DNA of 64,000 nt, from contig CAIQIA010000011.1 in assembly GCA_903871775.1 (NCBI GenBank), positions 1 through 64,000 on the forward strand, given 5' to 3'. Numbering within the stretch: the stretch's first letter is position 1; each line of letters opens with the position of its first letter. This stretch comes from an uncultured cyanobacterium. Lineage in GTDB: Bacteria; Cyanobacteriota; Cyanobacteriia; PCC-6307; Cyanobiaceae. This document shows positions 1-64,000 of the stretch, one piece after another. Below the pieces are notes generated by a model. It saw only the letters and a program-made list of their open reading frames with translations, ran no database searches and was not told where the DNA came from. Position numbers and translations under genes: made by a program.

Positions 1-1
1 C

Positions 2-73
2 ACGGGCCGTGGCTCCGATGACGGAACCGCGACCGGATGGGCCGTCGATGACGACGACGAGGCCCCCTTCTGA
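2..73 (+). CDS. C-terminal tail of an SSB-like protein (partial, cut by window edge)
   Basis: The frame starting at base 2 is open from the window edge to a TGA at 71-73 and encodes 23 residues ending in the acidic tip DDDDEAPF. Bacterial single-stranded-DNA-binding proteins end in a similar acidic tail closing with Pro-Phe, which docks repair and replication partners. The stop overlaps the ATG of the next gene (TGATG), as in the other junctions of this run, which supports real coding. Only the tail is visible, so SSB identity is an inference from the tip; another phage or plasmid DNA-metabolism protein with an SSB-type tip is possible. The OB-fold would lie outside the window. Confidence 0.5.
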   Translation, partial: TGRGSDDGTATGWAVDDDDEAPF

Positions 74-339
74 TGGGCGTCACCAGCAGCCGGGGCGGTG
101 GGGGCCGCCCCCAGCTGCCGGCCTTCTGCCGCACACGCCGGCCCACCACCGTGGCGGTCACACCCAGCAGCCTCGTCGGGCTGCGTGGCTTGGTGCTGCT
201 GGGGCTCCTCTTTCAGCTCAGCACCCTGCTGCTGCTGCTCGCCGGGCCGGTTTCGCCGCGGCCCGGGATCAGTGCCAACACCGCCATTCGCTCCGCCGTC
301 GCCGGTGGGAGTTCAGCCACACCGCTGTCAGACCGATGA
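73..339 (+). CDS. small membrane protein, unknown function
   Basis: Encodes 88 residues. The N-terminal 30 residues are basic (RGGGGR, RTRR); one strongly hydrophobic Leu-rich segment at about residues 34-58 looks like a single transmembrane helix, followed by a polar Ser/Ala-rich tail. Its ATG overlaps the stop of the SSB-like tail (TGATG at 71-75) and its stop overlaps the ATG of the KilA-N gene (ATGA at 336-339), so it sits in a translationally coupled run. I recognise no family. A holin-like or membrane-anchored accessory role would be a guess. The two perfect overlaps are the main reason to treat it as a gene rather than chance. Confidence 0.5.
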   Translation: MGVTSSRGGGGRPQLPAFCRTRRPTTVAVTPSSLVGLRGLVLLGLLFQLSTLLLLLAGPVSPRPGISANTAIRSAVAGGSSATPLSDR

Positions 340-1136
340 ACACCACAACCACCGGCTCCTTTCCTGTCAGTCCTCTCGCCTCGATGGATCACCCCGCTCT
401 GGTCTCCCGTTCCTGGAACGGCACTCCGATTTCTCGGCGCACCACCGATGGCTACGTCAATGCCACAGCTATGTGCAGGGCCAACGGCAAGCAATGGTCC
501 AAGTACCGAGAAAGCGACCGCTGCCAGACCTATCTCGATGCCCTGGCTGAAACCTCCGAAATTCGGATGTTTGACCTGATCGAGTCCCGCCAGGGCCAGG
601 GCGGCGGCACTTGGGTCCATCCCCAGGTCGCGGTCGACCTCGCCCGCTGGATCAGCGCACCGTTCGCGGTGTGGATGGACGGCTGGTTCCTGGAAAGCAT
701 CCAGCAGGCTCAGCCCGCTCCTGTAGACACGCCCGCACCTCGGCTCAGGGAGGCCGAGGTGATCGCTTTGGTGGAGCGCAGCATTGGCTTGTTCGAGCGG
801 CTGGGTGGACTGGATCAGCGCGACCAGCTCCTGTTCAAGGACATCGTCCGCAGCAACGTCCTCACTGCCAGTTCAGGACTGCTGCCCGGCACCCCCGCCG
901 ACGACGAACTGACTCTCAGCGATGCCTGGCTGGAGGTGTTCCAGGAAGTGCTGCCGCGTGCCAAGTACCGCTCGGCCGGGATGCTGGTGGCAGAGGCCTA
1001 CCGGACAGACTTTGGCCAGGAGCCGCCGCTTCGCCAGCAGTTCGTTGACGGGGCCCCGCGTCAGGTCAAGAGCTACCGACGCTCCTGGCTGATTGAGACC
1101 CTCAAGCGCTTCCGCGCCCAGCTGGCAGGAGGCTGA
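336..1136 (+). CDS. KilA-N domain protein
   Basis: Encodes 266 residues from the ATG at 336. A KilA-N DNA-binding domain spans roughly residues 25-122, with GYVNATAMCRANGK near 39-52, the middle WSKYRESD motif, and the closing WVHPQVAVDLARWISAPFA block near 93-112. KilA-N proteins occur in phages and mobile elements and bind DNA; many are antirepressor-like or of unknown role. The C-terminal 130 residues are helical and charged and match nothing I know. The frame is open upstream to base 9, but that extension is Pro/Arg/His-rich and out of frame with the small membrane gene, so 336 is preferred. The stop overlaps the next ATG (TGATG). Confidence 0.8.
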   Translation: MNTTTTGSFPVSPLASMDHPALVSRSWNGTPISRRTTDGYVNATAMCRANGKQWSKYRESDRCQTYLDALAETSEIRMFDLIESRQGQGGGTWVHPQVAVDLARWISAPFAVWMDGWFLESIQQAQPAPVDTPAPRLREAEVIALVERSIGLFERLGGLDQRDQLLFKDIVRSNVLTASSGLLPGTPADDELTLSDAWLEVFQEVLPRAKYRSAGMLVAEAYRTDFGQEPPLRQQFVDGAPRQVKSYRRSWLIETLKRFRAQLAGG

Positions 1137-1372
1137 TGGACACCACCACAACGCCAACCCGCCAGCGGGTCTGGGTCACAACAGCAGAAGCCTGTGAAGC
1201 ACTCGGTATGAGCCGTGAAACCCTCCGCCAGCTGCGGCTGCGGGGGGTGTTGCAAGCCGGCAAGCACTATCGACGCTGGGGCTGCACCCAGGGTCGGGGG
1301 CCCCTGCAGTGGCACCTGGAGAACGTTGAGGCCACGATCACCGCCTGGAGCAAAAAGAATCTGGGGAGATGA
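1136..1372 (+). CDS. small HTH protein, excisionase-like
   Basis: Encodes 78 residues. A MerR/excisionase-type helix-turn-helix is visible at about residues 14-42 (TTAEACEALGMSRETLRQL, then a GVLQAGKHY wing). Such small proteins in tyrosine-recombinase islands often serve as recombination directionality factors or local repressors. It overlaps the KilA-N stop and ends the rightward operon. Its first residues (MDTTTT) resemble those of the KilA-N protein (MNTTTT). Excisionase function is inferred from size, HTH type and an integrase 2 kb away; a transcription regulator is the alternative. Confidence 0.65.
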   Translation: MDTTTTPTRQRVWVTTAEACEALGMSRETLRQLRLRGVLQAGKHYRRWGCTQGRGPLQWHLENVEATITAWSKKNLGR

Positions 1373-1445
1373 TGTAACAATTAACCCTTATCCTTGCTGA
1401 CGACTCCGGTAGAGGACTCTTAACGGGATGTCTTGGCCGGATCCA

Positions 1446-1649
1446 TCAGTTGGCGCGATCCTGCCTCCACTTGGCCACTGAAACCGCAATTGTTGCGCCT
1501 ACGGCTGTGACCGCGAGACCAGTCAGGCCAAAGAATGCACCGCTGGCTGCTGCTCCCAAGATAAGGGCGGTTTTCGCATTCCTCTCGATCGCGCCTTTGC
1601 GAAGTGATCGGCGAATCCGTTGATATTCTTCGCTGTCAGGGAGGCTCAT
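1446..1649 (-). CDS. small glycine/alanine-rich membrane protein, third gene of island cassette
   Basis: Encodes 67 residues starting MSLPDSEEY. The N-terminal 27 residues are charged; residues about 28-60 form a hydrophobic Gly/Ala-rich segment (ALILGAAASGAFFGLTGLA), long enough for one helix or a hairpin, with small-residue spacing of the glycine-zipper kind. The ATG at 1649 lies four bases after the TAA of the upstream gene, typical of a coupled operon; a longer in-frame start at 1718 would overlap that gene by 65 bases and is less likely. No family recognised. Confidence 0.55.
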   Translation of the reverse strand: MSLPDSEEYQRIRRSLRKGAIERNAKTALILGAAASGAFFGLTGLAVTAVGATIAVSVAKWRQDRAN

Positions 1650-1653
1650 TTTG

Positions 1654-2463
1654 TTAATAGTCGCTGTGGACTGGAATGGGAACTCGATAGGCAACTGCTT
1701 GCTGGCCCTCGATCTCAATTGCTATGGGTTCAGCGTGGTGGACAAATGAATCGGCATACTTGTCCATCTCAATCGCCTGTTCTTTAGTGATCTTGCGTAT
1801 ACTTTCTAGCCTGATGGCGCTATCCGGCGCGGGATAGAGTTGATTGGCAAGAATCATGAAGTCATCCTGCTCAAACGTGTCCACCATTGCTTGTCGGCTG
1901 TCGTCTTGGAGGAAGCCACGAGCATGCTGATGCGCAAGGCCCAGTGGGACTAGATAGTCACCCCTGGGGCCCTGGTGATGATTAAAGATTAAAGGGGTTT
2001 GCCATCCCTCGCTGTACGCGATCACCCTTGATCGGGCTTGGCCTATCCGGCTTGCCAGTTCCATTGGCGATCCTGCAGTAACTATCCAGGCAGCCTTGCA
2101 CTTCTCTAGGAACTCCATTTGTTCGCGTGAGGCCACTTGGTGTCCAAGGCCTCCCAGGTTTGAAAAGGCTAGACCCATAAATACATCGCCGACATCGAAT
2201 CCGTCGCCTAGACCGAGCAGTCCTCCAATGATGGCCCCACCAATTCTCCAGGCCATCTGCTCGTCTTTGATTCGACGCTTCTCTTTTTCGACAATGGCCT
2301 GGAGGACGTCTTTTGATTGAAACGCATGGCCATTCTTTGCAAGCTGGACAAACTCAAAAGATTCGGGCACTGATGATGCCATTGGCTGCGTGTCGGAAGT
2401 GGTGGAGGAGCCCGCGCTGGGAGGGTTCAGTGATAGTTGGATGCTTTCGCTGAAGTCATTCAC
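1654..2463 (-). CDS. unknown 269-residue protein with glycine-rich hydrophobic segment
   Basis: The N-terminal 35 residues are Ser/Pro-rich and probably disordered; a charged KEKRRIKDEQ stretch precedes a Gly-rich hydrophobic region at about 72-108 (WRIGGAIIGGLLGLGDGF, then FMGLAFSNLGGLG). The remaining 160 residues look soluble. The glycine spacing resembles glycine-zipper segments that pack in membranes or form oligomers. Second gene of a leftward cassette, 37 bases after the metallopeptidase stop and 4 bases before the 67-residue gene. Base composition is far below that of the host core (25 of 60 G+C at 1741-1800), consistent with transfer. No known family recognised. Confidence 0.6.
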   Translation of the reverse strand: MNDFSESIQLSLNPPSAGSSTTSDTQPMASSVPESFEFVQLAKNGHAFQSKDVLQAIVEKEKRRIKDEQMAWRIGGAIIGGLLGLGDGFDVGDVFMGLAFSNLGGLGHQVASREQMEFLEKCKAAWIVTAGSPMELASRIGQARSRVIAYSEGWQTPLIFNHHQGPRGDYLVPLGLAHQHARGFLQDDSRQAMVDTFEQDDFMILANQLYPAPDSAIRLESIRKITKEQAIEMDKYADSFVHHAEPIAIEIEGQQAVAYRVPIPVHSDY

Positions 2464-2500
2464 TCTTGTATCGGTATTTAGGTCGAAGATAGGGGGTAGA

Positions 2501-3061
2501 TCACCCGAGAAGACCCTCTAGAAGCGGAGCATCCAAAGACGCCTGGAGGCTCGCTTCCAGTGGATCCAGGCCTTCTGCCACGTAGGAGACGGCAAGCTGC
2601 TGTTCAATTGGAGAAGCGGCTCGCATTAAAGTACTTTCGGGATTGTCAAGAGCATGTTCGGTGCTGTGGGCCTCCAGCTCCAATGCTTGGGTTCTTGGGT
2701 CAGATGTGGTGTAAGCAGTGCTAACAGCTTGAAATCCCTCAGCATTTACAGGAAGTCCAAGCGGCGACATTGATGAGTTGTCTAGACCATCTATCTCGTC
2801 TTGAAGCACATGGATGAACTCGTGCTCAAATGTCTCTATAAGCTGAATATTGTCAGACAGAGCAGGTGCGCCTATGGTCAGGACATTTGTTTCTGGATTA
2901 TAAGTCCCATACGCTCCCTGGAGTGAAGGCTCTAATACGATTTCGACGCCTTTGTCCCAGCAAGAGCGTATATAGCTCTCGATTGTTGAAAGCCCTTCTG
3001 AGCTCATGCCGTTGGCTCCAAGGCCAATGAGAAATTCATCCAATTCAGCACTTGTTTTCAT
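2501..3061 (-). CDS. HExxH zincin-type metallopeptidase of genomic island
   Basis: Encodes 186 residues. The motif FEHEFIHVLQDE carries HEFIH at residues 80-84, the classic zinc-binding and catalytic HExxH. An ELEAH segment at 128-132 offers a third ligand (Glu128 or Glu130), the arrangement seen in gluzincins such as ImmA/IrrE-like or DUF4157-like peptidases. No signal peptide is apparent, so it should act in the cytoplasm or be delivered by another route. First gene of a three-gene leftward cassette in low-GC island DNA. An AAGGG lies six bases before the ATG. Peptidase activity is strongly suggested by the motif; substrate and role (toxin, regulator cleavage, defence) are unknown. Confidence 0.7.
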   Translation of the reverse strand: MKTSAELDEFLIGLGANGMSSEGLSTIESYIRSCWDKGVEIVLEPSLQGAYGTYNPETNVLTIGAPALSDNIQLIETFEHEFIHVLQDEIDGLDNSSMSPLGLPVNAEGFQAVSTAYTTSDPRTQALELEAHSTEHALDNPESTLMRAASPIEQQLAVSYVAEGLDPLEASLQASLDAPLLEGLLG

Positions 3062-3085
3062 TTAGAACCCTTGAGCGTTGCTTCC

Positions 3086-3094
3086 TTATATATT
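3086..3094 (-). promoter_or_regulatory. candidate -10 region for the metallopeptidase cassette
   Basis: The gap 3062-3300 holds no gene. An AT-rich run reading TATATAA on the minus strand lies about 25 bases before the ATG of the metallopeptidase gene. No good -35 hexamer at normal spacing is visible, so this is only a candidate. The rest of the gap shows nothing I can name. Confidence 0.3.
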
Positions 3095-3300
3095 TCCTAG
3101 CACGGTCGTGGTAGGGCTGCAGTCGCAAGGCGCTTCACTCGGTATAAGCGTTTCAAATCAGTCGCTGCCTGGGTTGACCATGCCTCTGAGCCATGCCGCG
3201 ACGTGATCTGCCGAGGACGGGGCTGGTTTGCGGGGGCGGTCGACCGAGCGAGATAGGTTCCCGTCGTATGCGGGGAGTCGGTTTTGAGGGGGTGGTGAGC

Positions 3301-4545
3301 TCAGCTTGCCTGGAGGCGCTGCTCCGCCTTGGTGAAGGCGTCATCCACCACGTCATCCCCGCACCAGCGGCTGTAGGCCGCCAGGTGGGTCTGGACGCTG
3401 TGGCCCATGGCCGCGGCCACCACCTTGGGTGGTAGGTCGCAGATCACGTGGGCGCGGTGGGCGTAGCCGTGCCGGCAGGAGTAGGGCACGAGCTTCTCGC
3501 CCTTGGCTTCGTACTCCTGCCGCAGCTGGTTCCAGAGAGGGCGCCGGTGCAGGTACTGCCTGATGTCGTTGCCGCAGAAGCCGGAACGCATCGGAGGGAG
3601 ATCGGCAGGGCAGAACTGGTCGGCCAGCTTCCAGTTCGCTGCCCAGTCATCGCAGGGCAGGAGACGCAGGGCTCGAGGCTTGGTCTTGCCGCGGGAGGCC
3701 ACCTTTTCATAGGTGCACCACAGGCGCCCATCGCGCAGCTGCAGGTGCTGGAGCTCCTCGGGGCGCAATCCATAGGCGGCCATCAGCTGGAAAGCGAGTC
3801 GCCAACGCGGGTCGGGCAGGGCCTGTACCAACGCCAGGATGTGGCCCACTTCGAGGGGGGTGGTAATCGCTTTCGCGGAGCGTGACCGCCCCACGAAGGA
3901 GCTCAGGTCGGTTGGCGGCTCCCACCTGGCTGCTGCGAGTTCGCCCTGGGCCACCGCCCAGCGGAGCAGGGCAGAGGTGGCCTGCATCTGAATCTGCCGG
4001 GTGCGGCCCCCGGGTTTATCGGCCCAGTGCAGGGTGAGCCGATCCAGCAGCTGGGTGGCGCTTTGGGGCGGGTGACGGCTGACGAAGGCATCCAGCACAT
4101 GCTTCATGTGGTGGCGATGCACCCTTGTCCAGGTCGACTCCTTGATCTCGCCAGTGCGGATTTTGTACTCTCGATACCGCTCAATCAGCACATTCCAGTC
4201 TGTTTGCTGTTCAGAAACTGCCTTTTGGGTGTCAGAAGTCCTGGTATCTGATTCGCTTCCTGATGTATAGGTGATTGTCTTTGCCGCCTGTTCTGGTTCT
4301 ATTCCGCTGCTGAAGTCGTCATAGATCTTGCAAACAGCTGCGCCAATCTTCTTGGCGTTGTCGAAGTGCCAGGGGATCGGAAGTTGTATCTGACGCCGCT
4401 TGCCGCCGCCCGCTTTGGCGGTGATGTTGAGCCTGGCGAAGCCTCGGTGCTCTGTGAGCGCCCAGCCCCTTGGACATCCCTTGCGGGACAAGGCGTGAGC
4501 GGTTTCGACGCGGATGGCGATCTCCCAGGGGGCTGCCTCAGCCAT
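3301..4545 (-). CDS. tyrosine recombinase (integrase) of tRNA-Gly island
   Basis: Encodes 414 residues. Tyrosine-recombinase catalytic residues are visible: Arg261 in AAYGLRPEEL, basic residues near 287-291, Arg358 in YSCRHG, His382 in AMGHS and the nucleophile Tyr391 in LAAYSRW. The first position of the usual HxxR box is Tyr (YSCR). Residues about 117-210 look like the SAM-like core-binding domain; the N-terminal 60 residues resemble an arm-binding region. The gene starts 127 bases from the 3' end of tRNA-Gly(CCC) and points away from it, a common arrangement for an integrase at the attL end of a tRNA-integrated element. It should catalyse integration and excision of the island extending leftward. 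Confidence 0.9.
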   Translation of the reverse strand: MAEAAPWEIAIRVETAHALSRKGCPRGWALTEHRGFARLNITAKAGGGKRRQIQLPIPWHFDNAKKIGAAVCKIYDDFSSGIEPEQAAKTITYTSGSESDTRTSDTQKAVSEQQTDWNVLIERYREYKIRTGEIKESTWTRVHRHHMKHVLDAFVSRHPPQSATQLLDRLTLHWADKPGGRTRQIQMQATSALLRWAVAQGELAAARWEPPTDLSSFVGRSRSAKAITTPLEVGHILALVQALPDPRWRLAFQLMAAYGLRPEELQHLQLRDGRLWCTYEKVASRGKTKPRALRLLPCDDWAANWKLADQFCPADLPPMRSGFCGNDIRQYLHRRPLWNQLRQEYEAKGEKLVPYSCRHGYAHRAHVICDLPPKVVAAAMGHSVQTHLAAYSRWCGDDVVDDAFTKAEQRLQAS

Positions 4546-4568
4546 GTGAGAAGGTCTGTGAGAAGGTC
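4545..4568. repeat. perfect 12-bp tandem repeat at the integrase start codon
   Basis: The plus strand carries two adjacent copies of TGTGAGAAGGTC (4545-4556 and 4557-4568). On the integrase strand this reads GACCTTCTCACA twice, and the final A is the first base of the integrase ATG. A tandem repeat exactly at the start of int could be an operator or an arm-type site for Int or the HTH protein; chance duplication is the alternative. Confidence 0.55.
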
Positions 4569-4623
4569 GGCCCTACAGCCTGGCACGGCCTGTCAGGAGC
4601 GGTCAGCCGCTGGCAGCCTTAAA

Positions 4624-4640
4624 GCCAGTGCCAGACTGGC
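4624..4640 (-). terminator. hairpin downstream of tRNA-Gly(CCC), terminator-like
   Basis: A perfect 6-bp inverted repeat (GCCAGT at 4624-4629, ACTGGC at 4635-4640) with a 5-base loop lies 32 bases beyond the tRNA 3' end. Read leftward it is followed by TTTAAGG, read rightward by TTTTC, so it could terminate transcription in either direction. It would insulate the tRNA from the integrase. Confidence 0.45.
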
Positions 4641-4671
4641 TTTTCGGGGGATTTCTCAGTCCTGGACTAGA

Positions 4672-4705
4672 AGCGGGTGACCGGACTCGAACCGGCGACG
4701 TTCAG
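4672..4705. other. predicted attachment-site region (3' half of tRNA-Gly)
   Basis: Tyrosine integrases usually recombine within the anticodon-to-acceptor half of a tRNA gene, restoring it on integration. The integrase beside this 3' end makes the T-arm/acceptor segment the likely attL core. I found no second copy in bases 1-4600, so the other boundary must lie left of the window if this is right. Confidence 0.35.
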
Positions 4706-4743
4706 CTTGGGAAGCTGACATTCTACCACTGAATTACACCCGC
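4672..4743 (-). tRNA. tRNA-Gly (anticodon CCC)
   Basis: Reverse-strand cloverleaf of 72 nt: acceptor stem GCGGGTG pairs with CACCCGC, followed by a T discriminator. The anticodon stem TCAGC/GCTGA closes a TTCCCAA loop with anticodon CCC, decoding GGG. The T-arm carries GGTTCGAGTCC. No CCA is encoded. The integrase gene lies just beyond the 3' end, so this gene is the probable attachment target of the island. Confidence 0.95.
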
Positions 4744-4799
4744 ATTCCTCAACCCTAGCAGCGGGCCTCCGATGGTGCCGGAGACCCGCTGCCCCTGGG

Positions 4800-5993
4800 T
4801 CAGCCCTGCTGCAGCACCGCCGCCGCCGCGGCCACCCCGGCCCCCGGCTGGGCGGGCGGCCGGCCGAGTTCCACCAGCGCCCCTTCAATGGCGGCCACAG
4901 CCACCAGCACGTCGCGATCCGCCACAAAGCCCAGGTGACCGATGCGGAACACCTTGCCCTTGAGATGGTCCTGGCCGCCCGCCAGCAGGATGTCGTAGCG
5001 GCTCTTGACCACCTTGCGCACGGCCTCGGCATCCAGGCCATCGGGGGCCACGGCGGTGATGGCGGGACTGCTGCATTCAGCGGAGGCATAGAGCGGCAGG
5101 CCGATGGCCTCCATGGCCGCACGGGTGGCGCGGCGATGGCGGTCATGGCGGGCGAAGATCGCCTCCAGGCCTTCCTCCTGCATGATCGCCATCGAGGCCT
5201 CGAGGGCGAAGTAGAGGTTCACCGCCGGCGTAAAGGGGTTGCTGTTGTCTTCAGCCGCTTTTCTGTACTTCGCCAGATCGAGATAGAACTTCGGCAGGTC
5301 CGATCGCTCCCGGGCGGCCCACGCCCGTTCGCCCATGGCCACGAAGCCGAGGCCGGGGGGGATCATGTAGCCCTTCTGGCTGCCCGAACCCACCACATCA
5401 AGGCCCCAGGCGTCAACGGGCACCGAGGTCGCCCCCAGGCTGGTGACCGCATCCACGATGATCAGCGCCTCGCCATGGGCCTTGACGTGGCGGTTGATGG
5501 TATCCAGGTCGTTGATCACCCCGGTGGAGGTCTCGGAATGGGTGAGGATCACCGCCTTGATCGCCTTCTCCCGGTCGGCCTCGAGGGCCTCGCGGAACGC
5601 CTCCGGATCCAACGGCTGGCCCCACTCGGCGCGGATGGTGTGAACGTCGAGGCCATAGGCCTTCGCCACCTTCACCCAGCGTTCACCGAACTTGCCGTTG
5701 TCACCGCACAGCACCCGATCACCGCGGCTGAGCACGTTGATGATGCCGGCCTCCATGGCCGCCGTGCCGCTGCCGGCCAGCACCAGCACCGATCCGCGGG
5801 TCTGGTGCAGCCACTGCAGCTGCTCGGTGGTGCGGGCGACGATCTTCTGGAAATCGGCGCTGCGATGGCCGATGGGATGACGGCCCAGGGCGACCAGCGC
5901 CGACTCCGGCACGGGCGTGGGTCCGGGGATCATCAGCTGCAACTTGTCCTTCATGCCCGCGATCGGGTCGCCCCCGGCTGGTGGATCATTCAC
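4800..5993 (-). CDS. class V aminotransferase (alanine/serine-glyoxylate type)
   Basis: Encodes 397 residues of a PLP-dependent class V aminotransferase. The N-terminal LMIPGPTPVPE signature, substrate-side GSGTAAMEA near 74-82, PLP-ring Asp181 (IIVDAVTS) and the Schiff-base Lys207 in GSGSQKGYM are visible. The closest known group is alanine/serine-glyoxylate aminotransferase, once called the soluble hydrogenase 42-kDa subunit in cyanobacteria; it should recycle photorespiratory glyoxylate to glycine. The chosen ATG has AAGGTGA directly in front; an alternative ATG at 5954 (MKDKLQLM) fits family length about equally well. The Ala-rich C-terminal tail is unusual. It is transcribed away from cbiD. 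Confidence 0.88.
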   Translation of the reverse strand: MNDPPAGGDPIAGMKDKLQLMIPGPTPVPESALVALGRHPIGHRSADFQKIVARTTEQLQWLHQTRGSVLVLAGSGTAAMEAGIINVLSRGDRVLCGDNGKFGERWVKVAKAYGLDVHTIRAEWGQPLDPEAFREALEADREKAIKAVILTHSETSTGVINDLDTINRHVKAHGEALIIVDAVTSLGATSVPVDAWGLDVVGSGSQKGYMIPPGLGFVAMGERAWAARERSDLPKFYLDLAKYRKAAEDNSNPFTPAVNLYFALEASMAIMQEEGLEAIFARHDRHRRATRAAMEAIGLPLYASAECSSPAITAVAPDGLDAEAVRKVVKSRYDILLAGGQDHLKGKVFRIGHLGFVADRDVLVAVAAIEGALVELGRPPAQPGAGVAAAAAVLQQG

Positions 5994-6019
5994 CTTAAAA
6001 GTCCACCCGACAGCCCCCC

Positions 6020-7150
6020 TTGACCGACGGCGACCAGGCCGGATCCAGTGGCCACACCCTTCCCGTCTGGGTGACGGCCGCCGCCGTGGCCGCCGTGCGC
6101 CAGCTGCGCGGTGAACCCTTCCAGCCCGAGGAGACCCTTGAGCTGCTGCGACCCGCCGGCCGTGAACGCCTGCCCGTGGAGCAGGCCGCCCTCCTGGGCA
6201 ACGGCGACGCCCTGGCCATCAGCCGCTGCGATCCCGGGCCCGGCCTAGACCTGACCCGCGGGCTGGCGGTCTGGGTGCGGGCCGGCTGGGGGGCCCGCAA
6301 CGGCGACGCAGGGGGCCCCATCCGCCTGCGGGCCGGGGCTGGGGTCGGCCGGCAGGCCACAGACGGGGCGATCTGCATCTCGGCCTTTGCCCGGGAACTG
6401 CTGGAGGCCAACCTGCTGCCGCTGCTGCCCCCCGACCGTGGGGTCACGCTGGAGGTGACCCTGCCGGAGGGTCAGGCCCTGGCCCAGCGCACCAGCCTGG
6501 CCGCCTTCGGCGTCGTGGACGGCCTGGCCCTGATCGGCACCGGCGCCCGGGTGCAGGCCAGCGCCTCCCCCGACCGCCTCGGCCAGGCCCTGGAGGAGCT
6601 GCAGCAGCGGGCCGCCGCCCCCGGCGGCTGCCGGGAGCTGGTGCTGGTGGTGGGCGAGAACGGCCTCGATCTGGCACCGCAGGTCGGCCTGGCCCCAGGT
6701 CTGCTGCTCAAGACCGGTAACTGGATCGGTCCGCTGCTGGCGGCCGCCGCCGAAGCCGGGGTCGAGCGGCTCCTGCTGTGGGGCTACCACGGCAAGTTGC
6801 TCAAGCTGGCCGGCGGCATCTTCCACACCCACCACCACCTGGCCGACGGCCGGGCCGAGGTCCTGACCGCCCTGGCGGCGCTCGAAGGCCTGGAGCAGCG
6901 GGCCCTCGAGCGCCTCTTCGCCGCTCCGACCGTGGATGCGGCCCTCCGCGACCTCGCCAGCAGCGATCCCGTCCTGGAAGGTCGTCTGCGGCGGCGCATC
7001 GTCGGCGCCATCGAAGCCCGGAGCGCGGCCTACATCCAGCGCTGCACCGGCCGGCGCCTGGAACCCGGCGTGGCCCTGTTCGACCGCTCGCGGCGGCTCT
7101 GGGCCGTGGGCCCGCGGGGAGCCAGCTGGCTGCCAGAGGTCGCCCCGTAG
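6020..7150 (+). CDS. cbiD: cobalt-precorrin-5B C1-methyltransferase CbiD
   Basis: Encodes 376 residues from a TTG start. The sequence matches the CbiD family: an N-terminal TAAAVAAVRQL segment in place of the common TG.CAAAA, a central ELVLVVGENGLDLA stretch, LLLKTGNWIGPLL, and the GYHGKLLKLAGGIFHTHHHLADGR block typical of the C-terminal half (HGKL..LAGG.F.TH). CbiD transfers the C-1 methyl group in the anaerobic corrin pathway using SAM; the precorrin-8X methylmutase gene at 46.5 kb belongs to the same pathway. It is followed 24 bases later by guaA on the same strand. Very GC-rich (45 of 60 at 6421-6480). Confidence 0.88.
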   Translation: MTDGDQAGSSGHTLPVWVTAAAVAAVRQLRGEPFQPEETLELLRPAGRERLPVEQAALLGNGDALAISRCDPGPGLDLTRGLAVWVRAGWGARNGDAGGPIRLRAGAGVGRQATDGAICISAFARELLEANLLPLLPPDRGVTLEVTLPEGQALAQRTSLAAFGVVDGLALIGTGARVQASASPDRLGQALEELQQRAAAPGGCRELVLVVGENGLDLAPQVGLAPGLLLKTGNWIGPLLAAAAEAGVERLLLWGYHGKLLKLAGGIFHTHHHLADGRAEVLTALAALEGLEQRALERLFAAPTVDAALRDLASSDPVLEGRLRRRIVGAIEARSAAYIQRCTGRRLEPGVALFDRSRRLWAVGPRGASWLPEVAP

Positions 7151-7174
7151 GGTGAAGCCATTGCGTCGCCGCCG

Positions 7175-8770
7175 ATGTCCGTCACGCAGTCAGACCTGCC
7201 GGGGGCCGAAGCGCGGCAGCCGGCGATCGTCATCCTCGACTTCGGCTCCCAGTACTCGGAACTGATCGCCCGCCGGGTGCGCGAGACCGAGGTCTTTTCG
7301 CTGGTGATGAGCCACACCACCTCACCGGAGGAGATCCGCGCCCTCGGCCCCCGGGGGCTGATCCTCAGCGGCGGTCCGGCGTCGGTCTATGAGCCCGGGG
7401 CACCGGTCTGTGATCCGGGGGTGTGGGACCTGGGGCTGCCGATTCTGGGGGTCTGCTACGGCATGCAGCTGATGGTGCAGCAGCTGGGAGGACGCGTCGA
7501 GGCCGCCGGCCGGGGGGAATACGGCAAGGCCCCGCTCTGGGTCGATGACCCCACAGACCTGCTCACCAATGTCGAGAACGGCTCGACGATGTGGATGAGC
7601 CATGGCGATTCGGTGATCGATCTGCCACCCGGCTTCAGTGGGCTGGCCCACACCGAGAACACGCCGGCCGCCGCCGTGGCCGACCACCGGCGCAGGCTCT
7701 ATGGCGTCCAGTTCCATCCCGAGGTTGTGCATTCCGCCGGTGGCATGGCGATGCTGCGCAACTTCGTGTATCACATCTGCGCCTGCGAACCCGACTGGAC
7801 GACCGCGGCATTCATTGAAGAAGCGATTGCCGATGTGCGTCGGCAGGTGGGAGATCGGCGGGTGTTGCTGGCCCTGTCGGGTGGCGTGGATTCATCAACC
7901 CTGGCCTTTCTGCTGCACCAGGCGATCGGCGATCGCCTGACCTGCATGTTCATCGACCAGGGCTTCATGCGCAAGGGCGAGCCCGAATTCCTGATGGAGT
8001 TCTTTGACCAGCGCTTCCATATTCACGTGGAGTACATCAATGCCCGCGAGCGCTTTCTAGCCAAGCTCACAGGCATCACCGACCCCGAGGAGAAACGCAA
8101 GATCATCGGCGCAGAATTCATCCGCGTGTTCGAAGAAGAAAGCCGACGGCTGGGCCCCTTCGACTATCTGGCCCAGGGCACTCTCTATCCCGATGTCATT
8201 GAAAGCGCCGGCACCAACATTGATCCCAAGACCGGCGAACGGGTGGCCGTCAAGATCAAAAGCCACCACAACGTCGGCGGCTTACCGAAAGATCTGCAGT
8301 TCAAGCTGGTGGAACCCCTGCGTCGACTCTTCAAGGATGAAGTGCGCAAGGTGGGCCGCAACCTTGGCCTTCCCGATGAGATCGTCAGACGCCATCCGTT
8401 CCCGGGCCCAGGCCTGGCGATCCGCATTCTCGGCGAGGTGACCGAGGAGAAGCTTGACATCCTGAGGGATGCAGACCTGATCGTCCGCGAAGAAGTTCGC
8501 GATGCGGGTCTCTACCACGACATCTGGCAGGCATTCGCCGTTCTGCTGCCGGTCCGCAGCGTCGGGGTGATGGGGGACAAGCGCACCTACGCCTACCCGA
8601 TCGTGCTGCGCTGTGTCGGCAGCGAAGACGGCATGACGGCTGACTGGTCACGCCTGCCCTACCCGCTGATGGAGAAGATCTCGAACCGCATCGTCAATGA
8701 GGTGTCGGGGGTCAACCGGGTCGTGTACGACATCACCAGCAAGCCCCCCGGCACGATCGAATGGGAGTGA
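7175..8770 (+). CDS. guaA: GMP synthase (glutamine-hydrolysing)
   Basis: Encodes 531 residues. An N-terminal class I glutamine amidotransferase domain shows the nucleophile Cys94 in [10 protein letters not shown] and the His-Glu pair in QFHPEVVHS; an ATP-pyrophosphatase domain follows with the SGGVDSS loop at residues 235-241; the C-terminal dimerisation domain contains [13 protein letters not shown] and ends [11 protein letters not shown], the usual GuaA terminus. It converts XMP to GMP with glutamine and ATP in the cytosol. Length and motifs are canonical. Codon choice becomes slightly less GC-extreme through the ATPase domain, but nothing suggests transfer. Confidence 0.97.
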
Positions 8771-8812
8771 GCGCCTAGACTCTGCCGGCATCAGCAGGCT
8801 TGTCCCGAGTCC

Positions 8813-9658
8813 ATGAACGTCCGTCGGATCCTCAGCCTCGCGCAATCCGGCGCCCTGCTGCCCTACGCCCTGGGCCGATTCGCCACGGTCAGAAAGGTGT
8901 ATTCCCGGCTGAACGGCCTGCGGTATCCCCTCGACCGGCGAACGAGCCGAGGGCCCGTCAACGATCCGATCTTCCCTGCGGTCGATGTGGTCCGGGCGGT
9001 GCAGGAGCTGCGAGAGGATGCCGTCGCCTTTCGTTTTGACCTGCCCACCCCGCTCGTGGATGAGATCCACGACTTCGCCCGCCGGGGCCTGTGCAAGTCC
9101 AGCGGGTTCCAGGGCCATCGTCCCTTTGAGGAGATTGCGTCAGGCCAGACCATCGAAGGGCAGCGGTTGGCCATGGCCGAGGTGATCAACCCGCTGGGGT
9201 GTGACGCGATCCGCAGGATTGTCGAGAGCGAAGCCCTCAGACAGACCTGCATGCGTTATCTCGGCTACCAGCCCCCCAAGGCCGACATCCGCCTCTTCTG
9301 GAGTTTTGTCTCCAATCTCAGCGAGAACGAGCGTCGTCAACAGTTTCAAACCATTGACTACCACGTTGACATCCACGATTTCAACTTCTGCTACGCCCAC
9401 TTCTATCTCACCGACACCGATGCCCTTTCTGGAGCGCATGTGATGGTGCGTGGCTCGCACACCCGCAAACCTCTGACCTGGCTGATCGGTTCAGCCCGCA
9501 AGAGCGATGCGCAGATTGCCAGCCGTTACACCAGCAACGACGTGCTCACGATCGAAGGCCCGGCCGGCACAGGTTTTCTTGAAGACACCTCCTGTTACCA
9601 CAAGGCCCTGCCACCGCTGGAGCGAATGCGGCTGCTGCTGCAGATCCGTTATCACTGA
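8813..9658 (+). CDS. phytanoyl-CoA dioxygenase (PhyH) family protein
   Basis: Encodes 281 residues. The iron-binding facial triad of PhyH-type Fe(II)/2-oxoglutarate dioxygenases is visible: His184 and Asp186 in DYHVDIHDF, distal His263 in TSCYHKALPP, and a 2-oxoglutarate Arg in the following ERMRLLLQIRY. Between them lie YAHFYLTDTDA and GSHTRKP, also typical. Family members hydroxylate lipids, amino acids or secondary metabolites; this substrate is unknown. Starts 42 bases after guaA. Its stop overlaps the convergent methyltransferase by 7 bases. The neighbouring methyltransferase and GT-like gene suggest a role in decorating a glycan or lipid. Confidence 0.78.
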   Translation: MNVRRILSLAQSGALLPYALGRFATVRKVYSRLNGLRYPLDRRTSRGPVNDPIFPAVDVVRAVQELREDAVAFRFDLPTPLVDEIHDFARRGLCKSSGFQGHRPFEEIASGQTIEGQRLAMAEVINPLGCDAIRRIVESEALRQTCMRYLGYQPPKADIRLFWSFVSNLSENERRQQFQTIDYHVDIHDFNFCYAHFYLTDTDALSGAHVMVRGSHTRKPLTWLIGSARKSDAQIASRYTSNDVLTIEGPAGTGFLEDTSCYHKALPPLERMRLLLQIRYH

Positions 9659-10548
9659 TCTTTGAGCTCAACCCGACGGTGCACCGCCAGAACGGTGTGA
9701 CCAGGAATGAAGAAATCGGCAGGGATGGAAACATCCGCCGGCAAGGAACGCAACAGGCTGACCACGGCCCGCCGTTGCAGACGTTCCAGCAACCCGGATG
9801 CACGCGAGGACGGCCGCAACAGGGTGCGAGACACAAACGCGTGAATCAACCTCTGGGCGTGCCCCTGCTCGACGGGCAGATGCACGAGGTCATGCAACTG
9901 AAATCCGAAGGTCTCGGGATAGCGCTTGAGACAGTCATCGGTCCAGCGACTGACGTGATGGGGCGGTGCATTGAGGCAGTCATCATGCTGAGACCCAAGA
10001 TAGGAATCTTCCGACGGCACAGCCGTGATCAGCAACCCTCCATCGCGCAGGGCCCGATGGGCAGCCCGAAAGTACGTGGCTGGCGCCGGCAGATGCTCCA
10101 GCACCTGAAATGAACAGACCCGGTCGAAACAACCGGGATGTTCATCAGCAAAGGCGGCAAAATCCTGACGCAGCACCCGCAGACCCCGGCGCTGGGCCGA
10201 GGCCACCGCATGTTCACTGAGCTCCAGACCCGTGTAGTGCGCGTTCTTCACCCAGGCGGCGAAATGGCCTTCACCACAGCCCACCTCAAGAAGATCGTCC
10301 CCGCCAAGAAAACGGGCGGCCACGTCATATTCCCGCTTCTCTGGGGCGTAGTACCAGGGGTTGTGCTCTGACAGCTGACGGTAAAACTCACCATCCCCGA
10401 GGATCAGGGGCCTCCACATGCGCAGACCCGTCTCATCTTCCACCAGCGAGACTTCCCTGGTGTCGCCAACCAGCCGGCGGATATCGGCACCCAGGTCGTC
10501 ATAACGGCGGATCAGGTCGGCGATCTGCAACGTGACAAGGGTGCGCAT
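9652..10548 (-). CDS. class I SAM-dependent methyltransferase
   Basis: Encodes 298 residues. The SAM-binding motif I is LLEVGCGEGHF (about residues 86-96), with the acidic post-I residue in YTGLELS and motif IV region FDRVCSFQVLEHLP near 140-153. This is a UbiE/Methyltransf_11-type domain; the preceding 80 residues (NPWYYAPEKREYD) resemble glycan- or small-molecule-modifying methyltransferases found in polysaccharide clusters. Substrate not predictable. Convergent with the PhyH gene. The 132-base gap on its 5' side is shared with the divergent GT-like gene at 10681. Confidence 0.78.
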   Translation of the reverse strand: MRTLVTLQIADLIRRYDDLGADIRRLVGDTREVSLVEDETGLRMWRPLILGDGEFYRQLSEHNPWYYAPEKREYDVAARFLGGDDLLEVGCGEGHFAAWVKNAHYTGLELSEHAVASAQRRGLRVLRQDFAAFADEHPGCFDRVCSFQVLEHLPAPATYFRAAHRALRDGGLLITAVPSEDSYLGSQHDDCLNAPPHHVSRWTDDCLKRYPETFGFQLHDLVHLPVEQGHAQRLIHAFVSRTLLRPSSRASGLLERLQRRAVVSLLRSLPADVSIPADFFIPGHTVLAVHRRVELKDQ

Positions 10549-10612
10549 GACGCCAGCCGGCCGGAGGAGTTCGGTGATGGGATCGAGAGCGAGGAAAGGC
10601 TCTCAGAATCGC

Positions 10613-10620
10613 TGTATAAT
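10613..10620 (+). promoter_or_regulatory. candidate -10 element TGTATAAT for the gene at 10681
   Basis: A consensus TATAAT at 10615-10620, preceded by TG, sits 60 bases before the ATG of the GT-like gene in the gap between two divergent genes. No convincing -35 hexamer is seen at 16-18 bases upstream, so the call rests on the perfect -10. Confidence 0.45.
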
Positions 10621-10680
10621 ACCCCGAACAAGCTGGGTCGACCAGGTCCTGCGCCGCTCAGATCCTTCGCGCCCTGCACC

Positions 10681-11628
10681 ATGATCATTTACACCTTTTG
10701 TGTTGACATCGGCAAGTTCACGCCGCAGCAGCTCACTGAAGCGGCCTTCATCTTTCTCAATGCCCTGGAAGCGACACGAACCAGGATCAATCAGCTGATC
10801 ATCTACACGAACTACGAACTGATCCTCCCAAAAGTCTCTTTTGAAATCAGCATTCGCCCCTACGAGCCACTGCAGGCGAGCGTCCACCCAGGGGATGGCT
10901 GGGCCAACCTGAATCTCAACAAGTTCACCTACAACACGCTACTTCGCGAGGAATTCGGCGTCTCGCCTGTCTGGATTGACCTTGACACCATCGCCCTCAA
11001 CAACCTTGATCATCTCGATGGCTTGCCTAATTTCTTTGTCTGCAAAGGGGGCGCCGCCGACGGCAACATCATATCTGTGGTCAAAGATACGAGCAACTAT
11101 GATGTTCCCGCCTGCGACTATCTCAACGGCAGCGTCTTCAAGCTCGATGCCACCATTCATGAGGCGGCCAGCCGGTGCGTTGAAGAGCACCGCGAGAACC
11201 TCGTCTACGCCGAACAGGGTGCCCTGAATTTTGTCTATCACTTCATGCCACGCGATTTTCCCATGCATGTGCTCGGGAAGGATGTCGACCACAACAGCAT
11301 CAACTCCTACTCAGCCTGGGAGAGCCGCTCGGGCACCCACCCCTCCCACCAGAACTCGCGCAACCTCTTCCGTGACTGGCGCGGGCGGCTGCGATCGCGA
11401 TTGCACCCCGAGAAGCGTCTGCAGTTCCTGACCCTCACCTTCGCCACCCATGCGGCCTTCCTGGCCATGAAGCCGCGGGACAACCTCTTTGCCTGGACTC
11501 TGCACGATCTGCTGCTGCGCCAGCGTCGTCCCCGCTGGCGGACGCGGCTCTGGCTGGCGTGGGAACTGTGGACGCTGCGATGGCGCAGCGTCGTTCAGGA
11601 CTGGCGCGCCCGTCTGCGTTCCCGCTGA
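10681..11628 (+). CDS. putative GT-A-type glycosyltransferase
   Basis: Encodes 315 residues. A VWIDLDTIAL segment at about 97-106 gives a DxD-like Asp100-x-Asp102, the metal/nucleotide-sugar site of GT-A glycosyltransferases, and NGSVFKLD plus YAEQGALNFVYH resemble the acceptor-side motifs of GT8/GT32-like enzymes (the EQ-x-x-LN pattern). The C-terminal 80 residues are rich in Arg and Trp and could bind the membrane surface. Base composition is lower through the first two thirds than in the tail. The 3' end overlaps sdhB (convergent) by 34 bases. A sugar-transfer role is likely but donor and acceptor are unknown. Confidence 0.6.
   Translation: MIIYTFCVDIGKFTPQQLTEAAFIFLNALEATRTRINQLIIYTNYELILPKVSFEISIRPYEPLQASVHPGDGWANLNLNKFTYNTLLREEFGVSPVWIDLDTIALNNLDHLDGLPNFFVCKGGAADGNIISVVKDTSNYDVPACDYLNGSVFKLDATIHEAASRCVEEHRENLVYAEQGALNFVYHFMPRDFPMHVLGKDVDHNSINSYSAWESRSGTHPSHQNSRNLFRDWRGRLRSRLHPEKRLQFLTLTFATHAAFLAMKPRDNLFAWTLHDLLLRQRRPRWRTRLWLAWELWTLRWRSVVQDWRARLRSR
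11391..11398. repeat. HIP1-type palindrome GCGATCGC
   Basis: The octamer GCGATCGC, core of the cyanobacterial HIP1 element, occurs here and also at 7928-7937, 30490-30497 and 30533-30542 (GGCGATCGCC at the first and last). HIP1 is abundant in many cyanobacterial genomes. The copies lie inside genes and are a taxonomic clue rather than a functional site. Confidence 0.6.
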
Positions 11629-12347
11629 AGCCAGCTGATCCAGTCGGCCGACACCTCCTTGGGGCAGGCGGCTTCGCATTCGAGGTTGCTGCTGCAGCTG
11701 CCGAACCCCTCCACCACCATCCGTTCGTGCATCGCCAGGGTGCGCCGACCGCGTTCGGGCTGCCCCTGGGGCAGCTGGGCCAGGTGGGCCAGCTTGGCCC
11801 CCACGAACAGCGAGGCCGAGGCGTTGCGGCAACTGGCCACACAGGCGCCGCAGCCGATACAGGTGGCGGCGGCGAAGGCCACGGCCGCCTGCTCCTGCCC
11901 CACGAGCAGCGCATTGCCGTCGGGCGCCTGGCCGGTGTTGACCGAGCAGTAGCCGCCGGCGGCGATCAGTCGGTCGAAGGCCGAACGATCGACCACCAGA
12001 TCCTGAACCAGGGGGAAGGCCCGGGCCCGCCAGGGCTCAAGGGTGAGGGTGGTCCCATCCGCGAAGCTGCGCAGATACAGCTGGCAGACCGTCGTCGCCG
12101 GCCGGGGGCCATGGGCCTGACCGTTCACCAGAAACCCGCAACTGCCGCAGATGCCCTCGCGGCAGTCGTGGTCGAAATGCACCGGACGCTCACCGGCGGC
12201 GATCAACCGCTCGTTGAGCACATCGAGGGCCTCCAGCAGCGACAGGTCAGCCGATACCCCCTCGAGGCGGTGGCTCTCGAAAGCACCGGAGGCCCCGGGC
12301 CCGTCCTGGCGCCAGATGCGCAGGTTCAGTGTCAGCAGGCGGCTCAT
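11595..12347 (-). CDS. sdhB: succinate dehydrogenase/fumarate reductase iron-sulfur subunit
   Basis: Encodes 250 residues. The N-terminal ferredoxin domain carries the 2Fe-2S ligands in [11 protein letters not shown] (with a further Cys downstream in TTVCQLY), and the C-terminal domain has [15 protein letters not shown] and [16 protein letters not shown] for the 4Fe-4S and 3Fe-4S clusters. It passes electrons from the flavoprotein to the membrane cytochrome b. It starts inside the sdhA stop (4-base overlap) and is the last gene of a leftward sdhC-sdhA-sdhB operon. The 3' end overlaps the convergent GT-like gene by 34 bases. Confidence 0.93.
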
Positions 12348-14263
12348 CGGTAGCTGCGGGTGGTGGGCTGCAGCTCGGTGAACCGCAGCGGTTCGCGGTG
12401 CAGGATCGGTTCGGCGGTATCCCTGCCGTGCCCCCAGGCGGCGATGTGGGCGAAGTGCTCATCATCCCGGCGGGCCTCCCCCTCCGGGGTCTGGTGCTCC
12501 TCGCGGAAATGGGCCCCGCACGATTCCTCCCGCGCCAGGGCATCCCGCAGCATCAGCCGGGCCAGACCGAAGAAGTCGGCCACCCGCAGGGCCTTCTCCA
12601 GCTCAGGATTCGGACCGCTGGCCCCGCCGGGCACCCGCACCTCGGCGTGAAACTCCTGCTCCAGAGCCGCCACCGCCGCCAGGCCATCCCGCAGGCCGCT
12701 GGCCTGGCGGCTGATGCCGCAGCTGTCGATCATCAGCCGGCCGAGGCGGCGATGGAACGCATCCACCGGCGTGCGTCCGCCGCTGCCCAGCAGGCCGTCG
12801 ATGCGGGCCTGCACCCGCGCCACCGCCGCACGGCAGGCCGGATGGTCGGGGCTGAGGACCGGGGCACCATGGCCGGCCAGCCAGGCGGGCACCGTGGCCG
12901 GGGCGATGAAATAGCCATCGGCCAGCCCCTGCATCAGGGCGCTGGCCCCCAGCCGGTTCGCCCCGTGCTCCGAGAAGTTGGCCTCCCCCAGCACGAACAA
13001 CCCGGGGATGGAACTCATCAGCCGGTAGTCAACCCACAGGCCCCCCATCGTGTAGTGGGGCGCCGGATAGATGCGCAGGGGCGTCCCGTAGGGATCGTCA
13101 CCGCTGATGCGTTCGTACATGTCCAGGAGGTTGCCGTAACGGGCGGCGATCCGATCCCGGCCGTCCCGGGCAATGGCATCGCGCAGGTCGAGGTACACCG
13201 ACTGCCGACCAGGGCCGACGCCGTGGCCGGCGAGGCAGAGCTCGCGGGCGCGCCGCGAGGCGACATCCCTGGGCACCATGTTCCCGTAGGCGGGATATTG
13301 CCGTTCGAGAAAGTAATCCCGCTCCTGTTCCGGAATCTCTCCGGGAGGGCGCTCATCACCGGCGCGGACCGGCAGCCACACCCGACCGTCATTGCGCAGG
13401 CTTTCGCTCATCAGCGTCAGCTTGCTCTGGTGGGGATCACCGCTGGGAATGCAGGTCGGATGGATCTGGGTGAAGCAGGGGTTGGCGAACAGGGCCCCCT
13501 GGCGGTGGGCCTGCCAGATGGCACTGGCATTCGACCGCAGGGCATTGGTCGACAGAAAGTAGACATTGCTGTAACCCCCCGTGGCCAGCAGCACCGCCTG
13601 GGCCAGGTGCACCTCAAGGGCACCGCTCAGCAGGTCACGGCAGACGACACCGCGGGCGACACCGTCGACGGTGATCAGATCGAGCATGTCGCGCCTGCAG
13701 AGCAGGCGCACCCGGCCGGCCTCGACCTGACGCATCAGGGCCTGGTAGGCGCCGTAGAGCAGCTGCTGGCCCGTCTGGCCGCGGGCATAGAACGTGCGGC
13801 TCACCAGGGCACCGCCGAAGCTGCGGGTGGCCAGGGTGCCGCCGTACTCCCGGGCGAAGGGCACCCCCTGGGCGACGCACTGGTCGATGATCGCCGAACT
13901 GATCTCAGCCAGGCGGCGGCAGCCGGCCTCGCGGGCGCGGAAATCGCCACCGCGGAGGGTGTCGGCGAAGAGACGGTTGACGCTGTCGCCATCCGGGGCG
14001 AGGGCCCGGGCGGCGTTGATGCCCCCCTGGGCGGCCACCGAATGGGCGCGGCGGGGGCTGTCGTGGAAGCTGAGCACCGTCACCGGATAGCCCTGCTCGG
14101 CCAGGGTGGCGGCCGCCGAAGCCCCGGCCAGGCCCGTGCCCACCACCAGCAGCGGAAAGGCCCCCCGCCGGGCCGGCGCGATCAGCGGCAGCCCCTCCCG
14201 GGTGCGGCGCCAGGCATCGGCCAGGTGCCCGGCCGGCAGCTGGGGATCAGGCAGAGCGCTCAT
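12344..14263 (-). CDS. sdhA: succinate dehydrogenase/fumarate reductase flavoprotein subunit
   Basis: Encodes 639 residues, typical of the B-type (Bacillus/epsilonproteobacteria-like) SdhA/FrdA. The FAD dinucleotide fold is [14 protein letters not shown] near 38-51, and the flavin-linking His74 lies in [11 protein letters not shown]. Downstream are the capping-domain [10 protein letters not shown], the [11 protein letters not shown] dinucleotide region and [19 protein letters not shown]. It oxidises succinate to fumarate in the TCA cycle. Start and stop overlap its neighbours by 4 bases each, so the three subunits are translationally coupled. Confidence 0.94.
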
Positions 14264-14901
14264 GGCACGACGGGGGCGGGATTCGCCGCCAGCACCAGGG
14301 TGACGCCGGCGAATCCCGCCGCCAGCAGCAGGGCCAGGGAACGGCCCCCCAGCCGGATCGCGGCGGCATTGCCGGGATCGAGCAGACCGAGGCGGCGATG
14401 GGCGGCTTCACTGCCGTGAAGCACATGCAGAGCGAGGGCCCCGGCGGCGGCGAGATAGACGGGGGCGGCCCATGGGGCGGCCAGGGCCTGGTGCAGAGCC
14501 GCGAGTTCGGCCCCGTCAGCGGGGCGCACCCAACGCAACTGGGCCAGGTGCACCACCAGAAACACCAGCAGCGCCGCTCCCGCCCAGGGCTGGCTGCGGG
14601 CGGCGAAGGCGGCCAGGGGCTCCCCGCGGCGGCTGGCAAGGGCGGCCGTGTTGCCGGCCCGGCGGTTCTGCTGCTGCGCCGCCAGGGTCAGGCCGGCATG
14701 GGCAAGGGTGACTAGCAGCAGCAGCCCCTCGGCGAGGGGCAGCCACCAGCGATGGTGCAGGGCTGAGGCATAGGCCTCGAAGCGCTCGGGGGCCAGGGGG
14801 GCCAGGCCCACCCCCACCAAGTGCAGCACGACGAAGCCAACCAGCAGCAACCCCGAAACGGCGATGATCGGCCCGCGTTGGTGGGGATCCAGCCAGCCCA
14901 T
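14260..14901 (-). CDS. sdhC: succinate dehydrogenase cytochrome b subunit (B-type, five-helix)
   Basis: Encodes 213 residues with five hydrophobic segments (about 11-31, 52-76, 107-125, 144-162, 186-206). His27, His68, His118 and His159 fall in helices 1, 2, 3 and 4 at nearly the spacing of the di-haem ligands in the Bacillus subtilis SdhC family, so this should be a single-subunit di-haem quinone anchor. It precedes sdhA with a 4-base overlap. The presence of one fused cytochrome b in place of separate SdhC/SdhD marks a B-type complex. Confidence 0.85.
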
Positions 14902-14935
14902 CGGAGCCGCGCGACGGTGCTGCGGATCTTAGGAA

Positions 14936-15889
14936 TCACCCACGGCGGCCAGGATCACCCAGGGCAGAGAGGGTCGGAAACTCCCGGGCCACCAGGGCCG
15001 TGAAGCCAGGCCCGTAGAAGGCCTCGTAGCGGGCGCGCTGGGGGGCAGGCATGCGGTAACGCCCCCGGGCCAGCCGCAGCAGCAGGTTTTCGAGCTTGGT
15101 GTGTCCCCACCGTTGCCAGGCCCGGCGCCGGGGAACCAGGGCGTTCGAGCGCCGCAGCAGCTCAAGCCCCCAGGGCGCCAGGGAGGGATTCACCCGCGGG
15201 GCCGACGCCGCCGGCCCCGCCGCCGGGGAGCAGCCCAGCACGGCCAGAAAATCGCTCTCGACGCGCCCGTCCACCAGGGCCTGGGGATGGAACAGGCGGG
15301 CCTGCACCGCCCCATCGCCGAAGACCTGGCGCCAGCGGGCCAGGGTGGCCGGATGATCGCAGAGATAACGGATGTTGCCATCGGCCGGATCCGGGGGCAG
15401 GCCCCGGTCGGTGCGGCCGCTGCGGATCCAGGTGGAATAGAGCGATTCCGCCAGGGCCAGGGGCTCCCGCAGGTAGACCACCACCTGCACGGAGTCGGCC
15501 CCAGCCTCGTGGAGCAGCTGCTGCAGCCGCTGCACATCGTCAGTCCGGCGCAGCCGGGCGTGCAGATGTTCCGAGCTGAACACCAACCGCCCGCCGGGGG
15601 GGATGGCGGCGAGTTCGTCCCGCAGGTCAGCCAGCAGGCGCCGACGCAGGGCCGCCCGGGCGGCCGGGCTGCCATCGGTCAGGGACAGCAGGTGCTCGTC
15701 CTCCCGGTCCGTTGCCGGCAGGCAGACGGTGGCCAGCAGACGGCTCGTCTCGAGGCCGGCACAGCAGGCCGGCCAGAGGTGACAGCGCTGCAGCGCCTCC
15801 GAACGCTGGCGCAGGAACTGCTGCAGGCTGGTGCTGCCCGTCTTCTCGGTGCCGATGTGCAGAACCACACCCCGACGGGTTCGCTCCAC
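14936..15889 (-). CDS. sulfotransferase-family protein
   Basis: Encodes 317 residues from a GTG start. The N-terminal GTEKTGSTSLQQFL (residues 13-26) is the PAPS-binding loop of P-loop sulfotransferases, and VVVYLREPLALAESLYSTWI near 155-175 corresponds to the 3'-phosphate-binding region (R-x-P-x-x-x-x-x-S). The rest shows RVNPSLAPWGLELLRRSN, seen in bacterial polysaccharide sulfotransferase-like proteins. It probably transfers sulfate to a glycan or lipid; substrate unknown. It lies 34 bases beyond sdhC in the same direction but is upstream of it, so it may share the promoter. Confidence 0.72.
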   Translation of the reverse strand: MERTRRGVVLHIGTEKTGSTSLQQFLRQRSEALQRCHLWPACCAGLETSRLLATVCLPATDREDEHLLSLTDGSPAARAALRRRLLADLRDELAAIPPGGRLVFSSEHLHARLRRTDDVQRLQQLLHEAGADSVQVVVYLREPLALAESLYSTWIRSGRTDRGLPPDPADGNIRYLCDHPATLARWRQVFGDGAVQARLFHPQALVDGRVESDFLAVLGCSPAAGPAASAPRVNPSLAPWGLELLRRSNALVPRRRAWQRWGHTKLENLLLRLARGRYRMPAPQRARYEAFYGPGFTALVAREFPTLSALGDPGRRG

Positions 15890-15962
15890 GACCTGACCCT
15901 GACGGTCTGAGCCTAGGGATCCCTTGCCGCGGCCGATACGATCGGGACCCAGTCATTCGGTC

Positions 15963-16583
15963 GTGGGCGCTCAACTCCAGCAGGATCCCCAGCTCCAGCG
16001 GCGACTGCAGCAGGACAGCATTGAGATCGGCGGCCGCACCGTCTATCTCAACCCCTTTCTCTACTGGCGCCGTTTCGATGCCAACACCGACCGCTGGCTG
16101 CGGGAACCCGGCCAGCTCGACGAAGACCAGATCCAGACCAACCGCCGGCGCTTCTATCCCGAGGTGGCCTTCGACGCCCTCAGCGATCAGGACCGCCAGA
16201 TCAAGGACGGGGCGGTGGAGATGTTCCTCAAGAGTCTCGACCTGATCACCACCTTCAATCCCGATCTGACGCCGGGCCAGCTGCTGGAGCTGGAACGCAA
16301 GATGGCCGTCACCAAGAAAAAGGCCTTCGAGCGCTGGGTGGCCAGGTCGCTGCACCGCCGCGACCTGGCCCAGAAGGCCGAGAAGCGGCGCTTCAGCCGC
16401 GAACGCTGGCGGCGTGAATGGCAGGAATGGCTGGCCGATCCGGTGACGCGCAAGGCCCTGCTTCCCCTGAGCGCCCTCGTGGCTGTCGCGGCCCTGGGGG
16501 GCTGGGTGCTGGGCTCCCAGGAGTTCTGCCGTCAGGTGCTCCTGCCGCCGGGCAACCCGGCTTCGCTCACCCCAGGCCGCTGA
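15963..16583 (+). CDS. conserved-looking hypothetical protein with C-terminal membrane anchor
   Basis: Encodes 206 residues from the GTG at 15963; an in-frame TTG at 15924 would add 13 residues. A compact N-terminal part (GGRTVYLNPFLYWRRFDANTDRWLRE begins near residue 20; only part quoted as GGRTVYLNPFLYW) is followed by a very basic, probably helical region (about 120-170, many Arg/Lys) and one hydrophobic helix near 175-193 (LLPLSALVAVAALGGWVLG). This layout suggests a cytoplasmic domain tethered to the membrane by its C terminus. I do not recognise the family. It stands between the divergent sulfotransferase and the PBP2 genes. Confidence 0.7.
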   Translation: MGAQLQQDPQLQRRLQQDSIEIGGRTVYLNPFLYWRRFDANTDRWLREPGQLDEDQIQTNRRRFYPEVAFDALSDQDRQIKDGAVEMFLKSLDLITTFNPDLTPGQLLELERKMAVTKKKAFERWVARSLHRRDLAQKAEKRRFSRERWRREWQEWLADPVTRKALLPLSALVAVAALGGWVLGSQEFCRQVLLPPGNPASLTPGR

Positions 16584-16625
16584 TCCCGGCCACCTGTGGC
16601 ACGCTGGGGGGGCATTGGTTGTGGG

Positions 16626-16820
16626 ATGGCCCAGTCTCCGCTTGAGATGCTGCTCAACCTGGCCCGCGGTTCCGCTGGACGCCAGGAGGATGCCACGGTG
16701 ATCCCCGTGCAGGTGACCGTCGAAGATCCCGCCGCCGCCGCCGATCTGAACGTCCTGCAGGAGCGGCTGCGGGCCATCGCTGACCGCCTGCTCCAGCTCG
16801 AGCGACAGCTGCTGCCATGA
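16626..16820 (+). CDS. 64-residue hypothetical protein coupled to PBP2
   Basis: Encodes 64 residues starting MAQSPLEMLLNLARGS. It has two short amphipathic helical parts, the second (NVLQERLRAIADRLLQLERQL) with heptad-like leucines that could form a coiled coil. No transmembrane segment. Its stop overlaps the ATG of the following PBP2 gene (ATGA at 16817-16820), so the two are likely translated together. A role with the elongasome is an inference from coupling only. An in-frame start at 16596 exists but adds unlikely residues. Confidence 0.62.
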   Translation: MAQSPLEMLLNLARGSAGRQEDATVIPVQVTVEDPAAAADLNVLQERLRAIADRLLQLERQLLP

Positions 16821-18610
16821 CCATCGGCCTGGGCCGGCGCCAGCAGCGGCGCACGGGGATGCAGCAGCAACCCGCCTGGCTGATCGCCCTGATGCTGGCC
16901 CTGCTGGCGGCCATGGGGGCGAGGCTCGCCTGGCTGCAGCTGGCCCAGGGTGAACACAACCGGCTGCTGGCCGACGAGAACCGGGTGCGGCTGGTGCCGC
17001 GCACCCCCATGCGTGGCCGGCTGCTGGACCGCCGCGGCCGGGTGCTGGCCGGCAACACCCTCACGTACAACCTCTATCTGCTGCCCCGTCAGGTCAACGA
17101 CCGCACCTGGACGGCGCTGCGACCACGCATCAGCCGGCTGCTGGGCCTGCCCGAAGCCAGCCTCGACGAACGACGGCGCCACGGCGACAACCCCGAGGGC
17201 TACCGCATCGAGCTGGTGGGCGACCTCACCCCCCCCCAGGTGCTGCGGCTCAAGGAACAGTTGCCCAGCCTCAATGGGCTCGAGGTGGATCAGGACTACC
17301 GCCGTTCCTACCCCAACGGCGCGGTGGGGGCCCACGTGCTTGGCTACACCAGCCCGATCACCGATGACGAATACCGCCGTCTGCATGGCAAGGGCTACCG
17401 CATCCAGGACCGCATCGGCCGCATCGGCGTCGAGGCCGTCTACGAACCCCAGCTGCGGGGGGAATGGGGCGGCCAGCAGCTGGAGGTGAATGCCGCCGGC
17501 CAGGTGCAGCGGGTGCTGGGCGAAAAGCCCTCGCGGGCCGGCAGGGATCTGACCCTGACCCTCGATCTGGATCTGCAGAAGGCCGCCGACGAGGCGCTCC
17601 AGTCGGTGGCCAAGGGGGCCATCGTCGCCCTGGATCCCCGCACCGGCGCCGTGCTGGCCATGGCCAGCCGGCCGGCCTTTGATCCCAACATCTTCTCGCG
17701 GGGCATCAGCACCGCCCAGTGGACCAGCCTCAACAGCCCGGAGGCCCCCCTGCTCAACCGGGTGCTGCAGGGCTTTCCGCCGGCGAGCACGTTCAAGATC
17801 GTCACCACCGCCGCCGGCATCGAGTCGGGCAAGATGACGGCCGCCTCGACCATGCCCACCGTCGGCTCGTTCTGCTACGCCGGCATGTGCTACGGCGACC
17901 ACGGCAGCTTCGGCACCATCGGCTTTCCGATGGCCCTGGCCGTCAGCAGCAACAGCTTCTACTACCAGGTGGGGCTGCTGGTGGGGGAACCGGAATTGTT
18001 CCGGGCCGCCCGCCGCTTCGGCTACGGCTCCCATACCGGCATCGAGCTCAAGGACGAGGAAAGCGAAGGCCTGCTCGGGGATGCCGCCTGGAAGAAGGCC
18101 GTGCTCAAGGAGCCCTGGACGGCCGTGGACACCATCACCTCCTCCATCGGCCAGGGGGCCGTGCTGGTCACCCCGCTGCAGATGGCACGGCTCTACGCCG
18201 CGGTGGCCAACGGCGGCAGGCTCGTCACCCCCCACCTGGTGGAAGGACCCCATGTGCCGGCCCCGAAGCCGATGGGGCTCAAGCCCGGCACCCTCGAGGC
18301 CCTGCATGCGGGTCTGCGCCAGGCGGTCACCAGCGGCACCGCCAAGGTGCTCAACGATCCAACGCTGCCGCCGGTGGCGGGCAAGACCGGCACCGGCGAA
18401 GACCCGCCACGCCCTGACCACGCCTGGTTCGGCGGCTATGCCCCCGCAGACAAGCCCCAGGTGGTGATCGTGGCCTTCGGCGAGAACAGTGGTGGCTACG
18501 GAGGTACCGTCTCGGCACCGATGGTCAAGCGGCTGATGGAGACCTTCTTCCATCGCCGGCAGGGGAACGGCACCCCGACCGCCGCCGGCAAAACCGGCGC
18601 CCCCCGGTGA
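16817..18610 (+). CDS. mrdA: penicillin-binding protein 2 (class B transpeptidase), copy 1
   Basis: Encodes 597 residues. One N-terminal transmembrane helix (about 18-36) precedes the PBP dimerisation domain (ADENRVRLVPRTPMRGRLLD) and the transpeptidase domain. Catalytic motifs: SxxK at Ser324-Lys327 in PPASTFKIV, SxN in LAVSSNSFYY, and KTG in VAGKTGTGED. PBP2 cross-links peptidoglycan during elongation with RodA. A Cys pair (FCYAGMCYGDHG) between the motifs is shared in position with the next gene. Coupled to the 64-residue gene upstream and followed by a paralogue 62 bases downstream. Confidence 0.93.
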   Translation: MTIGLGRRQQRRTGMQQQPAWLIALMLALLAAMGARLAWLQLAQGEHNRLLADENRVRLVPRTPMRGRLLDRRGRVLAGNTLTYNLYLLPRQVNDRTWTALRPRISRLLGLPEASLDERRRHGDNPEGYRIELVGDLTPPQVLRLKEQLPSLNGLEVDQDYRRSYPNGAVGAHVLGYTSPITDDEYRRLHGKGYRIQDRIGRIGVEAVYEPQLRGEWGGQQLEVNAAGQVQRVLGEKPSRAGRDLTLTLDLDLQKAADEALQSVAKGAIVALDPRTGAVLAMASRPAFDPNIFSRGISTAQWTSLNSPEAPLLNRVLQGFPPASTFKIVTTAAGIESGKMTAASTMPTVGSFCYAGMCYGDHGSFGTIGFPMALAVSSNSFYYQVGLLVGEPELFRAARRFGYGSHTGIELKDEESEGLLGDAAWKKAVLKEPWTAVDTITSSIGQGAVLVTPLQMARLYAAVANGGRLVTPHLVEGPHVPAPKPMGLKPGTLEALHAGLRQAVTSGTAKVLNDPTLPPVAGKTGTGEDPPRPDHAWFGGYAPADKPQVVIVAFGENSGGYGGTVSAPMVKRLMETFFHRRQGNGTPTAAGKTGAPR

Positions 18611-18672
18611 AACCAATTCGTTTCTCAGAATCATTACCAGCCTGAAGGGCGATCCCCTGGGGACGCTTCTGC

Positions 18673-20457
18673 TTGGCCCTGCCCTTTGCCCCCAGCCGCG
18701 ACTGGCAGCTGAAGCCACCGCGCCACCGACCCGCCGACCGGCTCTGGCTGCTGGTGCTGCTGACCCTCGGGGCCCTGGGCCTGCGGCTGGTCTGGCTGCA
18801 GGTGCTGCAGGGCAGCCACCATCGTCAGCTGGCCGATGAGAACCGGCTCCGCACCCTCGCCAGCCCCCCCCGCCGGGGGCGTCTCCTCGACCGCCATGGG
18901 GAGCTGCTGGCCGGTGACGTGGTCAGCTTCCGGCTGGTGCTCAACACCCAGGAGGTTGAGGATCGGCGCTGGCCCGGCCTGCGACAACGCCTCAGCCGCG
19001 TGCTCCGCCGCCCGGCAGCAGACCTGGAGCAGCGCCGCCGGGCCGGCAACCCTCAGGACAGCTACCGCACCACCCTGGTGGAGGGGCTGACGGCGGCCGA
19101 CATCACCCGGCTCCAGGAGAAGGCGGTGGAACTGCCCGGGGTGTCGGTGGAGCCCAGCTTCCGGCGCCAGTACCCCCATGGGCCGCTGGCCGCCCATGTG
19201 CTCGGCTACACAAGTCCGATCAGCGCCGAGGAGCACAGCGACCTGGAGCCCCACGGCTACCGGCTCCAGGACCGCATCGGCCGCAGCGGCCTGGAGGCCG
19301 CCTTCGAGCGGCGGCTGCGGGGCCGCTGGGGGGGGCAGGTGGTCGAGGTCGATGCCGCCGGCACCGTCCAGCGACACCTGGCCGAGCGGTCCGGCGGCAG
19401 CGGCCAGGATCTGCAGCTGACCCTTGATCTCCCCCTGCAGGAGCAGGCCGAAGCGGCCCTGGCCAGCGTCGGCCGCGGCGCCGTCGTGCTGATGGATGCC
19501 CGCGACGGCGCCATCCTGGCCATCGCCAGCCGGCCGGGCTTCGACCCGAACCTGTTCGGCGACCACCTCGACCCCCAGGTCTGGGCGCAGCTCAACGGCA
19601 GCGCCGCCCCGTTGCAGAACCGGGCCCTGCAGGCCTTCCCCCCGGCCAGCACCTTCAAGGTGATCACCGCCATGGCCGCCCTCGAATCGGGCCGTCTGGG
19701 CAGCGACGGCAGGCTCGAGACCAGCGATCGGTTCTGCCGCGGCGGCCGCTGCTTCCGCGACCACGGACGGTTCGGGACCATCGGCTTCGGCCGGGCGATG
19801 GCGGTGAGCAGCAACAGCTTCTTCTACCGGCTGGGCCTGCGCACCGGCCCGGAGCTGATCGCCAGCGCGGCCCAGCGCCTGGGCCTGGGAAGCCAGACCG
19901 GCATCGAGCTGAGCCTCGAGGAGGGTCGGGGGGTGGTGCCCGAACCCGACTGGAAGAAACGGCTGTTCGGTCAGGACTGGTACGAGGGCGACACGATCAA
20001 CACCGCCGTCGGCCAGGGATCCCTGCTGGTGACGCCGCTGCAGCTGGCGCGGCTGTACGCCGCCGTCGGCAACGGCGGACGGCTGGTGACGCCCCACCTG
20101 CTGCGGGATTCCACCGCGCGGGATCTGCAGCGGCCCCTGCGGCTGCAGCCCCACACCCTCGAGACCCTGCGCCGGAGCCTGCGGGAGGTGGTCACCAGCG
20201 GCACCGGCACGGCCCTGGCCGGGGGGCTGCCTCCGGTGGCCGGCAAGACGGGCACCGCCGAAGACCCCCCCCGGCCTGACCACACCTGGTTCGTGGGGTT
20301 CGCCCCCCTGCAGGATCCAGACGTGGTGGTGGTCAGCTTCGCCCAGAACAGCGGCGGCTTCGGCGGCACCGTGGCAGCACCGATTGCCCGGCAGGTGCTC
20401 GGGGCCTACTTCAGTGCCAGATCGCGGGAGCGGACCCCCGCCAGCACATCGCCGTAG
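18673..20457 (+). CDS. penicillin-binding protein 2 (class B transpeptidase), copy 2
   Basis: Encodes 594 residues from a TTG start. It is a clear tandem paralogue of the previous gene, with the same order of N-terminal helix, dimerisation domain and transpeptidase domain. SxxK is Ser326-Lys329 in PPASTFKVI, SxN is in MAVSSNSFFYR, and KTG in VAGKTGTAED; the Cys pair FCRGGRCFRDHG is also kept. All catalytic residues are intact, so both copies should bind penicillin. The 3' end overlaps the convergent sqdX by 52 bases. Which copy acts in elongation cannot be told from sequence. Confidence 0.92.
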   Translation: MALPFAPSRDWQLKPPRHRPADRLWLLVLLTLGALGLRLVWLQVLQGSHHRQLADENRLRTLASPPRRGRLLDRHGELLAGDVVSFRLVLNTQEVEDRRWPGLRQRLSRVLRRPAADLEQRRRAGNPQDSYRTTLVEGLTAADITRLQEKAVELPGVSVEPSFRRQYPHGPLAAHVLGYTSPISAEEHSDLEPHGYRLQDRIGRSGLEAAFERRLRGRWGGQVVEVDAAGTVQRHLAERSGGSGQDLQLTLDLPLQEQAEAALASVGRGAVVLMDARDGAILAIASRPGFDPNLFGDHLDPQVWAQLNGSAAPLQNRALQAFPPASTFKVITAMAALESGRLGSDGRLETSDRFCRGGRCFRDHGRFGTIGFGRAMAVSSNSFFYRLGLRTGPELIASAAQRLGLGSQTGIELSLEEGRGVVPEPDWKKRLFGQDWYEGDTINTAVGQGSLLVTPLQLARLYAAVGNGGRLVTPHLLRDSTARDLQRPLRLQPHTLETLRRSLREVVTSGTGTALAGGLPPVAGKTGTAEDPPRPDHTWFVGFAPLQDPDVVVVSFAQNSGGFGGTVAAPIARQVLGAYFSARSRERTPASTSP

Positions 20458-21548
20458 TAGCCCCTGAGCTGCTGGGTGGCTGCGGCCCAGCCCCAGCGCT
20501 CGGCTTCGGCGCGGGCGTTGAGACGCAGCTGGTCACGTCCGTCGCGGTCGGCCAGCAGGCGTCGGCTGGCCTCCAGCAGACCGTGGGGGTCGGCGGGATC
20601 GAACAGGCAGCCGTTGACCCCATCGGTGACGATGTCGGGGATGCCACCGCTGCGGGCGGCCACCACGGGGCAGCCGGCCGCCATGGCCTCCAGCAGCACC
20701 AGACCAAGGGTTTCGGTGCTGGAGGGGAAGAGGAAGGCATCGGCGCTGGCGTAGGCACCGGCGAGGTCGGCTCCGCCGAGATAGCCGACGAAGGTGGTGG
20801 CGGTGCCTGCGAAGGCACGCTCAAGCTGCTGCCGGTGGGGGCCATCCCCCACGAGGGCCAGCCGCGCACCGGGCAGATGGTCCAGCAGCGGCCGTAGGCG
20901 CTCGATCTGCTTTTCGGCAGACAGGCGCCCCACGTACAGCAGCAGGCTGTCGCTGTCACCATGGTCACCCAGCAGGCGCCGCCGCAGCTCGGGTCGGGCC
21001 TGGCCCGGATGGAACAGGTCGGTGTCGACGCCCCGCTGCCAGAGGGCCGTGTGCTGGATGCCCCGCTCGCTCAACTCCTCGACCATGGCGGTGGAGGTGC
21101 AGAGGTTGAGCTGGGCCTGGTTGTGGGCGGCCTTCAGCAGCTCCCAGAGCAGCGGCTCGAGCATGCCCATGCCGTAGTGCTCGAGGTACTTGGGCAGATG
21201 GGTGTGGTAGCTGGCCACCAGGGGAAGGTCGCGGCTGCGGGCGAGCCAGATGCCCCCCAGCCCCAGAACGGCGGGGTTCACCACGTGGACGAGATCGGGC
21301 CCGAAGCTGTCGAGGGCATCGGAGACGGCGGGCCGGGGCAGGGCGAGCTTCAGCTCGGGGTAGAGCGGCAGGGGCATCGCCGGCACGCCGATGACGCGGG
21401 CGCCGGCGAAGTGGGAGGGGGCACCTTCCGGGCAGAACACCAGCACCTCATCGCCGCCGGAGACCAGGTGCTCCACCGTGCGGGTCAGGCGGGTGACGAT
21501 GCCGTCGACCTTGGGCAGGAAGGTCTCGGTGAAGAAGGCGATCCTCAA
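20406..21548 (-). CDS. sqdX: sulfoquinovosyl transferase SqdX (GT4)
   Basis: Encodes 380 residues from a TTG start. GT4 fold: N-terminal MRIAFFTETFLPKVDGIVTR, the VASYHTHLPKYLEHYG motif characteristic of SqdX/SQD2, GVDTDLFHPG, YVGRLSAEKQIERL, and the C-terminal donor-binding STETLGLVLLEAMAAGCPV. It transfers sulfoquinovose from UDP-sulfoquinovose to diacylglycerol, giving the thylakoid sulfolipid SQDG. It begins five bases after the sqdB stop, so the two form a leftward operon. The C-terminal coding end overlaps the convergent PBP2 copy 2. Confidence 0.9.
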   Translation of the reverse strand: MRIAFFTETFLPKVDGIVTRLTRTVEHLVSGGDEVLVFCPEGAPSHFAGARVIGVPAMPLPLYPELKLALPRPAVSDALDSFGPDLVHVVNPAVLGLGGIWLARSRDLPLVASYHTHLPKYLEHYGMGMLEPLLWELLKAAHNQAQLNLCTSTAMVEELSERGIQHTALWQRGVDTDLFHPGQARPELRRRLLGDHGDSDSLLLYVGRLSAEKQIERLRPLLDHLPGARLALVGDGPHRQQLERAFAGTATTFVGYLGGADLAGAYASADAFLFPSSTETLGLVLLEAMAAGCPVVAARSGGIPDIVTDGVNGCLFDPADPHGLLEASRRLLADRDGRDQLRLNARAEAERWGWAAATQQLRGYYGDVLAGVRSRDLALK

Positions 21549-21553
21549 GGTGG

Positions 21554-22747
21554 TCAGCCGGCGGCCACGGCCTTGGCCTGGGTCGCTGTCCAGGCCGAGA
21601 CGCAGGGAATGCGGCGACGATCACAGCGATCGGCCCAGCGGCGGGCCACATCCACGACCTCGGTGAGCAGGCCGTCGCTGAGGGTCGTGGGCTGCAGCCC
21701 CAGATCAATGAGGCAGCGGTTGTCGACGATCAGGTCGTTTTCAATGGCCTCCTTGCGCGGGTTGGGCATCAGGGCGACGGTGGCGCCGGTGATCGCCGCC
21801 ACCTTCTCGGCCAGATCGTGGACCCGGTGGCTTTCCGTCATCTGATTGAAGATCCGCACCTTGTCGCCTGCGGCCGGAGGATTGGCGATGGCGAGCTCGA
21901 CACAGCGCACCGAATCCCGGATGTGGATGAAGGCGCGGGTCTGGCCACCGGTGCCGTGGACGGTGAGCGGGTAACCGATGGCGGCTTGCATCAGGAAACG
22001 GTTGAGCACCGTTCCGTAATCCCCGTCGTAATCGAAGCGGTTGCTGAGCCTCGGATCCCTGTCGGTGAGCTCGGTGTTGGTGCCCCAGACGATGCCCTGA
22101 TGGAGGTCAGTGATGCGGATCCCGTCGTTCTTGTTGTAGTAATAGAACAGCAGCTGATCCAGCGTCTTGGTCATGTGATAGACGCTGCCGGGATCCGTGG
22201 GATGCAGGATCTTCTCGCGGAAACGGGTGCCATCGGGCTGAGGCACTTCCACCGAAAGATAACCCTCAGGAATCGTGGCGCCGCGATGGGATCCGTAGCC
22301 GTAGACCCCCATCGTGCCGAGGTGAACGATGTGAATATCGAGGCCGCTTTCGACGATCGCGCAGAGAAGATTGTGGGTGCCGTTGACGTTGTTATCGACC
22401 GTGTAACGCTTATGCCGCGACGATTTCATTGAGTAAGGGGCGGCCCGCTGCTCGGCGAAATGCACAATCGCCCCTGGCTGCTCAGTGCGGAGCAGATCAA
22501 GCAGCAGGTCGTAGTCCGTGGCGATGTCCAGGTCGACAAAGCGCATGGCACGGCCACCGCACTCCTCCCAGGCATGGAGACGGTCGCCGATGGTGGAGAT
22601 GGGGATGAGCGATTCGACCCCCAGTTCAATGTCGATCTTGCGGCGGCTCAGGTTGTCGACGATGACCACGTCGTGGCCGGCTTCAGCGAGGTTCACAGCG
22701 CAGGGCCAGCCGCAGAAGCCGTCACCACCGAGAACCAGGACCTTCAC
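21554..22747 (-). CDS. sqdB: UDP-sulfoquinovose synthase SqdB
   Basis: Encodes 397 residues. It is an extended short-chain dehydrogenase with the NAD-binding GGDGFCGWP motif at the N terminus and the SqdB-specific AEQRAAPYSMKSSRHKRY stretch; the Tyr/Lys pair is in GSVYHMTK. It makes UDP-sulfoquinovose from UDP-glucose and sulfite. The GTG at 22747 is chosen because it gives the usual KVLVLGGDGFCGW start and has AGGAGA seven bases upstream; an in-frame ATG at 22780 is less likely. First gene of the sqdB-sqdX operon. Confidence 0.95.
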   Translation of the reverse strand: MKVLVLGGDGFCGWPCAVNLAEAGHDVVIVDNLSRRKIDIELGVESLIPISTIGDRLHAWEECGGRAMRFVDLDIATDYDLLLDLLRTEQPGAIVHFAEQRAAPYSMKSSRHKRYTVDNNVNGTHNLLCAIVESGLDIHIVHLGTMGVYGYGSHRGATIPEGYLSVEVPQPDGTRFREKILHPTDPGSVYHMTKTLDQLLFYYYNKNDGIRITDLHQGIVWGTNTELTDRDPRLSNRFDYDGDYGTVLNRFLMQAAIGYPLTVHGTGGQTRAFIHIRDSVRCVELAIANPPAAGDKVRIFNQMTESHRVHDLAEKVAAITGATVALMPNPRKEAIENDLIVDNRCLIDLGLQPTTLSDGLLTEVVDVARRWADRCDRRRIPCVSAWTATQAKAVAAG

Positions 22748-22801
22748 GTCTGTCTCCTGTTGAACGGAGCGGTGCTCCATCCCGGCAAGCTACTACAGGG
22801 A

Positions 22802-22990
22802 TCAGGCTCCCCCGCTGATGCCGAAGGCGACGGCCACCATGGTCACGACCAGCACCCCCCCGAGGATGTAAGGGAGCAGCCGCTGCAGGCCCTCGGGGCC
22901 GCTGCCGGGCTCCACGAACCGCATCCGCGGCTCCTTGGCGAAGGCGTTGAGCCTGCCACCGTCTTCCCTGATCACGGCCATGGCCGACAT
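22802..22990 (-). CDS. psb34: Psb34 / ssl1498-type small light-harvesting-like protein
   Basis: Encodes 62 residues. The N-terminal DGGRLNAFAKEPRM matches the ssl1498/Psb34 family signature (GGRLNxFAxEP), followed by one transmembrane helix at about 39-59. Psb34 binds photosystem II assembly intermediates at the CP47 side. ATG at 22990 and a second Met four residues in are both possible starts. It lies on the same strand and just upstream of sqdB, whose lipid product is also needed by photosystem II. Confidence 0.75.
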   Translation of the reverse strand: MSAMAVIREDGGRLNAFAKEPRMRFVEPGSGPEGLQRLLPYILGGVLVVTMVAVAFGISGGA

Positions 22991-23049
22991 TCCGACTGGT
23001 CAGACCCTATGGAGACCCCGTCGGTCTGACCTGAACCCTTAAAGAGGTG

Positions 23050-23901
23050 TCACGGCTGGCCGTCAGGGCGGCCGACGCGGCCCACCTGGGGCGAACTGGC
23101 CACGGCCTCGGGCCGCCTCGGCATCGGCCCAGCCAGAAAGGCGGCCCGCCCGGCCCTGGTGGCCAGGGCCATGGCCTCGGCCATGGCGATCGGGTTGCCA
23201 CTGTGGGCGATGGCACTGTTGATCAGCAGGGCATCGGCGCCGACCTCCATGGCGAGGGCGGCATCGCTGGGCACGCCGATGCCGGCATCGACCACCACGG
23301 GCACCCGGGCCTGCTCAACGATGAGACGGATGTTGGCCAGGTTGCCGAGGCCCTGACCGCTGCCGATGGGGGAGGCCAGGGGCATGACCGTGGCGCAGCC
23401 GACGTCCTCGAGACGGCGGGCCAGGAGCGGATCGGCATTGATGTAGGGCAGCACGGCGAAGCCCTCGCGGACGAGGATCTCGGCGGCCTCCAGGGTCCCC
23501 AGGGGATCGGGGAGCAGGTGCCGCCCCTCGGGGATCACCTCAAGCTTGATGAAGTTGTTGTCGTCCTGACCCGCCAGGCGAGCCAGTTCGCGGCCCAGGC
23601 GGGCCACCCGCACGGCCTCCTCGGCCGTGGTGCAGCCGGCGGTGTTGGGCAGCATCCAGATCTTCTCCCAGTCGATCGCCTCGAGCAGGCCCTCGTGCCC
23701 CGGAGCCTGGCTCTGGACACGCCGCACGGCGACCGTGACGATCTCGCAGCCACTGGCCGCGATGCTGCCCTGCAGGCTCGCCTGGTCGGGGTATTTGCCC
23801 GTGCCGGTCATCAGGCGACTGGAAAAACGGCGCCCGGCGATCACCAGGGGATCGCCCGCGGCGGCCGCGGGCCCAGAAAGAGACGAAACGGGGGACGGCA
23901 T
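23050..23901 (-). CDS. thiG: thiazole synthase ThiG
   Basis: Encodes 283 residues from the ATG at 23901. ThiG TIM-barrel motifs are present: [10 protein letters not shown] near the N terminus, [19 protein letters not shown], the [20 protein letters not shown] stretch, and the phosphate-binding [20 protein letters not shown] followed by [10 protein letters not shown]. It condenses deoxyxylulose-5-phosphate, dehydroglycine and ThiS-thiocarboxylate to the thiamine thiazole. An upstream open stretch to 24189 is antisense to the next gene and lacks family similarity, so it was left out. No TPP riboswitch is visible upstream. Confidence 0.93.
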
Positions 23902-23998
23902 GGGGGACGGGCGGGCAGGAACGGATCGGCAGCTGGCGGCGGCGGAGCGGACCGGGGGGACGTTCCCTCTAGCCTGGCCGCATCTGAATTGTGGAGCG

Positions 23999-24538
23999 AT
24001 GCCGCTGCCGACGCCGCTTCCGGCCCCCCTGCCTAAGCCTCCGAAGGCGGCCCTGCCGTTCCAGGCCCCGAAACCCCTCCCCGCCAACTCATCGCTGGGG
24101 GTGGAACCGCTTGAGCCCCTGAACGCGACCCTGATCCAGGTCGACAGCTTCGACCCCGTGGCCCGGGCCCGCCTGCTGAGCACCAGCACGCCCCGTTTCT
24201 GGCGCGGGCGCCTCTACACCACCGACAACCCCCGTGGCACGGTCGCGGAACTCAGCCTCGACCAGCTGGTGGCCATCGGCCAACGCCTCGATCTGACGGG
24301 GTCCCTGCGCATCGGGCCCACCACGGTGCCGGTGAGCGGCAACCTCAATGCCGAGAGCGACCAGTTGGACCTGCTGCTGCTCGGCGACGCCCTGCCGGCG
24401 GATCTGGAACCCGGAGGATCCTTCCAGGGTCTCGAATTCCTGCGGCTGAGCCGCTGGGAGGCCCCACGGCAGATGGGAACCACCGCCATCCTGCAGCTGA
24501 CCCCTGCCAAAGCCCCTGCCGTCAAGGGTCTCTGGTGA
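23999..24538 (+). CDS. hypothetical protein, 179 residues, proline-rich N terminus
   Basis: Starts at an ATG preceded by GGAGCG. The first 30 residues are Pro/Leu-rich ([16 protein letters not shown]); the remainder has alternating strands such as [15 protein letters not shown] and ends [15 protein letters not shown], suggesting a small beta-domain. No signal peptide, membrane helix or catalytic motif seen. The frame continues open far upstream antisense to thiG, which I treat as chance. Divergent from thiG by 97 bases and convergent with the TPR gene. Family not recognised. Confidence 0.65.
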
Positions 24539-24570
24539 TGAGGCGCAGCGCCTGAAACGTCAGGCAGCCC

Positions 24571-25101
24571 TCAGGCGGCCAGGCCTGGATCGAGGAGCTT
24601 GAGCCGCCGGCTGGCCGTGCGGTTCTCAGGCTCGAGCGCGAGCACCTGACGGTAAAGCTCGACGGCCTCTCCCTGCTTCTGCTGCTTTTCGAGGGAGAAG
24701 GCCAGGTTGTTGAGCGCCACCGGATAAGCGGGTCGGGCCTTGAGGGCGGCGCGGTAATGCACCACCGCATCCTTGTGCTTCTGCTGGGCGGCCAGGGCGA
24801 ACCCGAGGGCGTTCTCGATGAGGGCCCGCGCATCCTGGGGTTCGCCGGACAGGCGACCGCGGGCCTGGCGCAGGGTGGCCGTGGCCTGGCCGTACAGACG
24901 CTTCTCCAGCTGCACCGATCCCAGTTCGTACAGGTCGGCCGCGGTGGCATCGGCCCCGCGGCAGCGCCCCTCCAGATCGCTGAGGCGGCCTTCAAGCTGA
25001 CGAACACGCCAGACCTGCCGGCCGACAACAACGGCGATGACCCCCAGCAGGCCGATCAGCCCCAGCAGATAGGCCTGGGGCAGGGTGATCTCGATGGCCA
25101 C
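24571..25101 (-). CDS. TPR protein, Ycf37-like
   Basis: Encodes 176 residues: an N-terminal transmembrane helix (about 11-27), a short coiled segment, then about three tetratricopeptide repeats (DLYELGSVQLEKRLYGQATA, ENALGFALAAQQKHKDAVVH, NNLAFSLEKQQKQGEAVELY). Size and layout match Ycf37, a photosystem I assembly factor of cyanobacteria and plastids. It starts 4 bases after the rplT stop and is cotranscribed with rpmI-rplT. A generic membrane-bound TPR protein remains possible. Confidence 0.68.
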   Translation of the reverse strand: MAIEITLPQAYLLGLIGLLGVIAVVVGRQVWRVRQLEGRLSDLEGRCRGADATAADLYELGSVQLEKRLYGQATATLRQARGRLSGEPQDARALIENALGFALAAQQKHKDAVVHYRAALKARPAYPVALNNLAFSLEKQQKQGEAVELYRQVLALEPENRTASRRLKLLDPGLAA

Positions 25102-25105
25102 AGGA

Positions 25106-25453
25106 TCAGCCGCGGGCGGCTCCGGCCACGGTCTCGAAGGCAGCGGGGTGAAGGATCGCCAGCTGGGCGAGCATCTTGCGGTTCAGGCGCACGTCGGCCT
25201 TGCGCAGGCCACCCATCAGCCGGCTGTAGCTGAGGCCGTTGATCCGGGCGGCGGCGTTGACCCTCGCAATCCAGAGGCGGCGGAAATCGCGCTTGCGCCG
25301 ACGACGGTCGCGGTAGGCATTGCAGAGGGCTTTCATCACCCGCTGGTTGGCCGTGCGGAACAGGGTGCCGTTGCTGCCGCGGAAACCCCGGGCGAGACGC
25401 AGGATCTTGTTGCGGCGTTTGCGGGCGACGTTGCCCCTCTTGACGCGGGCCAT
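25106..25453 (-). CDS. rplT: 50S ribosomal protein L20
   Basis: Encodes 115 residues. The whole sequence matches L20: [18 protein letters not shown] at the start, [41 protein letters not shown], and [10 protein letters not shown] near the end. It binds 23S rRNA early in assembly and in many bacteria represses its own operon. Second gene of rpmI-rplT. Confidence 0.98.
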
Positions 25454-25498
25454 GGCTTCAGTGGTACGGGATGGTTCGGATCAGAAATGACGCGCGGC

Positions 25499-25699
25499 TC
25501 AGCCGGCGTAAGGGAGCATGAGGCTCACGTTGTCGGCGTCGCGCTCATCGACGACGGCCATGGTGCCCAGCCAGCGCTTCCGCTTGGGACTCTTGTGATC
25601 GAGCAGGTGGTTGCGGAAGGCATGCCGGCGCACGAACTTGCCGCTGCCCGTGATGCGGAAGCGCTTGGCGGCGGCCCGTCGGGTCTTGAGCTTGGGCAT
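25499..25699 (-). CDS. rpmI: 50S ribosomal protein L35
   Basis: Encodes 66 residues. Typical L35: [20 protein letters not shown], then [19 protein letters not shown]. The ATG at 25699 is chosen because it gives the family N terminus; the frame is open further upstream without similarity. First gene of the rpmI-rplT operon; infC is not adjacent. Divergent from the SpoIID gene by 50 bases. Confidence 0.97.
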
Positions 25700-25749
25700 G
25701 GTCTCCGTGACGCTCGGCACAAACAAGCAGACTAGAACGTCACCCCCCC

Positions 25750-27291
25750 TTGAGCCAAATCCCTGTGCCAGCGTCCCCAGCCCCCCTGATCGGCCTGGTG
25801 GCCGGTGGCCTGCTGGTCCTTGCCGGTGGCTGCCGCCATGCGACGCGTGCCGGCGACGTGCCGCTGCACTGGCCCACCCAGCCCCCCGCTCCCCTGCAGG
25901 GGGCAACGCCCACGGTGCTGGTCTCCCTGGCGGACCGGCTCCCGGCCGGCGAGCCACGGGCGCCCCTGGTGCTGGACGCGGTCCGCGGCGGCAGCCTGCG
26001 CCTGATCGACGCTGCCGGCCTGCAACGCCAGGCCCCCCAGCTGCGCATCCGCTGGGAGCGGCGACCCCTGGCCCGGCCCCTCGATCTGGAGCGGTTGGTG
26101 CTCGGCCCATTTCCCAGCTACGAATCGGCGCTGGCCCAGGCCGACCGCTGGCGCCAGCAGGGGGTCAGCCCGGTGGTGGCCCGGCCGGGAGACTGGGAGG
26201 TCTGGGCGCCGGCCTCGGCCCCCGCGGCAGGGCTGCCCGCGCGGCTCGAACGGCAGCAGCACCGCGAGCGCTGGCAGCCGGTGCTCGAGGCCCCCGGGGG
26301 AGCCATCGACCTGACGGGCCCGGTGCGGATCGAGGCGACGGCCGGCCTGAGCTGGAGAGGGGGGCGCCACCCGGGTCGGCTGCTGCTGCAGCCCGATGCC
26401 TACGGCACCTGGACCCTGATCGAACGGCTGCCCTTCGAGACCTATCTGGCCGGCGTGGTGCCCCACGAGATCGGCGCGGGCTCGCCACCGGCGGCCCTGC
26501 GGGCCCAGGCCGTGCTGGCCCGCACCTGGGCCCTGGCCAACCAGCGCCGGTTCGCGGTGGATGGGTACCACCTGTGTTCCGACACCCAGTGCCAGGTCTA
26601 CAGCGAGCCAGGACTGGCCGATGGTCCGGTGGGGCAGGCCCTGAAGGCTTCGACCGGGCAGGTGCTGGTCTGGAAAGGGCGGCCGGTGCAGGGGGTCTAC
26701 AGCGCCAGCAACGGCGGGGTCATCGCCGGCTTTGATGAAGCCTGGGCCGGCGCCGCGCCGCCTTACCTGCAGCCCGCCCTCGACGCCGACCCAGGCCGCT
26801 CACGGCTCACCCGCCTGCCCCTCAAGGACGACGCGGCCGTGACACGGCTGCTCAGCGACCCCCGCGGCCTGCGGGGTCAGGACCACCCCCGCTTCCGCTG
26901 GCAGCGGCGGCTGACGGCGGAGCAGTTGCAGTCGCTCCCCGGCGCCGACGGCATCGGCCGGCCCCTGCGGCTGCTGGTGGCGGACCGGGGGCCCAGCGGC
27001 CGGGCGCGCACCCTGCGGATCGAGGGCAGTGAGGGCGGCCTGACCCTGCGACTCGACCAGATCCGCCGTCAGCTGCCGATGCTGCCGAGCACCCTGTTCA
27101 CCGTCCAGGCCGATGGCCCCTCCGCCTGGCTCGTCACCGGTGGCGGCTTCGGCCATGGGGCGGGCCTCTCCCAGGCCGGCGCCATTGACCTGGCCCGGAG
27201 GGGCTGGAGCACCGAACGGATCCTGGGCCATTACTTCCCAGGAACCCGACTGCAACCCCTGAAATCACTCCCGCCAGAGGGATCCCTCTAA
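25750..27291 (+). CDS. SpoIID/LytB-domain protein
   Basis: Encodes 513 residues from a TTG start. An N-terminal hydrophobic segment ends in VLAGGCRHA, so it may be an exported protein or lipoprotein. The SpoIID/LytB domain runs from about 225 onward: [37 protein letters not shown], the [11 protein letters not shown] patch, and [10 protein letters not shown]; the final [17 protein letters not shown] is also characteristic. SpoIID proteins cleave denuded peptidoglycan glycan strands or stimulate amidases. An acidic catalytic residue equivalent to SpoIID Glu is plausibly the Glu of PHEIGAG. Followed by a GT2 gene 24 bases on. Confidence 0.85.
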
Positions 27292-27315
27292 AGTCGCCAC
27301 GACAGCAGGGATGGC

Positions 27316-28674
27316 ATGGCGAGAACCGATCCCAGCGACGACGAGGCCACCCTGGAGCCCCAGGACTGGAGCCAGGGTCGGCGGCGCAAGGCGCTGATCT
27401 TTCTTGTCGCCTGCCTGGGGGTGGGTGCCGCCCCCCACTGGCTGGGTCCCCTGCGGGGTGTGGTGCCGGCCATCGGCTGCGCCCTCGTGCTGGGGGGCTA
27501 CAGCCTGCGCACGCTTCTGGCGAGCCGGTCCTCACTGGCCGACCTGGCGAATTCTGAATCCCTCGATGGGGCCGCTCCCCTGCCGTCGGTCGACGTGCTG
27601 GTGGCGGCCCGGGACGAGGAGGCGGTGATCGAGCGGCTGGTGCAGTCGGTCAGCGCCATCGACTATCCAGACGACCGGGTGACCCTCTGGGTCGTCGACG
27701 ACGGCAGCCAGGACCGCACGGGCCGTCTCCTCGACGAGCTGACCCAGCGACACCCTCGTCTGCAGGTGCGCCATCGGACCCGCGACGCCGGTGGTGGCAA
27801 GTCGGGCGCCCTCAATGCCCTGCTGCCCCACCTGCAGGGCGACTGGATGATGGTGCTCGATGCCGACGCCAGCGTTCCCCCTGACCTGCTGAAGCGCCTG
27901 AATCCCTGGCTGGCGGGGTCCGACTGGGACGGCCTGCAGTTGCGCAAGGCGGTCGTGCACCCCGAGGCCAGCCTGCTGACCCGGGCCCAGGCTCTGGAGA
28001 TGGCCTTCGACGCCGAGATTCAGCAGGGTCGCATCGCCCAGGCCCGCGTCGGCGAACTGCGGGGCAACGGCCAGCTGCTGCGCCGCGCAGCCGTGCGCGC
28101 CTGCGGCGGCTTCAACGAAGACACCGTCACCGACGACCTCGACCTGAGCATCCGCTTTCTGCTCGCCGGGCACCCTGTGCTGGTGCTCTGGGATCCGCCC
28201 GTGCTCGAGGAACCCGTGACCCGCTGGTCAGCCCTGCTCCGCCAGCGCCAGCGGTGGGCCGAGGGGGGCCTGCAGCGTTACTTCGACTACTGGCCCGCCC
28301 TGATGTTCACGGCACCCCTGTCCCGCCGGCAGCGGCTGGATGTGGCACTGTTCTTCCTGATCCAGTACGTGCTGCCGGTCGCGTCCGTGGGTGACCTGCT
28401 CGGAGCCGTGGGTTGGCGTCAGTCGCCGTTGCTCTGGCCCCTGTCGCTCTCGACGCTGACCCTGAGCGCCCTGGCCCTGATCAGGGCCGGCCGACGCAGC
28501 AGCGAAGGCCCCGAACTGCCGCAGCCCAGCCTGCCGACGGTGCTGCTGGTGAACCTCTACCTGCTGCACTGGTTCCTGGTCATTCCCTGGGTGAGCCTGC
28601 GCATGGCGACCCGCCCCAAACGGCTCGTCTGGGCCAAGACCGTCCATGCCGGACTGCCGCTGACGACGGGCTGA
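27316..28674 (+). CDS. GT2 membrane glycosyltransferase
   Basis: Encodes 452 residues. Two N-terminal hydrophobic segments (about 26-42 and 49-68) precede a GT2 catalytic domain with VVDDGSQDRTG near 126-136, Asp182-x-Asp184 in VLDADAS, the acceptor-side TDDLDLS (272-278) and RQRQRWAEGG (Q/RxxRW, 309-318). The C-terminal third has several more helices. This processive-like layout (DDD plus Q..RW) fits synthesis or extension of a beta-linked surface glycan. Same strand as the SpoIID gene. Confidence 0.82.
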   Translation: MARTDPSDDEATLEPQDWSQGRRRKALIFLVACLGVGAAPHWLGPLRGVVPAIGCALVLGGYSLRTLLASRSSLADLANSESLDGAAPLPSVDVLVAARDEEAVIERLVQSVSAIDYPDDRVTLWVVDDGSQDRTGRLLDELTQRHPRLQVRHRTRDAGGGKSGALNALLPHLQGDWMMVLDADASVPPDLLKRLNPWLAGSDWDGLQLRKAVVHPEASLLTRAQALEMAFDAEIQQGRIAQARVGELRGNGQLLRRAAVRACGGFNEDTVTDDLDLSIRFLLAGHPVLVLWDPPVLEEPVTRWSALLRQRQRWAEGGLQRYFDYWPALMFTAPLSRRQRLDVALFFLIQYVLPVASVGDLLGAVGWRQSPLLWPLSLSTLTLSALALIRAGRRSSEGPELPQPSLPTVLLVNLYLLHWFLVIPWVSLRMATRPKRLVWAKTVHAGLPLTTG

Positions 28675-28692
28675 AGCCTGGGTCGCGGCCCC

Positions 28693-30597
28693 TCAGGCGG
28701 CCTCACCGTCACCCTCGCCATCCTGGGCGGTACCGGCCTCTGGGTCACCGATCACATCACCATTGAAGAAGTCCGCCAGCCGGCGGGCATGGCTGCGCAG
28801 CCGATCTTCGGTGTAGGTCTGCGGACCCTGCGGCGATGCCGGGGGTGGGCCAGGCGGAGCTGCCGGGGAGGAGCCAGGGGGGCGTGGGGACGCCGAGGGG
28901 GGTGCCGATGCAGCGGGAGCAGGGGAGGCAGCAGGAGCAGGGGAGCCGGGAGGGGAAGGGGTGGAGTAGGGGGACGGAGGGGAGAAGGGAGATGGGGAGG
29001 AAGAGGAAGACGGGGAGGGAGGAGGGGGAGGGCTGGTCGAAGGGGGAGGGGTGGACGGAGGGGAAGAAGGTGGTGAAACGGGTGCGGCCGGGGCCGGCGG
29101 CGTCTGGGGCTGGCCGCTTTCAAGCAACACCTGGCGGGCACTCCCGAGGGTGCGCTCAGCGGCCTGCTCCAGCAGAGGCAGGCGGGTCTGCACCATCGAG
29201 AGCCAGTTGGGGGCCACCCTGACCACGGCCCGCTGGGCGTCCAGCCGCACCAGTTCAGCCTGCTGTGACAGCAGCATGCGGGTGGAGGGCAGTTCGAGGT
29301 TGGCCAGCATCTGCAGCCAGAGGGCCGCCAGATCATGGGAACCGGAAGAAGGGCCGCCAGAAGCAGCCGCGCCAGACGAGGGCGGGGCTGGTGGTGGAGG
29401 CGCTGGTGGTGGTTCTGCCGGTGGGGGTGGCGCCGGTGGTGGGGACGTGACGGTGGGCGTGGGACGGGGCACCGGAGCAGGGTCGGGGGCGGCCGCGGCG
29501 ACCGGCAGCGGTTCGGCCAGCAGGCCCAGCAGCAACACCTCGAGCCACAGGCGCGGCTGGGCGCTCTGCCGCAGCTGAGCTTCGCTGCCCCGCAGCCCCT
29601 GCTGCCAGCGCAACAACCGCTGCGGCCCCAGCCGCCGGGCCAGGTCAGGCAGGGCCCCGCGGCTGGCCGGCGAGAAGGAGGTCAGTTCCGGCCGATCGGG
29701 GGCCACGGCCACGAGCGCCAGATCCCGCAGCAGCCCGGCCAGCCCCTGCAGCACAGCCGCCGGCTCCCGACCCCGGTCCAGCAGGGCGCGGGCGGCAGCC
29801 AGCAGCGCCACGGGATCCGCCGCCGCCAGGGCTTCGCCGAGCTGCAGCAGTTCCTGCTCAGGCACCGCCCCCAGCAGATCCCACACCATCTGGGGCTCGA
29901 CCGGCGCCGGCAGCAGGCTCAGCTGATCCAGCAGGCTTTCGGCATCCCGCAACCCACCCTGGGCGAGCTGGGCCACCAGGTGCAGGGCCTCGGGCCGGAT
30001 GGCGATCGACTCTTCAGCGGCGATCCAGGTGAGGTGACGCTCGAGGGCCTCCAGGGGGATGCGGCGGAAGTCGAACCGCTGGCAACGGGACAGGATCGTG
30101 GGCAGCACCCGCTGGGGGTCGGTGGTGGCCAGCACAAACACCACCCGCGGCGGCGGCTCCTCAAGGGTCTTGAGCAGGGCGTTGAAGGCCGCGGTCGAGA
30201 GCATGTGGCACTCGTCGATCACGTAGACCTTCCAGCGGGCCTGCACCGGGGCGAAGCGGGACCGTTCGATCAGGTCGCGGATGTTGTCGACACCGGTGTT
30301 GGAGGCGGCGTCGATCTCGATCACATCGAGGGCGGCACCGGACGCGATGCTGCGGCAGAGCTCACAGGTGCCGCAGGGCTGGGGGGTGGGGCCGTCACCG
30401 GCCAGGCAGTTGAGGGAGCGGGCCAGGATGCGGGCGCTGGAGGTCTTGCCCGTGCCCCGGGGGCCACTGAAGAGATAGGCCGGGGCGATGCGATCGCGCT
30501 CCAGGGCGCGGCTGAGGGTCGCGGCGATCGCCTCCTGCCCCACGAGCTGGTCGAACCGCTGGGGCCTGTACTTGTGGTGCAGCGGTTCGTAGGCCAT
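28693..30597 (-). CDS. dnaX: DNA polymerase III subunit gamma/tau
   Basis: Encodes 634 residues. The clamp-loader ATPase shows Walker A GPRGTGKT at 45-52, the four zinc Cys (64, 75, 78, 81), Walker B VYVIDECHM and the sensor ATTDPQRVLPTILSRCQRF. Domain III follows; between about 360-410 and 500-595 lie Pro/Ser-rich low-complexity linkers, the second unusually long. The C terminus keeps a helical TYTEDRLRSHARRLADFFNG piece. No slippery A-run for a programmed frameshift is visible. It follows the LRAT-fold gene by 9 bases in the leftward clp cluster. Confidence 0.93.
   Translation of the reverse strand: MAYEPLHHKYRPQRFDQLVGQEAIAATLSRALERDRIAPAYLFSGPRGTGKTSSARILARSLNCLAGDGPTPQPCGTCELCRSIASGAALDVIEIDAASNTGVDNIRDLIERSRFAPVQARWKVYVIDECHMLSTAAFNALLKTLEEPPPRVVFVLATTDPQRVLPTILSRCQRFDFRRIPLEALERHLTWIAAEESIAIRPEALHLVAQLAQGGLRDAESLLDQLSLLPAPVEPQMVWDLLGAVPEQELLQLGEALAAADPVALLAAARALLDRGREPAAVLQGLAGLLRDLALVAVAPDRPELTSFSPASRGALPDLARRLGPQRLLRWQQGLRGSEAQLRQSAQPRLWLEVLLLGLLAEPLPVAAAAPDPAPVPRPTPTVTSPPPAPPPPAEPPPAPPPPAPPSSGAAASGGPSSGSHDLAALWLQMLANLELPSTRMLLSQQAELVRLDAQRAVVRVAPNWLSMVQTRLPLLEQAAERTLGSARQVLLESGQPQTPPAPAAPVSPPSSPPSTPPPSTSPPPPPSPSSSSSPSPFSPPSPYSTPSPPGSPAPAASPAPAASAPPSASPRPPGSSPAAPPGPPPASPQGPQTYTEDRLRSHARRLADFFNGDVIGDPEAGTAQDGEGDGEAA
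28913..29073. repeat. polypurine tract encoding the Pro/Ser linker of DnaX
   Basis: The plus strand here is almost all G and A: 106 of 120 bases are purines between 28921 and 29040. It encodes the Pro/Ser-rich linker of DnaX on the other strand. Such asymmetry and the many GGGGAGG-like runs could form triplex or G-quadruplex structures; coding low complexity is a sufficient explanation. Confidence 0.6.
30490..30542. repeat. two HIP1-type palindromes 35 bases apart
   Basis: GCGATCGC at 30490-30497 and GGCGATCGCC at 30533-30542, both inside the 5' end of dnaX. They add to the cyanobacterial HIP1 signature; no function inferred. Confidence 0.6.
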
Positions 30598-30606
30598 GGG
30601 CCGAGG

Positions 30607-31338
30607 CTACTCAGGGGCACCCGGGGCATCGGCACCGGCCTCCGGATCAGCCTGACCGAGCAGCCGCTGCAACCGCGCCTCCAGATCCTCGACCGCCTCA
30701 AGCTGCTCGGCCAGGGCCTGGGCCGCCAGCCGATGGGGACGCCGCTCCTCCAGGGCCCGCCGGGCCAGGCTCTCCTGGCCCTCCCGCACCGCCTCGCCGG
30801 CGGCGCTCCACCAGCCTTCGGTCTGCTGCAGTTCCCGCTCCAGACGGGCCTGCAGACGCTGGCGCAGCTGTTCAAGCTCGGCCAGGGAGCGGCGGGCCAG
30901 GGCCAGTCCCTGGTCCATCGAGCCGGGGCCCAGCCCCTGCTGCAACAGGATCCGCAGTCCCGCCAGGGCAGCGGCCGGCAGCAACTGGCCCATCGCCAGT
31001 GCTCCGAGGGCACCGCTGCCAAGGGCCTGTTCCACCTGGGAACTGCGATGGCGGCCCGTCTTGCACCAGACGGCGAAATGCTCGCAGTTGTTGAACAGCA
31101 GGTTGTACTGCTGCTCACCGATGCGGCTCAGGGCCCGGCGGAGGGTGCGGCCCACGCTGTCGGCCCCGGGATGGGGGACCACCGACACCGCCTCACCACG
31201 GCTGAACGCCTCGAGGGGGCTGCGCAGGATCTCCTTGCCTTCGAGGTAATGGGCAACGGTGCCGTCGCCCAGGTCGATGCCATGGTGCATGAACAGCCCA
31301 TGGCGCCTGGGCACCTGGAGATGGTCCGCCGCGGCCAT
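30607..31338 (-). CDS. LRAT-fold (NlpC/P60-related) protein
   Basis: Encodes 243 residues. An LRAT-type domain occupies residues about 12-95: FMHHGIDLGDGTVAHYLEG gives His18 and His30 at the 12-residue spacing of the two LRAT histidines, and NNCEHFAVWCKTG gives nucleophile Cys85 in the exact LRAT NCEHF box. Such enzymes move acyl chains or act as cysteine hydrolases. A hydrophobic stretch follows (about 105-135), then a long charged helical tail, so it may be membrane-associated. It starts 4 bases after the clpX stop and ends 9 bases before dnaX, an unexpected place for this family. Substrate unknown. Confidence 0.78.
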   Translation of the reverse strand: MAAADHLQVPRRHGLFMHHGIDLGDGTVAHYLEGKEILRSPLEAFSRGEAVSVVPHPGADSVGRTLRRALSRIGEQQYNLLFNNCEHFAVWCKTGRHRSSQVEQALGSGALGALAMGQLLPAAALAGLRILLQQGLGPGSMDQGLALARRSLAELEQLRQRLQARLERELQQTEGWWSAAGEAVREGQESLARRALEERRPHRLAAQALAEQLEAVEDLEARLQRLLGQADPEAGADAPGAPE

Positions 31339-31342
31339 CGGC

Positions 31343-32698
<1,356 letters not shown>

Positions 32699-32782
32699 CG
32701 CAGACGGTCAGAGTGCCTCAACTCACAGGATCGGGCCCTGACGGCCCTTCGTCACCCCCCCTGAGGACGGTCGGTCAAAGTC

Positions 32783-33406
32783 TCAGTCACGCACGACCCG
32801 ATCGATCAGCCCGTAGGCCACCGCCTCATCCGGAGAGAGAAAGTAGTCCCTGTCTGTGTCCTCGGCGACCTTGGCCAGATCCTGGCCGGTGTGCTGGGCC
32901 AGCAGACCGTTGAGCGTGTCCTTCAAATACAGAATTTCTTTCGCCTGGATCTCGATGTCCACGGCCTGTCCCTGGGCGCCGCCCAGGGGCTGGTGGATCA
33001 TGATCCGGGCGTTGGGCAGGGCCAGACGCTTTCCCCGGGCACCGCCCGCGAGCAGGAAGGCCCCCATGCTGGCTGCCAGCCCATAGCAGATCGTGACCAC
33101 ATCGGGCTGCACCTGCTGCATCGTGTCGTAGATCGCCAGACCGGCCGTCACCGAGCCTCCGGGGGAGTTCAGATAGATCTGGATGTCCTTCTCCGGGTCC
33201 TCGGCCTCAAGAAACAGCAACTGGGCCACCACCGCATCGGCGACGGCATCGTTGATGCCGGTGCCCAGAAAGATGATGCGTTCCCGCAGCAGGCGCGAAT
33301 AGATGTCGAAGGCCCGCTCCCCGCGCCCCGACTGCTCCACCACGGTGGGCACCAGGGTGTTCTGCCAGTGGCTGTGGATCGGGTGGGGGTGAAGAGCGTC
33401 GATCAC
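32783..33406 (-). CDS. clpP: ATP-dependent Clp protease proteolytic subunit ClpP
   Basis: Encodes 207 residues. Catalytic triad Ser113 (GLAASMGAF), His138 ([10 protein letters not shown]) and Asp187 (DTDRDYFL) at the normal family spacing. The N-terminal 17 residues before [17 protein letters not shown] may be a propeptide or an over-called start. Lies between tig and clpX, the common tig-clpP-clpX order, so quality-control proteolysis genes form one transcription unit. Confidence 0.96.
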
Positions 33407-33442
33407 GGGCCGTGGACGGATGGCGCCAATCTATGGGCCAGG

Positions 33443-34864
33443 TCAGTCTGCCGAAGGCGACTCGGCCTCGGTGGCCTTCGCCTTCGGTTTCGCCTTGGCC
33501 CGCGGTTTGGCCTTGGGGGTCTCTGCCGACGCGTCATCCGCTGCCGACCCGGCGGCGGGTTCGCCCACGGTGCTGTGCTCCTCAAGCCAGAGGAACAGCT
33601 GATCCTGCAGCAGATCCTCCTCGACGGCCTGGCGCAGGCGCTGGGGGTCGATGCGGCTGCTGTCGCTCAGGCCTGCCCGCACCTCGTTGAGCTTGGCGTC
33701 GAGGGCATCGGCGCCGACGCTGATCTCCTCGGCGCGGGCCAGGGCCTGCAGGGCAAGGCTGCGCCGCAGGCGTGAGGTGGCCTCCTCCCGGGAGCCGCTG
33801 GCCAGGTTGCGGACCACCTCGGGGGTGAAGAGCTTCTTGACGTCGAGGCCCTGCTGGGCCATCTCGGCCGCCGTCTCCTGCAGCAGCGCGTTGATCTCCT
33901 GCCGGATCAGGGTCTCGGGCAGCTCGACCTCGAGCTGCTCGACCAGGGCCTTCAGCAGGGCCTCGCGGCGGTTGCTGCGGGTGCGGCGCTCGGCCTCGTC
34001 CCGCAGGCGCTGCTCCAGCTGGGTGCGGAGATCGGCCATGGTGGCGCTGTCGCTGGCCCGCTGGGCGAAGGCGTCATCCAGATCGGGCAGCTCCCGGGCC
34101 TTGAGATCCCGCAGGGTGATGCTGAAGGATGCATCGCGACCGCGGCAGTCCTCCTGGGGATAGGTGTCGGGGAATCGGCAGGTGACCTGGCGGGTCTCTC
34201 CCACCGTCTGACCGATGATCCCCTCCACGAATCCGGGGATCATGCGTCCCTCCTCGAGGTCGACCTCAAGCCCCTCCCCCTGGCCGCCCTCGATCGCCTC
34301 ACCGCTGTCGGTGAAGGTGCCGCTGAAGTCGATGACCGCCACATCACCGGTGGCGGCGGCACGATCCTCCACAGGCACCAGGGTGGCGAGCTGGCGACGG
34401 GAGTCGTTCAACAGCTCGTCGACCCGGGCCGGATCGAAGGCCACAGCCTCGGCCTCGACGGCCAGGCCCCGGGTCATGCGCAGGCTGGGGGTGGGCGCCA
34501 CGTCGAGCTCGAGGGTCAGCACCAGCTCCTCACCGGGCTGGAAACGATCCAGCAGGGCCTCGAACCCATCACTGATCTCGGGCTGGCCGAGGGCGGCCAC
34601 GTTCTCCTGGGCCAGGGCATCGCGGCAGGCGCTCTCAACCAGTTCCTCGAGGGCCGTCGCCCGCACCCGCACGGGACCGAGCTGCTGCAGCAGCACCGCC
34701 CGGGGCACCCGTCCCTTGCGGAAGCCCGGCAGCCGCACCGACCGGCTGAGCCGCTCCAGGGCCGCGTCGTAGCTGGCCTGGCTGCGCCCCCCCGGCACCC
34801 CGACCTCCAGCGCCAGGCGACTGCCGGGACGGGGGGACGTCTTGACCGAAAGGGCGGTGGCCAT
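33443..34864 (-). CDS. tig: trigger factor
   Basis: Encodes 473 residues from the ATG at 34864 (an upstream in-frame ATG at 34897 is less likely). The ribosome-binding domain has the signature [14 protein letters not shown] near 50; a FKBP-like PPIase domain follows ([22 protein letters not shown]) and then the helical C-terminal arms. The last 40 residues are Lys/Ala/Pro-rich ([19 protein letters not shown]). Ribosome-bound chaperone and prolyl isomerase. First gene of tig-clpP-clpX. Confidence 0.95.
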
Positions 34865-35016
34865 GGACCGGCGGAACCAGAGACAAGCCCCCCACACTAA
34901 ACAGGCGGGTCAGGGGTCCCTTTCATCTCAGCGGCACGTATTGTGTGTGGGTCGCAAGACGAAAGAGCCATAGTTCGCCGATTTCACTCCGTTCCCCGTT
35001 CCATCTCCCCGTTCAC
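34865..35016. promoter_or_regulatory. divergent promoter region between tig and asd
   Basis: The 152-base gap separates two divergently transcribed operons (tig leftward, asd rightward) and must hold both promoters. The stretch 34935-34980 is richer in A/T than its surroundings. I see no confident -35/-10 pair and no riboswitch or long hairpin. An upstream in-frame ATG for asd at 34945 lies inside it. Confidence 0.4.
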
Positions 35017-36048
35017 TTGACCCCCGCCCCGACGGCCCAGCCCCCCAGCGTCGCCATCCTCGGTGCCACCGGTGCGGTGGGCCATGAGCTGCTGGCTCTG
35101 CTCGAGGAGCGGCACTTTCCCCTGCGGGAGCTCCGCCTGCTGGCCTCCCCCCGGTCTGCCGGAGCGCACCTTCCCTGGCGAGGGGGCTCCCTGCCCGTGG
35201 AACCGGTGGGTCCCACCTCCTTCGACGGGGTGGATCTCGTGCTGGCGTCCGCCGGTGGATCGGTGTCGCGCCAGTGGGCCCCCCTGGCCATCGAGCGGGG
35301 GGCGACGGTCATCGACAACTCCAGCGCTTTCCGCCTCGACCCGACCGTTCCGCTGGTGGTGCCCGAAGTCAACGGCGAGGCCGCCTTCGGGCACAGGGGA
35401 CTGATCGCCAATCCCAACTGCACCACCATTCTTCTGACCCTGGTGCTGGCCCCCCTGGCGGCCCGGCGCCCCCTGCGCCGGGTCGTCGTCAGCACCTACC
35501 AGTCGGCCAGTGGTGCCGGGGCCAGGGCCATGGAGGAACTGCAGCAGCTCAGCCGCACCGTGCTCGACGGGGGCGAACCCGTCAGCCAGGTGCTGCCGCA
35601 CTCCCTCGCCTTCAATCTGTTCCTGCACAACTCGCCGCTGCAGCCCAGCGGCTATTGCGAGGAAGAGCTGAAGATGCTCAATGAGACGCGCAAGATCATG
35701 AACTGTCCAGATCTGCGCCTCACCGCCACCTGTGTGCGGGTGCCGGTGCTGCGGGCCCATTCCGAAGCGGTGAACCTCGAGTTCGCCGAGCCCTTCCCTG
35801 TTGCGGAAGCCCGGGATCTGCTGCGCGCGGCCCCTGGGGTGGAACTGATGGAAGACTTCGACGCCAACCGTTTCCCGATGCCGACCGACGTGACGGGGCG
35901 TGATCCGGTGGCCGTGGGGCGGATCCGCCAGGATCTGAGCGAACCCAACGGCCTGGAGCTCTGGCTCTGCGGTGATCAGATCCGCAAGGGTGCGGCGCTC
36001 AACGCCATCCAGATCGCCGAACTGCTGCAACGGGGGAGCCAGCCATGA
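35017..36048 (+). CDS. asd: aspartate-semialdehyde dehydrogenase
   Basis: Encodes 343 residues from the TTG at 35017, which fits family length; an in-frame ATG at 34945 would add a Ser/His/Pro-rich 24 residues with no similarity. NADP-binding [11 protein letters not shown] is near the N terminus, the nucleophile Cys in NPNCTTI, substrate-binding Arg/His in [14 protein letters not shown], and the final [11 protein letters not shown]. It reduces aspartyl phosphate to the semialdehyde for lysine, DAP, methionine and threonine. Its stop overlaps dapA by 4 bases (ATGA). Confidence 0.95.
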
Positions 36049-36944
36049 CGCTGACCAGCCCCGCCCCCTTCGGCCGCGTCGTCACGGCGATGGTCACCCC
36101 CTTCGGACCCGATGGTGCCGTTGATCTGGCCCTGGCCGGACGGCTGGCCACCCACCTGGTGGACAACGGCTCCGAAAGCCTGGTGATCTGCGGCACCACC
36201 GGTGAATCCCCCACCCTGTCGTGGGATGAGCAGCACGACCTGCTGCGGGCCGTGCGCCAGGCGGTGGGGGGTCGGGCCCGGGTGATCGCCGGCACGGGCA
36301 GCAACAGCACGGCGGAAGCCGTGGAGGCCACCCGGGAGGCCGCCGAACTCGGGGCTGATGGCGCCCTGGTGGTGGTGCCGTACTACAACCGTCCTCCGCA
36401 GGAAGGGCTGGAGGCGCACTTCCGGGCCGTGGCCGCCGCCGCCCCCGAGCTGCCGCTGATGCTTTACAACATTCCGGGTCGCACGGGCTGCAGCCTGGCT
36501 CCGGAGACCACGGCACGGCTGATGGACCTGCCAAGCGTGGTGGCCTACAAGGCCGCCAGCGGCAGCACCGACGAGGTGAGTGCCCTGAGGACCATCTGCG
36601 GTTCTCAGCTGGCGATCTACAGCGGAGACGATGCCCTCACCCTGCCGATGCTGGCGGTGGGCGCCGTCGGTGTGGTGAGTGTCGCCAGCCACCTCGCCGG
36701 CCCTGACATCCATCGCATGGTGCACAGCTACCTGGCCGGAGACCATGCCCTGGCCCTCAGTCTGCACGAACGGCTGCTGCCGTTGATGCGGGGGCTGTTC
36801 TGCACCAGCAATCCGATTCCCGTGAAGGCTGCCCTCGAACTGGAAGGCTGGCCCGTCGGTGACCCCCGCCCACCCCTGGTCAGCGCCAGCAGCACCGTGC
36901 GCGCCACCCTGGCCTCCCTCCTCGCCGACCTGCGTCCCACCTGA
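36045..36944 (+). CDS. dapA: 4-hydroxy-tetrahydrodipicolinate synthase
   Basis: Encodes 299 residues. The Schiff-base Lys is in [10 protein letters not shown], the catalytic Tyr in [14 protein letters not shown], and [14 protein letters not shown] and YNIPGRTG are both present. It condenses pyruvate and aspartate semialdehyde, the first lysine/DAP-specific step, linking this operon to peptidoglycan. ATGA overlap with asd. Confidence 0.97.
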
Positions 36945-36997
36945 CGTCCTTCACGTCCCCGGTCCCGCCCGGTCCCCTTGCGTTTCCTCCCCTACCC

Positions 36998-38842
36998 ATG
37001 TCGTCCACCAACGGTTCCAAGTCTCAGCAACCCACCCTGCGCGTGATCCCGCTGGGGGGCCTGCACGAAATCGGCAAGAACACCTGCGTCTTCGAATACG
37101 GCGATGATCTGATGCTCGTTGATGCGGGCCTGGCGTTTCCCAGCGATGGCATGCATGGCGTCAATGTCGTGCTGCCCGACACCAGCTTCCTGCGCGAAAA
37201 TCAGAAGCGCATCCGCGCCATGATCGTGACCCATGGTCACGAAGATCACATCGGCGGGATCTCGCACCACCTCAAGCATTTCAACATCCCGATCATCTAC
37301 GGACCTCGCCTTGCCCTGTCCTTGCTCGAAGGCAAGATGGGCGAAGCCGGGGTGGCTGACCGCACCACATTGCAGACCGTGAGCCCACGGGACGTGGTCA
37401 AGGTCGGCCAGCATTTCAAAGTCGAGTTCATCCGCAACACCCACTCAATCGCCGACAGCTTCAGCCTGGCGATCACCACCCCCGTGGGCGTGGTGATCTT
37501 CACGGGCGATTTCAAGTTCGACCACACCCCCGTCGACGGGGAAGTGTTCGACATTCAGCGGATGTCGCACTACGGAGAGCAGGGTGTTCTCTGCCTGTTC
37601 AGCGATTCGACCAACGCTGAACTGCCCGGCTTCACCCCTTCTGAGCGGGCCGTCTTCCCCAACCTCGACCGTCACATCGCCGGGGCCGAGGGTCGGGTGA
37701 TCGTCACCACCTTCGCCAGCTCCGTGCATCGGGTATCGATGGTGCTCGAGCTGGCGCTCAAGCACGGCCGCAAGGTGGGCCTGCTGGGCCGCTCGATGCT
37801 CAATGTCATCGCCAAGGCCCGGGAACTGGGCTATATGCGCTGTCCCGATGACCTGTTCGTACCGATCAAGCAGATCCGCGACCTGCCCGATCGTGAAGTG
37901 CTGCTGCTGATGACCGGCAGCCAGGGGGAACCGCTGGCCGCCCTCAGCCGCATCTCCCGCGGCGAGCATCCCCAGGTCCAGGTCAAGGGGAGCGACACGA
38001 TCATCTTCTCTGCCAGCCCGATCCCCGGGAACACCATTTCGGTGGTCAACACCATCGACCGGCTGATGATGCTGGGCGCCAAAGTCGTCTACGGCAAGGG
38101 CGAAGGCATTCACGTGTCAGGCCATGGCAGCCAGGAAGATCAGAAGCTGATGCTGGCGCTCACCCGTCCGCGCTTCTTCGTGCCGGTGCATGGTGAGCAC
38201 AGGATGCTGGTGGCCCACTCACGCACCGCCCAGTCCATGGGCGTTCCGGCCGATCACATCCTGATCATCGACAACGGCGATGTGGTCGAGCTCGGCACCG
38301 ACTCGATCCGCAAGGGCGACCCCGTCAAGGCCGGCATCGAACTGCTCGACAACTCCCGCAACGGCATCGTCGATGTGCGGGTGCTCAAGGAGCGCCAGCA
38401 GTTGGCCGAAGACGGGGTGGTGACGCTGCTGGCGGCCATCAGCCTCGATGGCGCGATGGTCGCTCCGCCGCGGGTGAACCTGCGGGGGGTGGTCACCACC
38501 GCTGACCCCCGCAAGATGTCGCACTGGGCCGAGCGCGAGATCGGCTGGGTGCTCGAGAACCGCTGGAACAGCCTCTGCCGGGGCAACGGCTCCAGCGCCG
38601 ATGTCGACTGGGTCGGCGTCCAGCGCGAGATCGAAGTGGGACTGCAGCGGCGCCTGCGCCGGGAACTGCAGGTGGAACCGCTGATCATCTGCCTTGTGCA
38701 GGCGGCTCCTGCCGGCACCCCGGCGGTGCGCAGCCGTCAGGAGCGCCCCCATGACCGCGGCACCGCCAGCGCCAATGGCAACGGCAACGGGGGCGACAGT
38801 TCCCGCCAGCGCCGCCGCCGCCCCAGCGCCGCCGTCGGCTGA
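36998..38842 (+). CDS. rnj: ribonuclease J
   Basis: Encodes 614 residues. The metallo-beta-lactamase motif is THGHEDHIGG (His79, His81, Asp83, His84), with further metal ligands in NTHSIADS and FTGDFKFD; the beta-CASP part includes GSQGEPLAALSRISRGEHP and the closing HVSGHGSQEDQ and VPVHGEHRML. The C-terminal 40 residues are Arg/Asn/Gly-rich. RNase J is a 5'-3' exo/endonuclease in mRNA and rRNA processing. It lies downstream of asd-dapA, an order shared with many bacteria. Confidence 0.95.
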   Translation: MSSTNGSKSQQPTLRVIPLGGLHEIGKNTCVFEYGDDLMLVDAGLAFPSDGMHGVNVVLPDTSFLRENQKRIRAMIVTHGHEDHIGGISHHLKHFNIPIIYGPRLALSLLEGKMGEAGVADRTTLQTVSPRDVVKVGQHFKVEFIRNTHSIADSFSLAITTPVGVVIFTGDFKFDHTPVDGEVFDIQRMSHYGEQGVLCLFSDSTNAELPGFTPSERAVFPNLDRHIAGAEGRVIVTTFASSVHRVSMVLELALKHGRKVGLLGRSMLNVIAKARELGYMRCPDDLFVPIKQIRDLPDREVLLLMTGSQGEPLAALSRISRGEHPQVQVKGSDTIIFSASPIPGNTISVVNTIDRLMMLGAKVVYGKGEGIHVSGHGSQEDQKLMLALTRPRFFVPVHGEHRMLVAHSRTAQSMGVPADHILIIDNGDVVELGTDSIRKGDPVKAGIELLDNSRNGIVDVRVLKERQQLAEDGVVTLLAAISLDGAMVAPPRVNLRGVVTTADPRKMSHWAEREIGWVLENRWNSLCRGNGSSADVDWVGVQREIEVGLQRRLRRELQVEPLIICLVQAAPAGTPAVRSRQERPHDRGTASANGNGNGGDSSRQRRRRPSAAVG

Positions 38843-38854
38843 GGCGTCTCAGCC
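38837..38854. terminator. hairpin between convergent rnj and TPR-like gene
   Basis: A perfect 7-bp inverted repeat (GGCTGAG at 38837-38843, CTCAGCC at 38848-38854) with a GCGT loop. It contains the rnj stop codon and the stop of the opposite gene. No T-run on either side, so efficiency is uncertain; position suggests a bidirectional terminator. Confidence 0.45.
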
Positions 38855-39367
38855 CCTCAGGTCCACCACGAGCCAGCCGGCCTGCAACGCGATCTCCCCG
38901 GCGTCAGGGGGGGCGTCCAGCGGCTGGGGCGGCGGGGTGATCGCGGGCGTCAGCACCAGCTCAGGGGCTTCCCCCGGGGCCGGCTCCAGCAGGGGCTCCT
39001 CCGCCAGCCAGGGGGTCGCCGGCAGGCGCTCGCTGGTGTCATCGTCCCCTGGCGGCAGCACAGGAATGACCGACGTCTCGACCGCCACCGGGGGACTGGG
39101 GCCGGTGGCGCCGCACTGGCGCAGGCCTTCCTCCGCCAGCTCGCAGTAGGGCTCCTCGCCGGCGGCCCGGGCGATCACCTGGCGGTAGACCTCGCAGGCG
39201 CGGGCGTCGTCCTGCAGGCCGAAGGACAGGATGTACGCCTGCAGCAGCAGCGCCCGCAGGTCACCCGGCTCCTGGCGCAGGTGGGACGTCACCGCCTCCA
39301 GGGCCTCCGGAAAGCGGCGTTCGCGGTACGCGGTCTCCGCTGCGCTGTACGTCATCGTCGTCACCAC
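38849..39367 (-). CDS. TPR-like hypothetical protein overlapping tilS
   Basis: Encodes 172 residues. The N-terminal 80 residues look like two helical repeats (YSAAETAYRERRFPEALEAV, LLLQAYILSFGLQDDARACE), followed by a Pro/Glu-rich low-complexity region and a short hydrophobic end. Two possible starts, 39367 and 39355 (MTYSAAE). It lies in a different frame from the end of tilS on the same strand and overlaps it by 107 bases; repeat-like helices make it look real. Family not recognised beyond TPR-like. Confidence 0.6.
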   Translation of the reverse strand: MVTTMTYSAAETAYRERRFPEALEAVTSHLRQEPGDLRALLLQAYILSFGLQDDARACEVYRQVIARAAGEEPYCELAEEGLRQCGATGPSPPVAVETSVIPVLPPGDDDTSERLPATPWLAEEPLLEPAPGEAPELVLTPAITPPPQPLDAPPDAGEIALQAGWLVVDLRG

Positions 39368-40355
39368 GCCTCAGCACCAGCTTGCGGGCCTCCCGCCGCA
39401 GGTGCCAGCCACCCGGGAGGGGCAGCCTGCGGGGTGACGACGGCGCCCGCAGCTGCCGCAGCAGCTCCGCCAGCACCGCCGCACCCACGGCCTGCCCGCT
39501 GCGATCCTGCAGCCAGCGGTGCAGCAGCCGCCCCGCCAGGGGGGCCGGCAGATGGGCCCAGCGGTCGGCATCAAGGCCATCCCCCTCCTCCAGGCTCGTG
39601 AGGGCCAGCGCCTCCAGGGCCGCCTCGCTCGCCTCCAGATCCTCAAGCATCTGGGCAAGACCGGCGATCCGGCCGGCGGCCCCCGGGCGGATGGCCTCCA
39701 GCAGCGGCAGCGCCTCGAGGCGCAGGCGGTTGCGGCTGAAGCGCCTGTCCTCGTTGGACGGGTCGCACCAGACCGGCAGCTCCAGCTCCCGGCAGCAGGC
39801 CAGGGTCTCGCCGCGCTGCATCCCCAGCAGGGGCCGCACCAGGGTCAGCCCGGGGGCCAGGGGGCGGCAGGCCCGCAGGCTGGCCAGCCCCCGCAGACCA
39901 CTGCCCCGGATCAGATGAAACAACAGGGTCTCCGCCCGGTCACTGGCGGTGTGGCCGGTGACGATGCGGCCGCACCCCAGCTGCCGGGCTTCCTGCTCCA
40001 GGCAGCCGTAGCGCCAGCGACGGGCGGCGGCCTCGCCCCGCGGAGGCTCATCCGCCCGCACGATCCGGCAGGGCAGCCCCAGCCCGTCAGAGTGGGCGGC
40101 CACACCCGCGGCGACCCCGGCCGAGCCGGGGTGCCAGCCGTGATCGGCGTGCAGCACCGCCAGCGGCCAGTGGTGCAGGGCGGCCAGGTCGTGCAGCAGG
40201 GCCAGCAGCGCCAGGGAGTCCTGCCCCCCCGACACCGCCAGCAGCAGCGGCGCACCCGGGGGCAGCAGGGTCGGCCTGTCGCAGAGATGGCGATGGAGCC
40301 GGTGGTGCCAGCGGCTCCAGGGGCGGCGGAGGCCGGATGGGACAATCGGTTTCAA
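39261..40355 (-). CDS. tilS: tRNA(Ile)-lysidine synthase
   Basis: Encodes 364 residues from a TTG at 40355. The PP-loop is LAVSGGQDSLAL, followed by HADHGWHPGS, VTGHTASDRAETLLFHLIRGSGLRGL, and the WCDPSNEDRRFSRNRLR motif specific to TilS. It modifies C34 of tRNA-Ile(CAU). The usual C-terminal domain is short, ending near GWHLRREARKLVLR; a further 35 residues rich in Gly/Asp/Pro coincide with the overlap with the next gene and may be unneeded. An open extension upstream is antisense to ycf23 and was dropped. Confidence 0.92.
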   Translation of the reverse strand: MKPIVPSGLRRPWSRWHHRLHRHLCDRPTLLPPGAPLLLAVSGGQDSLALLALLHDLAALHHWPLAVLHADHGWHPGSAGVAAGVAAHSDGLGLPCRIVRADEPPRGEAAARRWRYGCLEQEARQLGCGRIVTGHTASDRAETLLFHLIRGSGLRGLASLRACRPLAPGLTLVRPLLGMQRGETLACCRELELPVWCDPSNEDRRFSRNRLRLEALPLLEAIRPGAAGRIAGLAQMLEDLEASEAALEALALTSLEEGDGLDADRWAHLPAPLAGRLLHRWLQDRSGQAVGAAVLAELLRQLRAPSSPRRLPLPGGWHLRREARKLVLRRGDDDDVQRSGDRVPRTPLSGGPGGGDVPPAPGAG

Positions 40356-40370
40356 GCGTCTTTCCGCGGC

Positions 40371-41123
40371 ATGTCCCCTCTCGCCAGCCTGCCAAGCCAC
40401 CTGCAGCGTGCCCTCGTCGAGCGGCGGCTGTTCAAGCTGATCGCCGGGCTGGCCAACTTTGACGCCGCCAGCGTCGATCGGGTCGCGCGGGCGGGCGCGG
40501 CCGGCGGTGCCGATCTGCTCGACATCGCCTGTGATCCAGACCTGGTGCGGCTGGCAGCGGCCTCCGGTCTGCCGGTGGCCGTGTCGGCCGTGGACCCAGA
40601 GCTCTTCCCCGCCGCCGTCGCCGCGGGCGCCGTGCTGGTGGAGATCGGCAACTACGACAGCTTCTATCCCCTGGGGCGCACCTTCGAGGCCGACGAGGTG
40701 CTTGCCCTGACCCGCCGCAGCCGCAGCCTGCTGCCCGGCGTGCCCCTGTCGGTGACCGTGCCCCATCGGCTGCCCCTCGACCAGCAGGAACGGCTGGCGC
40801 TGGACCTGGTGGCCGTCGGCGCCGACCTGATCCAGACCGAAGGCGGCTGCAGCGCCAGGCCCGTGAGCGCCGGTGTGCTGGGCCTGATCGAGAAGGCCGC
40901 CCCCACCCTGGCGGCCGCCCATGCCATCAGCCGTGCCGTCGCCGTGCCGGTGCTCTGCGCCTCGGGTCTGTCGGCCGTCACCGTTCCCCTGGCCCGGGCC
41001 GCTGGGGCCAGCGGCATCGGCGTCGGCTCCGCCGTCAACCGCCTCAACGATGAGCTGGCCATGGTGGCCGTGGTGCGCAGCCTGCGGGAGGCCCTCGACG
41101 CGGCCGTGATGGCGGCGGTCTGA
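40371..41123 (+). CDS. ycf23: Ycf23 / DUF561 protein
   Basis: Encodes 250 residues from the ATG at 40371. The FKLIAGLANFDAASV start, GGADLLDIACDPDLV, VEIGNYDSFYPLG, VGADLIQTEGG and ASGLSAVTVPLARAAGASGIGVGSAVN match the plastid/cyanobacterial Ycf23 family, a predicted TIM-barrel protein of unclear function. It is divergent from tilS with only 15 bases between start codons, so each promoter must lie within the other gene. Confidence 0.85.
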   Translation: MSPLASLPSHLQRALVERRLFKLIAGLANFDAASVDRVARAGAAGGADLLDIACDPDLVRLAAASGLPVAVSAVDPELFPAAVAAGAVLVEIGNYDSFYPLGRTFEADEVLALTRRSRSLLPGVPLSVTVPHRLPLDQQERLALDLVAVGADLIQTEGGCSARPVSAGVLGLIEKAAPTLAAAHAISRAVAVPVLCASGLSAVTVPLARAAGASGIGVGSAVNRLNDELAMVAVVRSLREALDAAVMAAV

Positions 41124-41189
41124 GGCCATTCAGAAGACCAGGCGGAGGGGCCAGCGGCAATCGTGAACCCTTCCGGAAAGGACGGAAGG

Positions 41190-41220
41190 CCCCCGGACGG
41201 ATCTCACTACTGTCCGGGGG
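41190..41220 (+). terminator. strong hairpin between ycf23 and the membrane-protein gene
   Basis: A perfect 9-bp inverted repeat: CCCCCGGAC at 41190-41198 and GTCCGGGGG at 41212-41220, with a 13-base AT-containing loop. It lies 18 bases before the next ATG. There is no following T-run, so it may be an attenuating or regulatory leader hairpin instead of a classic terminator. Confidence 0.5.
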
Positions 41221-41238
41221 CGAACATCTGAGATCTCC

Positions 41239-41667
41239 ATGGGTGGTTTTGTCTGGCTGATCCAGTGGCCGATCCGAGCCCTGATCCTGCTGCTCATCTC
41301 GTATCTGCCCCTGGGCGTCGAGATGGAGAGTTTCCAGGTGGCCCTGCTGTCTGCGGTGGTCATCGGCCTCCTCGGCACCCTGCTGGTGCTGCCGCTCAAG
41401 GCCCTCTTCGCCCTGCCCTGGGCCCTCACCAGCCTCGGCGGCCTGATCCAGCCGGTGAGCGTTCTCTACAACTGGATCATCACGGTCCTGCTGTTCGCCC
41501 TGGCGGCCTGGCTGATCCAGGGCTTCCGCCTCAAGAACGGCATCCTCAGCGCGATCCTCGGCGCCCTGGCCTACAGCATCCTCAGCACCATCGTGCTGCG
41601 CCTGCTCGGCCTGGATGTGAGCTACACCCGCGCCATGGAGGGCATTGTCGGGGCGCCGGTGGCCTGA
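41239..41667 (+). CDS. small four-helix membrane protein (phage_holin_4_2-like)
   Basis: Encodes 142 residues with about four hydrophobic helices (roughly 4-24, 32-62, 73-98, 104-126). Size, hydrophobicity and FRLKNGILSAILGALAYSI resemble the phage_holin_4 family of small inner-membrane proteins common in bacteria, which are not phage genes as a rule. A strong hairpin precedes the start. Function unknown. Confidence 0.7.
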   Translation: MGGFVWLIQWPIRALILLLISYLPLGVEMESFQVALLSAVVIGLLGTLLVLPLKALFALPWALTSLGGLIQPVSVLYNWIITVLLFALAAWLIQGFRLKNGILSAILGALAYSILSTIVLRLLGLDVSYTRAMEGIVGAPVA

Positions 41668-41732
41668 CCACCTGTCCTGCCTGATGTCCGTCCGATCTGA
41701 CTAAAGTCGGCGTTCCTTTCTGGTGCGCCGGC

Positions 41733-43729
<1,997 letters not shown>

Positions 43730-43739
<10 letters not shown>

Positions 43740-45535
43740 GGGGCTTCGGTGCCTTCGGCCCGGTGGCGCTGCTGGCCCCCCAGGCCGAAGGCCCCATGGA
43801 CCGCCCGCAGGGCCGGGATGCCATCGGCTTCGGCGACGACGCAGCTGATGCGGATCTCGCTGGTGGCGATCATCTCGATGTTCACGCCGCCGTCGGCCAG
43901 GGCCCGGAACATGCGGGCCGCCGTGCCTGCGGTGGCGGGCATGCCGGCCCCCACGGCGCTGACCCGGGCGATGGCGGGTCCTTCGGAGAGCACCGCCTCA
44001 CCCCAGTGCTGCAACAGGGGCTGCAAGGCCGCCCGGGCCCGCTCCCGGTCGGCCCGGGGCAGGGTGAAGGCGATGTCTCGGCAGGGGCCCGCGGCGGTCT
44101 GGCGCCGCCGCTCCGACTGGACGATGGTGTCGAGGCTGAGGCCGGCGTCGGCCAGCACACGGCAGAGCTGGGCCGCCGAACCCGGCCGGTCGGGCACGTT
44201 GGTGACCGTCAGCTGGGCCTGGCCGTTGTCGAGGGCCACCCCCCGCACCTCGGGCTCCCCCACCCCGCCGGGGGCAGGGTTGTGGTGCAGCTGGTGTTCC
44301 TCGAGTTCAAAGGTCTGGGCGGCGGTGCGCAGGGCCTTGTCGCCCTGGTCCCCCTGGATCAGGCAGCTGACCCTGACCTCACTGGTGGCGATCATCCGCA
44401 GCGAGATGCCCACCCGTCCAAGGCTGTCGAACAGCCGGGCGGCCACCCCCGGGCGGCCGAGGATGCCGGCCCCCGCAATGCTGAGCTTGGCCAGCCCCGC
44501 CTCGGCCCGCAGTTCACCGGCGTCGCCGAGCAGGGCGCGGCAGACGGCTTCGGCCCGGGGCAGATCGGCGGCATCCAGGGTGAAGGCGATGTCGTTGCTG
44601 TTGCCCTCGTGGGTGGCCTGCACGATCAGATCGACGCTCAGCCCCTCGCTCGAGAGGGCCTCGAAGAGACGGGCGGCCATGCCCGGATGGTCAGGCACAT
44701 GGGCCAGGGCCAGCACCGCCTGGTGCTCGAGCAGCTCGGCGCCGTCCACGGGTTTGCCCAGCTCAAGGCCCTCGCGGCCGACCCGGCGGCCGCTGCGGCT
44801 GAACAGGCGGGTGCCCGCACCAGCGGTCCAGCTGGAGCGCACCACCAGCGGCACGGCGTAGTTGCGGGCGATCTCGACGGCCCGGGGGTGCAGCACCGCG
44901 GCACCGAGGCTGGCGAGCTCGAGCATCTCGTCACACGAGACCTGCTCCATCAGCTGGGCATCGGGCACCTTGCGGGGATCGGTGGTCAGCACCCCGGGCA
45001 CATCGGTGTAGATCTCGCAGGCCTCGGCGCCCAGGGCCGCCGCCAGGGCGACCGCCGAGGTGTCGGAACCGCCGCGGCCGAGGGTCGTGATCTCGGGGGT
45101 GCCGCCACTACCGGCCGAGGTGCCCTGGAAGCCGGCCACCACCACCACCTGGCCTTCCTGCAACCGTCGCTGCAGCCGCTCGGTGCGCACTTCAAGAATG
45201 CGGGCCCGGCCATGGGTCGATTCGGTGACGATCCCCACCTGGGGGCCGGTCATCGACACCGCCGGCACCCCCTCGGCCTGCAGGGCCATCGCGAGCAGGG
45301 CGATGGAGACCTGTTCGCCGGTGGCCAGCAGCATGTCGAGTTCCCGCTGGGGCGGCTCGGGGCTGATGGCCAGCGCCTGGGCCATGAGCTCGTCGGTGCT
45401 GTGGCCCATGGCCGACACCACCACCACCACGTCGTGACCATCAGCGCGGGTGTCGGCCACCCGCCGGGCCACGGCGCGGATGCGCTCGACACTGCCGACG
45501 GAGGTGCCGCCGTACTTCTGAACCAGCAGCGCCAT
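43730..45535 (-). CDS. lysC: aspartate kinase, cyanobacterial type with repeated ACT domains
   Basis: Encodes 601 residues from the ATG at 45535 giving [15 protein letters not shown]. Kinase motifs [19 protein letters not shown] and [16 protein letters not shown] are present. The C-terminal 340 residues are long and show repeated ACT-like units with LSKL/LPRA and [17 protein letters not shown] / [17 protein letters not shown] pairs, consistent with four ACT domains as in cyanobacterial LysC. It phosphorylates aspartate and is feedback-regulated. It supplies the substrate for asd at 35 kb, but is not in that operon. Confidence 0.93.
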
Positions 45536-45560
45536 CAACCCGGAACCTGCCAGCCGTGAA

Positions 45561-46535
45561 TTATCGACCCTCCGCCGCCAGGGGCAGCAGGCCGTCGCGG
45601 AAGGCATCCGCCGGCCTGGTGCCCAGCTTGAGCAGGCGCTCGACCTCGAGCATCCCCTCGAGCATGGGGAGCAGCACATCGGGGCCCCGGCCCCGCAGCT
45701 GCCGCCGCAGCACGTAGATGCGCTTGGGGTTGCCGATGCCGGCGGCCTTGGCGATCACCGCCACGTCCTGCTCGCCCTGCCGGTCGAGCAGGCTCACCCA
45801 GAGCCAGCCGCGCAGCTGGCCGACGAGGGCAGCGACGATGCGCAGGGCGGGCTCGTTGGCGGCCAGCAGGTCATCGAGCTGCTGCAGCGCCAGCCCCAGC
45901 TGCCCGTCCAGCAGCGACTCGCCCACCTGCAGGCTGGTGTGGCTGTGGCCCTGCACCAGGGCCGCCACGGCCCCACGGCGGATGGGGCCACCGTCGGCAT
46001 GCAGGTCGAGCTTCTCGAGTTCCATCGCCAGGCGGGCGCTGTCGCTGCCCACGGCATCGGCGAGGGCATCGGCGGCACCGGGCTCGAGCCGCAGGCCCCG
46101 GTCGGCCGCCATGCGTTCCACCAGCTGGCGCTGGCCGGCCCCATCCCAGACCGTGGGCAGCACGAAGCTGCGTTCGTCGGCGACGGCCCGCAGGGCCTTG
46201 GTGGTGCGCAGGCGGGCATCGGGCTTGCCGCTGCTGCTCAGCACCAGATGGCAGCTCTCGGGCACCAGGGCCAGATCCGCCTCGACCCGGTCGGCCAGAT
46301 CGGCGGGGCAGCGTTCGGCGAAGGGGCTGGCCTGCAGCAGCACCAGCCGGGCCCCACCGCCCAGGGGTGGCGTGCGGGCTTCGGCCAGGGCCTGCAGGGC
46401 CTGGTCAGGGTCGCGACCGTCGAGCCGGCTGAGGTTGAGGCTCTGCCAGGCCGGATCGACCACCTGGCCGATCAGCGCCTCGATCGCCCGCTCGCGGGCG
46501 GCCTCGTCATCCCCCCAGTAGAGATGGACTGGCAC
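45561..46535 (-). CDS. holA: DNA polymerase III delta subunit
   Basis: Encodes 324 residues. HolA-type features: [20 protein letters not shown], a degenerate Walker A-like region, [20 protein letters not shown], and the C-terminal [17 protein letters not shown]. Clamp-loader wrench that opens the beta clamp. Leftward 26 bases before lysC and divergent from cbiC by 11 bases. Confidence 0.85.
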
Positions 46536-46546
46536 GGCCTGACCCG

Positions 46547-47170
46547 ATGGACCATCCGATCTTCACGGAAAGCGTGCGACGGATCCAGGGGTGGCTGGGG
46601 GACAGCGGGCTGCCGGCGGCGGAACATGACGTGCTGGTGCGGGTTGTGCACAGCGGTGGTGATCCAGGCCTGGCCCCGCTGCTGCGCTTTGCCCCGGGCG
46701 CCTGCCAGGCCGGCCTCGAGGCCCTGGCCGCCGGTGCGGTGATCCTCACGGACACGGCCATGGCGGCCGCGGCGGTGGCACCGATGGCGCGGCGCTGCTT
46801 CGGCAACCCCGTGGCCAGCGTGCTCGACTGGGCCCCGCCCCGGGCCGCGACGGGGGACACCCGCAGCGCCGCGGGCATGGCGGCAGCCCTGGCGGTGCAC
46901 CCCCACGCCCTGGTGCTGGTCGGCAGCGCCCCCACGGCCCTGGAGCGGCTGCTGAACCTCACCGCGGCGGGGCACTGCCGGCCGGCCCTGGTGGTGGGCA
47001 TGCCCGTGGGGTTCGTGGGGGTGGCCGAAAGCAAGCGGCGGCTGGCGGCCAGCGGCCTGCCCCAGATCCGGCTGGAGGGCAGCCGCGGCGGCGCAGGCCT
47101 GGCGGCGGCGGCGGTCAATGCCCTGCTGCGACGGGCCTGGCTCGACCGGCTTCAGGCCGACGGCGGCTGA
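46547..47170 (+). CDS. cbiC: precorrin-8X methylmutase (CobH/CbiC)
   Basis: Encodes 207 residues. The catalytic His35 lies in [10 protein letters not shown], with [25 protein letters not shown] and the [13 protein letters not shown] motif characteristic of CobH/CbiC. It moves a methyl from C-11 to C-12 to form hydrogenobyrinate/cobyrinate. Belongs to the same pathway as cbiD at 6 kb. The 3' end overlaps mutS by 19 bases. Confidence 0.93.
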
Positions 47171-49932
47171 CCCGCCTCGATGCGTTGCAGCACCTCCCGC
47201 GCCCGGTGCACCACGGAGGACGGCACCCCGGCCAGCCGGGCCACCTCGATGCCGTAACTGCGGCTGGCCCCACCGGGGATGACGCGATGCAGGAACCGCA
47301 GCCCGTCGGGATGCTCCTCGACCAGCACCTGGGCATTGGCGACGTTGGCCAGCTCGGCCGCCAGGGCATTGAGCTCGTGGTAGTGGGTGGCGAACACCGT
47401 GCGGGCCTGCAGCACCTGCGCCAGGTGTTCGGCCACCGCCCAGGCGATCGAGAGACCATCGAAGGTGGCCGTCCCCCGGCCGATCTCATCCAGCAGCACC
47501 AGCGAACGGTCGCTGGCGTGGCGCAGGATGTTGGCGGTTTCGGCCATCTCGACCAGAAAGGTCGACTGGCCGCTGGCCAGGTCATCGACGGCGCCCACCC
47601 GCGTGAACACCCGATCGGCCAGACCGATGCAGGCGCTGCGGGCCGGCACCCAGCTGCCCATCTGCGCCAGCAGCTGCAGCACGCCGATCTGGCGCAGGTA
47701 GCAGCTCTTGCCGCTGGCGTTGGGGCCGGTGAGCACGATCAGATCCGGGGCGGCCGGCGAACCCAGGGCCACATCGTTGGCGACGAAGGGCGCCTCCACC
47801 AGCAGCTGCTCGACCACCGGATGGCGACCGTCGCTCACCTCGAACCGGCGGCTGCGCTCCAGCTGCGGGCGGCAGTAGCCCTGGGTGGCGGCCAGTTCAG
47901 CCAGGCCGCAGAGAGCATCGAGGGCCGCCACCCCCCGGGCCGCCGCACGGATCGGGGCGGCCTGCTCGCCCACGGCCGTCCGCAGGGCCGCGAACAGGTC
48001 GTATTCCCGCTGATGGCTGCGGCTGCGCAGCTGCAGGATGCGCCCCTCCCGCTCCTTGAGCTCGGGGGTGACGAAGCGCTCTTCGTTGCTGAGGGTCTGG
48101 CGGCGGATCCAGTGGTCGGGCACCCGGGCCGCCCGCGCCCGGCTGACGCTGAGGAAGTAGCCGAAGCTGCGGTGGAACTGCAGGCGCAGGTTGGCATTGC
48201 CACTGGCCTGCCGTTCGCGACGTTCGACCTCGGCCAGCCAGTTCTGCTGTTCATCCAGCCGGTTGCGCAGGTCGTCGAGTTCGTCATCGACCCCGTCGTG
48301 GATCAGCCCCCCCTCGAGCAGGGTCGACGGGGGCTGGTCCACCAGGCGATGGCGGATCGTCGCCGCCAGGGCCTCCAGGTTGCGATCGGGGTCGGCCAGG
48401 GGGGCCAGGGGGCCCCGGGCGGCCTGGGCCAGCAGCTCCGCCAGGGCGGGCAGCCGCTCGAGCCCGTCGGCGATGGCATTGAGATCACGGGCGGCGGCAC
48501 TGCCGGCGGCGCAGCGGCCCGCCAGGCGCTCCAGATCCCCCATGGGCCGCAGCAGGCGCCGGATGGCCTGCCGCAGGGGGCGCCTGTCCACGAACAGGCC
48601 GATGGCGTCCTGCCGCTCCTCGATGGCCGCAAGGTCGAGCAGGGGCGCCTCCAGCCAGCGCCGCAGGCAGCGGGCCCCCATCGCCGTGAGGCTGCGGTCG
48701 ATGGCCCAGAGCAATGAGCCGGCGAACTGCCCATCGCGCTGGGTGGCGGTGAGTTCGAGGTTGCGGCGGGTCTGGGGATCGACGGCGAGGGCGTCGACGC
48801 CGGCCCGCAGCAGCGGCCGCTCGAGGGGCACGGTGTGGCCCGGCTGGCTGGCATCGAGGTAGGCCACAAGTCCCCCGGCCGCCCGCAGGGCCAGGGGGCA
48901 GGCCGCCAGACCGAGGCCGTCGAGGGTGGCCAGGCCGAAGCGCTGACGCAGGCAGCGCTCGGCAGCCCCCCGCTCGAAGCCGGTGCGCCCCGGCCGGGTG
49001 CAGCTGAGGCGCTCGGGCAGCCACTCCGGCAGGGGGCCATCCCCGGGCAGCAGCAGTTCGGCCGCCTCAAGCTGCTGCAGCTCCTGACGCAGGGCATCGG
49101 GATCGTGGCCCTCGAGCAGCCGGAACTCACCGGTGGAGACATCGGCCACCGCGAGCCCCCATGCGCCGTCAGCCCCCGCGACGGCGGCCGCCAGCCAGTT
49201 GTTGGCACGGGCCGGCAGCAATCCCTCCTCGAGCACCGTGCCCGGGGTCAGCACCCGGGTCACCGCCCGCTGGAGCAGGGCACCGGCCTTGGACGGAACG
49301 GTCTCGATCTGATCGCACAGGGCGACCGCATGGCCCCCGCGCACCAACTCGGAGCAGTAGCGCTCGGCGGCATGGTGGGGGATGCCCGCCATCGGCACCC
49401 GGCCGACCGTGCGCCCGCCGTCCTTGCCCGTGAGGGTCAGCTCCAGGGTGCGCGACACCAGCAAAGCGTCTTCGAAGAAGCACTCGAAGAAGTCGCCCAG
49501 GCGGTAGAGCAGCACCCGCTCGGGATGGGCGGCCTTGAGTTCGACGTAATGGCGCAGCATCGGCGTGAGGGCCTCGAGCGGCACCAGGTCGTGGCGATGC
49601 CAGCGGGGAAGGTCTTCGTCGGGGTCGCCGGCGGCGGTCGCGTCGGCTTCTGCCACGTCGTCGGCCAACGACAGCCGGGTTGCAGGCCGGCCCGGGTGGA
49701 GGCGCCGCCGCCGTGGTGGCCCATCGGGATCGGCGGCTCCGGGGGCAGCGCCATCGGCAGCATCAACGTCACCTTCCGGCGCCTTCGAAACCAGGTCCGG
49801 AAACAGGCTCCCCTGCACACCAGGGTCCGGCGGCGGGGACGGGGAGGGAGCGCCGGCGGGCACTGGCTTGAGCAGAAGGCGGGGCGATGGTAGGCAGGCC
49901 TGCCGGCAGCCCAGCCGCAGGCCGTTGGCCAC
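47152..49932 (-). CDS. mutS: DNA mismatch repair protein MutS
   Basis: Encodes 926 residues. Mismatch-recognition Phe-x-Glu is in LGDFFECFF, the ATPase Walker A in [17 protein letters not shown], Walker [12 protein letters not shown], and the ABC signature THYHELNAL region. The N-terminal 110 residues are an extension rich in Pro/Asp and contain QGSLFPDL (residues 40-47), close to a beta-clamp-binding motif. The true start could lie anywhere from 49932 to the conserved [14 protein letters not shown]. Convergent with cbiC, overlapping by 19 bases. Confidence 0.95.
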
Positions 49933-50012
49933 AAGCTGTGAAGCAGGGCCGCAGGGGACCGGCGCCGCATGGAAGAATGCGGCCTGCCAGTTGCCGACGA
50001 TCGCGCTCCGCC

Positions 50013-50201
50013 ATGCAGATCCTCAACACCCTCACCGTCCTGGCCCTGGTGGTGGCGTCGTTCGTGCTGATCGTGGCCGTTCCCGTGCTGTACGCCAGCA
50101 ATGAGGACAGCGGCCGCTCCAACCGCCTGATCCTGGTGGGGGGGCTGGTCTGGGTGGCCCTCGTGCTGGTCAACTGGGGCATGAGCCTTTTCGTGGTCTG
50201 A
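50013..50201 (+). CDS. psbZ: photosystem II protein PsbZ (Ycf9)
   Basis: Encodes 62 residues with two transmembrane helices (about 5-27 and 39-60) joined by the [15 protein letters not shown] loop, as in PsbZ of cyanobacteria and plastids. It sits at the PSII core near CP43. The frame is open upstream, but the ATG at 50013 gives the standard length. It lies between mutS and ribH. Confidence 0.95.
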
Positions 50202-50205
50202 ACCC

Positions 50206-50697
50206 TTGACCGTCTTCGAAGGACGCTTCACCGACACGGCCGGTCTGCGGATCGGCGTTGTGGTGGCGCGATTCAATGACCTGGTGACCGGCCGGCTGCT
50301 CAGCGGCTGCCTCGACTGCCTGAGCCGCCATGGCATCGACGTGGGCCCCCAGAGCCCGCAGCTCGATGTGGCCTGGGTGCCAGGCAGCTTCGAGATTCCC
50401 CTCGTGGCCCAGCAGCTGGCCCGCAGCGGCCGCTACGACGTGCTGGTGACCCTGGGTGCCGTGATCCGGGGCGACACCCCCCACTTTGATGTGGTGGTGT
50501 CAGAGGTGAGCAAGGGGGTGGCCGCCGTCAGCCGCGACGTCGGGGTGCCGGTGATCTTCGGCGTGCTCACCACCGACACCATGCAGCAGGCCCTCGAACG
50601 GGCCGGCATCAAGAGCAACCTGGGCTGGAGCTACGGGCTGCAGGCCCTCGAGATGGGCAGCCTGATGGGGGCACTGGCGTCCGCGGGTGGGCACTGA
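50206..50697 (+). CDS. ribH: 6,7-dimethyl-8-ribityllumazine synthase
   Basis: Encodes 163 residues from a [16 protein letters not shown], the [10 protein letters not shown] motif, [13 protein letters not shown] with catalytic His, and the closing [17 protein letters not shown] match RibH. It makes lumazine for riboflavin; the capsid-forming family size fits. Starts 4 bases after psbZ. Confidence 0.96.
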
Positions 50698-51862
50698 AGG
50701 GGCCACAGTCCAACGCGGACGGCTGATGCAGCTGACCCGGGAATGGCCCCCGGGCTACGGCGGCGTGGAGCGCATGGTCCATGCGGTGGCCGAGGGTTGG
50801 CAAGAGCTGGGGGCCGCCAGCGTCAGCGTCAGCCTCCGCGGTCCGGCAAAGCACGTGGATGAGGATCCGCTGCCCGTGGCCTACGAGCGTCACCGTGTCG
50901 TGACCTGGGCCTGGGGCGATCTGCTGCTGCCGTTGCCCTGCCGTTCCCTGGTGCAGCTGCTGTGGTCATCCGACCCGTTGCTGGTGCATCTGCCCTGTCC
51001 CACGGTGCTGCTGCTGGCGGTGCTGGCACGGTTGCTGCGGCCCCGGCGTCGGATTGCAGCCCTCTGGCACGCCTTTCTGGACGCCGACGGATCGCGTTGG
51101 ACAGGGACGCTGCTCGTCATCTACCAGAGGATGGCACTCGCCTGGATCCGCCGGGGTCCGAAGCCCGTGATCAGCACCTCAGAGCCCTTGTGCAAAGAGC
51201 TGGGGGAGACAGGGGTGCGGGCCGAGGTGCTGGCGCTTTTGCCGTGCTGCCTGGAACCCAGGTCGGAGGCGATGGCGACGGCGGCCTGGGAGAAACGCCT
51301 GCAGGCCGGCCTCAGCCCGAGTCGCCATGGGCGGGTGATCTTCATCGGCCGGCTGGAGAGCTACAAGCGCGTGGACTGGCTGATGGAGGCCTGCCGGCAG
51401 GTCGGCATCGGTCAGCTGGACGTCGTCGGGGAAGGAAGCCAGCGTCGACGGCTGGAGTGGCTGGCTGACCAACAGACAACAGGCGGTGGCGATCCGCCGG
51501 CGATCCGCTTTCACGGCAGGCTGCAGGAATCAGACAAATTTGCACTTCTGGCCCAGGCAGATCTGCTGGTGTTGCCCTCGGCGTCGTGCCATGAGGCCTT
51601 CGGCATCGTTCAGCTGGAAGCCATGGCCTGTGGTGTTCCCGCCCTGAGTTTCGATCGCCAGCGCTCAGGAATGGCGTGGGTCAACAACCTCCGGGAGGGC
51701 AGCACCGTGCCCCCGAGGCGATGGGAGGATCTGGGAGCCGCGATTCAGACCGTCCTGAATCCGGATGGGTATGCCAGCCGCTGTGAAGGCTGCCGTCAAC
51801 GGTTCAACAGGGTGTTCTCCCGTACAGTCTGGCGGCAGCGCCTGCAGAAGCTCGACCTGTGA
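50687..51862 (+). CDS. GT4 glycosyltransferase, start of polysaccharide cluster
   Basis: Encodes 391 residues from a GTG overlapping the ribH end; an ATG at 50726 would cut the first strand ([16 protein letters not shown]), so GTG is preferred. GT-B fold donor motif [16 protein letters not shown] gives the E-x7-E pair, preceded by [16 protein letters not shown]4-type transferases add sugars to lipid-linked glycans. Next gene overlaps by 4 bases (GTGA). Its GC is lower than that of ribH before it, marking the cluster boundary. Confidence 0.82.
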
Positions 51863-52965
51863 CGGTGCTGACGAACCTGCTGTCCTACATCCCCGGAGCG
51901 TCAGGGTTCAGCAGCTACATCCGTCGTGTCCTCCCAGGGATTCCAGGGCCACGCCTGCTGATTGATCCAGAGACCAACAACTGCCGCTGCCAGCTGGAGA
52001 ACGACCTTCCCCAGACTGCACCCACGGGCAGGCGGCTCAGGCTGCTGCAGCGGCTGTCGCTGGCCCAACACGGCGTGGATCCCCGCAGGGCTGTGGACGA
52101 AGCCCTGCGAACAGGGCTGCTGCACGACCTCCCCGATGTGGTGTACAGCCCCTTCTGTGATGCCCTGCTCGGATGGAAAGGGGCCCCACAGGTCATCACG
52201 TGCCATGACCTCACACCGCTGTACATCTCCAACAGTCGCAAGGCGACGTGGCGCTATCGCCTGTGGACGCCGAGACACCTGAAATGCGCAACGCGCATCA
52301 TCGCCATCAGTCAGTTTGTGGCCGATCAGCTGGTCTCCCATGGCGTTCGCGCCAACCAGGTAGACATTGTTCTTAATGGCATAGCTGTCGAGCGTTCTGC
52401 AGTTGGTACGGCCACCAGCGAAGACATTGTGATCCTGGCCCGCCATGATCGAAACAAGAACGTCGCCGGAGCCATCGAAGCGCTGAACCATCTGCAGACA
52501 ACGGGGTCAGCCTGGCGAGGCCGCATGATCGTGGTCGGACGCCATGGGCGCCAAACTGATGATCTGCGTCGGAGACAGCAGCTGTTGCCAAGGCCAGACG
52601 CATTGGTGATGGTGAATCATCTCAGCCATGACGATCTGATTGAGCTGATCCGTGGGGCATGGCTACTGGCATCGTTCAGCCGAATGGAGGGATTTGATTA
52701 CCCGATCATGGAGGCCAAGGCCGAGGGGATCCCAACCTTGGTGAGCGCGATTCCTGTGCATCGCGAACTGCACCATGGGAGCTCGCTGTTCTTTCAGCTC
52801 GATGATGGTGGACAAAGCTTCGCTGAAGCAGTGGAACGGCTGCGCGTGGAGCAATCCCTATGGGGTGAACTGGGAGCCGCAGGCAGAAGCCTGGCTGTTA
52901 AGCTTTCACTCGAACGTCAGCAGGCTCAGATCCGGGAGGCCATCGACGCATGCAGACAGTCGTAG
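51859..52965 (+). CDS. GT4 glycosyltransferase
   Basis: Encodes 368 residues from a GTG ([16 protein letters not shown]). Characteristic TCHDLTPLYISNS in the N-domain and AISQFVADQLVSHG, then VLARHDRNKNV, and MEGFDYPIMEAKAEGIPT as E-x7-E donor loop. Resembles mannosyl- or rhamnosyltransferases of O-antigen clusters. Overlaps the previous gene by 4 bases and the wzt-like gene by 16 bases. Confidence 0.8.
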   Translation: MTVLTNLLSYIPGASGFSSYIRRVLPGIPGPRLLIDPETNNCRCQLENDLPQTAPTGRRLRLLQRLSLAQHGVDPRRAVDEALRTGLLHDLPDVVYSPFCDALLGWKGAPQVITCHDLTPLYISNSRKATWRYRLWTPRHLKCATRIIAISQFVADQLVSHGVRANQVDIVLNGIAVERSAVGTATSEDIVILARHDRNKNVAGAIEALNHLQTTGSAWRGRMIVVGRHGRQTDDLRRRQQLLPRPDALVMVNHLSHDDLIELIRGAWLLASFSRMEGFDYPIMEAKAEGIPTLVSAIPVHRELHHGSSLFFQLDDGGQSFAEAVERLRVEQSLWGELGAAGRSLAVKLSLERQQAQIREAIDACRQS

Positions 52966-53699
52966 AATCTGACGATGTGTGGCTGCGGATCCCCGTCTGG
53001 ACGACGGAAACCAGAAGCCTCAAAAACGTCCTCTTGAGATCCGTGACAGGTGGCGCCTTGCGTCGGTCTTCGACGGGGGCCGAAGTTGAGGCCCTGCGAG
53101 GTGTGACCTGTCGAATCTGCAGCGGCGAGCGCGTGGCGTTGATTGGCCACAATGGTGCAGGCAAGTCAACATTTCTCAAGCTGGTATCAGGCATCTACAC
53201 AGCCACCTCCGGTCGGCTGAAAGCCTATGCGACAGTTCACCCGATGATTCAGAAGAGTTTCATCACGAGTCCAGAGCTCAGTGGTGTTCAGGCCGTGAAA
53301 GCGCATTACCTGCTGGTCAGAGGCAACCTCAAAGGCTTTCGACCCTTTCTTGAGGAGGTCGTCAGTTTTTCGGGTCTCGGTGATTTCATTCATCTCCCTG
53401 TCAAGGGCTACAGCGAAGGAATGGCTGCACGTTTGTTGTTTTCCGTCCTCACAGGGTTTCAGCACGAATGCCTGGCCCTGGATGAAGGGTTTGGAGCTGG
53501 AGACAGCCAGTTCCAGGGTCGAGCACAGGAACGCATGCGAGAGTTCATTGACGGCGCTGGAACCCTGATCATGGCCTCGCATTCAGACGAGCTGCTCAGG
53601 CAGTTCTGCCAACGGGGACTGGTCTTTGACCAGGGACGCATCGTCTGCGATGCCGACCTGGGTACTGCACTGGACTTTTACCATGAACACCGTGCGTGA
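52950..53699 (+). CDS. polysaccharide ABC exporter ATP-binding protein (Wzt-like)
   Basis: Encodes 249 residues. Walker A GHNGAGKST (66-74), signature-type YSEGMAARL, Walker B LALDEGFGAGD and switch His in MASHSDELL are present. Absence of a C-terminal carbohydrate-binding domain suggests the short Wzt/KpsT type. It drives export of a lipid-linked glycan with the next gene. Overlaps that gene by 17 bases. Confidence 0.88.
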   Translation: MQTVVESDDVWLRIPVWTTETRSLKNVLLRSVTGGALRRSSTGAEVEALRGVTCRICSGERVALIGHNGAGKSTFLKLVSGIYTATSGRLKAYATVHPMIQKSFITSPELSGVQAVKAHYLLVRGNLKGFRPFLEEVVSFSGLGDFIHLPVKGYSEGMAARLLFSVLTGFQHECLALDEGFGAGDSQFQGRAQERMREFIDGAGTLIMASHSDELLRQFCQRGLVFDQGRIVCDADLGTALDFYHEHRA

Positions 53700-54468
53700 C
53701 ACGATTCGGGATGCCTGGAAGTCGCGTCGTGTCTGGTGGTTCACCGCCACCGCACGAACGAGGGCACGCTTCGCCAGAACGATGCTCGGCAGTTTCTGGC
53801 TTGGGTTCTCCAATCTTCTGTCAATTGGGACCTTGGCTGCCGTCTATGGAACTGTTTTCAAGGTTTCAGACTTCAGACATTATGTCGTTTACCTTGGCAT
53901 CAGCCTGGTGATCTGGAACTCGCTTTCAGCCAGCATCAGCTCTGCCCCAAACCTGCTGGAGCACAACACCAACCACCTCAAGAACACAAACCTCAATCCG
54001 TTTTTTTACGTACTTGAGGAATGGTCCTTTCACCTGCAGACATTTTTCCAGTCATTCTTTCTTGTCATCCTTGTTTTGTCCTTTGTGAAGGGTCAGATTG
54101 TCATTAATCTGCTCACCCTCGGGTGGCTGCCCCTCTTTAATCTGCTCGTGTTCATGCTATGGCTGCCAATGGTGGTTTGCCTTCTGGGCGCTCGCTACAG
54201 GGATCTTTATCAGTTGGTACCTATTGTTCTGCAGCTTGTTTTCCTGCTCTCACCAATTCTTTACTACAGAGAGAGCCTTGGCCGCTTTGGATGGTCGGCA
54301 GACTGGAATCCAATTTATCAGATAATCGGTCCAATGAGAGAAGCCATGATGCATGGACACCTCGAGCTTCATAAAGTCTTGGCAATGCTTTTTGTCAATC
54401 TTGTCGGAATGGTGGTCGCCTTAAAACTGCTGCAACGTGAGCGACCATACCTGCCATTCTTGATTTAA
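53683..54468 (+). CDS. polysaccharide ABC exporter permease (Wzm-like, ABC-2)
   Basis: Encodes 261 residues from the ATG at 53683 (MNTVRDTIRDAWKSR), which avoids a 60-base longer overlap. ABC-2 permease with about six helices; LGSFWLGFSNLL near the start and the ARYRDLYQLVPIVLQL and LYYRESLG segments are typical of KpsM/Wzm. Pairs with the ATPase before it. Much lower GC than core genes, consistent with horizontal exchange. Confidence 0.87.
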   Translation: MNTVRDTIRDAWKSRRVWWFTATARTRARFARTMLGSFWLGFSNLLSIGTLAAVYGTVFKVSDFRHYVVYLGISLVIWNSLSASISSAPNLLEHNTNHLKNTNLNPFFYVLEEWSFHLQTFFQSFFLVILVLSFVKGQIVINLLTLGWLPLFNLLVFMLWLPMVVCLLGARYRDLYQLVPIVLQLVFLLSPILYYRESLGRFGWSADWNPIYQIIGPMREAMMHGHLELHKVLAMLFVNLVGMVVALKLLQRERPYLPFLI

Positions 54469-54594
54469 AGAGTGGACGGCCTGGTCCTTTGCCTTCTATT
54501 TAAAATATCATTATGAGATTATTGTTATTGAAGAGATGAGCCTCGACAGAGGCAAGCCTTTGCATGATAGGCTTATTCAGCTTTACGGCAACCA
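54469..54594 (+). promoter_or_regulatory. AT-rich spacer before the 505-residue gene
   Basis: Only 18 of 60 bases are G or C at 54481-54540, the lowest I counted in the window. Several TATTTA/TTATTG-type runs could serve as -10 boxes, but no clear -35/-10 pair is seen. A short hairpin (GCCTC/GAGGC, 54540-54553) is present. It probably holds a promoter or an acquired-DNA junction. Confidence 0.35.
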
Positions 54595-56112
54595 ATGGAT
54601 GACGCGTTTTGGTCAGAGGCGGCTGCAGCAATCAACGCACTGCCACGGCTGAGGAGAGTCGTCGGCCCCAAAGGGCTTGAGAATAAGATCAGCAATGCTT
54701 CCTATTGTAATTACGATCAATATGAAGGGGCATGGAGACCGGACTGCTGGATCTTGCATCGAGGATTGGCAGATGAATGGCCAGAACACATCCGCCGGAA
54801 ACTAAAGAATAAGCAGTTTGCAATTATCTGGTCTAACGATGTCTTTTCAATAGTCAAGACGAGACTTTTTGGATGGCCCTCAACCAAGTCACAAGATGCA
54901 GATGACAACCAAGTACGTCACTTGCATGAAGTCATTGCGAAGATCTCCTTGGTCAAAGCAGCCAATCACAGGAGCGGGGGGAAGACGTCGTTAACGTTTG
55001 CACCCATACACGATCAACGCTATGCGCTTGACAGCCTGATTCGCCGACTTTTGGACGTGAAAGGGTGGGAATCAGCTGATTCGCCAAATACCTCGGCAAC
55101 GGGAGAGTTGGCGAGAGATCTGCAAATCATGAAAGCCAACATCAAGGCCTTGGCATGGCAAGTTGAAAGGCTTGAGTCGCCGCCCAGTCTTGAATGGACT
55201 CCCCTCAAAGAGGCCGTGAAAGTCAATACAAGTCCTGTTCAGCCGACCTGTCGACTGTGCAGTTCCCAAGACATTTATTCGCCATGGCACAGGCAACTGT
55301 CGGCATCATTGCGCTCGAGTAACTATAAGCTTCGAAAGATATGGGAGTGGACGTATACTATTCAAGTGCTTTACGATCAGGGATTTCTTCAACAGGGATC
55401 ATCAGGGCTTGGGTTTGGATGCGGCACTGAGCCACTGGCCAGCTGTTTTGCCAATTTTGTTGATGAGCTACTGATTACTGATGCGCCGCCTCACATCATT
55501 GAAGGAAAGGGATGGTCAGATACAAATCAGCATACCGCCAACCTTGAGCAGGCAAAGCATGAATTGCTCGCAACGCGTGAGTCAATGGACAGGACAATGA
55601 AATTTGAATTCGCTGATATGAATAATATTTCACGTGACTATTTTGATCGATTCAGCTTTGTCTGGTCGTCTTGTGCCTTGGAGCATCTTGGATCAAAGCA
55701 GCTTGGCCTGACCTTCATTGTCCAGTCAGCTCAGTGCCTCAAGCCGGGGGGGTTGGCTGTACATACAACTGAATTCGACTTGTCTGGCGAATCTACAATC
55801 GATCACTGGGAAACAGTTTTGTTTAACGCAGATGATTTCCAGATAACACTGAAAAGCATGCTGGATGGCCTGAACAACGATGGCAGTGGTCGACGATTTG
55901 AGCTCTGCCCGTTTGATTTACAACGAGGAACTGCATTTTTGGATGGCTATGTCGACATTCCCCCTTACAGCTATCACAAAGGGCTTAATGATTCCTTCCA
56001 GCCTGTTTCGCCACCGAAAGACACCTCTATTTATCCGTACCCACAGGTCAACCTTTCTGTAGACGGCTTCCCATGCACATCTATAGCCATTCTGGTGAGG
56101 CGGGTTGCTTGA
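54595..56112 (+). CDS. 505-residue protein with C-terminal SAM methyltransferase domain
   Basis: The N-terminal 210 residues are soluble, with no motif I recognise. A CRLCSS pair lies near 219, then a methyltransferase domain from about 265: motif I SGLGFGCGTEPLAS (about 268-281), followed by DEWLLITDAPP-like acidic strand (visible LLITDAPP), and FSFVWSSCALEHLGS near 355-370, which resembles the motif IV region of Methyltransf_11-type enzymes. It sits between the exporter and a GT4, so it may modify the glycan. The start has no Shine-Dalgarno; the bases CAACCA precede this ATG, as they do the next gene's. Confidence 0.65.
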   Translation: MDDAFWSEAAAAINALPRLRRVVGPKGLENKISNASYCNYDQYEGAWRPDCWILHRGLADEWPEHIRRKLKNKQFAIIWSNDVFSIVKTRLFGWPSTKSQDADDNQVRHLHEVIAKISLVKAANHRSGGKTSLTFAPIHDQRYALDSLIRRLLDVKGWESADSPNTSATGELARDLQIMKANIKALAWQVERLESPPSLEWTPLKEAVKVNTSPVQPTCRLCSSQDIYSPWHRQLSASLRSSNYKLRKIWEWTYTIQVLYDQGFLQQGSSGLGFGCGTEPLASCFANFVDELLITDAPPHIIEGKGWSDTNQHTANLEQAKHELLATRESMDRTMKFEFADMNNISRDYFDRFSFVWSSCALEHLGSKQLGLTFIVQSAQCLKPGGLAVHTTEFDLSGESTIDHWETVLFNADDFQITLKSMLDGLNNDGSGRRFELCPFDLQRGTAFLDGYVDIPPYSYHKGLNDSFQPVSPPKDTSIYPYPQVNLSVDGFPCTSIAILVRRVA

Positions 56113-56271
56113 CGCGTTCTTTATCCTGTACCTCGCATTACCTTCAGATGGACATACGTGCGGCCCAATCTACTCCACAGGCCGGCGGAACTGGCGAACT
56201 CAGTTTTGCGTACATTAATTGCAAGCTGGCTGCAGGAAACTGCGCCGCAGGTTCCAACTCACTGACAACCA

Positions 56272-57651
56272 ATGCCTGTCATCCTTAACACCTCTGAGCT
56301 ATTTCGCTACCAAGGAAGCGGAATCAAGTCTTTCACCCAGTCACTTTTACGTTCCACCCATGATTTGACACCCTTTGAGTTCCTTTTGGAGTCCAAAAGG
56401 AAAGAACGCGACAGCATTCTTGCCCACACCAACCTTTTTCATGTGCATCGTGGCAGCGCCGGGAGGGCAGAAGTCTTTAAACGCGAAATCAAACAGTCTT
56501 TCAGTCACTATATCCCTGGCAGGTCAGAATACAAAGCACCAATTATTAGCCGGCTAGATCCCTTGTATTCATTGGCCCTTTCGCGGATACCAGTAGACGC
56601 CAAGGAAGATAAAACAAGTAGTTTTTCTTTTCGTTCAAGCCAACATCTCTACAGCAATTCCCAGGTTGAGTTCGTCCGAACAGGGCAATGTTCAGAGGTT
56701 TCTTTCCCGGATCTGACAAGCCGGCAAGCCAATCAGTTTGTCTTCCATAATCCATTGCCATTTCCCTTGGTGGCTGCGGACATACCCATGATCGTGACGG
56801 TGCATGACTTGATTCCCCTGTCTCACTCAGAATTATGTCTGGATGATCCTGGACGGTTCTATGAACTTCTCAGCATTCAGACCGAGAAAGCAGCTGCAGT
56901 GCATGCCATCAGCCATACAACCGGCGACTTATTAATAAAGGTATTTGGAAATCGCGTGCGCTCCAAGCTCAAGGTCGTTCAACAAGCATTGGTGATGCCA
57001 GCCTGCTCAGAAGAGCAGGAGGAAGAACTCGTCAAAGCCAAGCTTCATTTGTTTGATGCTTTCCACCGCAACGCCGAGGGCCACTCACTCCTGCAACTGG
57101 GGACACTCGAACCGAAAAAAAACCACATCACAACCCTGGAAGTTCATCGCCTCCTTCGCCGTAAGTTCCCTGGTCTCAAACTGCTGATCATCGGCAAGGC
57201 CGGCTGGCTCTGCGAAGATCTGCTCGACACCCTCTCATCCCGCAGCGGGGAAGGGGTCGAATGGCTGCGGTCGGCACCCCGATCCAGCGTACGGTGGCAT
57301 CTCAACAACAGCCTCGCCCTGATGTTTCCCTCCCTTGTTGAAGGCTGGGGGCTTCCTCCCATTGAGGCCATGGCCCTCGGGACGCCGGCGGTCTGCTCCA
57401 GCATTCCAGCCTGTCAGGAGGCCTGCGGAGACGGCGCCGCTGGGATGGCCGATCCCCATGACGTGGCAGCGTTCGCCGAACTCCTCACCGAGCTCCTGAC
57501 CGACCGGGAGCGCTATGCCACGGCTGTCCGGGCAGGCCTGCGCCAGGCCCGTCTCTACAGCGAGGCCCGGTTCCGGAACGAACTCAGGGACCTCTACAGC
57601 AGCGTGCTGTCGGGGGGGGGAATTGACCAAGAGCCCCCCTGTGGTGCATGA
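56272..57651 (+). CDS. GT4 glycosyltransferase, last gene of polysaccharide cluster
   Basis: Encodes 459 residues. VTVHDLIPLSHSELC and VHAISHTTGDLLI form the N-domain; LLQLGTLEPKKNHIT and the donor loop EGWGLPPIE (E357 and E365) lie in the C-domain. GC rises sharply through the C-terminal third, so the gene may straddle a composition boundary. The 159-base gap before it holds no gene I trust. Ends 28 bases before tRNA-Gly(GCC). Confidence 0.85.
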   Translation: MPVILNTSELFRYQGSGIKSFTQSLLRSTHDLTPFEFLLESKRKERDSILAHTNLFHVHRGSAGRAEVFKREIKQSFSHYIPGRSEYKAPIISRLDPLYSLALSRIPVDAKEDKTSSFSFRSSQHLYSNSQVEFVRTGQCSEVSFPDLTSRQANQFVFHNPLPFPLVAADIPMIVTVHDLIPLSHSELCLDDPGRFYELLSIQTEKAAAVHAISHTTGDLLIKVFGNRVRSKLKVVQQALVMPACSEEQEEELVKAKLHLFDAFHRNAEGHSLLQLGTLEPKKNHITTLEVHRLLRRKFPGLKLLIIGKAGWLCEDLLDTLSSRSGEGVEWLRSAPRSSVRWHLNNSLALMFPSLVEGWGLPPIEAMALGTPAVCSSIPACQEACGDGAAGMADPHDVAAFAELLTELLTDRERYATAVRAGLRQARLYSEARFRNELRDLYSSVLSGGGIDQEPPCGA

Positions 57652-57679
57652 TGACTGAATGCCCGGAGGCGGGCTGAAC

Positions 57680-57751
57680 GCGGATGTAGCTCAGTGGTAG
57701 AGCATCTCCTTGCCAAGGAGAGGGTCGAGAGTTCGAATCTCTTCATCCGCT
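57680..57751 (+). tRNA. tRNA-Gly (anticodon GCC)
   Basis: Cloverleaf of 72 nt: acceptor GCGGATG pairs with CATCCGC, T discriminator; anticodon stem CTCCT/AGGAG region with loop TTGCCAA, anticodon GCC (decodes GGC/GGU); T-arm GAGTTCGAATCTC. No encoded CCA. It borders the polysaccharide cluster. The opposite-strand GNAT gene ends inside its acceptor stem. Confidence 0.96.
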
Positions 57752-58216
57752 TGAATGCTTTTTGAGCAGCAGATTCTGGCTGGTGACCAGCCGAAAGCCC
57801 AGTTGCTGGTAAAAGCCACTGCTCTGGGTGGTCATCAGGTAGATGCGTTCAACCTGACGCAGCGGCCCGGACCGCAGCAGCTGGTCCACCAACTGCCGGC
57901 CGATGCCCAGGCCCTGCTGGTCGGTGGCGACCACCACATCCCAGAGCGTGGCCCGGAACACGCCATCGCTGGTGGCCCGGCCGAAACCCACCAACCGCCC
58001 GCCCTGCCAGGCGGTGACCACCACGGAGCTGGCGGCAAGCATGGTGCGCAGCTGAGCCGGCTGCCGACCCGATGCCCAGAAGCTGTGCTGATCGAACAGG
58101 TTCTGGAGCTGGCGCAGGGCGCCCACGGGCCGTAGCCCTGGCCCGAGACCGAACCAGCGCAGGCCCCGACAGCCAGGCGCATGGATCAGAACGACGGTGC
58201 TCTGCGAGGCACCCAC
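57743..58216 (-). CDS. GNAT-family N-acetyltransferase
   Basis: Encodes about 157 residues from the GTG at 58216; other in-frame starts up to 58357 are possible, the last one lying over the secA start. Acetyl-CoA binding is suggested by [20 protein letters not shown] (Q/R-x-x-G-x-G/A), followed by the [11 protein letters not shown] motif. Small GNAT enzymes acetylate amines or protein N-termini. Its TGA lies at 57743-57745, nine bases into the 3' end of the tRNA-Gly(GCC) gene on the other strand. Divergent from secA. Confidence 0.78.
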
Positions 58217-58319
58217 AACAGCAGACCAGGGGATGACCCTCCATCGTCCTACAAGGACGGGAGGGCAGCCACCGGCAAGATCGCTTGCAGTAACTTGGGC
58301 ATTCCGTCCATCGCGCTCC

Positions 58320-61136
58320 ATGCTCAAGCTCCTGCTGGGGGATCCCAATGCGCGCAAGCTGAAGCGTTACCAGCCCCTGGTCTCGGACATCAACCTGCTG
58401 GAAGAGGACATGGCGCCTCTGACGGATGATGAACTGCGGGGACGGACCGCCGGCTTCCGTGAACAGCTGGACAACGCCGGCTCAGCCACCCGTCAGCGGC
58501 AGCTTCTTGATGAGCTGCTCCCCGAGGCGTTCGCCGTTGTGCGCGAGGCTGCCCGGCGGGTCCTGGGCATGCGGCACTTCGACGTGCAGCTCATCGGCGG
58601 CATGGTGCTGCACGACGGGCAGATCGCCGAAATGAAGACCGGTGAAGGCAAGACCCTGGTGGCCACCCTGCCTTCGTATCTCAATGCGCTCACCGGCAGG
58701 GGTGTGCATGTCGTCACGGTCAATGATTATCTGGCCCGCCGTGATGCGGAATGGATGGGGCAGGTGCATCGCTTCCTGGGGCTCAGCGTCGGCCTGATCC
58801 AGCAGGACATGAGCCCTGCCGAACGACGCCGAAACTACGCCTGTGATGTCACCTATGCCACCAATAGTGAGCTGGGATTTGACTACCTCAGGGACAACAT
58901 GGCCACCGACATTTCAGAGGTCGTCCAACGGGAGTTTCACTACTGTGTCATTGACGAAGTGGACTCCATCCTCGTGGATGAGGCCCGTACCCCTCTGATC
59001 ATCTCAGGCCAGGTGGAACGGCCCCAGGAGAAGTATCAGCAGGCTGCTCGCCTGGCCCAGCAGCTTGTCCGCGCCGCCGAGATGGGCAAAGACGGCATTG
59101 ACCCCGAAGGCGACTATGAAGTCGACGAGAAACAGCGCAATGTCATTCTCACTGACGAAGGATACGCCAAGGCTGAAAGTCTGCTGGGGGTGTCCGACCT
59201 GTTTGATGCTGCCGACCCCTGGGCTCACTTTGTCAACAACGCCCTCAAGGCCAAGGAGCTGTTCATCAAGGATGTCAACTACATCGTTCGCAACGACGAC
59301 GTCGTCATCGTGGACGAGTTCACCGGTCGGGTGATGCCCGGTCGTCGCTGGAGCGATGGTCTGCACCAGGCCGTTGAAGCCAAGGAAGCGTTGCCGATTC
59401 AGCCCGAAACTCAGACGCTTGCCAGCATCACCTACCAGAACTTCTTTCTGCTGTATCCCCGCCTGGCTGGCATGACGGGTACCGCCAAAACCGAGGAGGT
59501 GGAATTCGAGAAAACCTACAAGCTCGAAGTCACCGTGGTGCCGACCAACCGCATCCGTTCGCGCAGGGATCTCCCCGATCAGGTCTACAAGACCGAAACC
59601 GCCAAATGGCGTGCCGTTGCCATGGAAACGGCTGATGTGCACAGCCAGGGTCGCCCCGTGCTGGTGGGAACGACCAGTGTCGAGAAGAGTGAACTGCTTT
59701 CGGCGCTGTTGCAGGAGCAGGGCATCCCCCACAACCTGCTGAATGCCAAGCCGGAGAATGTGGAGCGGGAGGCGGAAATCGTGGCCCAGGCCGGCCGTGC
59801 CGGTGCCGTGACAATCGCCACCAACATGGCTGGTCGCGGCACCGACATCATCCTGGGGGGCAACACCGACTACATGGCCCGGTTGAAGGTGCGGGAGGTG
59901 CTGCTGCCACGGCTGGTCCGTCCCGAAGAAGGTCATCGTCCACCGGTGCCCCTGCAGCGGGAGGCCAGTGCGGGGTTCTCGGCGACCGCCACCCCGGTGC
60001 GCCCCCCCAGCGAAGCGCGGGCGATCGGGGCGCTCTTTCCCTGCGAGCTCTCGGGCGACACGGACGCGGCCCTGGCTCAGGTGGCCCGCACCCTTGTGCA
60101 GCTCTGGGGAGACCGCAGCCTGACCGTGCTCGATCTTGAAGATCGCATCACCAGTGCTGCCGAGAAAGCCCCATCCGAAGACGAGGGGATCCTGGCGCTG
60201 CGCCAGGTGATTTCCAGAATCCGTGCCGATTACGATGCTGTCATCGCCGCGGAGCAATCCGGGGTGCGGGAGGCTGGCGGGCTGCATGTGATCGGCACCG
60301 AACGGCATGAATCCCGACGGGTTGACAATCAGCTGCGTGGCCGGGCTGGTCGCCAGGGGGATCCCGGCAGCACCCGCTTCTTCCTGTCCCTGGAAGACAA
60401 TCTGCTCAGGATCTTTGGCGGCGATCGGGTCGCCGGCCTGATGAATGCTTTCCGGGTCGAAGAAGACATGCCGATCGAGTCAGGCATGCTGACCCGATCC
60501 CTGGAGGGCGCCCAGAAAAAAGTGGAAACGTATTACTACGACATCCGCAAACAGGTTTTTGAGTACGACGAGGTGATGAACAACCAGCGCCGGGCCGTCT
60601 ATGCCGAACGGCGTCGGGTGCTGGAGGGGCGCGACCTGAAGCGTCAGGTGCTGGGCTATGGCGAGCGAACCATGGACGACATCGTTGATGCCTACGTCAA
60701 TCCTGAACTGCCACCCGAGGAATGGGACCTCAGCCGTCTGACGGCAAAAGTGAAGGAGTTTGTGAACCTGCTCGCCGATCTGCAGCCCGAGCAACTCCAG
60801 GGCTTGACGATGGAGGAACTCAAGGCCTTTCTCCACGAACAGCTCCGGATCGCCTATGACCTCAAGGAAGTGGCCATCGAACAGATGCGCCCTGGACTGA
60901 TGCGGGAGGCCGAGCGCTTTTTCATCCTGCAGCAGATCGACACCCTCTGGCGCGAACATCTGCAGAGCATGGACGCCTTGCGGGAATCAGTTGGTCTTCG
61001 TGGCTATGGCCAGAAAGACCCGCTGATTGAGTACAAGAACGAAGGCTACGACATGTTCCTCGAAATGATGACCCAGGTTCGCCGCAACGTCATCTACTCC
61101 ATGTTCATGTTTGAGCCTCAGCCCCCCCGCGCGTGA
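58320..61136 (+). CDS. secA: preprotein translocase ATPase SecA
   Basis: Encodes 938 residues from the ATG at 58320 ([19 protein letters not shown]). NBD1 Walker A MKTGEGKT (about 105-112), the DEVDSIL box, and NBD2 with RGTDIILGG are present. An insertion of about 90 residues after [14 protein letters not shown] ([16 protein letters not shown] onward) is typical of cyanobacterial SecA. It ends [13 protein letters not shown] without the C-terminal zinc tail. Drives Sec export. Its stop overlaps the next ATG (TGATG). Confidence 0.97.
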
Positions 61137-63643
61137 TGGCAGCCAGCCAGGCCAGACGTCTGATCCTCGCCGTCGGCATGCACCGCAGCGGCACCTCGCT
61201 GCTCGGTTCTCTGCTCGGGGGACTGGGGGTGAGCCTGCCAGGACAGCTCATCCCGGCCGATGAGGCCAACCCTGAGGGCTACCACGAATGGGACCGGATC
61301 GTGGACCTGCAGGAACGGCTGCTGGTGGAGCTGGACCGCTGGTGGCCCTCCGAAGAAGGCCTGCGCCCTCTGCCGGAGGGCTGGCTGGAGCATCCCGCCA
61401 CCCTGCGCACCCGCCGGGAGCTCGTGGAGCTGCTCTCCAGCCATCTGCAGGGGAGCGGCCCCTGGGCGGTGAAAGATCCCCGTACGAGCCTGCTGCTTCC
61501 CCTCTGGCGCTCGGTGGCAGCCGAGCTGGACCTGAACCTGCAGCTTGTGCTGGCCCTGCGCCATCCGGCGGAGGTGGCGGCCTCGCTGATCCACCGTGAC
61601 GGGCCGATCGTGGGAACGGATCTGCACCGGGCCATCGGTCTCTGGCTGCGCCACACCAATGCGGTGCTGACCGACGGCCGTGGTCTTCCGCTCGCCGTGG
61701 TCGACTACGGCGACTGGTTCCGCGACGGCAGCGGTCAGCTGGAACGGCTCGTCCAGGCGCTTGACCTTGCTGGGGCCGGGCCCGAGCGGCAGCGGGAGGT
61801 GCTCGAACGGGTGCGCCCGGAGCACCGCCGCCATCGGCAGGGGTCCGCCGGCCTGGAGCTGGAGCCGTCGGTGAAACAGATCTACAGGGACTGGCGACGG
61901 GCGGCCAGGGGCTCCCGCTGGCGTGCCCGCCGGACAGCGGCTCCGCCCAACCTGCGACGCGACTGTCGTCTTTCGGTCGCCGAACTCACGGCGGTACCGG
62001 AGACCTGGCCACACCTGGTGGAGACCTGGTCGGCCTGGCCGGCGCCAGCCGATCCCGGGCCTGTGACGCTGGCCCCCAAAGCCGTGGTGGCGACAGGAGG
62101 TCTCAGCAGTTTCGAATGGAGCCTCCACAGCTGGTTGCAGCGGTTACCGCTGGCAGGCCTGGCCGCGGCAGGTCCTGATCCCGACGACCAGCACCCCCAT
62201 CGGGTCTCGCTGATCAGCCCACAGGCATCGGAGCCGCAACCCTTTGCGGTGGAACGGCTGGCCATCAATCTCGAGCTGCCGTCGGCCGCCGGGGTGGATC
62301 AGTGGCTCGTGCACCTGCGCCACCAACAGCTGGTCTGGGATCCCCATCCCGGCAGGGTGCGACTGCTGCGCCGACTCGGGATCAACGCTTACCTCCTCGA
62401 CGCCGAAGCCAGCGCCAACGGGTGGCTGGAGCCCCGGGAGGCCCCAGACGATCTGCAGCAGCAGGCGAGCCTGTTGCTGGGCCTGCCGCCGGTCCGGGCA
62501 CTTCAGGACCTGTGCATCGCGACCATGGTCCTGGGTGATGGAGGTCCCCGCTGGCATGGCCCACTGCCCCGCAGCGTCGGCAGCATTCCGGGCTTCGAAT
62601 GCCTGGAACGGCCGACGGTGCAGCATGCCCGCGCCGCCGCAGCCTGGCTGCAGGCCGTCCAGAAGGCCGGGATTCAGCTCGTCTGGCTGGGAGCCCAGGA
62701 ACGGTTCTGGCCCCAGCAGGGCTGGACCGCCTTGGAGCGCCATCCGGGACTGCTGCCGCCACAGCGTTTCCTCGGAGCAGTGGGCCCCGACCGCATCCAG
62801 GAGGAGCTCGCGTGGCGCAGCAGCGGACGGCCGGAACCTGCCCAGCCGGTCACCCCCCAACCCTCCTGGGATGTGCTGGCCGACTGGGATGACCCCAAGG
62901 GGGCGCCGCCCTCGGTAGCGGTCTGCATCAGCCTCCACAACTACGCCGACAGGATCTGCACGGCGCTGGAGAGTGTGCAGCGGCAACAGCAGCCGTCGAT
63001 CGAGCTGATCGTGGTCGACGACGCCTCGGATGATGACGGGGTCCGTCGGGTGCACGACTGGCTGCACACCCATGGCCCAAGCTTCCGCCGGGCACGGCTG
63101 TTGCGCCATCACCGCAACAGCGGCCTGGCAGCAACCCGCAACACGGCGTTTTCACTGACCCAGGCCCCCTGGAGCTTCGTGCTCGACGCGGACAACCGGC
63201 TTGAGCCCGAAGCCCTCAGCGCCTCCCTGGCCGTGGCCCGCCACGGCGGGAACGACCTTGCAGTCGTGCATGGGCTGCTGGCGATCTGGGACGAGGGGAG
63301 CAACACCTCGGCAGGTCTGCTGGGGGGAGGCAGGCCATGGCAGCCCGAAGCCCTGAAACCCGCCAACCAGATCGATGCGATGGCCTTGATCCGTCGCGCC
63401 GCGTGGCAGCAGGTCGGCGGATACACCCACATCCCAGGAGGCTGGGAGGATTACGACTTCTGGTGCTGCCTGATTGATGCCGGTTACCGGGGCCTGGTGT
63501 GTCCCCGGGTGCTGGCCACCTATGTGCGTCACGGCGGCTCGATGATCCATCGCTCGACCGACCAGCAGCTGCGACCCATCTCCCGGCTGCTGCAGTGCCG
63601 CCACCCCTGGCTGCAACTGCCCTATGCCGGACCCGAGGCCTGA
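61136..63643 (+). CDS. sulfotransferase-GT2 fusion protein
   Basis: Encodes 835 residues from the ATG at 61136; an in-frame GTG at 61133 would add one. N-terminal sulfotransferase P-loop GMHRSGTSLLGSLL (about 14-27) and VKDPRTSLLLPLW (3'-phosphate side) occupy roughly the first 270 residues. A middle region (about 280-580) has no motif I recognise. The C-terminal part (about 590-780) is a GT2 domain: ISLHNYADRICTALESV, VVDDASDDDG, VLDADNRLEPEAL and GGWEDYDFW. It could add sulfate and a sugar to the same glycan. Coupled to secA by a one-base overlap. Confidence 0.82.
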   Translation: MAASQARRLILAVGMHRSGTSLLGSLLGGLGVSLPGQLIPADEANPEGYHEWDRIVDLQERLLVELDRWWPSEEGLRPLPEGWLEHPATLRTRRELVELLSSHLQGSGPWAVKDPRTSLLLPLWRSVAAELDLNLQLVLALRHPAEVAASLIHRDGPIVGTDLHRAIGLWLRHTNAVLTDGRGLPLAVVDYGDWFRDGSGQLERLVQALDLAGAGPERQREVLERVRPEHRRHRQGSAGLELEPSVKQIYRDWRRAARGSRWRARRTAAPPNLRRDCRLSVAELTAVPETWPHLVETWSAWPAPADPGPVTLAPKAVVATGGLSSFEWSLHSWLQRLPLAGLAAAGPDPDDQHPHRVSLISPQASEPQPFAVERLAINLELPSAAGVDQWLVHLRHQQLVWDPHPGRVRLLRRLGINAYLLDAEASANGWLEPREAPDDLQQQASLLLGLPPVRALQDLCIATMVLGDGGPRWHGPLPRSVGSIPGFECLERPTVQHARAAAAWLQAVQKAGIQLVWLGAQERFWPQQGWTALERHPGLLPPQRFLGAVGPDRIQEELAWRSSGRPEPAQPVTPQPSWDVLADWDDPKGAPPSVAVCISLHNYADRICTALESVQRQQQPSIELIVVDDASDDDGVRRVHDWLHTHGPSFRRARLLRHHRNSGLAATRNTAFSLTQAPWSFVLDADNRLEPEALSASLAVARHGGNDLAVVHGLLAIWDEGSNTSAGLLGGGRPWQPEALKPANQIDAMALIRRAAWQQVGGYTHIPGGWEDYDFWCCLIDAGYRGLVCPRVLATYVRHGGSMIHRSTDQQLRPISRLLQCRHPWLQLPYAGPEA

Positions 63644-64000
63644 GCCACGAGCCGGGCTGCGGTGACATCGGTCGTCATCGACAGATTCCCCTGAGGTGGA
63701 AGCTGGGACCCCATGGCCCCACGGATCAGAAGGCTCACGTCACGACAGAACGCGCTGCTCAATTGTGAGCGACAGTCGCGATGACGGGCCAGGCGTTCGC
63801 GCCGACGCACGGATTCCGGCAACGAGATGGCCTGCTCACGCAGGGCGACAAGCCTCATCGCAGCTGCCAATTGCGAACTGTCGAGATTGTCACAGAGCCA
63901 GACATAGTCACGGAAATCATGCAGAGCCTGAATCTCTCGATGGGACGCAGAAGGACTGGCGAGAACGACCAGGCCAAGGCAGGCCGCATCAAGGACTGGG
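63622..64000 (-). CDS. C-terminal part of a GT4-like glycosyltransferase (partial)
   Basis: The minus-strand frame is open from the window edge to the stop at 63622. The readable end, PVLDAACLGLVVLASPSASH then EIQALHDFRDYVWLCDNLD, matches the donor-binding end of GT4 enzymes (G-x-P-V-V..., E-I). Only about 125 residues are visible; the catalytic front lies outside. Convergent overlap of 22 bases with the fusion gene. Confidence 0.6.
   Translation of the reverse strand, partial: PVLDAACLGLVVLASPSASHREIQALHDFRDYVWLCDNLDSSQLAAAMRLVALREQAISLPESVRRRERLARHRDCRSQLSSAFCRDVSLLIRGAMGSQLPPQGNLSMTTDVTAARLVAQASGPA

What the first reader, a model, noticed from the sequence alone, without database searches (positions are those of the whole stretch)
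2..1372. SSB-type tail and KilA-N in a stop/start-overlapping run
Seen: a 23-residue open end with DDDDEAPF, then three genes each joined by a TGATG or ATGA overlap. Known: SSB tails end in acidic-Pro-Phe. Inference: an element-encoded SSB is cotranslated with a membrane protein, a KilA-N protein and a small HTH, perhaps the replication/regulation half of a phage-satellite-like or tycheposon-like island.
Basis: partly seen in the sequence, partly recalled or inferred. Interest (0 to 1): 0.6.

Follow-up and report, generated by a model that had tools for sequence, protein, structure and literature searches.

The report
Early operon of freshwater temperate cyanophage
The stretch is the end of a dormant virus (prophage) in a freshwater picocyanobacterium, holding its single-strand-DNA-binding protein tail, a small membrane protein, a KilA-N regulator and a helix-turn-helix protein; it matters because this virus group turns out to be common in a lineage long thought to carry few prophages, and because its regulator appears to swap its DNA-recognition segment like an exchangeable part.

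Summary
In detail: an acidic ...DDDDEAPF tail (2-73), then an 88-aa protein, a KilA-N protein and an HTH_17 protein, joined by TGATG/ATGA/TGATG overlaps. The window is the first 64 kb of its contig, so nothing lies to its left. A circular 49.9-kb viral contig has the same run with the complete upstream gene, whose last 23 residues are identical. That gene is a gp2.5-like SSB (PHROG E 6e-15; only PDB sequence hit is T7 gp2.5). Integrase and an attP identical to window 4670-4716 are on that contig, and its relatives carry terminase and portal genes. So this is the integrase end of a temperate phage at tRNA-Gly(CCC), not a satellite or tycheposon. The rest of this copy is absent from its assembly. 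TerL relatives occur in 33 of 130 good genomes of the host family. This suggests a recombining specificity cassette; its target and function are inferred, and no cognate operator was found.

The parts
2..73 (+). 3' end of the gp2.5-like SSB gene (acidic DDDDEAPF tail), open at the contig edge
   Evidence: identical to the last 23 residues of the full 197-aa gene in L071; phrog_112 E 5.8e-15 for that full gene
73..339 (+). 88-aa small protein, conserved PQLPAFCRTRR motif followed by one hydrophobic stretch; constant member of the operon
   Evidence: alignment A3, dN/dS 0.32 in core, 37/201 genomes; no Pfam/PHROG match
336..1136 (+). KilA-N regulator (266 aa)
   Evidence: PF04383 E 5.3e-20; phrog_129 transcriptional regulator E 2e-22; model matches APSES domains Mbp1/PCG2, best E 0.012
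492..608 (+). KilA-N recognition segment (residues 53-91), the part exchanged between proteins
1136..1372 (+). HTH_17 (AlpA/excisionase-like) protein, 78 aa
   Evidence: PF12728 E 5.8e-8; weak excisionase PHROGs
1446..1718 (-). small ORF with hydrophobic segment (uncertain gene), cargo slot
1654..2463 (-). 269-aa protein of unknown function, cargo slot between HTH and integrase
   Evidence: no relative in viral contigs
2501..3061 (-). 186-aa protein with HEFIH motif, metallopeptidase-like, cargo slot
   Evidence: weak DUF6782/SprT and phrog_3541/phrog_87 matches
3301..4545 (-). tyrosine recombinase (integrase)
   Evidence: phrog_1 E 1.3e-20; 96% identical to the integrase of circular phage contig G201
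4670..4716 (+). 47-bp attachment core (right attachment site, overlaps the 3' part of the tRNA)
   Evidence: identical to attP of G201 and to both att copies of the G101 prophage
4672..4743 (-). tRNA-Gly(CCC), integration target
   Evidence: ARAGORN, Rfam tRNA
4686..4804 (.). 119 bp shared exactly with the end of contig C18, which carries the same site without this element

Best explanation
Window 1-4716 is the integrase-proximal end of a temperate tailed phage (about 45-50 kb when complete) integrated in tRNA-Gly(CCC) of a freshwater Cyanobium-type picocyanobacterium. The four overlapping genes are the distal part of its early operon: SF2 helicase, VRR-NUC nuclease, an XRE-like protein, a protein sharing a domain with the phage's Rad52, a ribbon-helix-helix-like protein, SSB, small membrane-like protein, KilA-N, HTH. 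Likely working: on induction the operon is transcribed and its last genes are translationally coupled. The gp2.5-like SSB coats ssDNA and, through its acidic -F tail, recruits the phage's primase-helicase, helicase and nuclease. The KilA-N protein is a DNA-binding regulator, most likely an anti-repressor, because its slot is filled by a BRO-N/Ant anti-repressor in sister phages. The HTH_17 protein at the operon's end, facing the convergent integrase gene, is most likely the excisionase or integration regulator, which would tie replication to excision. Shown: gene identities, order, junctions, att sites, circular form, conservation. Inferred: co-transcription, coupling, anti-repressor and excisionase roles, tail interactions.
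For: Full SSB gene in relatives: phrog_112 E 6e-15; the only PDB sequence hit among 177,635 is T7 gp2.5 1JE5, E 4e-4, full length; fold search top hits 1JE5 (5e-7), DUF2815, Enc34 SSB, on a low-confidence model. Conserved operon order in more than 13 loci. Circular contig G201 with 99-bp terminal repeat and single attP. Prophages with 47- and 46-bp att repeats spanning 48.8 and 45.2 kb. TerL phrog_38 E 6e-74, portal E 2e-18, scaffold E 4e-13 in G101, with homologues in G201. Slot exchange with fixed junctions. BRO-N occupant matches anti-repressor Ant families, E 1e-12. TerL relatives in 40/201 family genomes, 33/130 of good quality.
Against: In the window's own assembly the body of this copy is missing: TerL, helicase, primase and left arm are not found, and the att core occurs only at C11 and C18. 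So completeness of this copy is unproven. No promoter or terminator was supported above shuffles. KilA-N function rests on slot analogy only. Excisionase matches are weak.
Confidence: 0.87

Rival explanations
1. Phage satellite or tycheposon: a small mobile island with its own replication genes that borrows a helper phage's particles.
For: tRNA integration, tyrosine recombinase, replication genes, variable cargo; satellites also carry such genes.
Against: Complete relatives of the same operon carry TerL, portal and scaffold genes within the same att boundaries and are 45-50 kb.
Confidence: 0.06
2. Decayed prophage: only the integrase end remains in this host, as in the host's other copies, and the SSB gene is truncated.
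For: The same genome holds several decayed copies (C24, C18, C15 end, C3 start); TerL and left arm absent from the assembly.
Against: The contig breaks inside an intact reading frame; the SSB tail, KilA-N, HTH and integrase are 94-100% identical to the circular phage, the small protein 88%, and all frames are intact. Contig C18 shows the site without this element, sharing exactly 119 bp (a k-mer-like overlap), which suggests a dropped, polymorphic insertion rather than a fixed remnant.
Confidence: 0.25
3. KilA-N here is a BstA-like abortive-infection protein whose swappable segment sets cognate self-immunity, rather than an anti-repressor.
For: BstA has a KilA-N-like N-terminal domain, is carried by prophages, and its variants have cognate aba DNA elements inside the bstA locus (PMC8585504). 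The KilA-N domain matches the BstA PHROG E 1e-7. No separate co-varying operator was seen.
Against: The match covers only residues 24-114, the shared domain; no C-terminal BstA homology; the gene sits in the replication operon and is replaced by BRO-N/Ant in sister phages.
Confidence: 0.2
4. The DDDDEAPF end is a chance acidic tail on an unrelated protein.
For: Only 23 residues are visible in the window.
Against: Identical tail on a full gp2.5-like protein in L071; tail conserved in about 20 homologues while the linker before it varies.
Confidence: 0.01

Closest known systems
T7 gp2.5 / DUF2815 / Enc34 SSB (phrog_112)
   Same: Full-length profile match, OB fold, acidic C-terminal tail ending in F
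   Different: About 20% identity; sits in a primase-helicase/SF2-helicase operon of a temperate phage, not a T7-type replication module
Synechococcus phage S-SRP02 (freshwater cyanopodovirus)
   Same: Carries an integrase, a KilA-N protein (45% over 146 aa) and a homologous SSB (30%)
   Different: 42-kb podovirus with RNA polymerase; different gene order and packaging genes; no tRNA prophage form seen here
S-LBS1 (freshwater cyanosiphovirus with integrase)
   Same: Freshwater Synechococcus phage with integrase and lysogeny potential (PMC6157547)
   Different: A smaller siphovirus type without a shown prophage form. Here integrated, tandem and circular forms are seen. TerL of our group is nearest to S-CBS2, about 37%
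BstA prophage defence protein
   Same: KilA-N-like DNA-binding domain in a prophage protein; variant-specific DNA immunity (PMC8585504)
   Different: No C-terminal homology; different genomic setting
BRO-N/Ant phage anti-repressors
   Same: Occupies the same gene slot in sister phages with the same overlaps
   Different: Different N-terminal domain (BRO-N instead of KilA-N)

Membership tests
gp2.5-like SSB | Full-length homology to the family profile | tested here: met
   L071 gene residues 3-193, phrog_112 E 5.8e-15; 1JE5 E 4e-4. Done on the relative; the window holds only the last 23 residues
gp2.5-like SSB | OB fold | tested here: met
   AlphaFold model (mean pLDDT 55) finds 1JE5 E 5e-7, DUF2815, Enc34 SSB
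gp2.5-like SSB | Acidic C-terminal tail ending in F | tested here: met
   window 2-73 directly; conserved in relatives
gp2.5-like SSB | Binds ssDNA and replisome partners | not testable with these tools
   needs biochemistry
Temperate tailed phage | Own terminase, portal and head genes | tested here: met
   in relatives sharing this operon within att boundaries
Temperate tailed phage | Same genes present for the window's own copy | tested here: inconclusive
   not in the 27-contig assembly, whose contig breaks inside the element
Temperate tailed phage | Site-specific integration with att sites and circular form | tested here: met
   47-bp core at tRNA-Gly; attP in circular G201
Tycheposon / phage satellite | Tyrosine recombinase and tRNA integration | tested here: met
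Tycheposon / phage satellite | Lacks its own packaging and head genes | tested here: not met
   TerL, portal, scaffold in complete relatives
KilA-N domain proteins | KilA-N profile above curated cut-off | tested here: met
   71.7 bits vs 23.8
BstA | Homology across N- and C-terminal domains | tested here: not met
   match limited to residues 24-114
Excisionase (HTH_17/AlpA type) | HTH_17 fold | tested here: met
   33.3 bits vs 27
Excisionase (HTH_17/AlpA type) | Directs excisive recombination | not testable with these tools
   needs excision assay

The most novel reading that the evidence does not exclude
The KilA-N regulator of these phages carries a 39-residue recognition cassette (recognition helix plus wing) that is exchanged by recombination between phages as discrete alleles, so that a phage can change its regulatory or immunity specificity in one step while the rest of the protein and operon stay the same. 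A second part: sister phages replaced the gp2.5 SSB with an unrelated, so far undescribed protein family that keeps the slot, the junction and the acidic -PF tail, possibly a new kind of phage SSB.
Probability: 0.5. Interest if true: 0.72.

Novelty: new variant of a known kind. Interest (0 to 1): 0.57.

Why it matters
Lysogeny has been described as apparently rare in unicellular cyanobacteria, with no inducible prophage found in Synechococcus or Prochlorococcus isolates as of 2018 (PMC6157547). Here one phage lineage has terminase relatives in a quarter of good-quality genomes of the host family, with att-bounded prophages, tandem copies and a circular form; several hosts are named strains on which induction can be tried. 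The KilA-N cassette offers a natural set of specificity swaps in a widespread but poorly characterised viral DNA-binding domain.

Tried and rejected
Reading left of the window: impossible, contig starts there. Recovering the rest of the element in the host assembly with TerL, left-arm and replication-arm queries: absent. A KilA-N class-specific operator in the divergent RHH/helicase promoter or as class-specific k-mers in whole phages (only short 9-10-mers, no longer word): none convincing. A first unstandardised sliding-window test placed the strongest signal in the generally variable linker; after standardising columns the strongest block is residues 58-90 in the 30-column scan (68-90 and 40-90 with 20 and 40 columns), with 0 of 300 shuffles reaching it in each. 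Homology between the two SSB-slot families by profile comparison: none; the second has no Pfam, PHROG or PDB match. Cargo protein 1654-2463: no viral relative. Defence library: only a short weak KilA-N match. Close known phage by DNA: none.

Full report
1. What is there. The window is the first 64 kb of contig C11 (384 kb) of a 2.57-Mb, 27-contig picocyanobacterial assembly. Pfam gives KilA-N E 5e-20 and HTH_17 E 6e-8; the 88-aa protein has no family. To the right lie three minus-strand ORFs, a tyrosine recombinase (3301-4545, minus) and tRNA-Gly(CCC) 4672-4743. The element therefore has its integrase end here and runs off the left edge of the contig.

2. The missing left side. Relatives of the KilA-N protein were fetched from genomes and IMG/VR. 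The closest, L071 (IMG/VR 3300042360_000665, 99% in KilA-N), has the complete upstream gene; its last 23 residues equal window 2-70. That 197-aa protein matches phrog_112, Gp2.5-like ssDNA-binding protein, over residues 3-193 (E 5.8e-15). A profile of 20 homologues hits a single PDB sequence at E <= 1, T7 gp2.5 (1JE5, E 4e-4). A structure model of modest confidence (mean pLDDT 55) has 1JE5, a DUF2815 protein and the Enc34 SSB as its best matches. The acidic -F tail is kept in all 20 aligned homologues although the preceding linker varies in length and sequence.

3. What the element is. In more than 13 loci the same order recurs: primase-helicase (divergent), SF2 helicase, VRR-NUC, a 233-aa protein (XRE-like by eye), a 241-aa protein, a small ribbon-helix-helix-like protein, SSB, small membrane-like protein, KilA-N, HTH, variable cargo, convergent integrase, tRNA. 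L071 belongs to a 49.9-kb contig whose ends share 99 identical bases, i.e. a circular molecule, with one copy of the 47-bp core that also spans window 4670-4716. In the closed genome G101 two copies of that core bound 48.8 kb, and in G157 a 46-bp repeat at tRNA-Arg bounds 45.2 kb. The G101 prophage encodes a terminase large subunit (phrog_38 E 6e-74), a portal (E 2e-18) and a scaffold protein (E 4e-13), with homologues in G201, G157 and others. Integration sites are tRNA-Gly(CCC), tRNA-Gly(TCC), tRNA-Arg(TCT) and tRNA-Val(TAC). This is a temperate tailed phage lineage. The satellite/tycheposon reading fails because complete relatives carry their own packaging genes.

4. The window's own copy. 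TerL, the helicase/primase arm and the left arm are not in the host assembly. The att core occurs there twice: in C11 with the phage-type base (A) and at the end of C18 with G, next to an older decayed prophage. The last 119 bases of C18 are identical to window 4686-4804, the kind of overlap an assembler leaves where two paths meet. The likely reading is that both the occupied and unoccupied site were in the sequenced population and that the phage body was lost in assembly or binning. A strain mixture or a truncated copy is not excluded. Other copies or remnants lie at C24, C15, C3 and C18.

5. Frequency. In 201 sampled genomes of the host family, TerL relatives occur in 40 (33 of 130 of good quality), with three matches in closed G101 and eight in draft G147. 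The small membrane-like protein occurs in 37 (30 of 130), KilA-N in 22 (18 of 130). The literature at hand calls lysogeny apparently rare in unicellular cyanobacteria, with no inducible prophage in Synechococcus or Prochlorococcus isolates at that time (PMC6157547). I searched only an open-access library, so later reports may exist.

6. Fixed junctions, exchangeable genes. In sister phages the SSB slot holds a different protein (217 aa...EFADEEVPF) with no profile similarity to the gp2.5-like SSB and no match in Pfam, PHROGs, the PDB or annotated phages. The regulator slot holds a BRO-N protein that matches Ant anti-repressor families (E 1e-12), or nothing (L212). Nevertheless the SSB-slot/small-protein junction is TGATG in 36 of 37 distinct loci and the small-protein/regulator junction is ATGA in 31 of 31. 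Modules thus appear to be exchanged at conserved stop/start overlaps, and the small protein is the constant element between them. Its core is under purifying selection (dN/dS 0.32; 1.3 and 2.2 in the other frames).

7. KilA-N recognition cassette. Within the KilA-N domain, mean pairwise identity is about 0.9 before residue 49, falls to 0.55-0.6 at 67-84 and returns to 0.97-1.0 at 91-114. The dip coincides with the helices and hairpin that form the helix-turn-helix and wing of the model, which resembles the APSES domains of Mbp1 and PCG2 (E 0.012, probability 0.98). Segment and backbone do not track each other. Window vs L081: segment 95%, rest 57%. L052 vs L086: 98% vs 55%. L051 vs L091: 93% vs 57%. 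Conversely L088 vs L091: 39% vs 90%, and L078 vs L080: 36% vs 88%. In DNA, L052 and L086 are 97-100% identical across codons 53-92, including third positions, but only about 37-52% in the C-terminal part. A standardised block scan puts the strongest signal at residues 58-90 with a 30-column window (68-90 and 40-90 with 20 and 40 columns), reached in 0 of 300 column shuffles for each width. Between L047 and L072, 4.4 kb is 90% identical and the only low-identity windows are inside KilA-N, at the segment and in its C-terminal part. Sixty-two distinct sequences give 27 classes. This pattern is shown. That it changes DNA specificity is inferred from position, and no cognate site was found.

8. Mechanism. 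The most likely picture: induction switches on the early operon; SSB, the primase-helicase and helicase start replication; the KilA-N (or BRO-N) protein acts as anti-repressor or competitor-directed regulator with exchangeable specificity; the HTH_17 protein at the operon's end helps the convergently encoded integrase excise the prophage. Translational coupling by the overlaps would keep these products in proportion. Steps resting on homology: SSB, TerL, integrase, helicase, primase. Steps inferred from position only: anti-repressor, excisionase, coupling, tail interactions. The role of the small membrane-like protein is open; a membrane anchor for replication or superinfection exclusion are both possible.

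9. Verdict. Observation confirmed; the SSB and operon idea is right, the island class is wrong. As an object it is a new member of temperate tailed phages. The fixed-junction slot exchange and the KilA-N cassette make it a new variant.

Noticed in passing
L051:9049-9699; also L211-L216, L218, L221-L224: Protein family of 217 aa in the SSB slot with acidic -EEVPF tail and no match in Pfam, PHROGs, PDB or annotated phages; candidate new phage SSB family.
   Followed up: partly
L048 and L049 (contig NZ_JACVZV010000018.1): Two near-identical copies of the phage's right end about 56.1 kb apart, with an att core joined directly to a left arm after the first and tRNA-Gly after the second: a tandem double lysogen or assembly duplication.
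   Followed up: partly
window 4686-4804 and end of host contig C18 (L008:11277-11395): Exact 119-bp overlap at the integration site, with the unoccupied-site version on C18 differing by one base in the att core; hints at a mixed or excising population.
   Followed up: partly
L006 (host contig C24) 2574-4095: Decayed copy in which a deletion brought the start of VRR-NUC next to the SSB tail region, yet KilA-N (90%) and HTH frames are intact.
   Followed up: partly
L071:6185-6910 and L071:13327-14241: The 241-aa protein upstream of the SSB appears to share its C-terminal region with the phage's Rad52-family annealing protein (cross-matches).
   Followed up: partly
L060:501-2074 and L061:9147-10756: Two KilA-N genes in tandem, about 50% and 75% identical to the window's, in one phage.
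   Followed up: no
window 1446-3061: Cargo between HTH and integrase differs from phage to phage; here a 269-aa protein without known relatives and an HExxH metallopeptidase-like protein.
   Followed up: partly
G147 (apparently the same genome as NZ_JAGQCD, Cyanobium sp. Cruz-8D1): Eight TerL matches and five KilA-N copies of several recognition classes in one draft genome; a candidate poly-lysogen.
   Followed up: partly
L199:15065-15630 (host contig C7): ARAGORN reports a tmRNA-like gene with an unusual tag; probably a weak or false call.
   Followed up: no

Follow-up and report, generated by a model that had tools for sequence, protein, structure and literature searches.

A HExxH peptidase beside a conserved two-gene core on a picocyanobacterial tRNA island: a candidate protease-switched, membrane-directed module

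The window discussed here is a stretch of 64,000 nucleotides that makes up the start of contig 11 in a 2.57-Mb genome of 27 contigs, picocyanobacterial to judge by its relatives, and close to the window's left edge lie three genes, all read on the reverse strand. The first, at 2501..3061, encodes a HExxH metallopeptidase of 186 aa from an ATG start; it is followed after 37 bp by a gene at 1654..2463 for a protein of 269 aa with a GTG start, which we call the partner, and after another 4 bp by one at 1446..1649 for a small membrane protein of 67 aa, again with an ATG start. These places and spacings confirm what a first-pass annotation had read from the letters of the DNA, and its description of the cassette as low in G+C also holds (0.518, the window as a whole having 0.669). 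Roughly 5% of stretches of the same length reach so low a value; the ones listed map to the cassette itself and to the region from ~53 kb on, a second low-GC cluster. The cassette genes lie leftward of a tyrosine integrase gene (3301..4545, reverse strand; phrog_1 integrase match, 1.3e-20), which, in keeping with the tRNA-integrated island of that annotation, abuts a tRNA gene, namely a tRNA-Gly(CCC) at 4672..4743 on the reverse strand that is the presumed integration site. To the left of the cassette, on the opposite strand, come an HTH_17/excisionase-like gene (1136..1372; PF12728, 5.8e-8) and a KilA-N domain gene (336..1136; PF04383, 5.3e-20), and then the contig ends; because the window begins at a contig end, the element runs off the contig and the island's far end is outside our view.

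Two further regions of this genome deserve a brief mention. The second low-GC stretch (window 50687-57651) holds what by eye are glycosyltransferase and ABC-type polysaccharide export genes, is probably a surface-polysaccharide cluster, and ends at a tRNA-Gly(GCC) at 57680-57751. In addition, the end of contig C18 (G000:C18 ~75262-75333, locus L070) carries a second tRNA-Gly(CCC), accompanied by a related integrase of which the N-terminal portion is present. On its chromosomal 5' side this copy has the same flank as the window tRNA (window 4672-4804). We rejected it as the simple other end of the island, since a full tRNA-Gly copy, another integrase and a shared chromosomal flank point to a tandem or alternative insertion at the same site.

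The peptidase has an intact predicted active site. Its HEFIH motif (2810..2824, reverse strand; residues 80-84) supplies the predicted zinc ligands H80 and H84 and the catalytic base E81, and an ELEA motif further on (2669..2680, reverse strand; residues 128-131) supplies E128, by analogy with gluzincins the predicted third zinc ligand; none of the four residues varies among four close homologues and two distant relatives from the same genome (alignments A3 and A5). The AF2 model (pTM 0.48) finds its best fold matches in the minigluzincins 4jix and 4qhi, the ImmA/IrrE-type proteins 6cyy and 3dti, and the SprT protein 6mdw. We take the protein for a gluzincin, most likely of the minigluzincin/ImmA-IrrE/SprT-like kind. 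Like the minigluzincins (jannalysin, abylysin, selecase) and the ImmA/IrrE and SprT-like families, it has the small HExxH-plus-Glu layout of a gluzincin. The match to jannalysin has a probability of 0.99 with a Foldseek E of only 0.02, a TM below 0.5 and a modest model pTM of 0.48, and the Pfam scores fall short of their cut-offs (18.1 bits against 27 for DUF6782, 14 against 25.6 for SprT-like). The first-pass annotation recognised no known family in any of the three proteins, and indeed none scores above a Pfam or NCBIfam cut-off or matches PADLOC (anti-phage defence), although the peptidase does have these nearest neighbours among the minigluzincins and ImmA/IrrE-type proteins, and relatives in its own genome. 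The latter (G000:C7:136365-136652 and C2:64603-64917, loci L002 and L003) have 251 and 238 aa, a hydrophobic N-terminus and the pattern HExxHVAQ...E-x-E-A; no partner is seen alongside them, and they point to a wider, unnamed cyanobacterial HExxH family.

The C-terminal tail of the peptidase (2504..2629, reverse strand; ...GLDPLEASLQASLDAPLLEGLLG) is modelled as a hairpin of two helices with a pLDDT of ~78. It is found in two of the four peptidases, the short-tailed enzymes of genomes G124 and G398 giving no tail match, and in three further genomes (G168, G163 and G375) it is encoded alone, by a short ORF that immediately precedes the partner and occupies the place where the peptidase would otherwise be. 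This placement hints at a contact between the tail and either the partner or the small protein. The tail-only ORFs are at L012:8217-8396, L013:5131-5310 and L046 ~1944-2105, all at CHAT-linked loci.

The partner consists of N-terminal helices, a Gly-rich segment and a C-terminal alpha/beta domain with the conserved ending P-x-H-S-D-Y/F. Its AF2 model (pTM 0.70) is confident for the C-terminal domain (pLDDT ~90), shows a long helix towards the N-terminus and is of low confidence in the Gly-rich segment. No PDB or BFVD (viral) fold matches it at E<=0.001, its sequence matches no PDB chain, and Pfam gives no CARF or SAVED match. A gasdermin, or indeed any known fold, was considered and set aside for want of a sequence match or a fold match at that threshold: neither Pfam nor PADLOC links the partner to gasdermins, and none is present among the 50 PDB fold matches listed. 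The Gly-rich, glycine-zipper-like segment (WRIGGAIIGGLLGLGDGFDVGDVFMGLAFSNLGGLGHQ; 2137..2250, reverse strand, ~residues 72-109) keeps G76, G80, G84, D87, G88 and D93 invariant across 11 homologues; in the window copy no 19 residues exceed a mean hydrophobicity of 1.3, too low for a classical TM helix, and the Pfam glycine-zipper models (PF13488/PF13441) do not match the window partner and reach only sub-cut-off scores in its relatives (best E 0.0024). The 67-aa protein is, just as had been proposed, a membrane protein by its one clear hydrophobic stretch (mean 1.9), and it is a reasonable supposition that the partner inserts in the membrane conditionally, with the help of this small protein. 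Two Gly-rich ORFs of 76/77 aa upstream of the partner in L012/L013 were wrongly taken for the small protein; the real homologue immediately follows the partner. Searches of phage records and viral contigs with the window's proteins, and of plasmids with its partner, gave no match; they yielded neither phage nor viral copies of the module, and a phage or plasmid origin of these proteins was set aside.

How widely is the cassette conserved? The partner was searched for in whole genomes of the order and the family and then more widely in cyanobacteria, and with the window genome counted it occurs in 7 of 400 family genomes at E <1e-50, with a divergent copy in G153 besides (a match in G059 at E 6e-4, which falls opposite an ABC-F-like ATPase gene, was dropped). 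Peptidase, partner and small protein are present together in four picocyanobacterial genomes from three genera, and the three frames are intact ORFs in the other genera, with ~34-60% identity for the peptidase, the partner and the nearer small proteins. The gene order, whose loss in relatives the first-pass annotation would have taken as a refutation, is kept in three genomes, namely the window's own, G398 (where the genes overlap) and G300; in G124 (L011) it is permuted to partner, small protein, peptidase. A peptidase profile run against the 400 family genomes picks out the four cassette genomes at E <1e-80 and then only distant relatives at ~1e-8, which means that among these genomes the close form of the peptidase occurs only with the partner, and always next to it. 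The chance that all four peptidase genomes would be among the seven partner genomes of 400 is ~3e-8, adjacency uncounted, a figure that overstates the case since the genomes share ancestry and are not independent.

The partner is followed by the small protein, with no peptidase, in G168, G163, G375 and G153, and distant copies of the partner occur in other cyanobacterial families, in G515, G532 (split across two frames), G522 (two copies) and G774; contig G522:C3 matches a plasmid of Picosynechococcus sp. PCC 7003, and a copy on plasmid pAQ6 of PCC 7002 is 95% identical. Across all 14 loci, which are few and phylogenetically related and thus not independent, the small protein lies directly downstream of the partner every time (at the 12 loci where the gap was measured it runs from -56 to +36 bp), and the peptidase is missing from 10. 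The partner and the small protein form a fixed unit and the peptidase is replaceable; the three-gene unit that had been put forward is real in four genomes, but it is the pair that is constant. We are in very little doubt that the pair, with the peptidase where there is one, forms a functional module. In the partner tree, where several forks are poorly supported and G153 sits on a long branch, the peptidase-bearing copies are one clade (87/100) beside the CHAT-linked picocyanobacterial copies, and CHAT-linked copies appear in both deep branches.

A third gene follows the small protein in G515, G532, G522 and PCC 7002, at L042:8874-9251, L043:7217-7555, L044:6988-7365 and L071:9947-10285, and encodes 112-125 aa with an HNH-like pattern recognised by eye (HIYPQS...NN...N-x-x-RG, or more fully DISHIYPQS...LNNVFLEDP..N.ARG); no Pfam model matches it. 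The idea of a docking hairpin common to its N-terminus and the peptidase tail, both of which contain GLDP, was abandoned (hhalign E 0.12, probability 0.5%).

The company that this pair keeps is telling, and supports the defence-like setting suspected at first reading, in that relatives of the partner adjoin CHAT proteases, type III-B CRISPR genes or a STAND-like ATPase. CHAT (caspase-like) protease genes lie beside the pair or within ~5 kb of it at 7 of the 14 loci. G168, G163, G153 and G300 each have, collinear with the cassette, a TPR-CHAT or CHAT gene whose His/Cys motifs are intact, and the two or three CHAT genes that each of these genomes possesses are all at the cassette locus; in G375 a CHAT-type gene is ~3 kb off, and in G515 and at the second PCC 7003 copy the distance is 4.6-5.4 kb. 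Among the genes flanking the partner in G300, G163, G168 and G375 are some of the CHAT-CHASE2 type. The G515 partner has DUF1822, CHAT-CHASE2, DUF928 and TPR-CHAT genes within 16 kb, and the His/Cys dyad is present in its CHAT neighbour, but CHAT genes abound in the larger cyanobacterial genomes (G515 has 8), which makes the link at this locus less remarkable. No CHAT gene adjoins the window copy, the only one of its genome being on another contig, and in the single-contig genome G124, which carries peptidase, partner and small protein, no CHAT gene was found, as one would predict for a peptidase that takes the place of CHAT.

At two of the 14 loci, on pAQ6 (genes SYNPCC7002_RS14925, RS14920 and RS14915) and on the plasmid of the closely related strain PCC 7003, the pair is directly upstream of a type III-B cas10, the cassette being placed between cas1/cas2 with a CRISPR array on one side and cas10-cmr3-cmr4 on the other. 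No known protease is directly beside the pair at these Picosynechococcus loci, where the HNH-like third gene is found instead. At one further locus, in G774, the pair is divergent from an NB-ARC/AAA (STAND-like) ATPase gene. Finally, three loci are in integrative elements, and all three (the window, G124 and G398) have the HExxH peptidase; for three of the four peptidase-bearing loci, this agrees with the island setting to which the first-pass annotation pointed. The G124 island has restriction-modification genes and, beside a tRNA-Ser, a recombinase-like gene assigned by eye, for which Pfam and PHROG gave no match; in G398 a terminase, an integrase and a primase adjoin the cassette copy; and in G300 the peptidase adjoins CHAT genes, with no element genes seen on its 13-kb contig. 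In and near the G124 island there are also, by eye, Nif11/ProcA-like lanthipeptide precursor genes (L011:1203-1775 and L077:1047-1319). Taking these neighbourhoods together, we consider it probable that the module works in conflict or programmed cell death.

Our preferred reading, which we hold tentatively, sees in the cassette the mobile form of a protease-switched, membrane-directed conflict module of cyanobacteria that would act in abortive infection or cell death. The core of such a module would be the Gly-rich partner with its alpha/beta C-terminal domain plus the small membrane protein, and an adjoining protease, here the minigluzincin-like HExxH enzyme and elsewhere a TPR-CHAT caspase-like one, would switch the partner, by cutting it, by taking an inhibitor away or in some other manner. 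The switch might be thrown on detection of an infection or of some other intruder, upon which the Gly-rich segment of the partner, and the small protein with it, would insert in the membrane and so stop the cell, possibly as a form of phage defence. A role for the protease as switch is proposed because one two-gene unit is paired with varied proteases and sensors, just as in gasdermin operons, and proteolysis as the mechanism is a possibility that we offer with some reserve. Some observations sit uneasily with the whole: three CHAT-linked loci keep only the tail of the peptidase as a short peptide, which a simple swap of proteases leaves unexplained, and the partner is without a recognised fold and offers no predictable cleavage site, its Gly segment being only marginally hydrophobic.

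It is those tail peptides that suit a rather different arrangement, in which the pair is a membrane toxin harmful by default, which the peptidase or the tail peptide degrades or binds, such that the toxin would be released once the island is lost or the peptidase comes under attack. A short upstream ORF is what one might expect of a binding or inhibitory factor, and residence on mobile islands would suit addiction; we nevertheless think this unlikely, since the tail is not universal (G124 and G398 do without it), CHAT linkage better fits activation, and PCC 7002 has no annotated peptidase alongside its pair. CHAT genes are of course common in cyanobacteria and mostly uncharacterised, so the pair could instead be a stress- or envelope-related set of membrane proteins that is processed by proteases in normal physiology and has nothing to do with defence. 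The patchy distribution (strong matches in 7 of 400 family genomes), the location on mobile islands and plasmids, and the CRISPR and STAND neighbours make this unlikely as well.

A regulatory role of the ImmA/IrrE type has also to be weighed. ImmA cleaves the repressor of ICEBs1, the fold matches include IrrE (3dti) and a regulator from M. tuberculosis (6cyy), and the island holds HTH and KilA-N regulators, all of which would accord with a peptidase that cleaves an island repressor and controls excision, the pair being accessory cargo. Such a role is improbable in view of the way the peptidase tracks the partner across different elements and, in G300, adjoins CHAT genes on a contig without visible element genes; nor does a helix-turn-helix repressor gene consistently accompany it. 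Least probable of all is counter-defence, whereby mobile elements would block or mis-trigger resident CHAT, STAND or CRISPR systems with the partner as decoy substrate: in its favour, most of the copies with a peptidase sit on integrative elements, CHAT-linked ones look resident, and the partner sequences from these two sets form sister groups, yet G124 holds the mobile form without any CHAT gene.

Returning to the protease-switched module, how does it compare with what is already known? The setting of its mobile copies recalls tycheposons and picocyanobacterial phage satellites, given a tRNA-adjacent recombinase gene (in G124 recombinase-like, by eye) with cargo in the window and in G124, and the primase, terminase and integrase next to the G398 copy; for the window the likeness is one of integrase/tRNA layout. 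Predicted cyanobacterial conflict or cell-death systems with CHAT-CHASE2 (EACC2-caspase), DUF1822 and ECF sigma genes (PMC8195603) are matched, as far as the parts of that account considered here go, by the DUF1822, CHAT-CHASE2, DUF928 and TPR-CHAT set of G515, and in those parts the partner and the small protein are not among the components described. The picocyanobacterial loci differ from these systems in that DUF1822 is weak (E 0.004, L012) or absent (L013 and L028), and the window copy differs by its lack of a CHAT neighbour. CHAT proteases are also gated by RNA-guided sensing, in type III-E Craspase, where Cas7-11 is joined by TPR-CHAT (PMC9729208), and in type III SAVED-CHAT effectors (PMC11229360), and the placement of the pair upstream of type III-B cas10 on two plasmids is reminiscent of this. 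However, the two III-B loci have no annotated Cas7-11, the stretches examined around them contain no CHAT gene, and with cas10 linkage at 2 of 14 loci only and no Pfam match of the partner to a CARF/SAVED sensor the pair does not qualify as a type III ancillary effector.

A close parallel is with bacterial gasdermin operons, where one membrane effector is found beside interchangeable CHAT/C14 caspase-like, Peptidase U49 or trypsin-like proteases (PMC9612521). Our module shares the effector gene next to interchangeable proteases, CHAT included, and the proposed protease-triggered action on membranes, and it differs in its constant second small membrane protein and in that cleavage is, for the partner, only a proposal. 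The organisation of protease plus membrane effector is of a known kind, and in the mostly open-access literature covered we found no description of this effector family, its small companion or the interchange of metallopeptidase and CHAT; a search for CHAT with gasdermins or glycine zippers in cyanobacteria likewise turned up nothing on the pair. A bolder proposal, and to us a rather doubtful one, is that the pair represents a new, non-gasdermin class of protease-gated membrane death effector, repeatedly paired with CHAT, type III-B CRISPR and a STAND-like ATPase, in which a metallopeptidase replaces the caspase on mobile islands. Because one copy sits on pAQ6 of the laboratory strain Synechococcus (Picosynechococcus) sp. 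PCC 7002, the module offers a tractable test, and if our preferred reading is true it would furnish a candidate substrate for the CHAT (caspase-like) proteases of cyanobacteria and, alongside the gasdermins and unrelated to them, a second kind of protease-controlled membrane effector in bacterial immunity.
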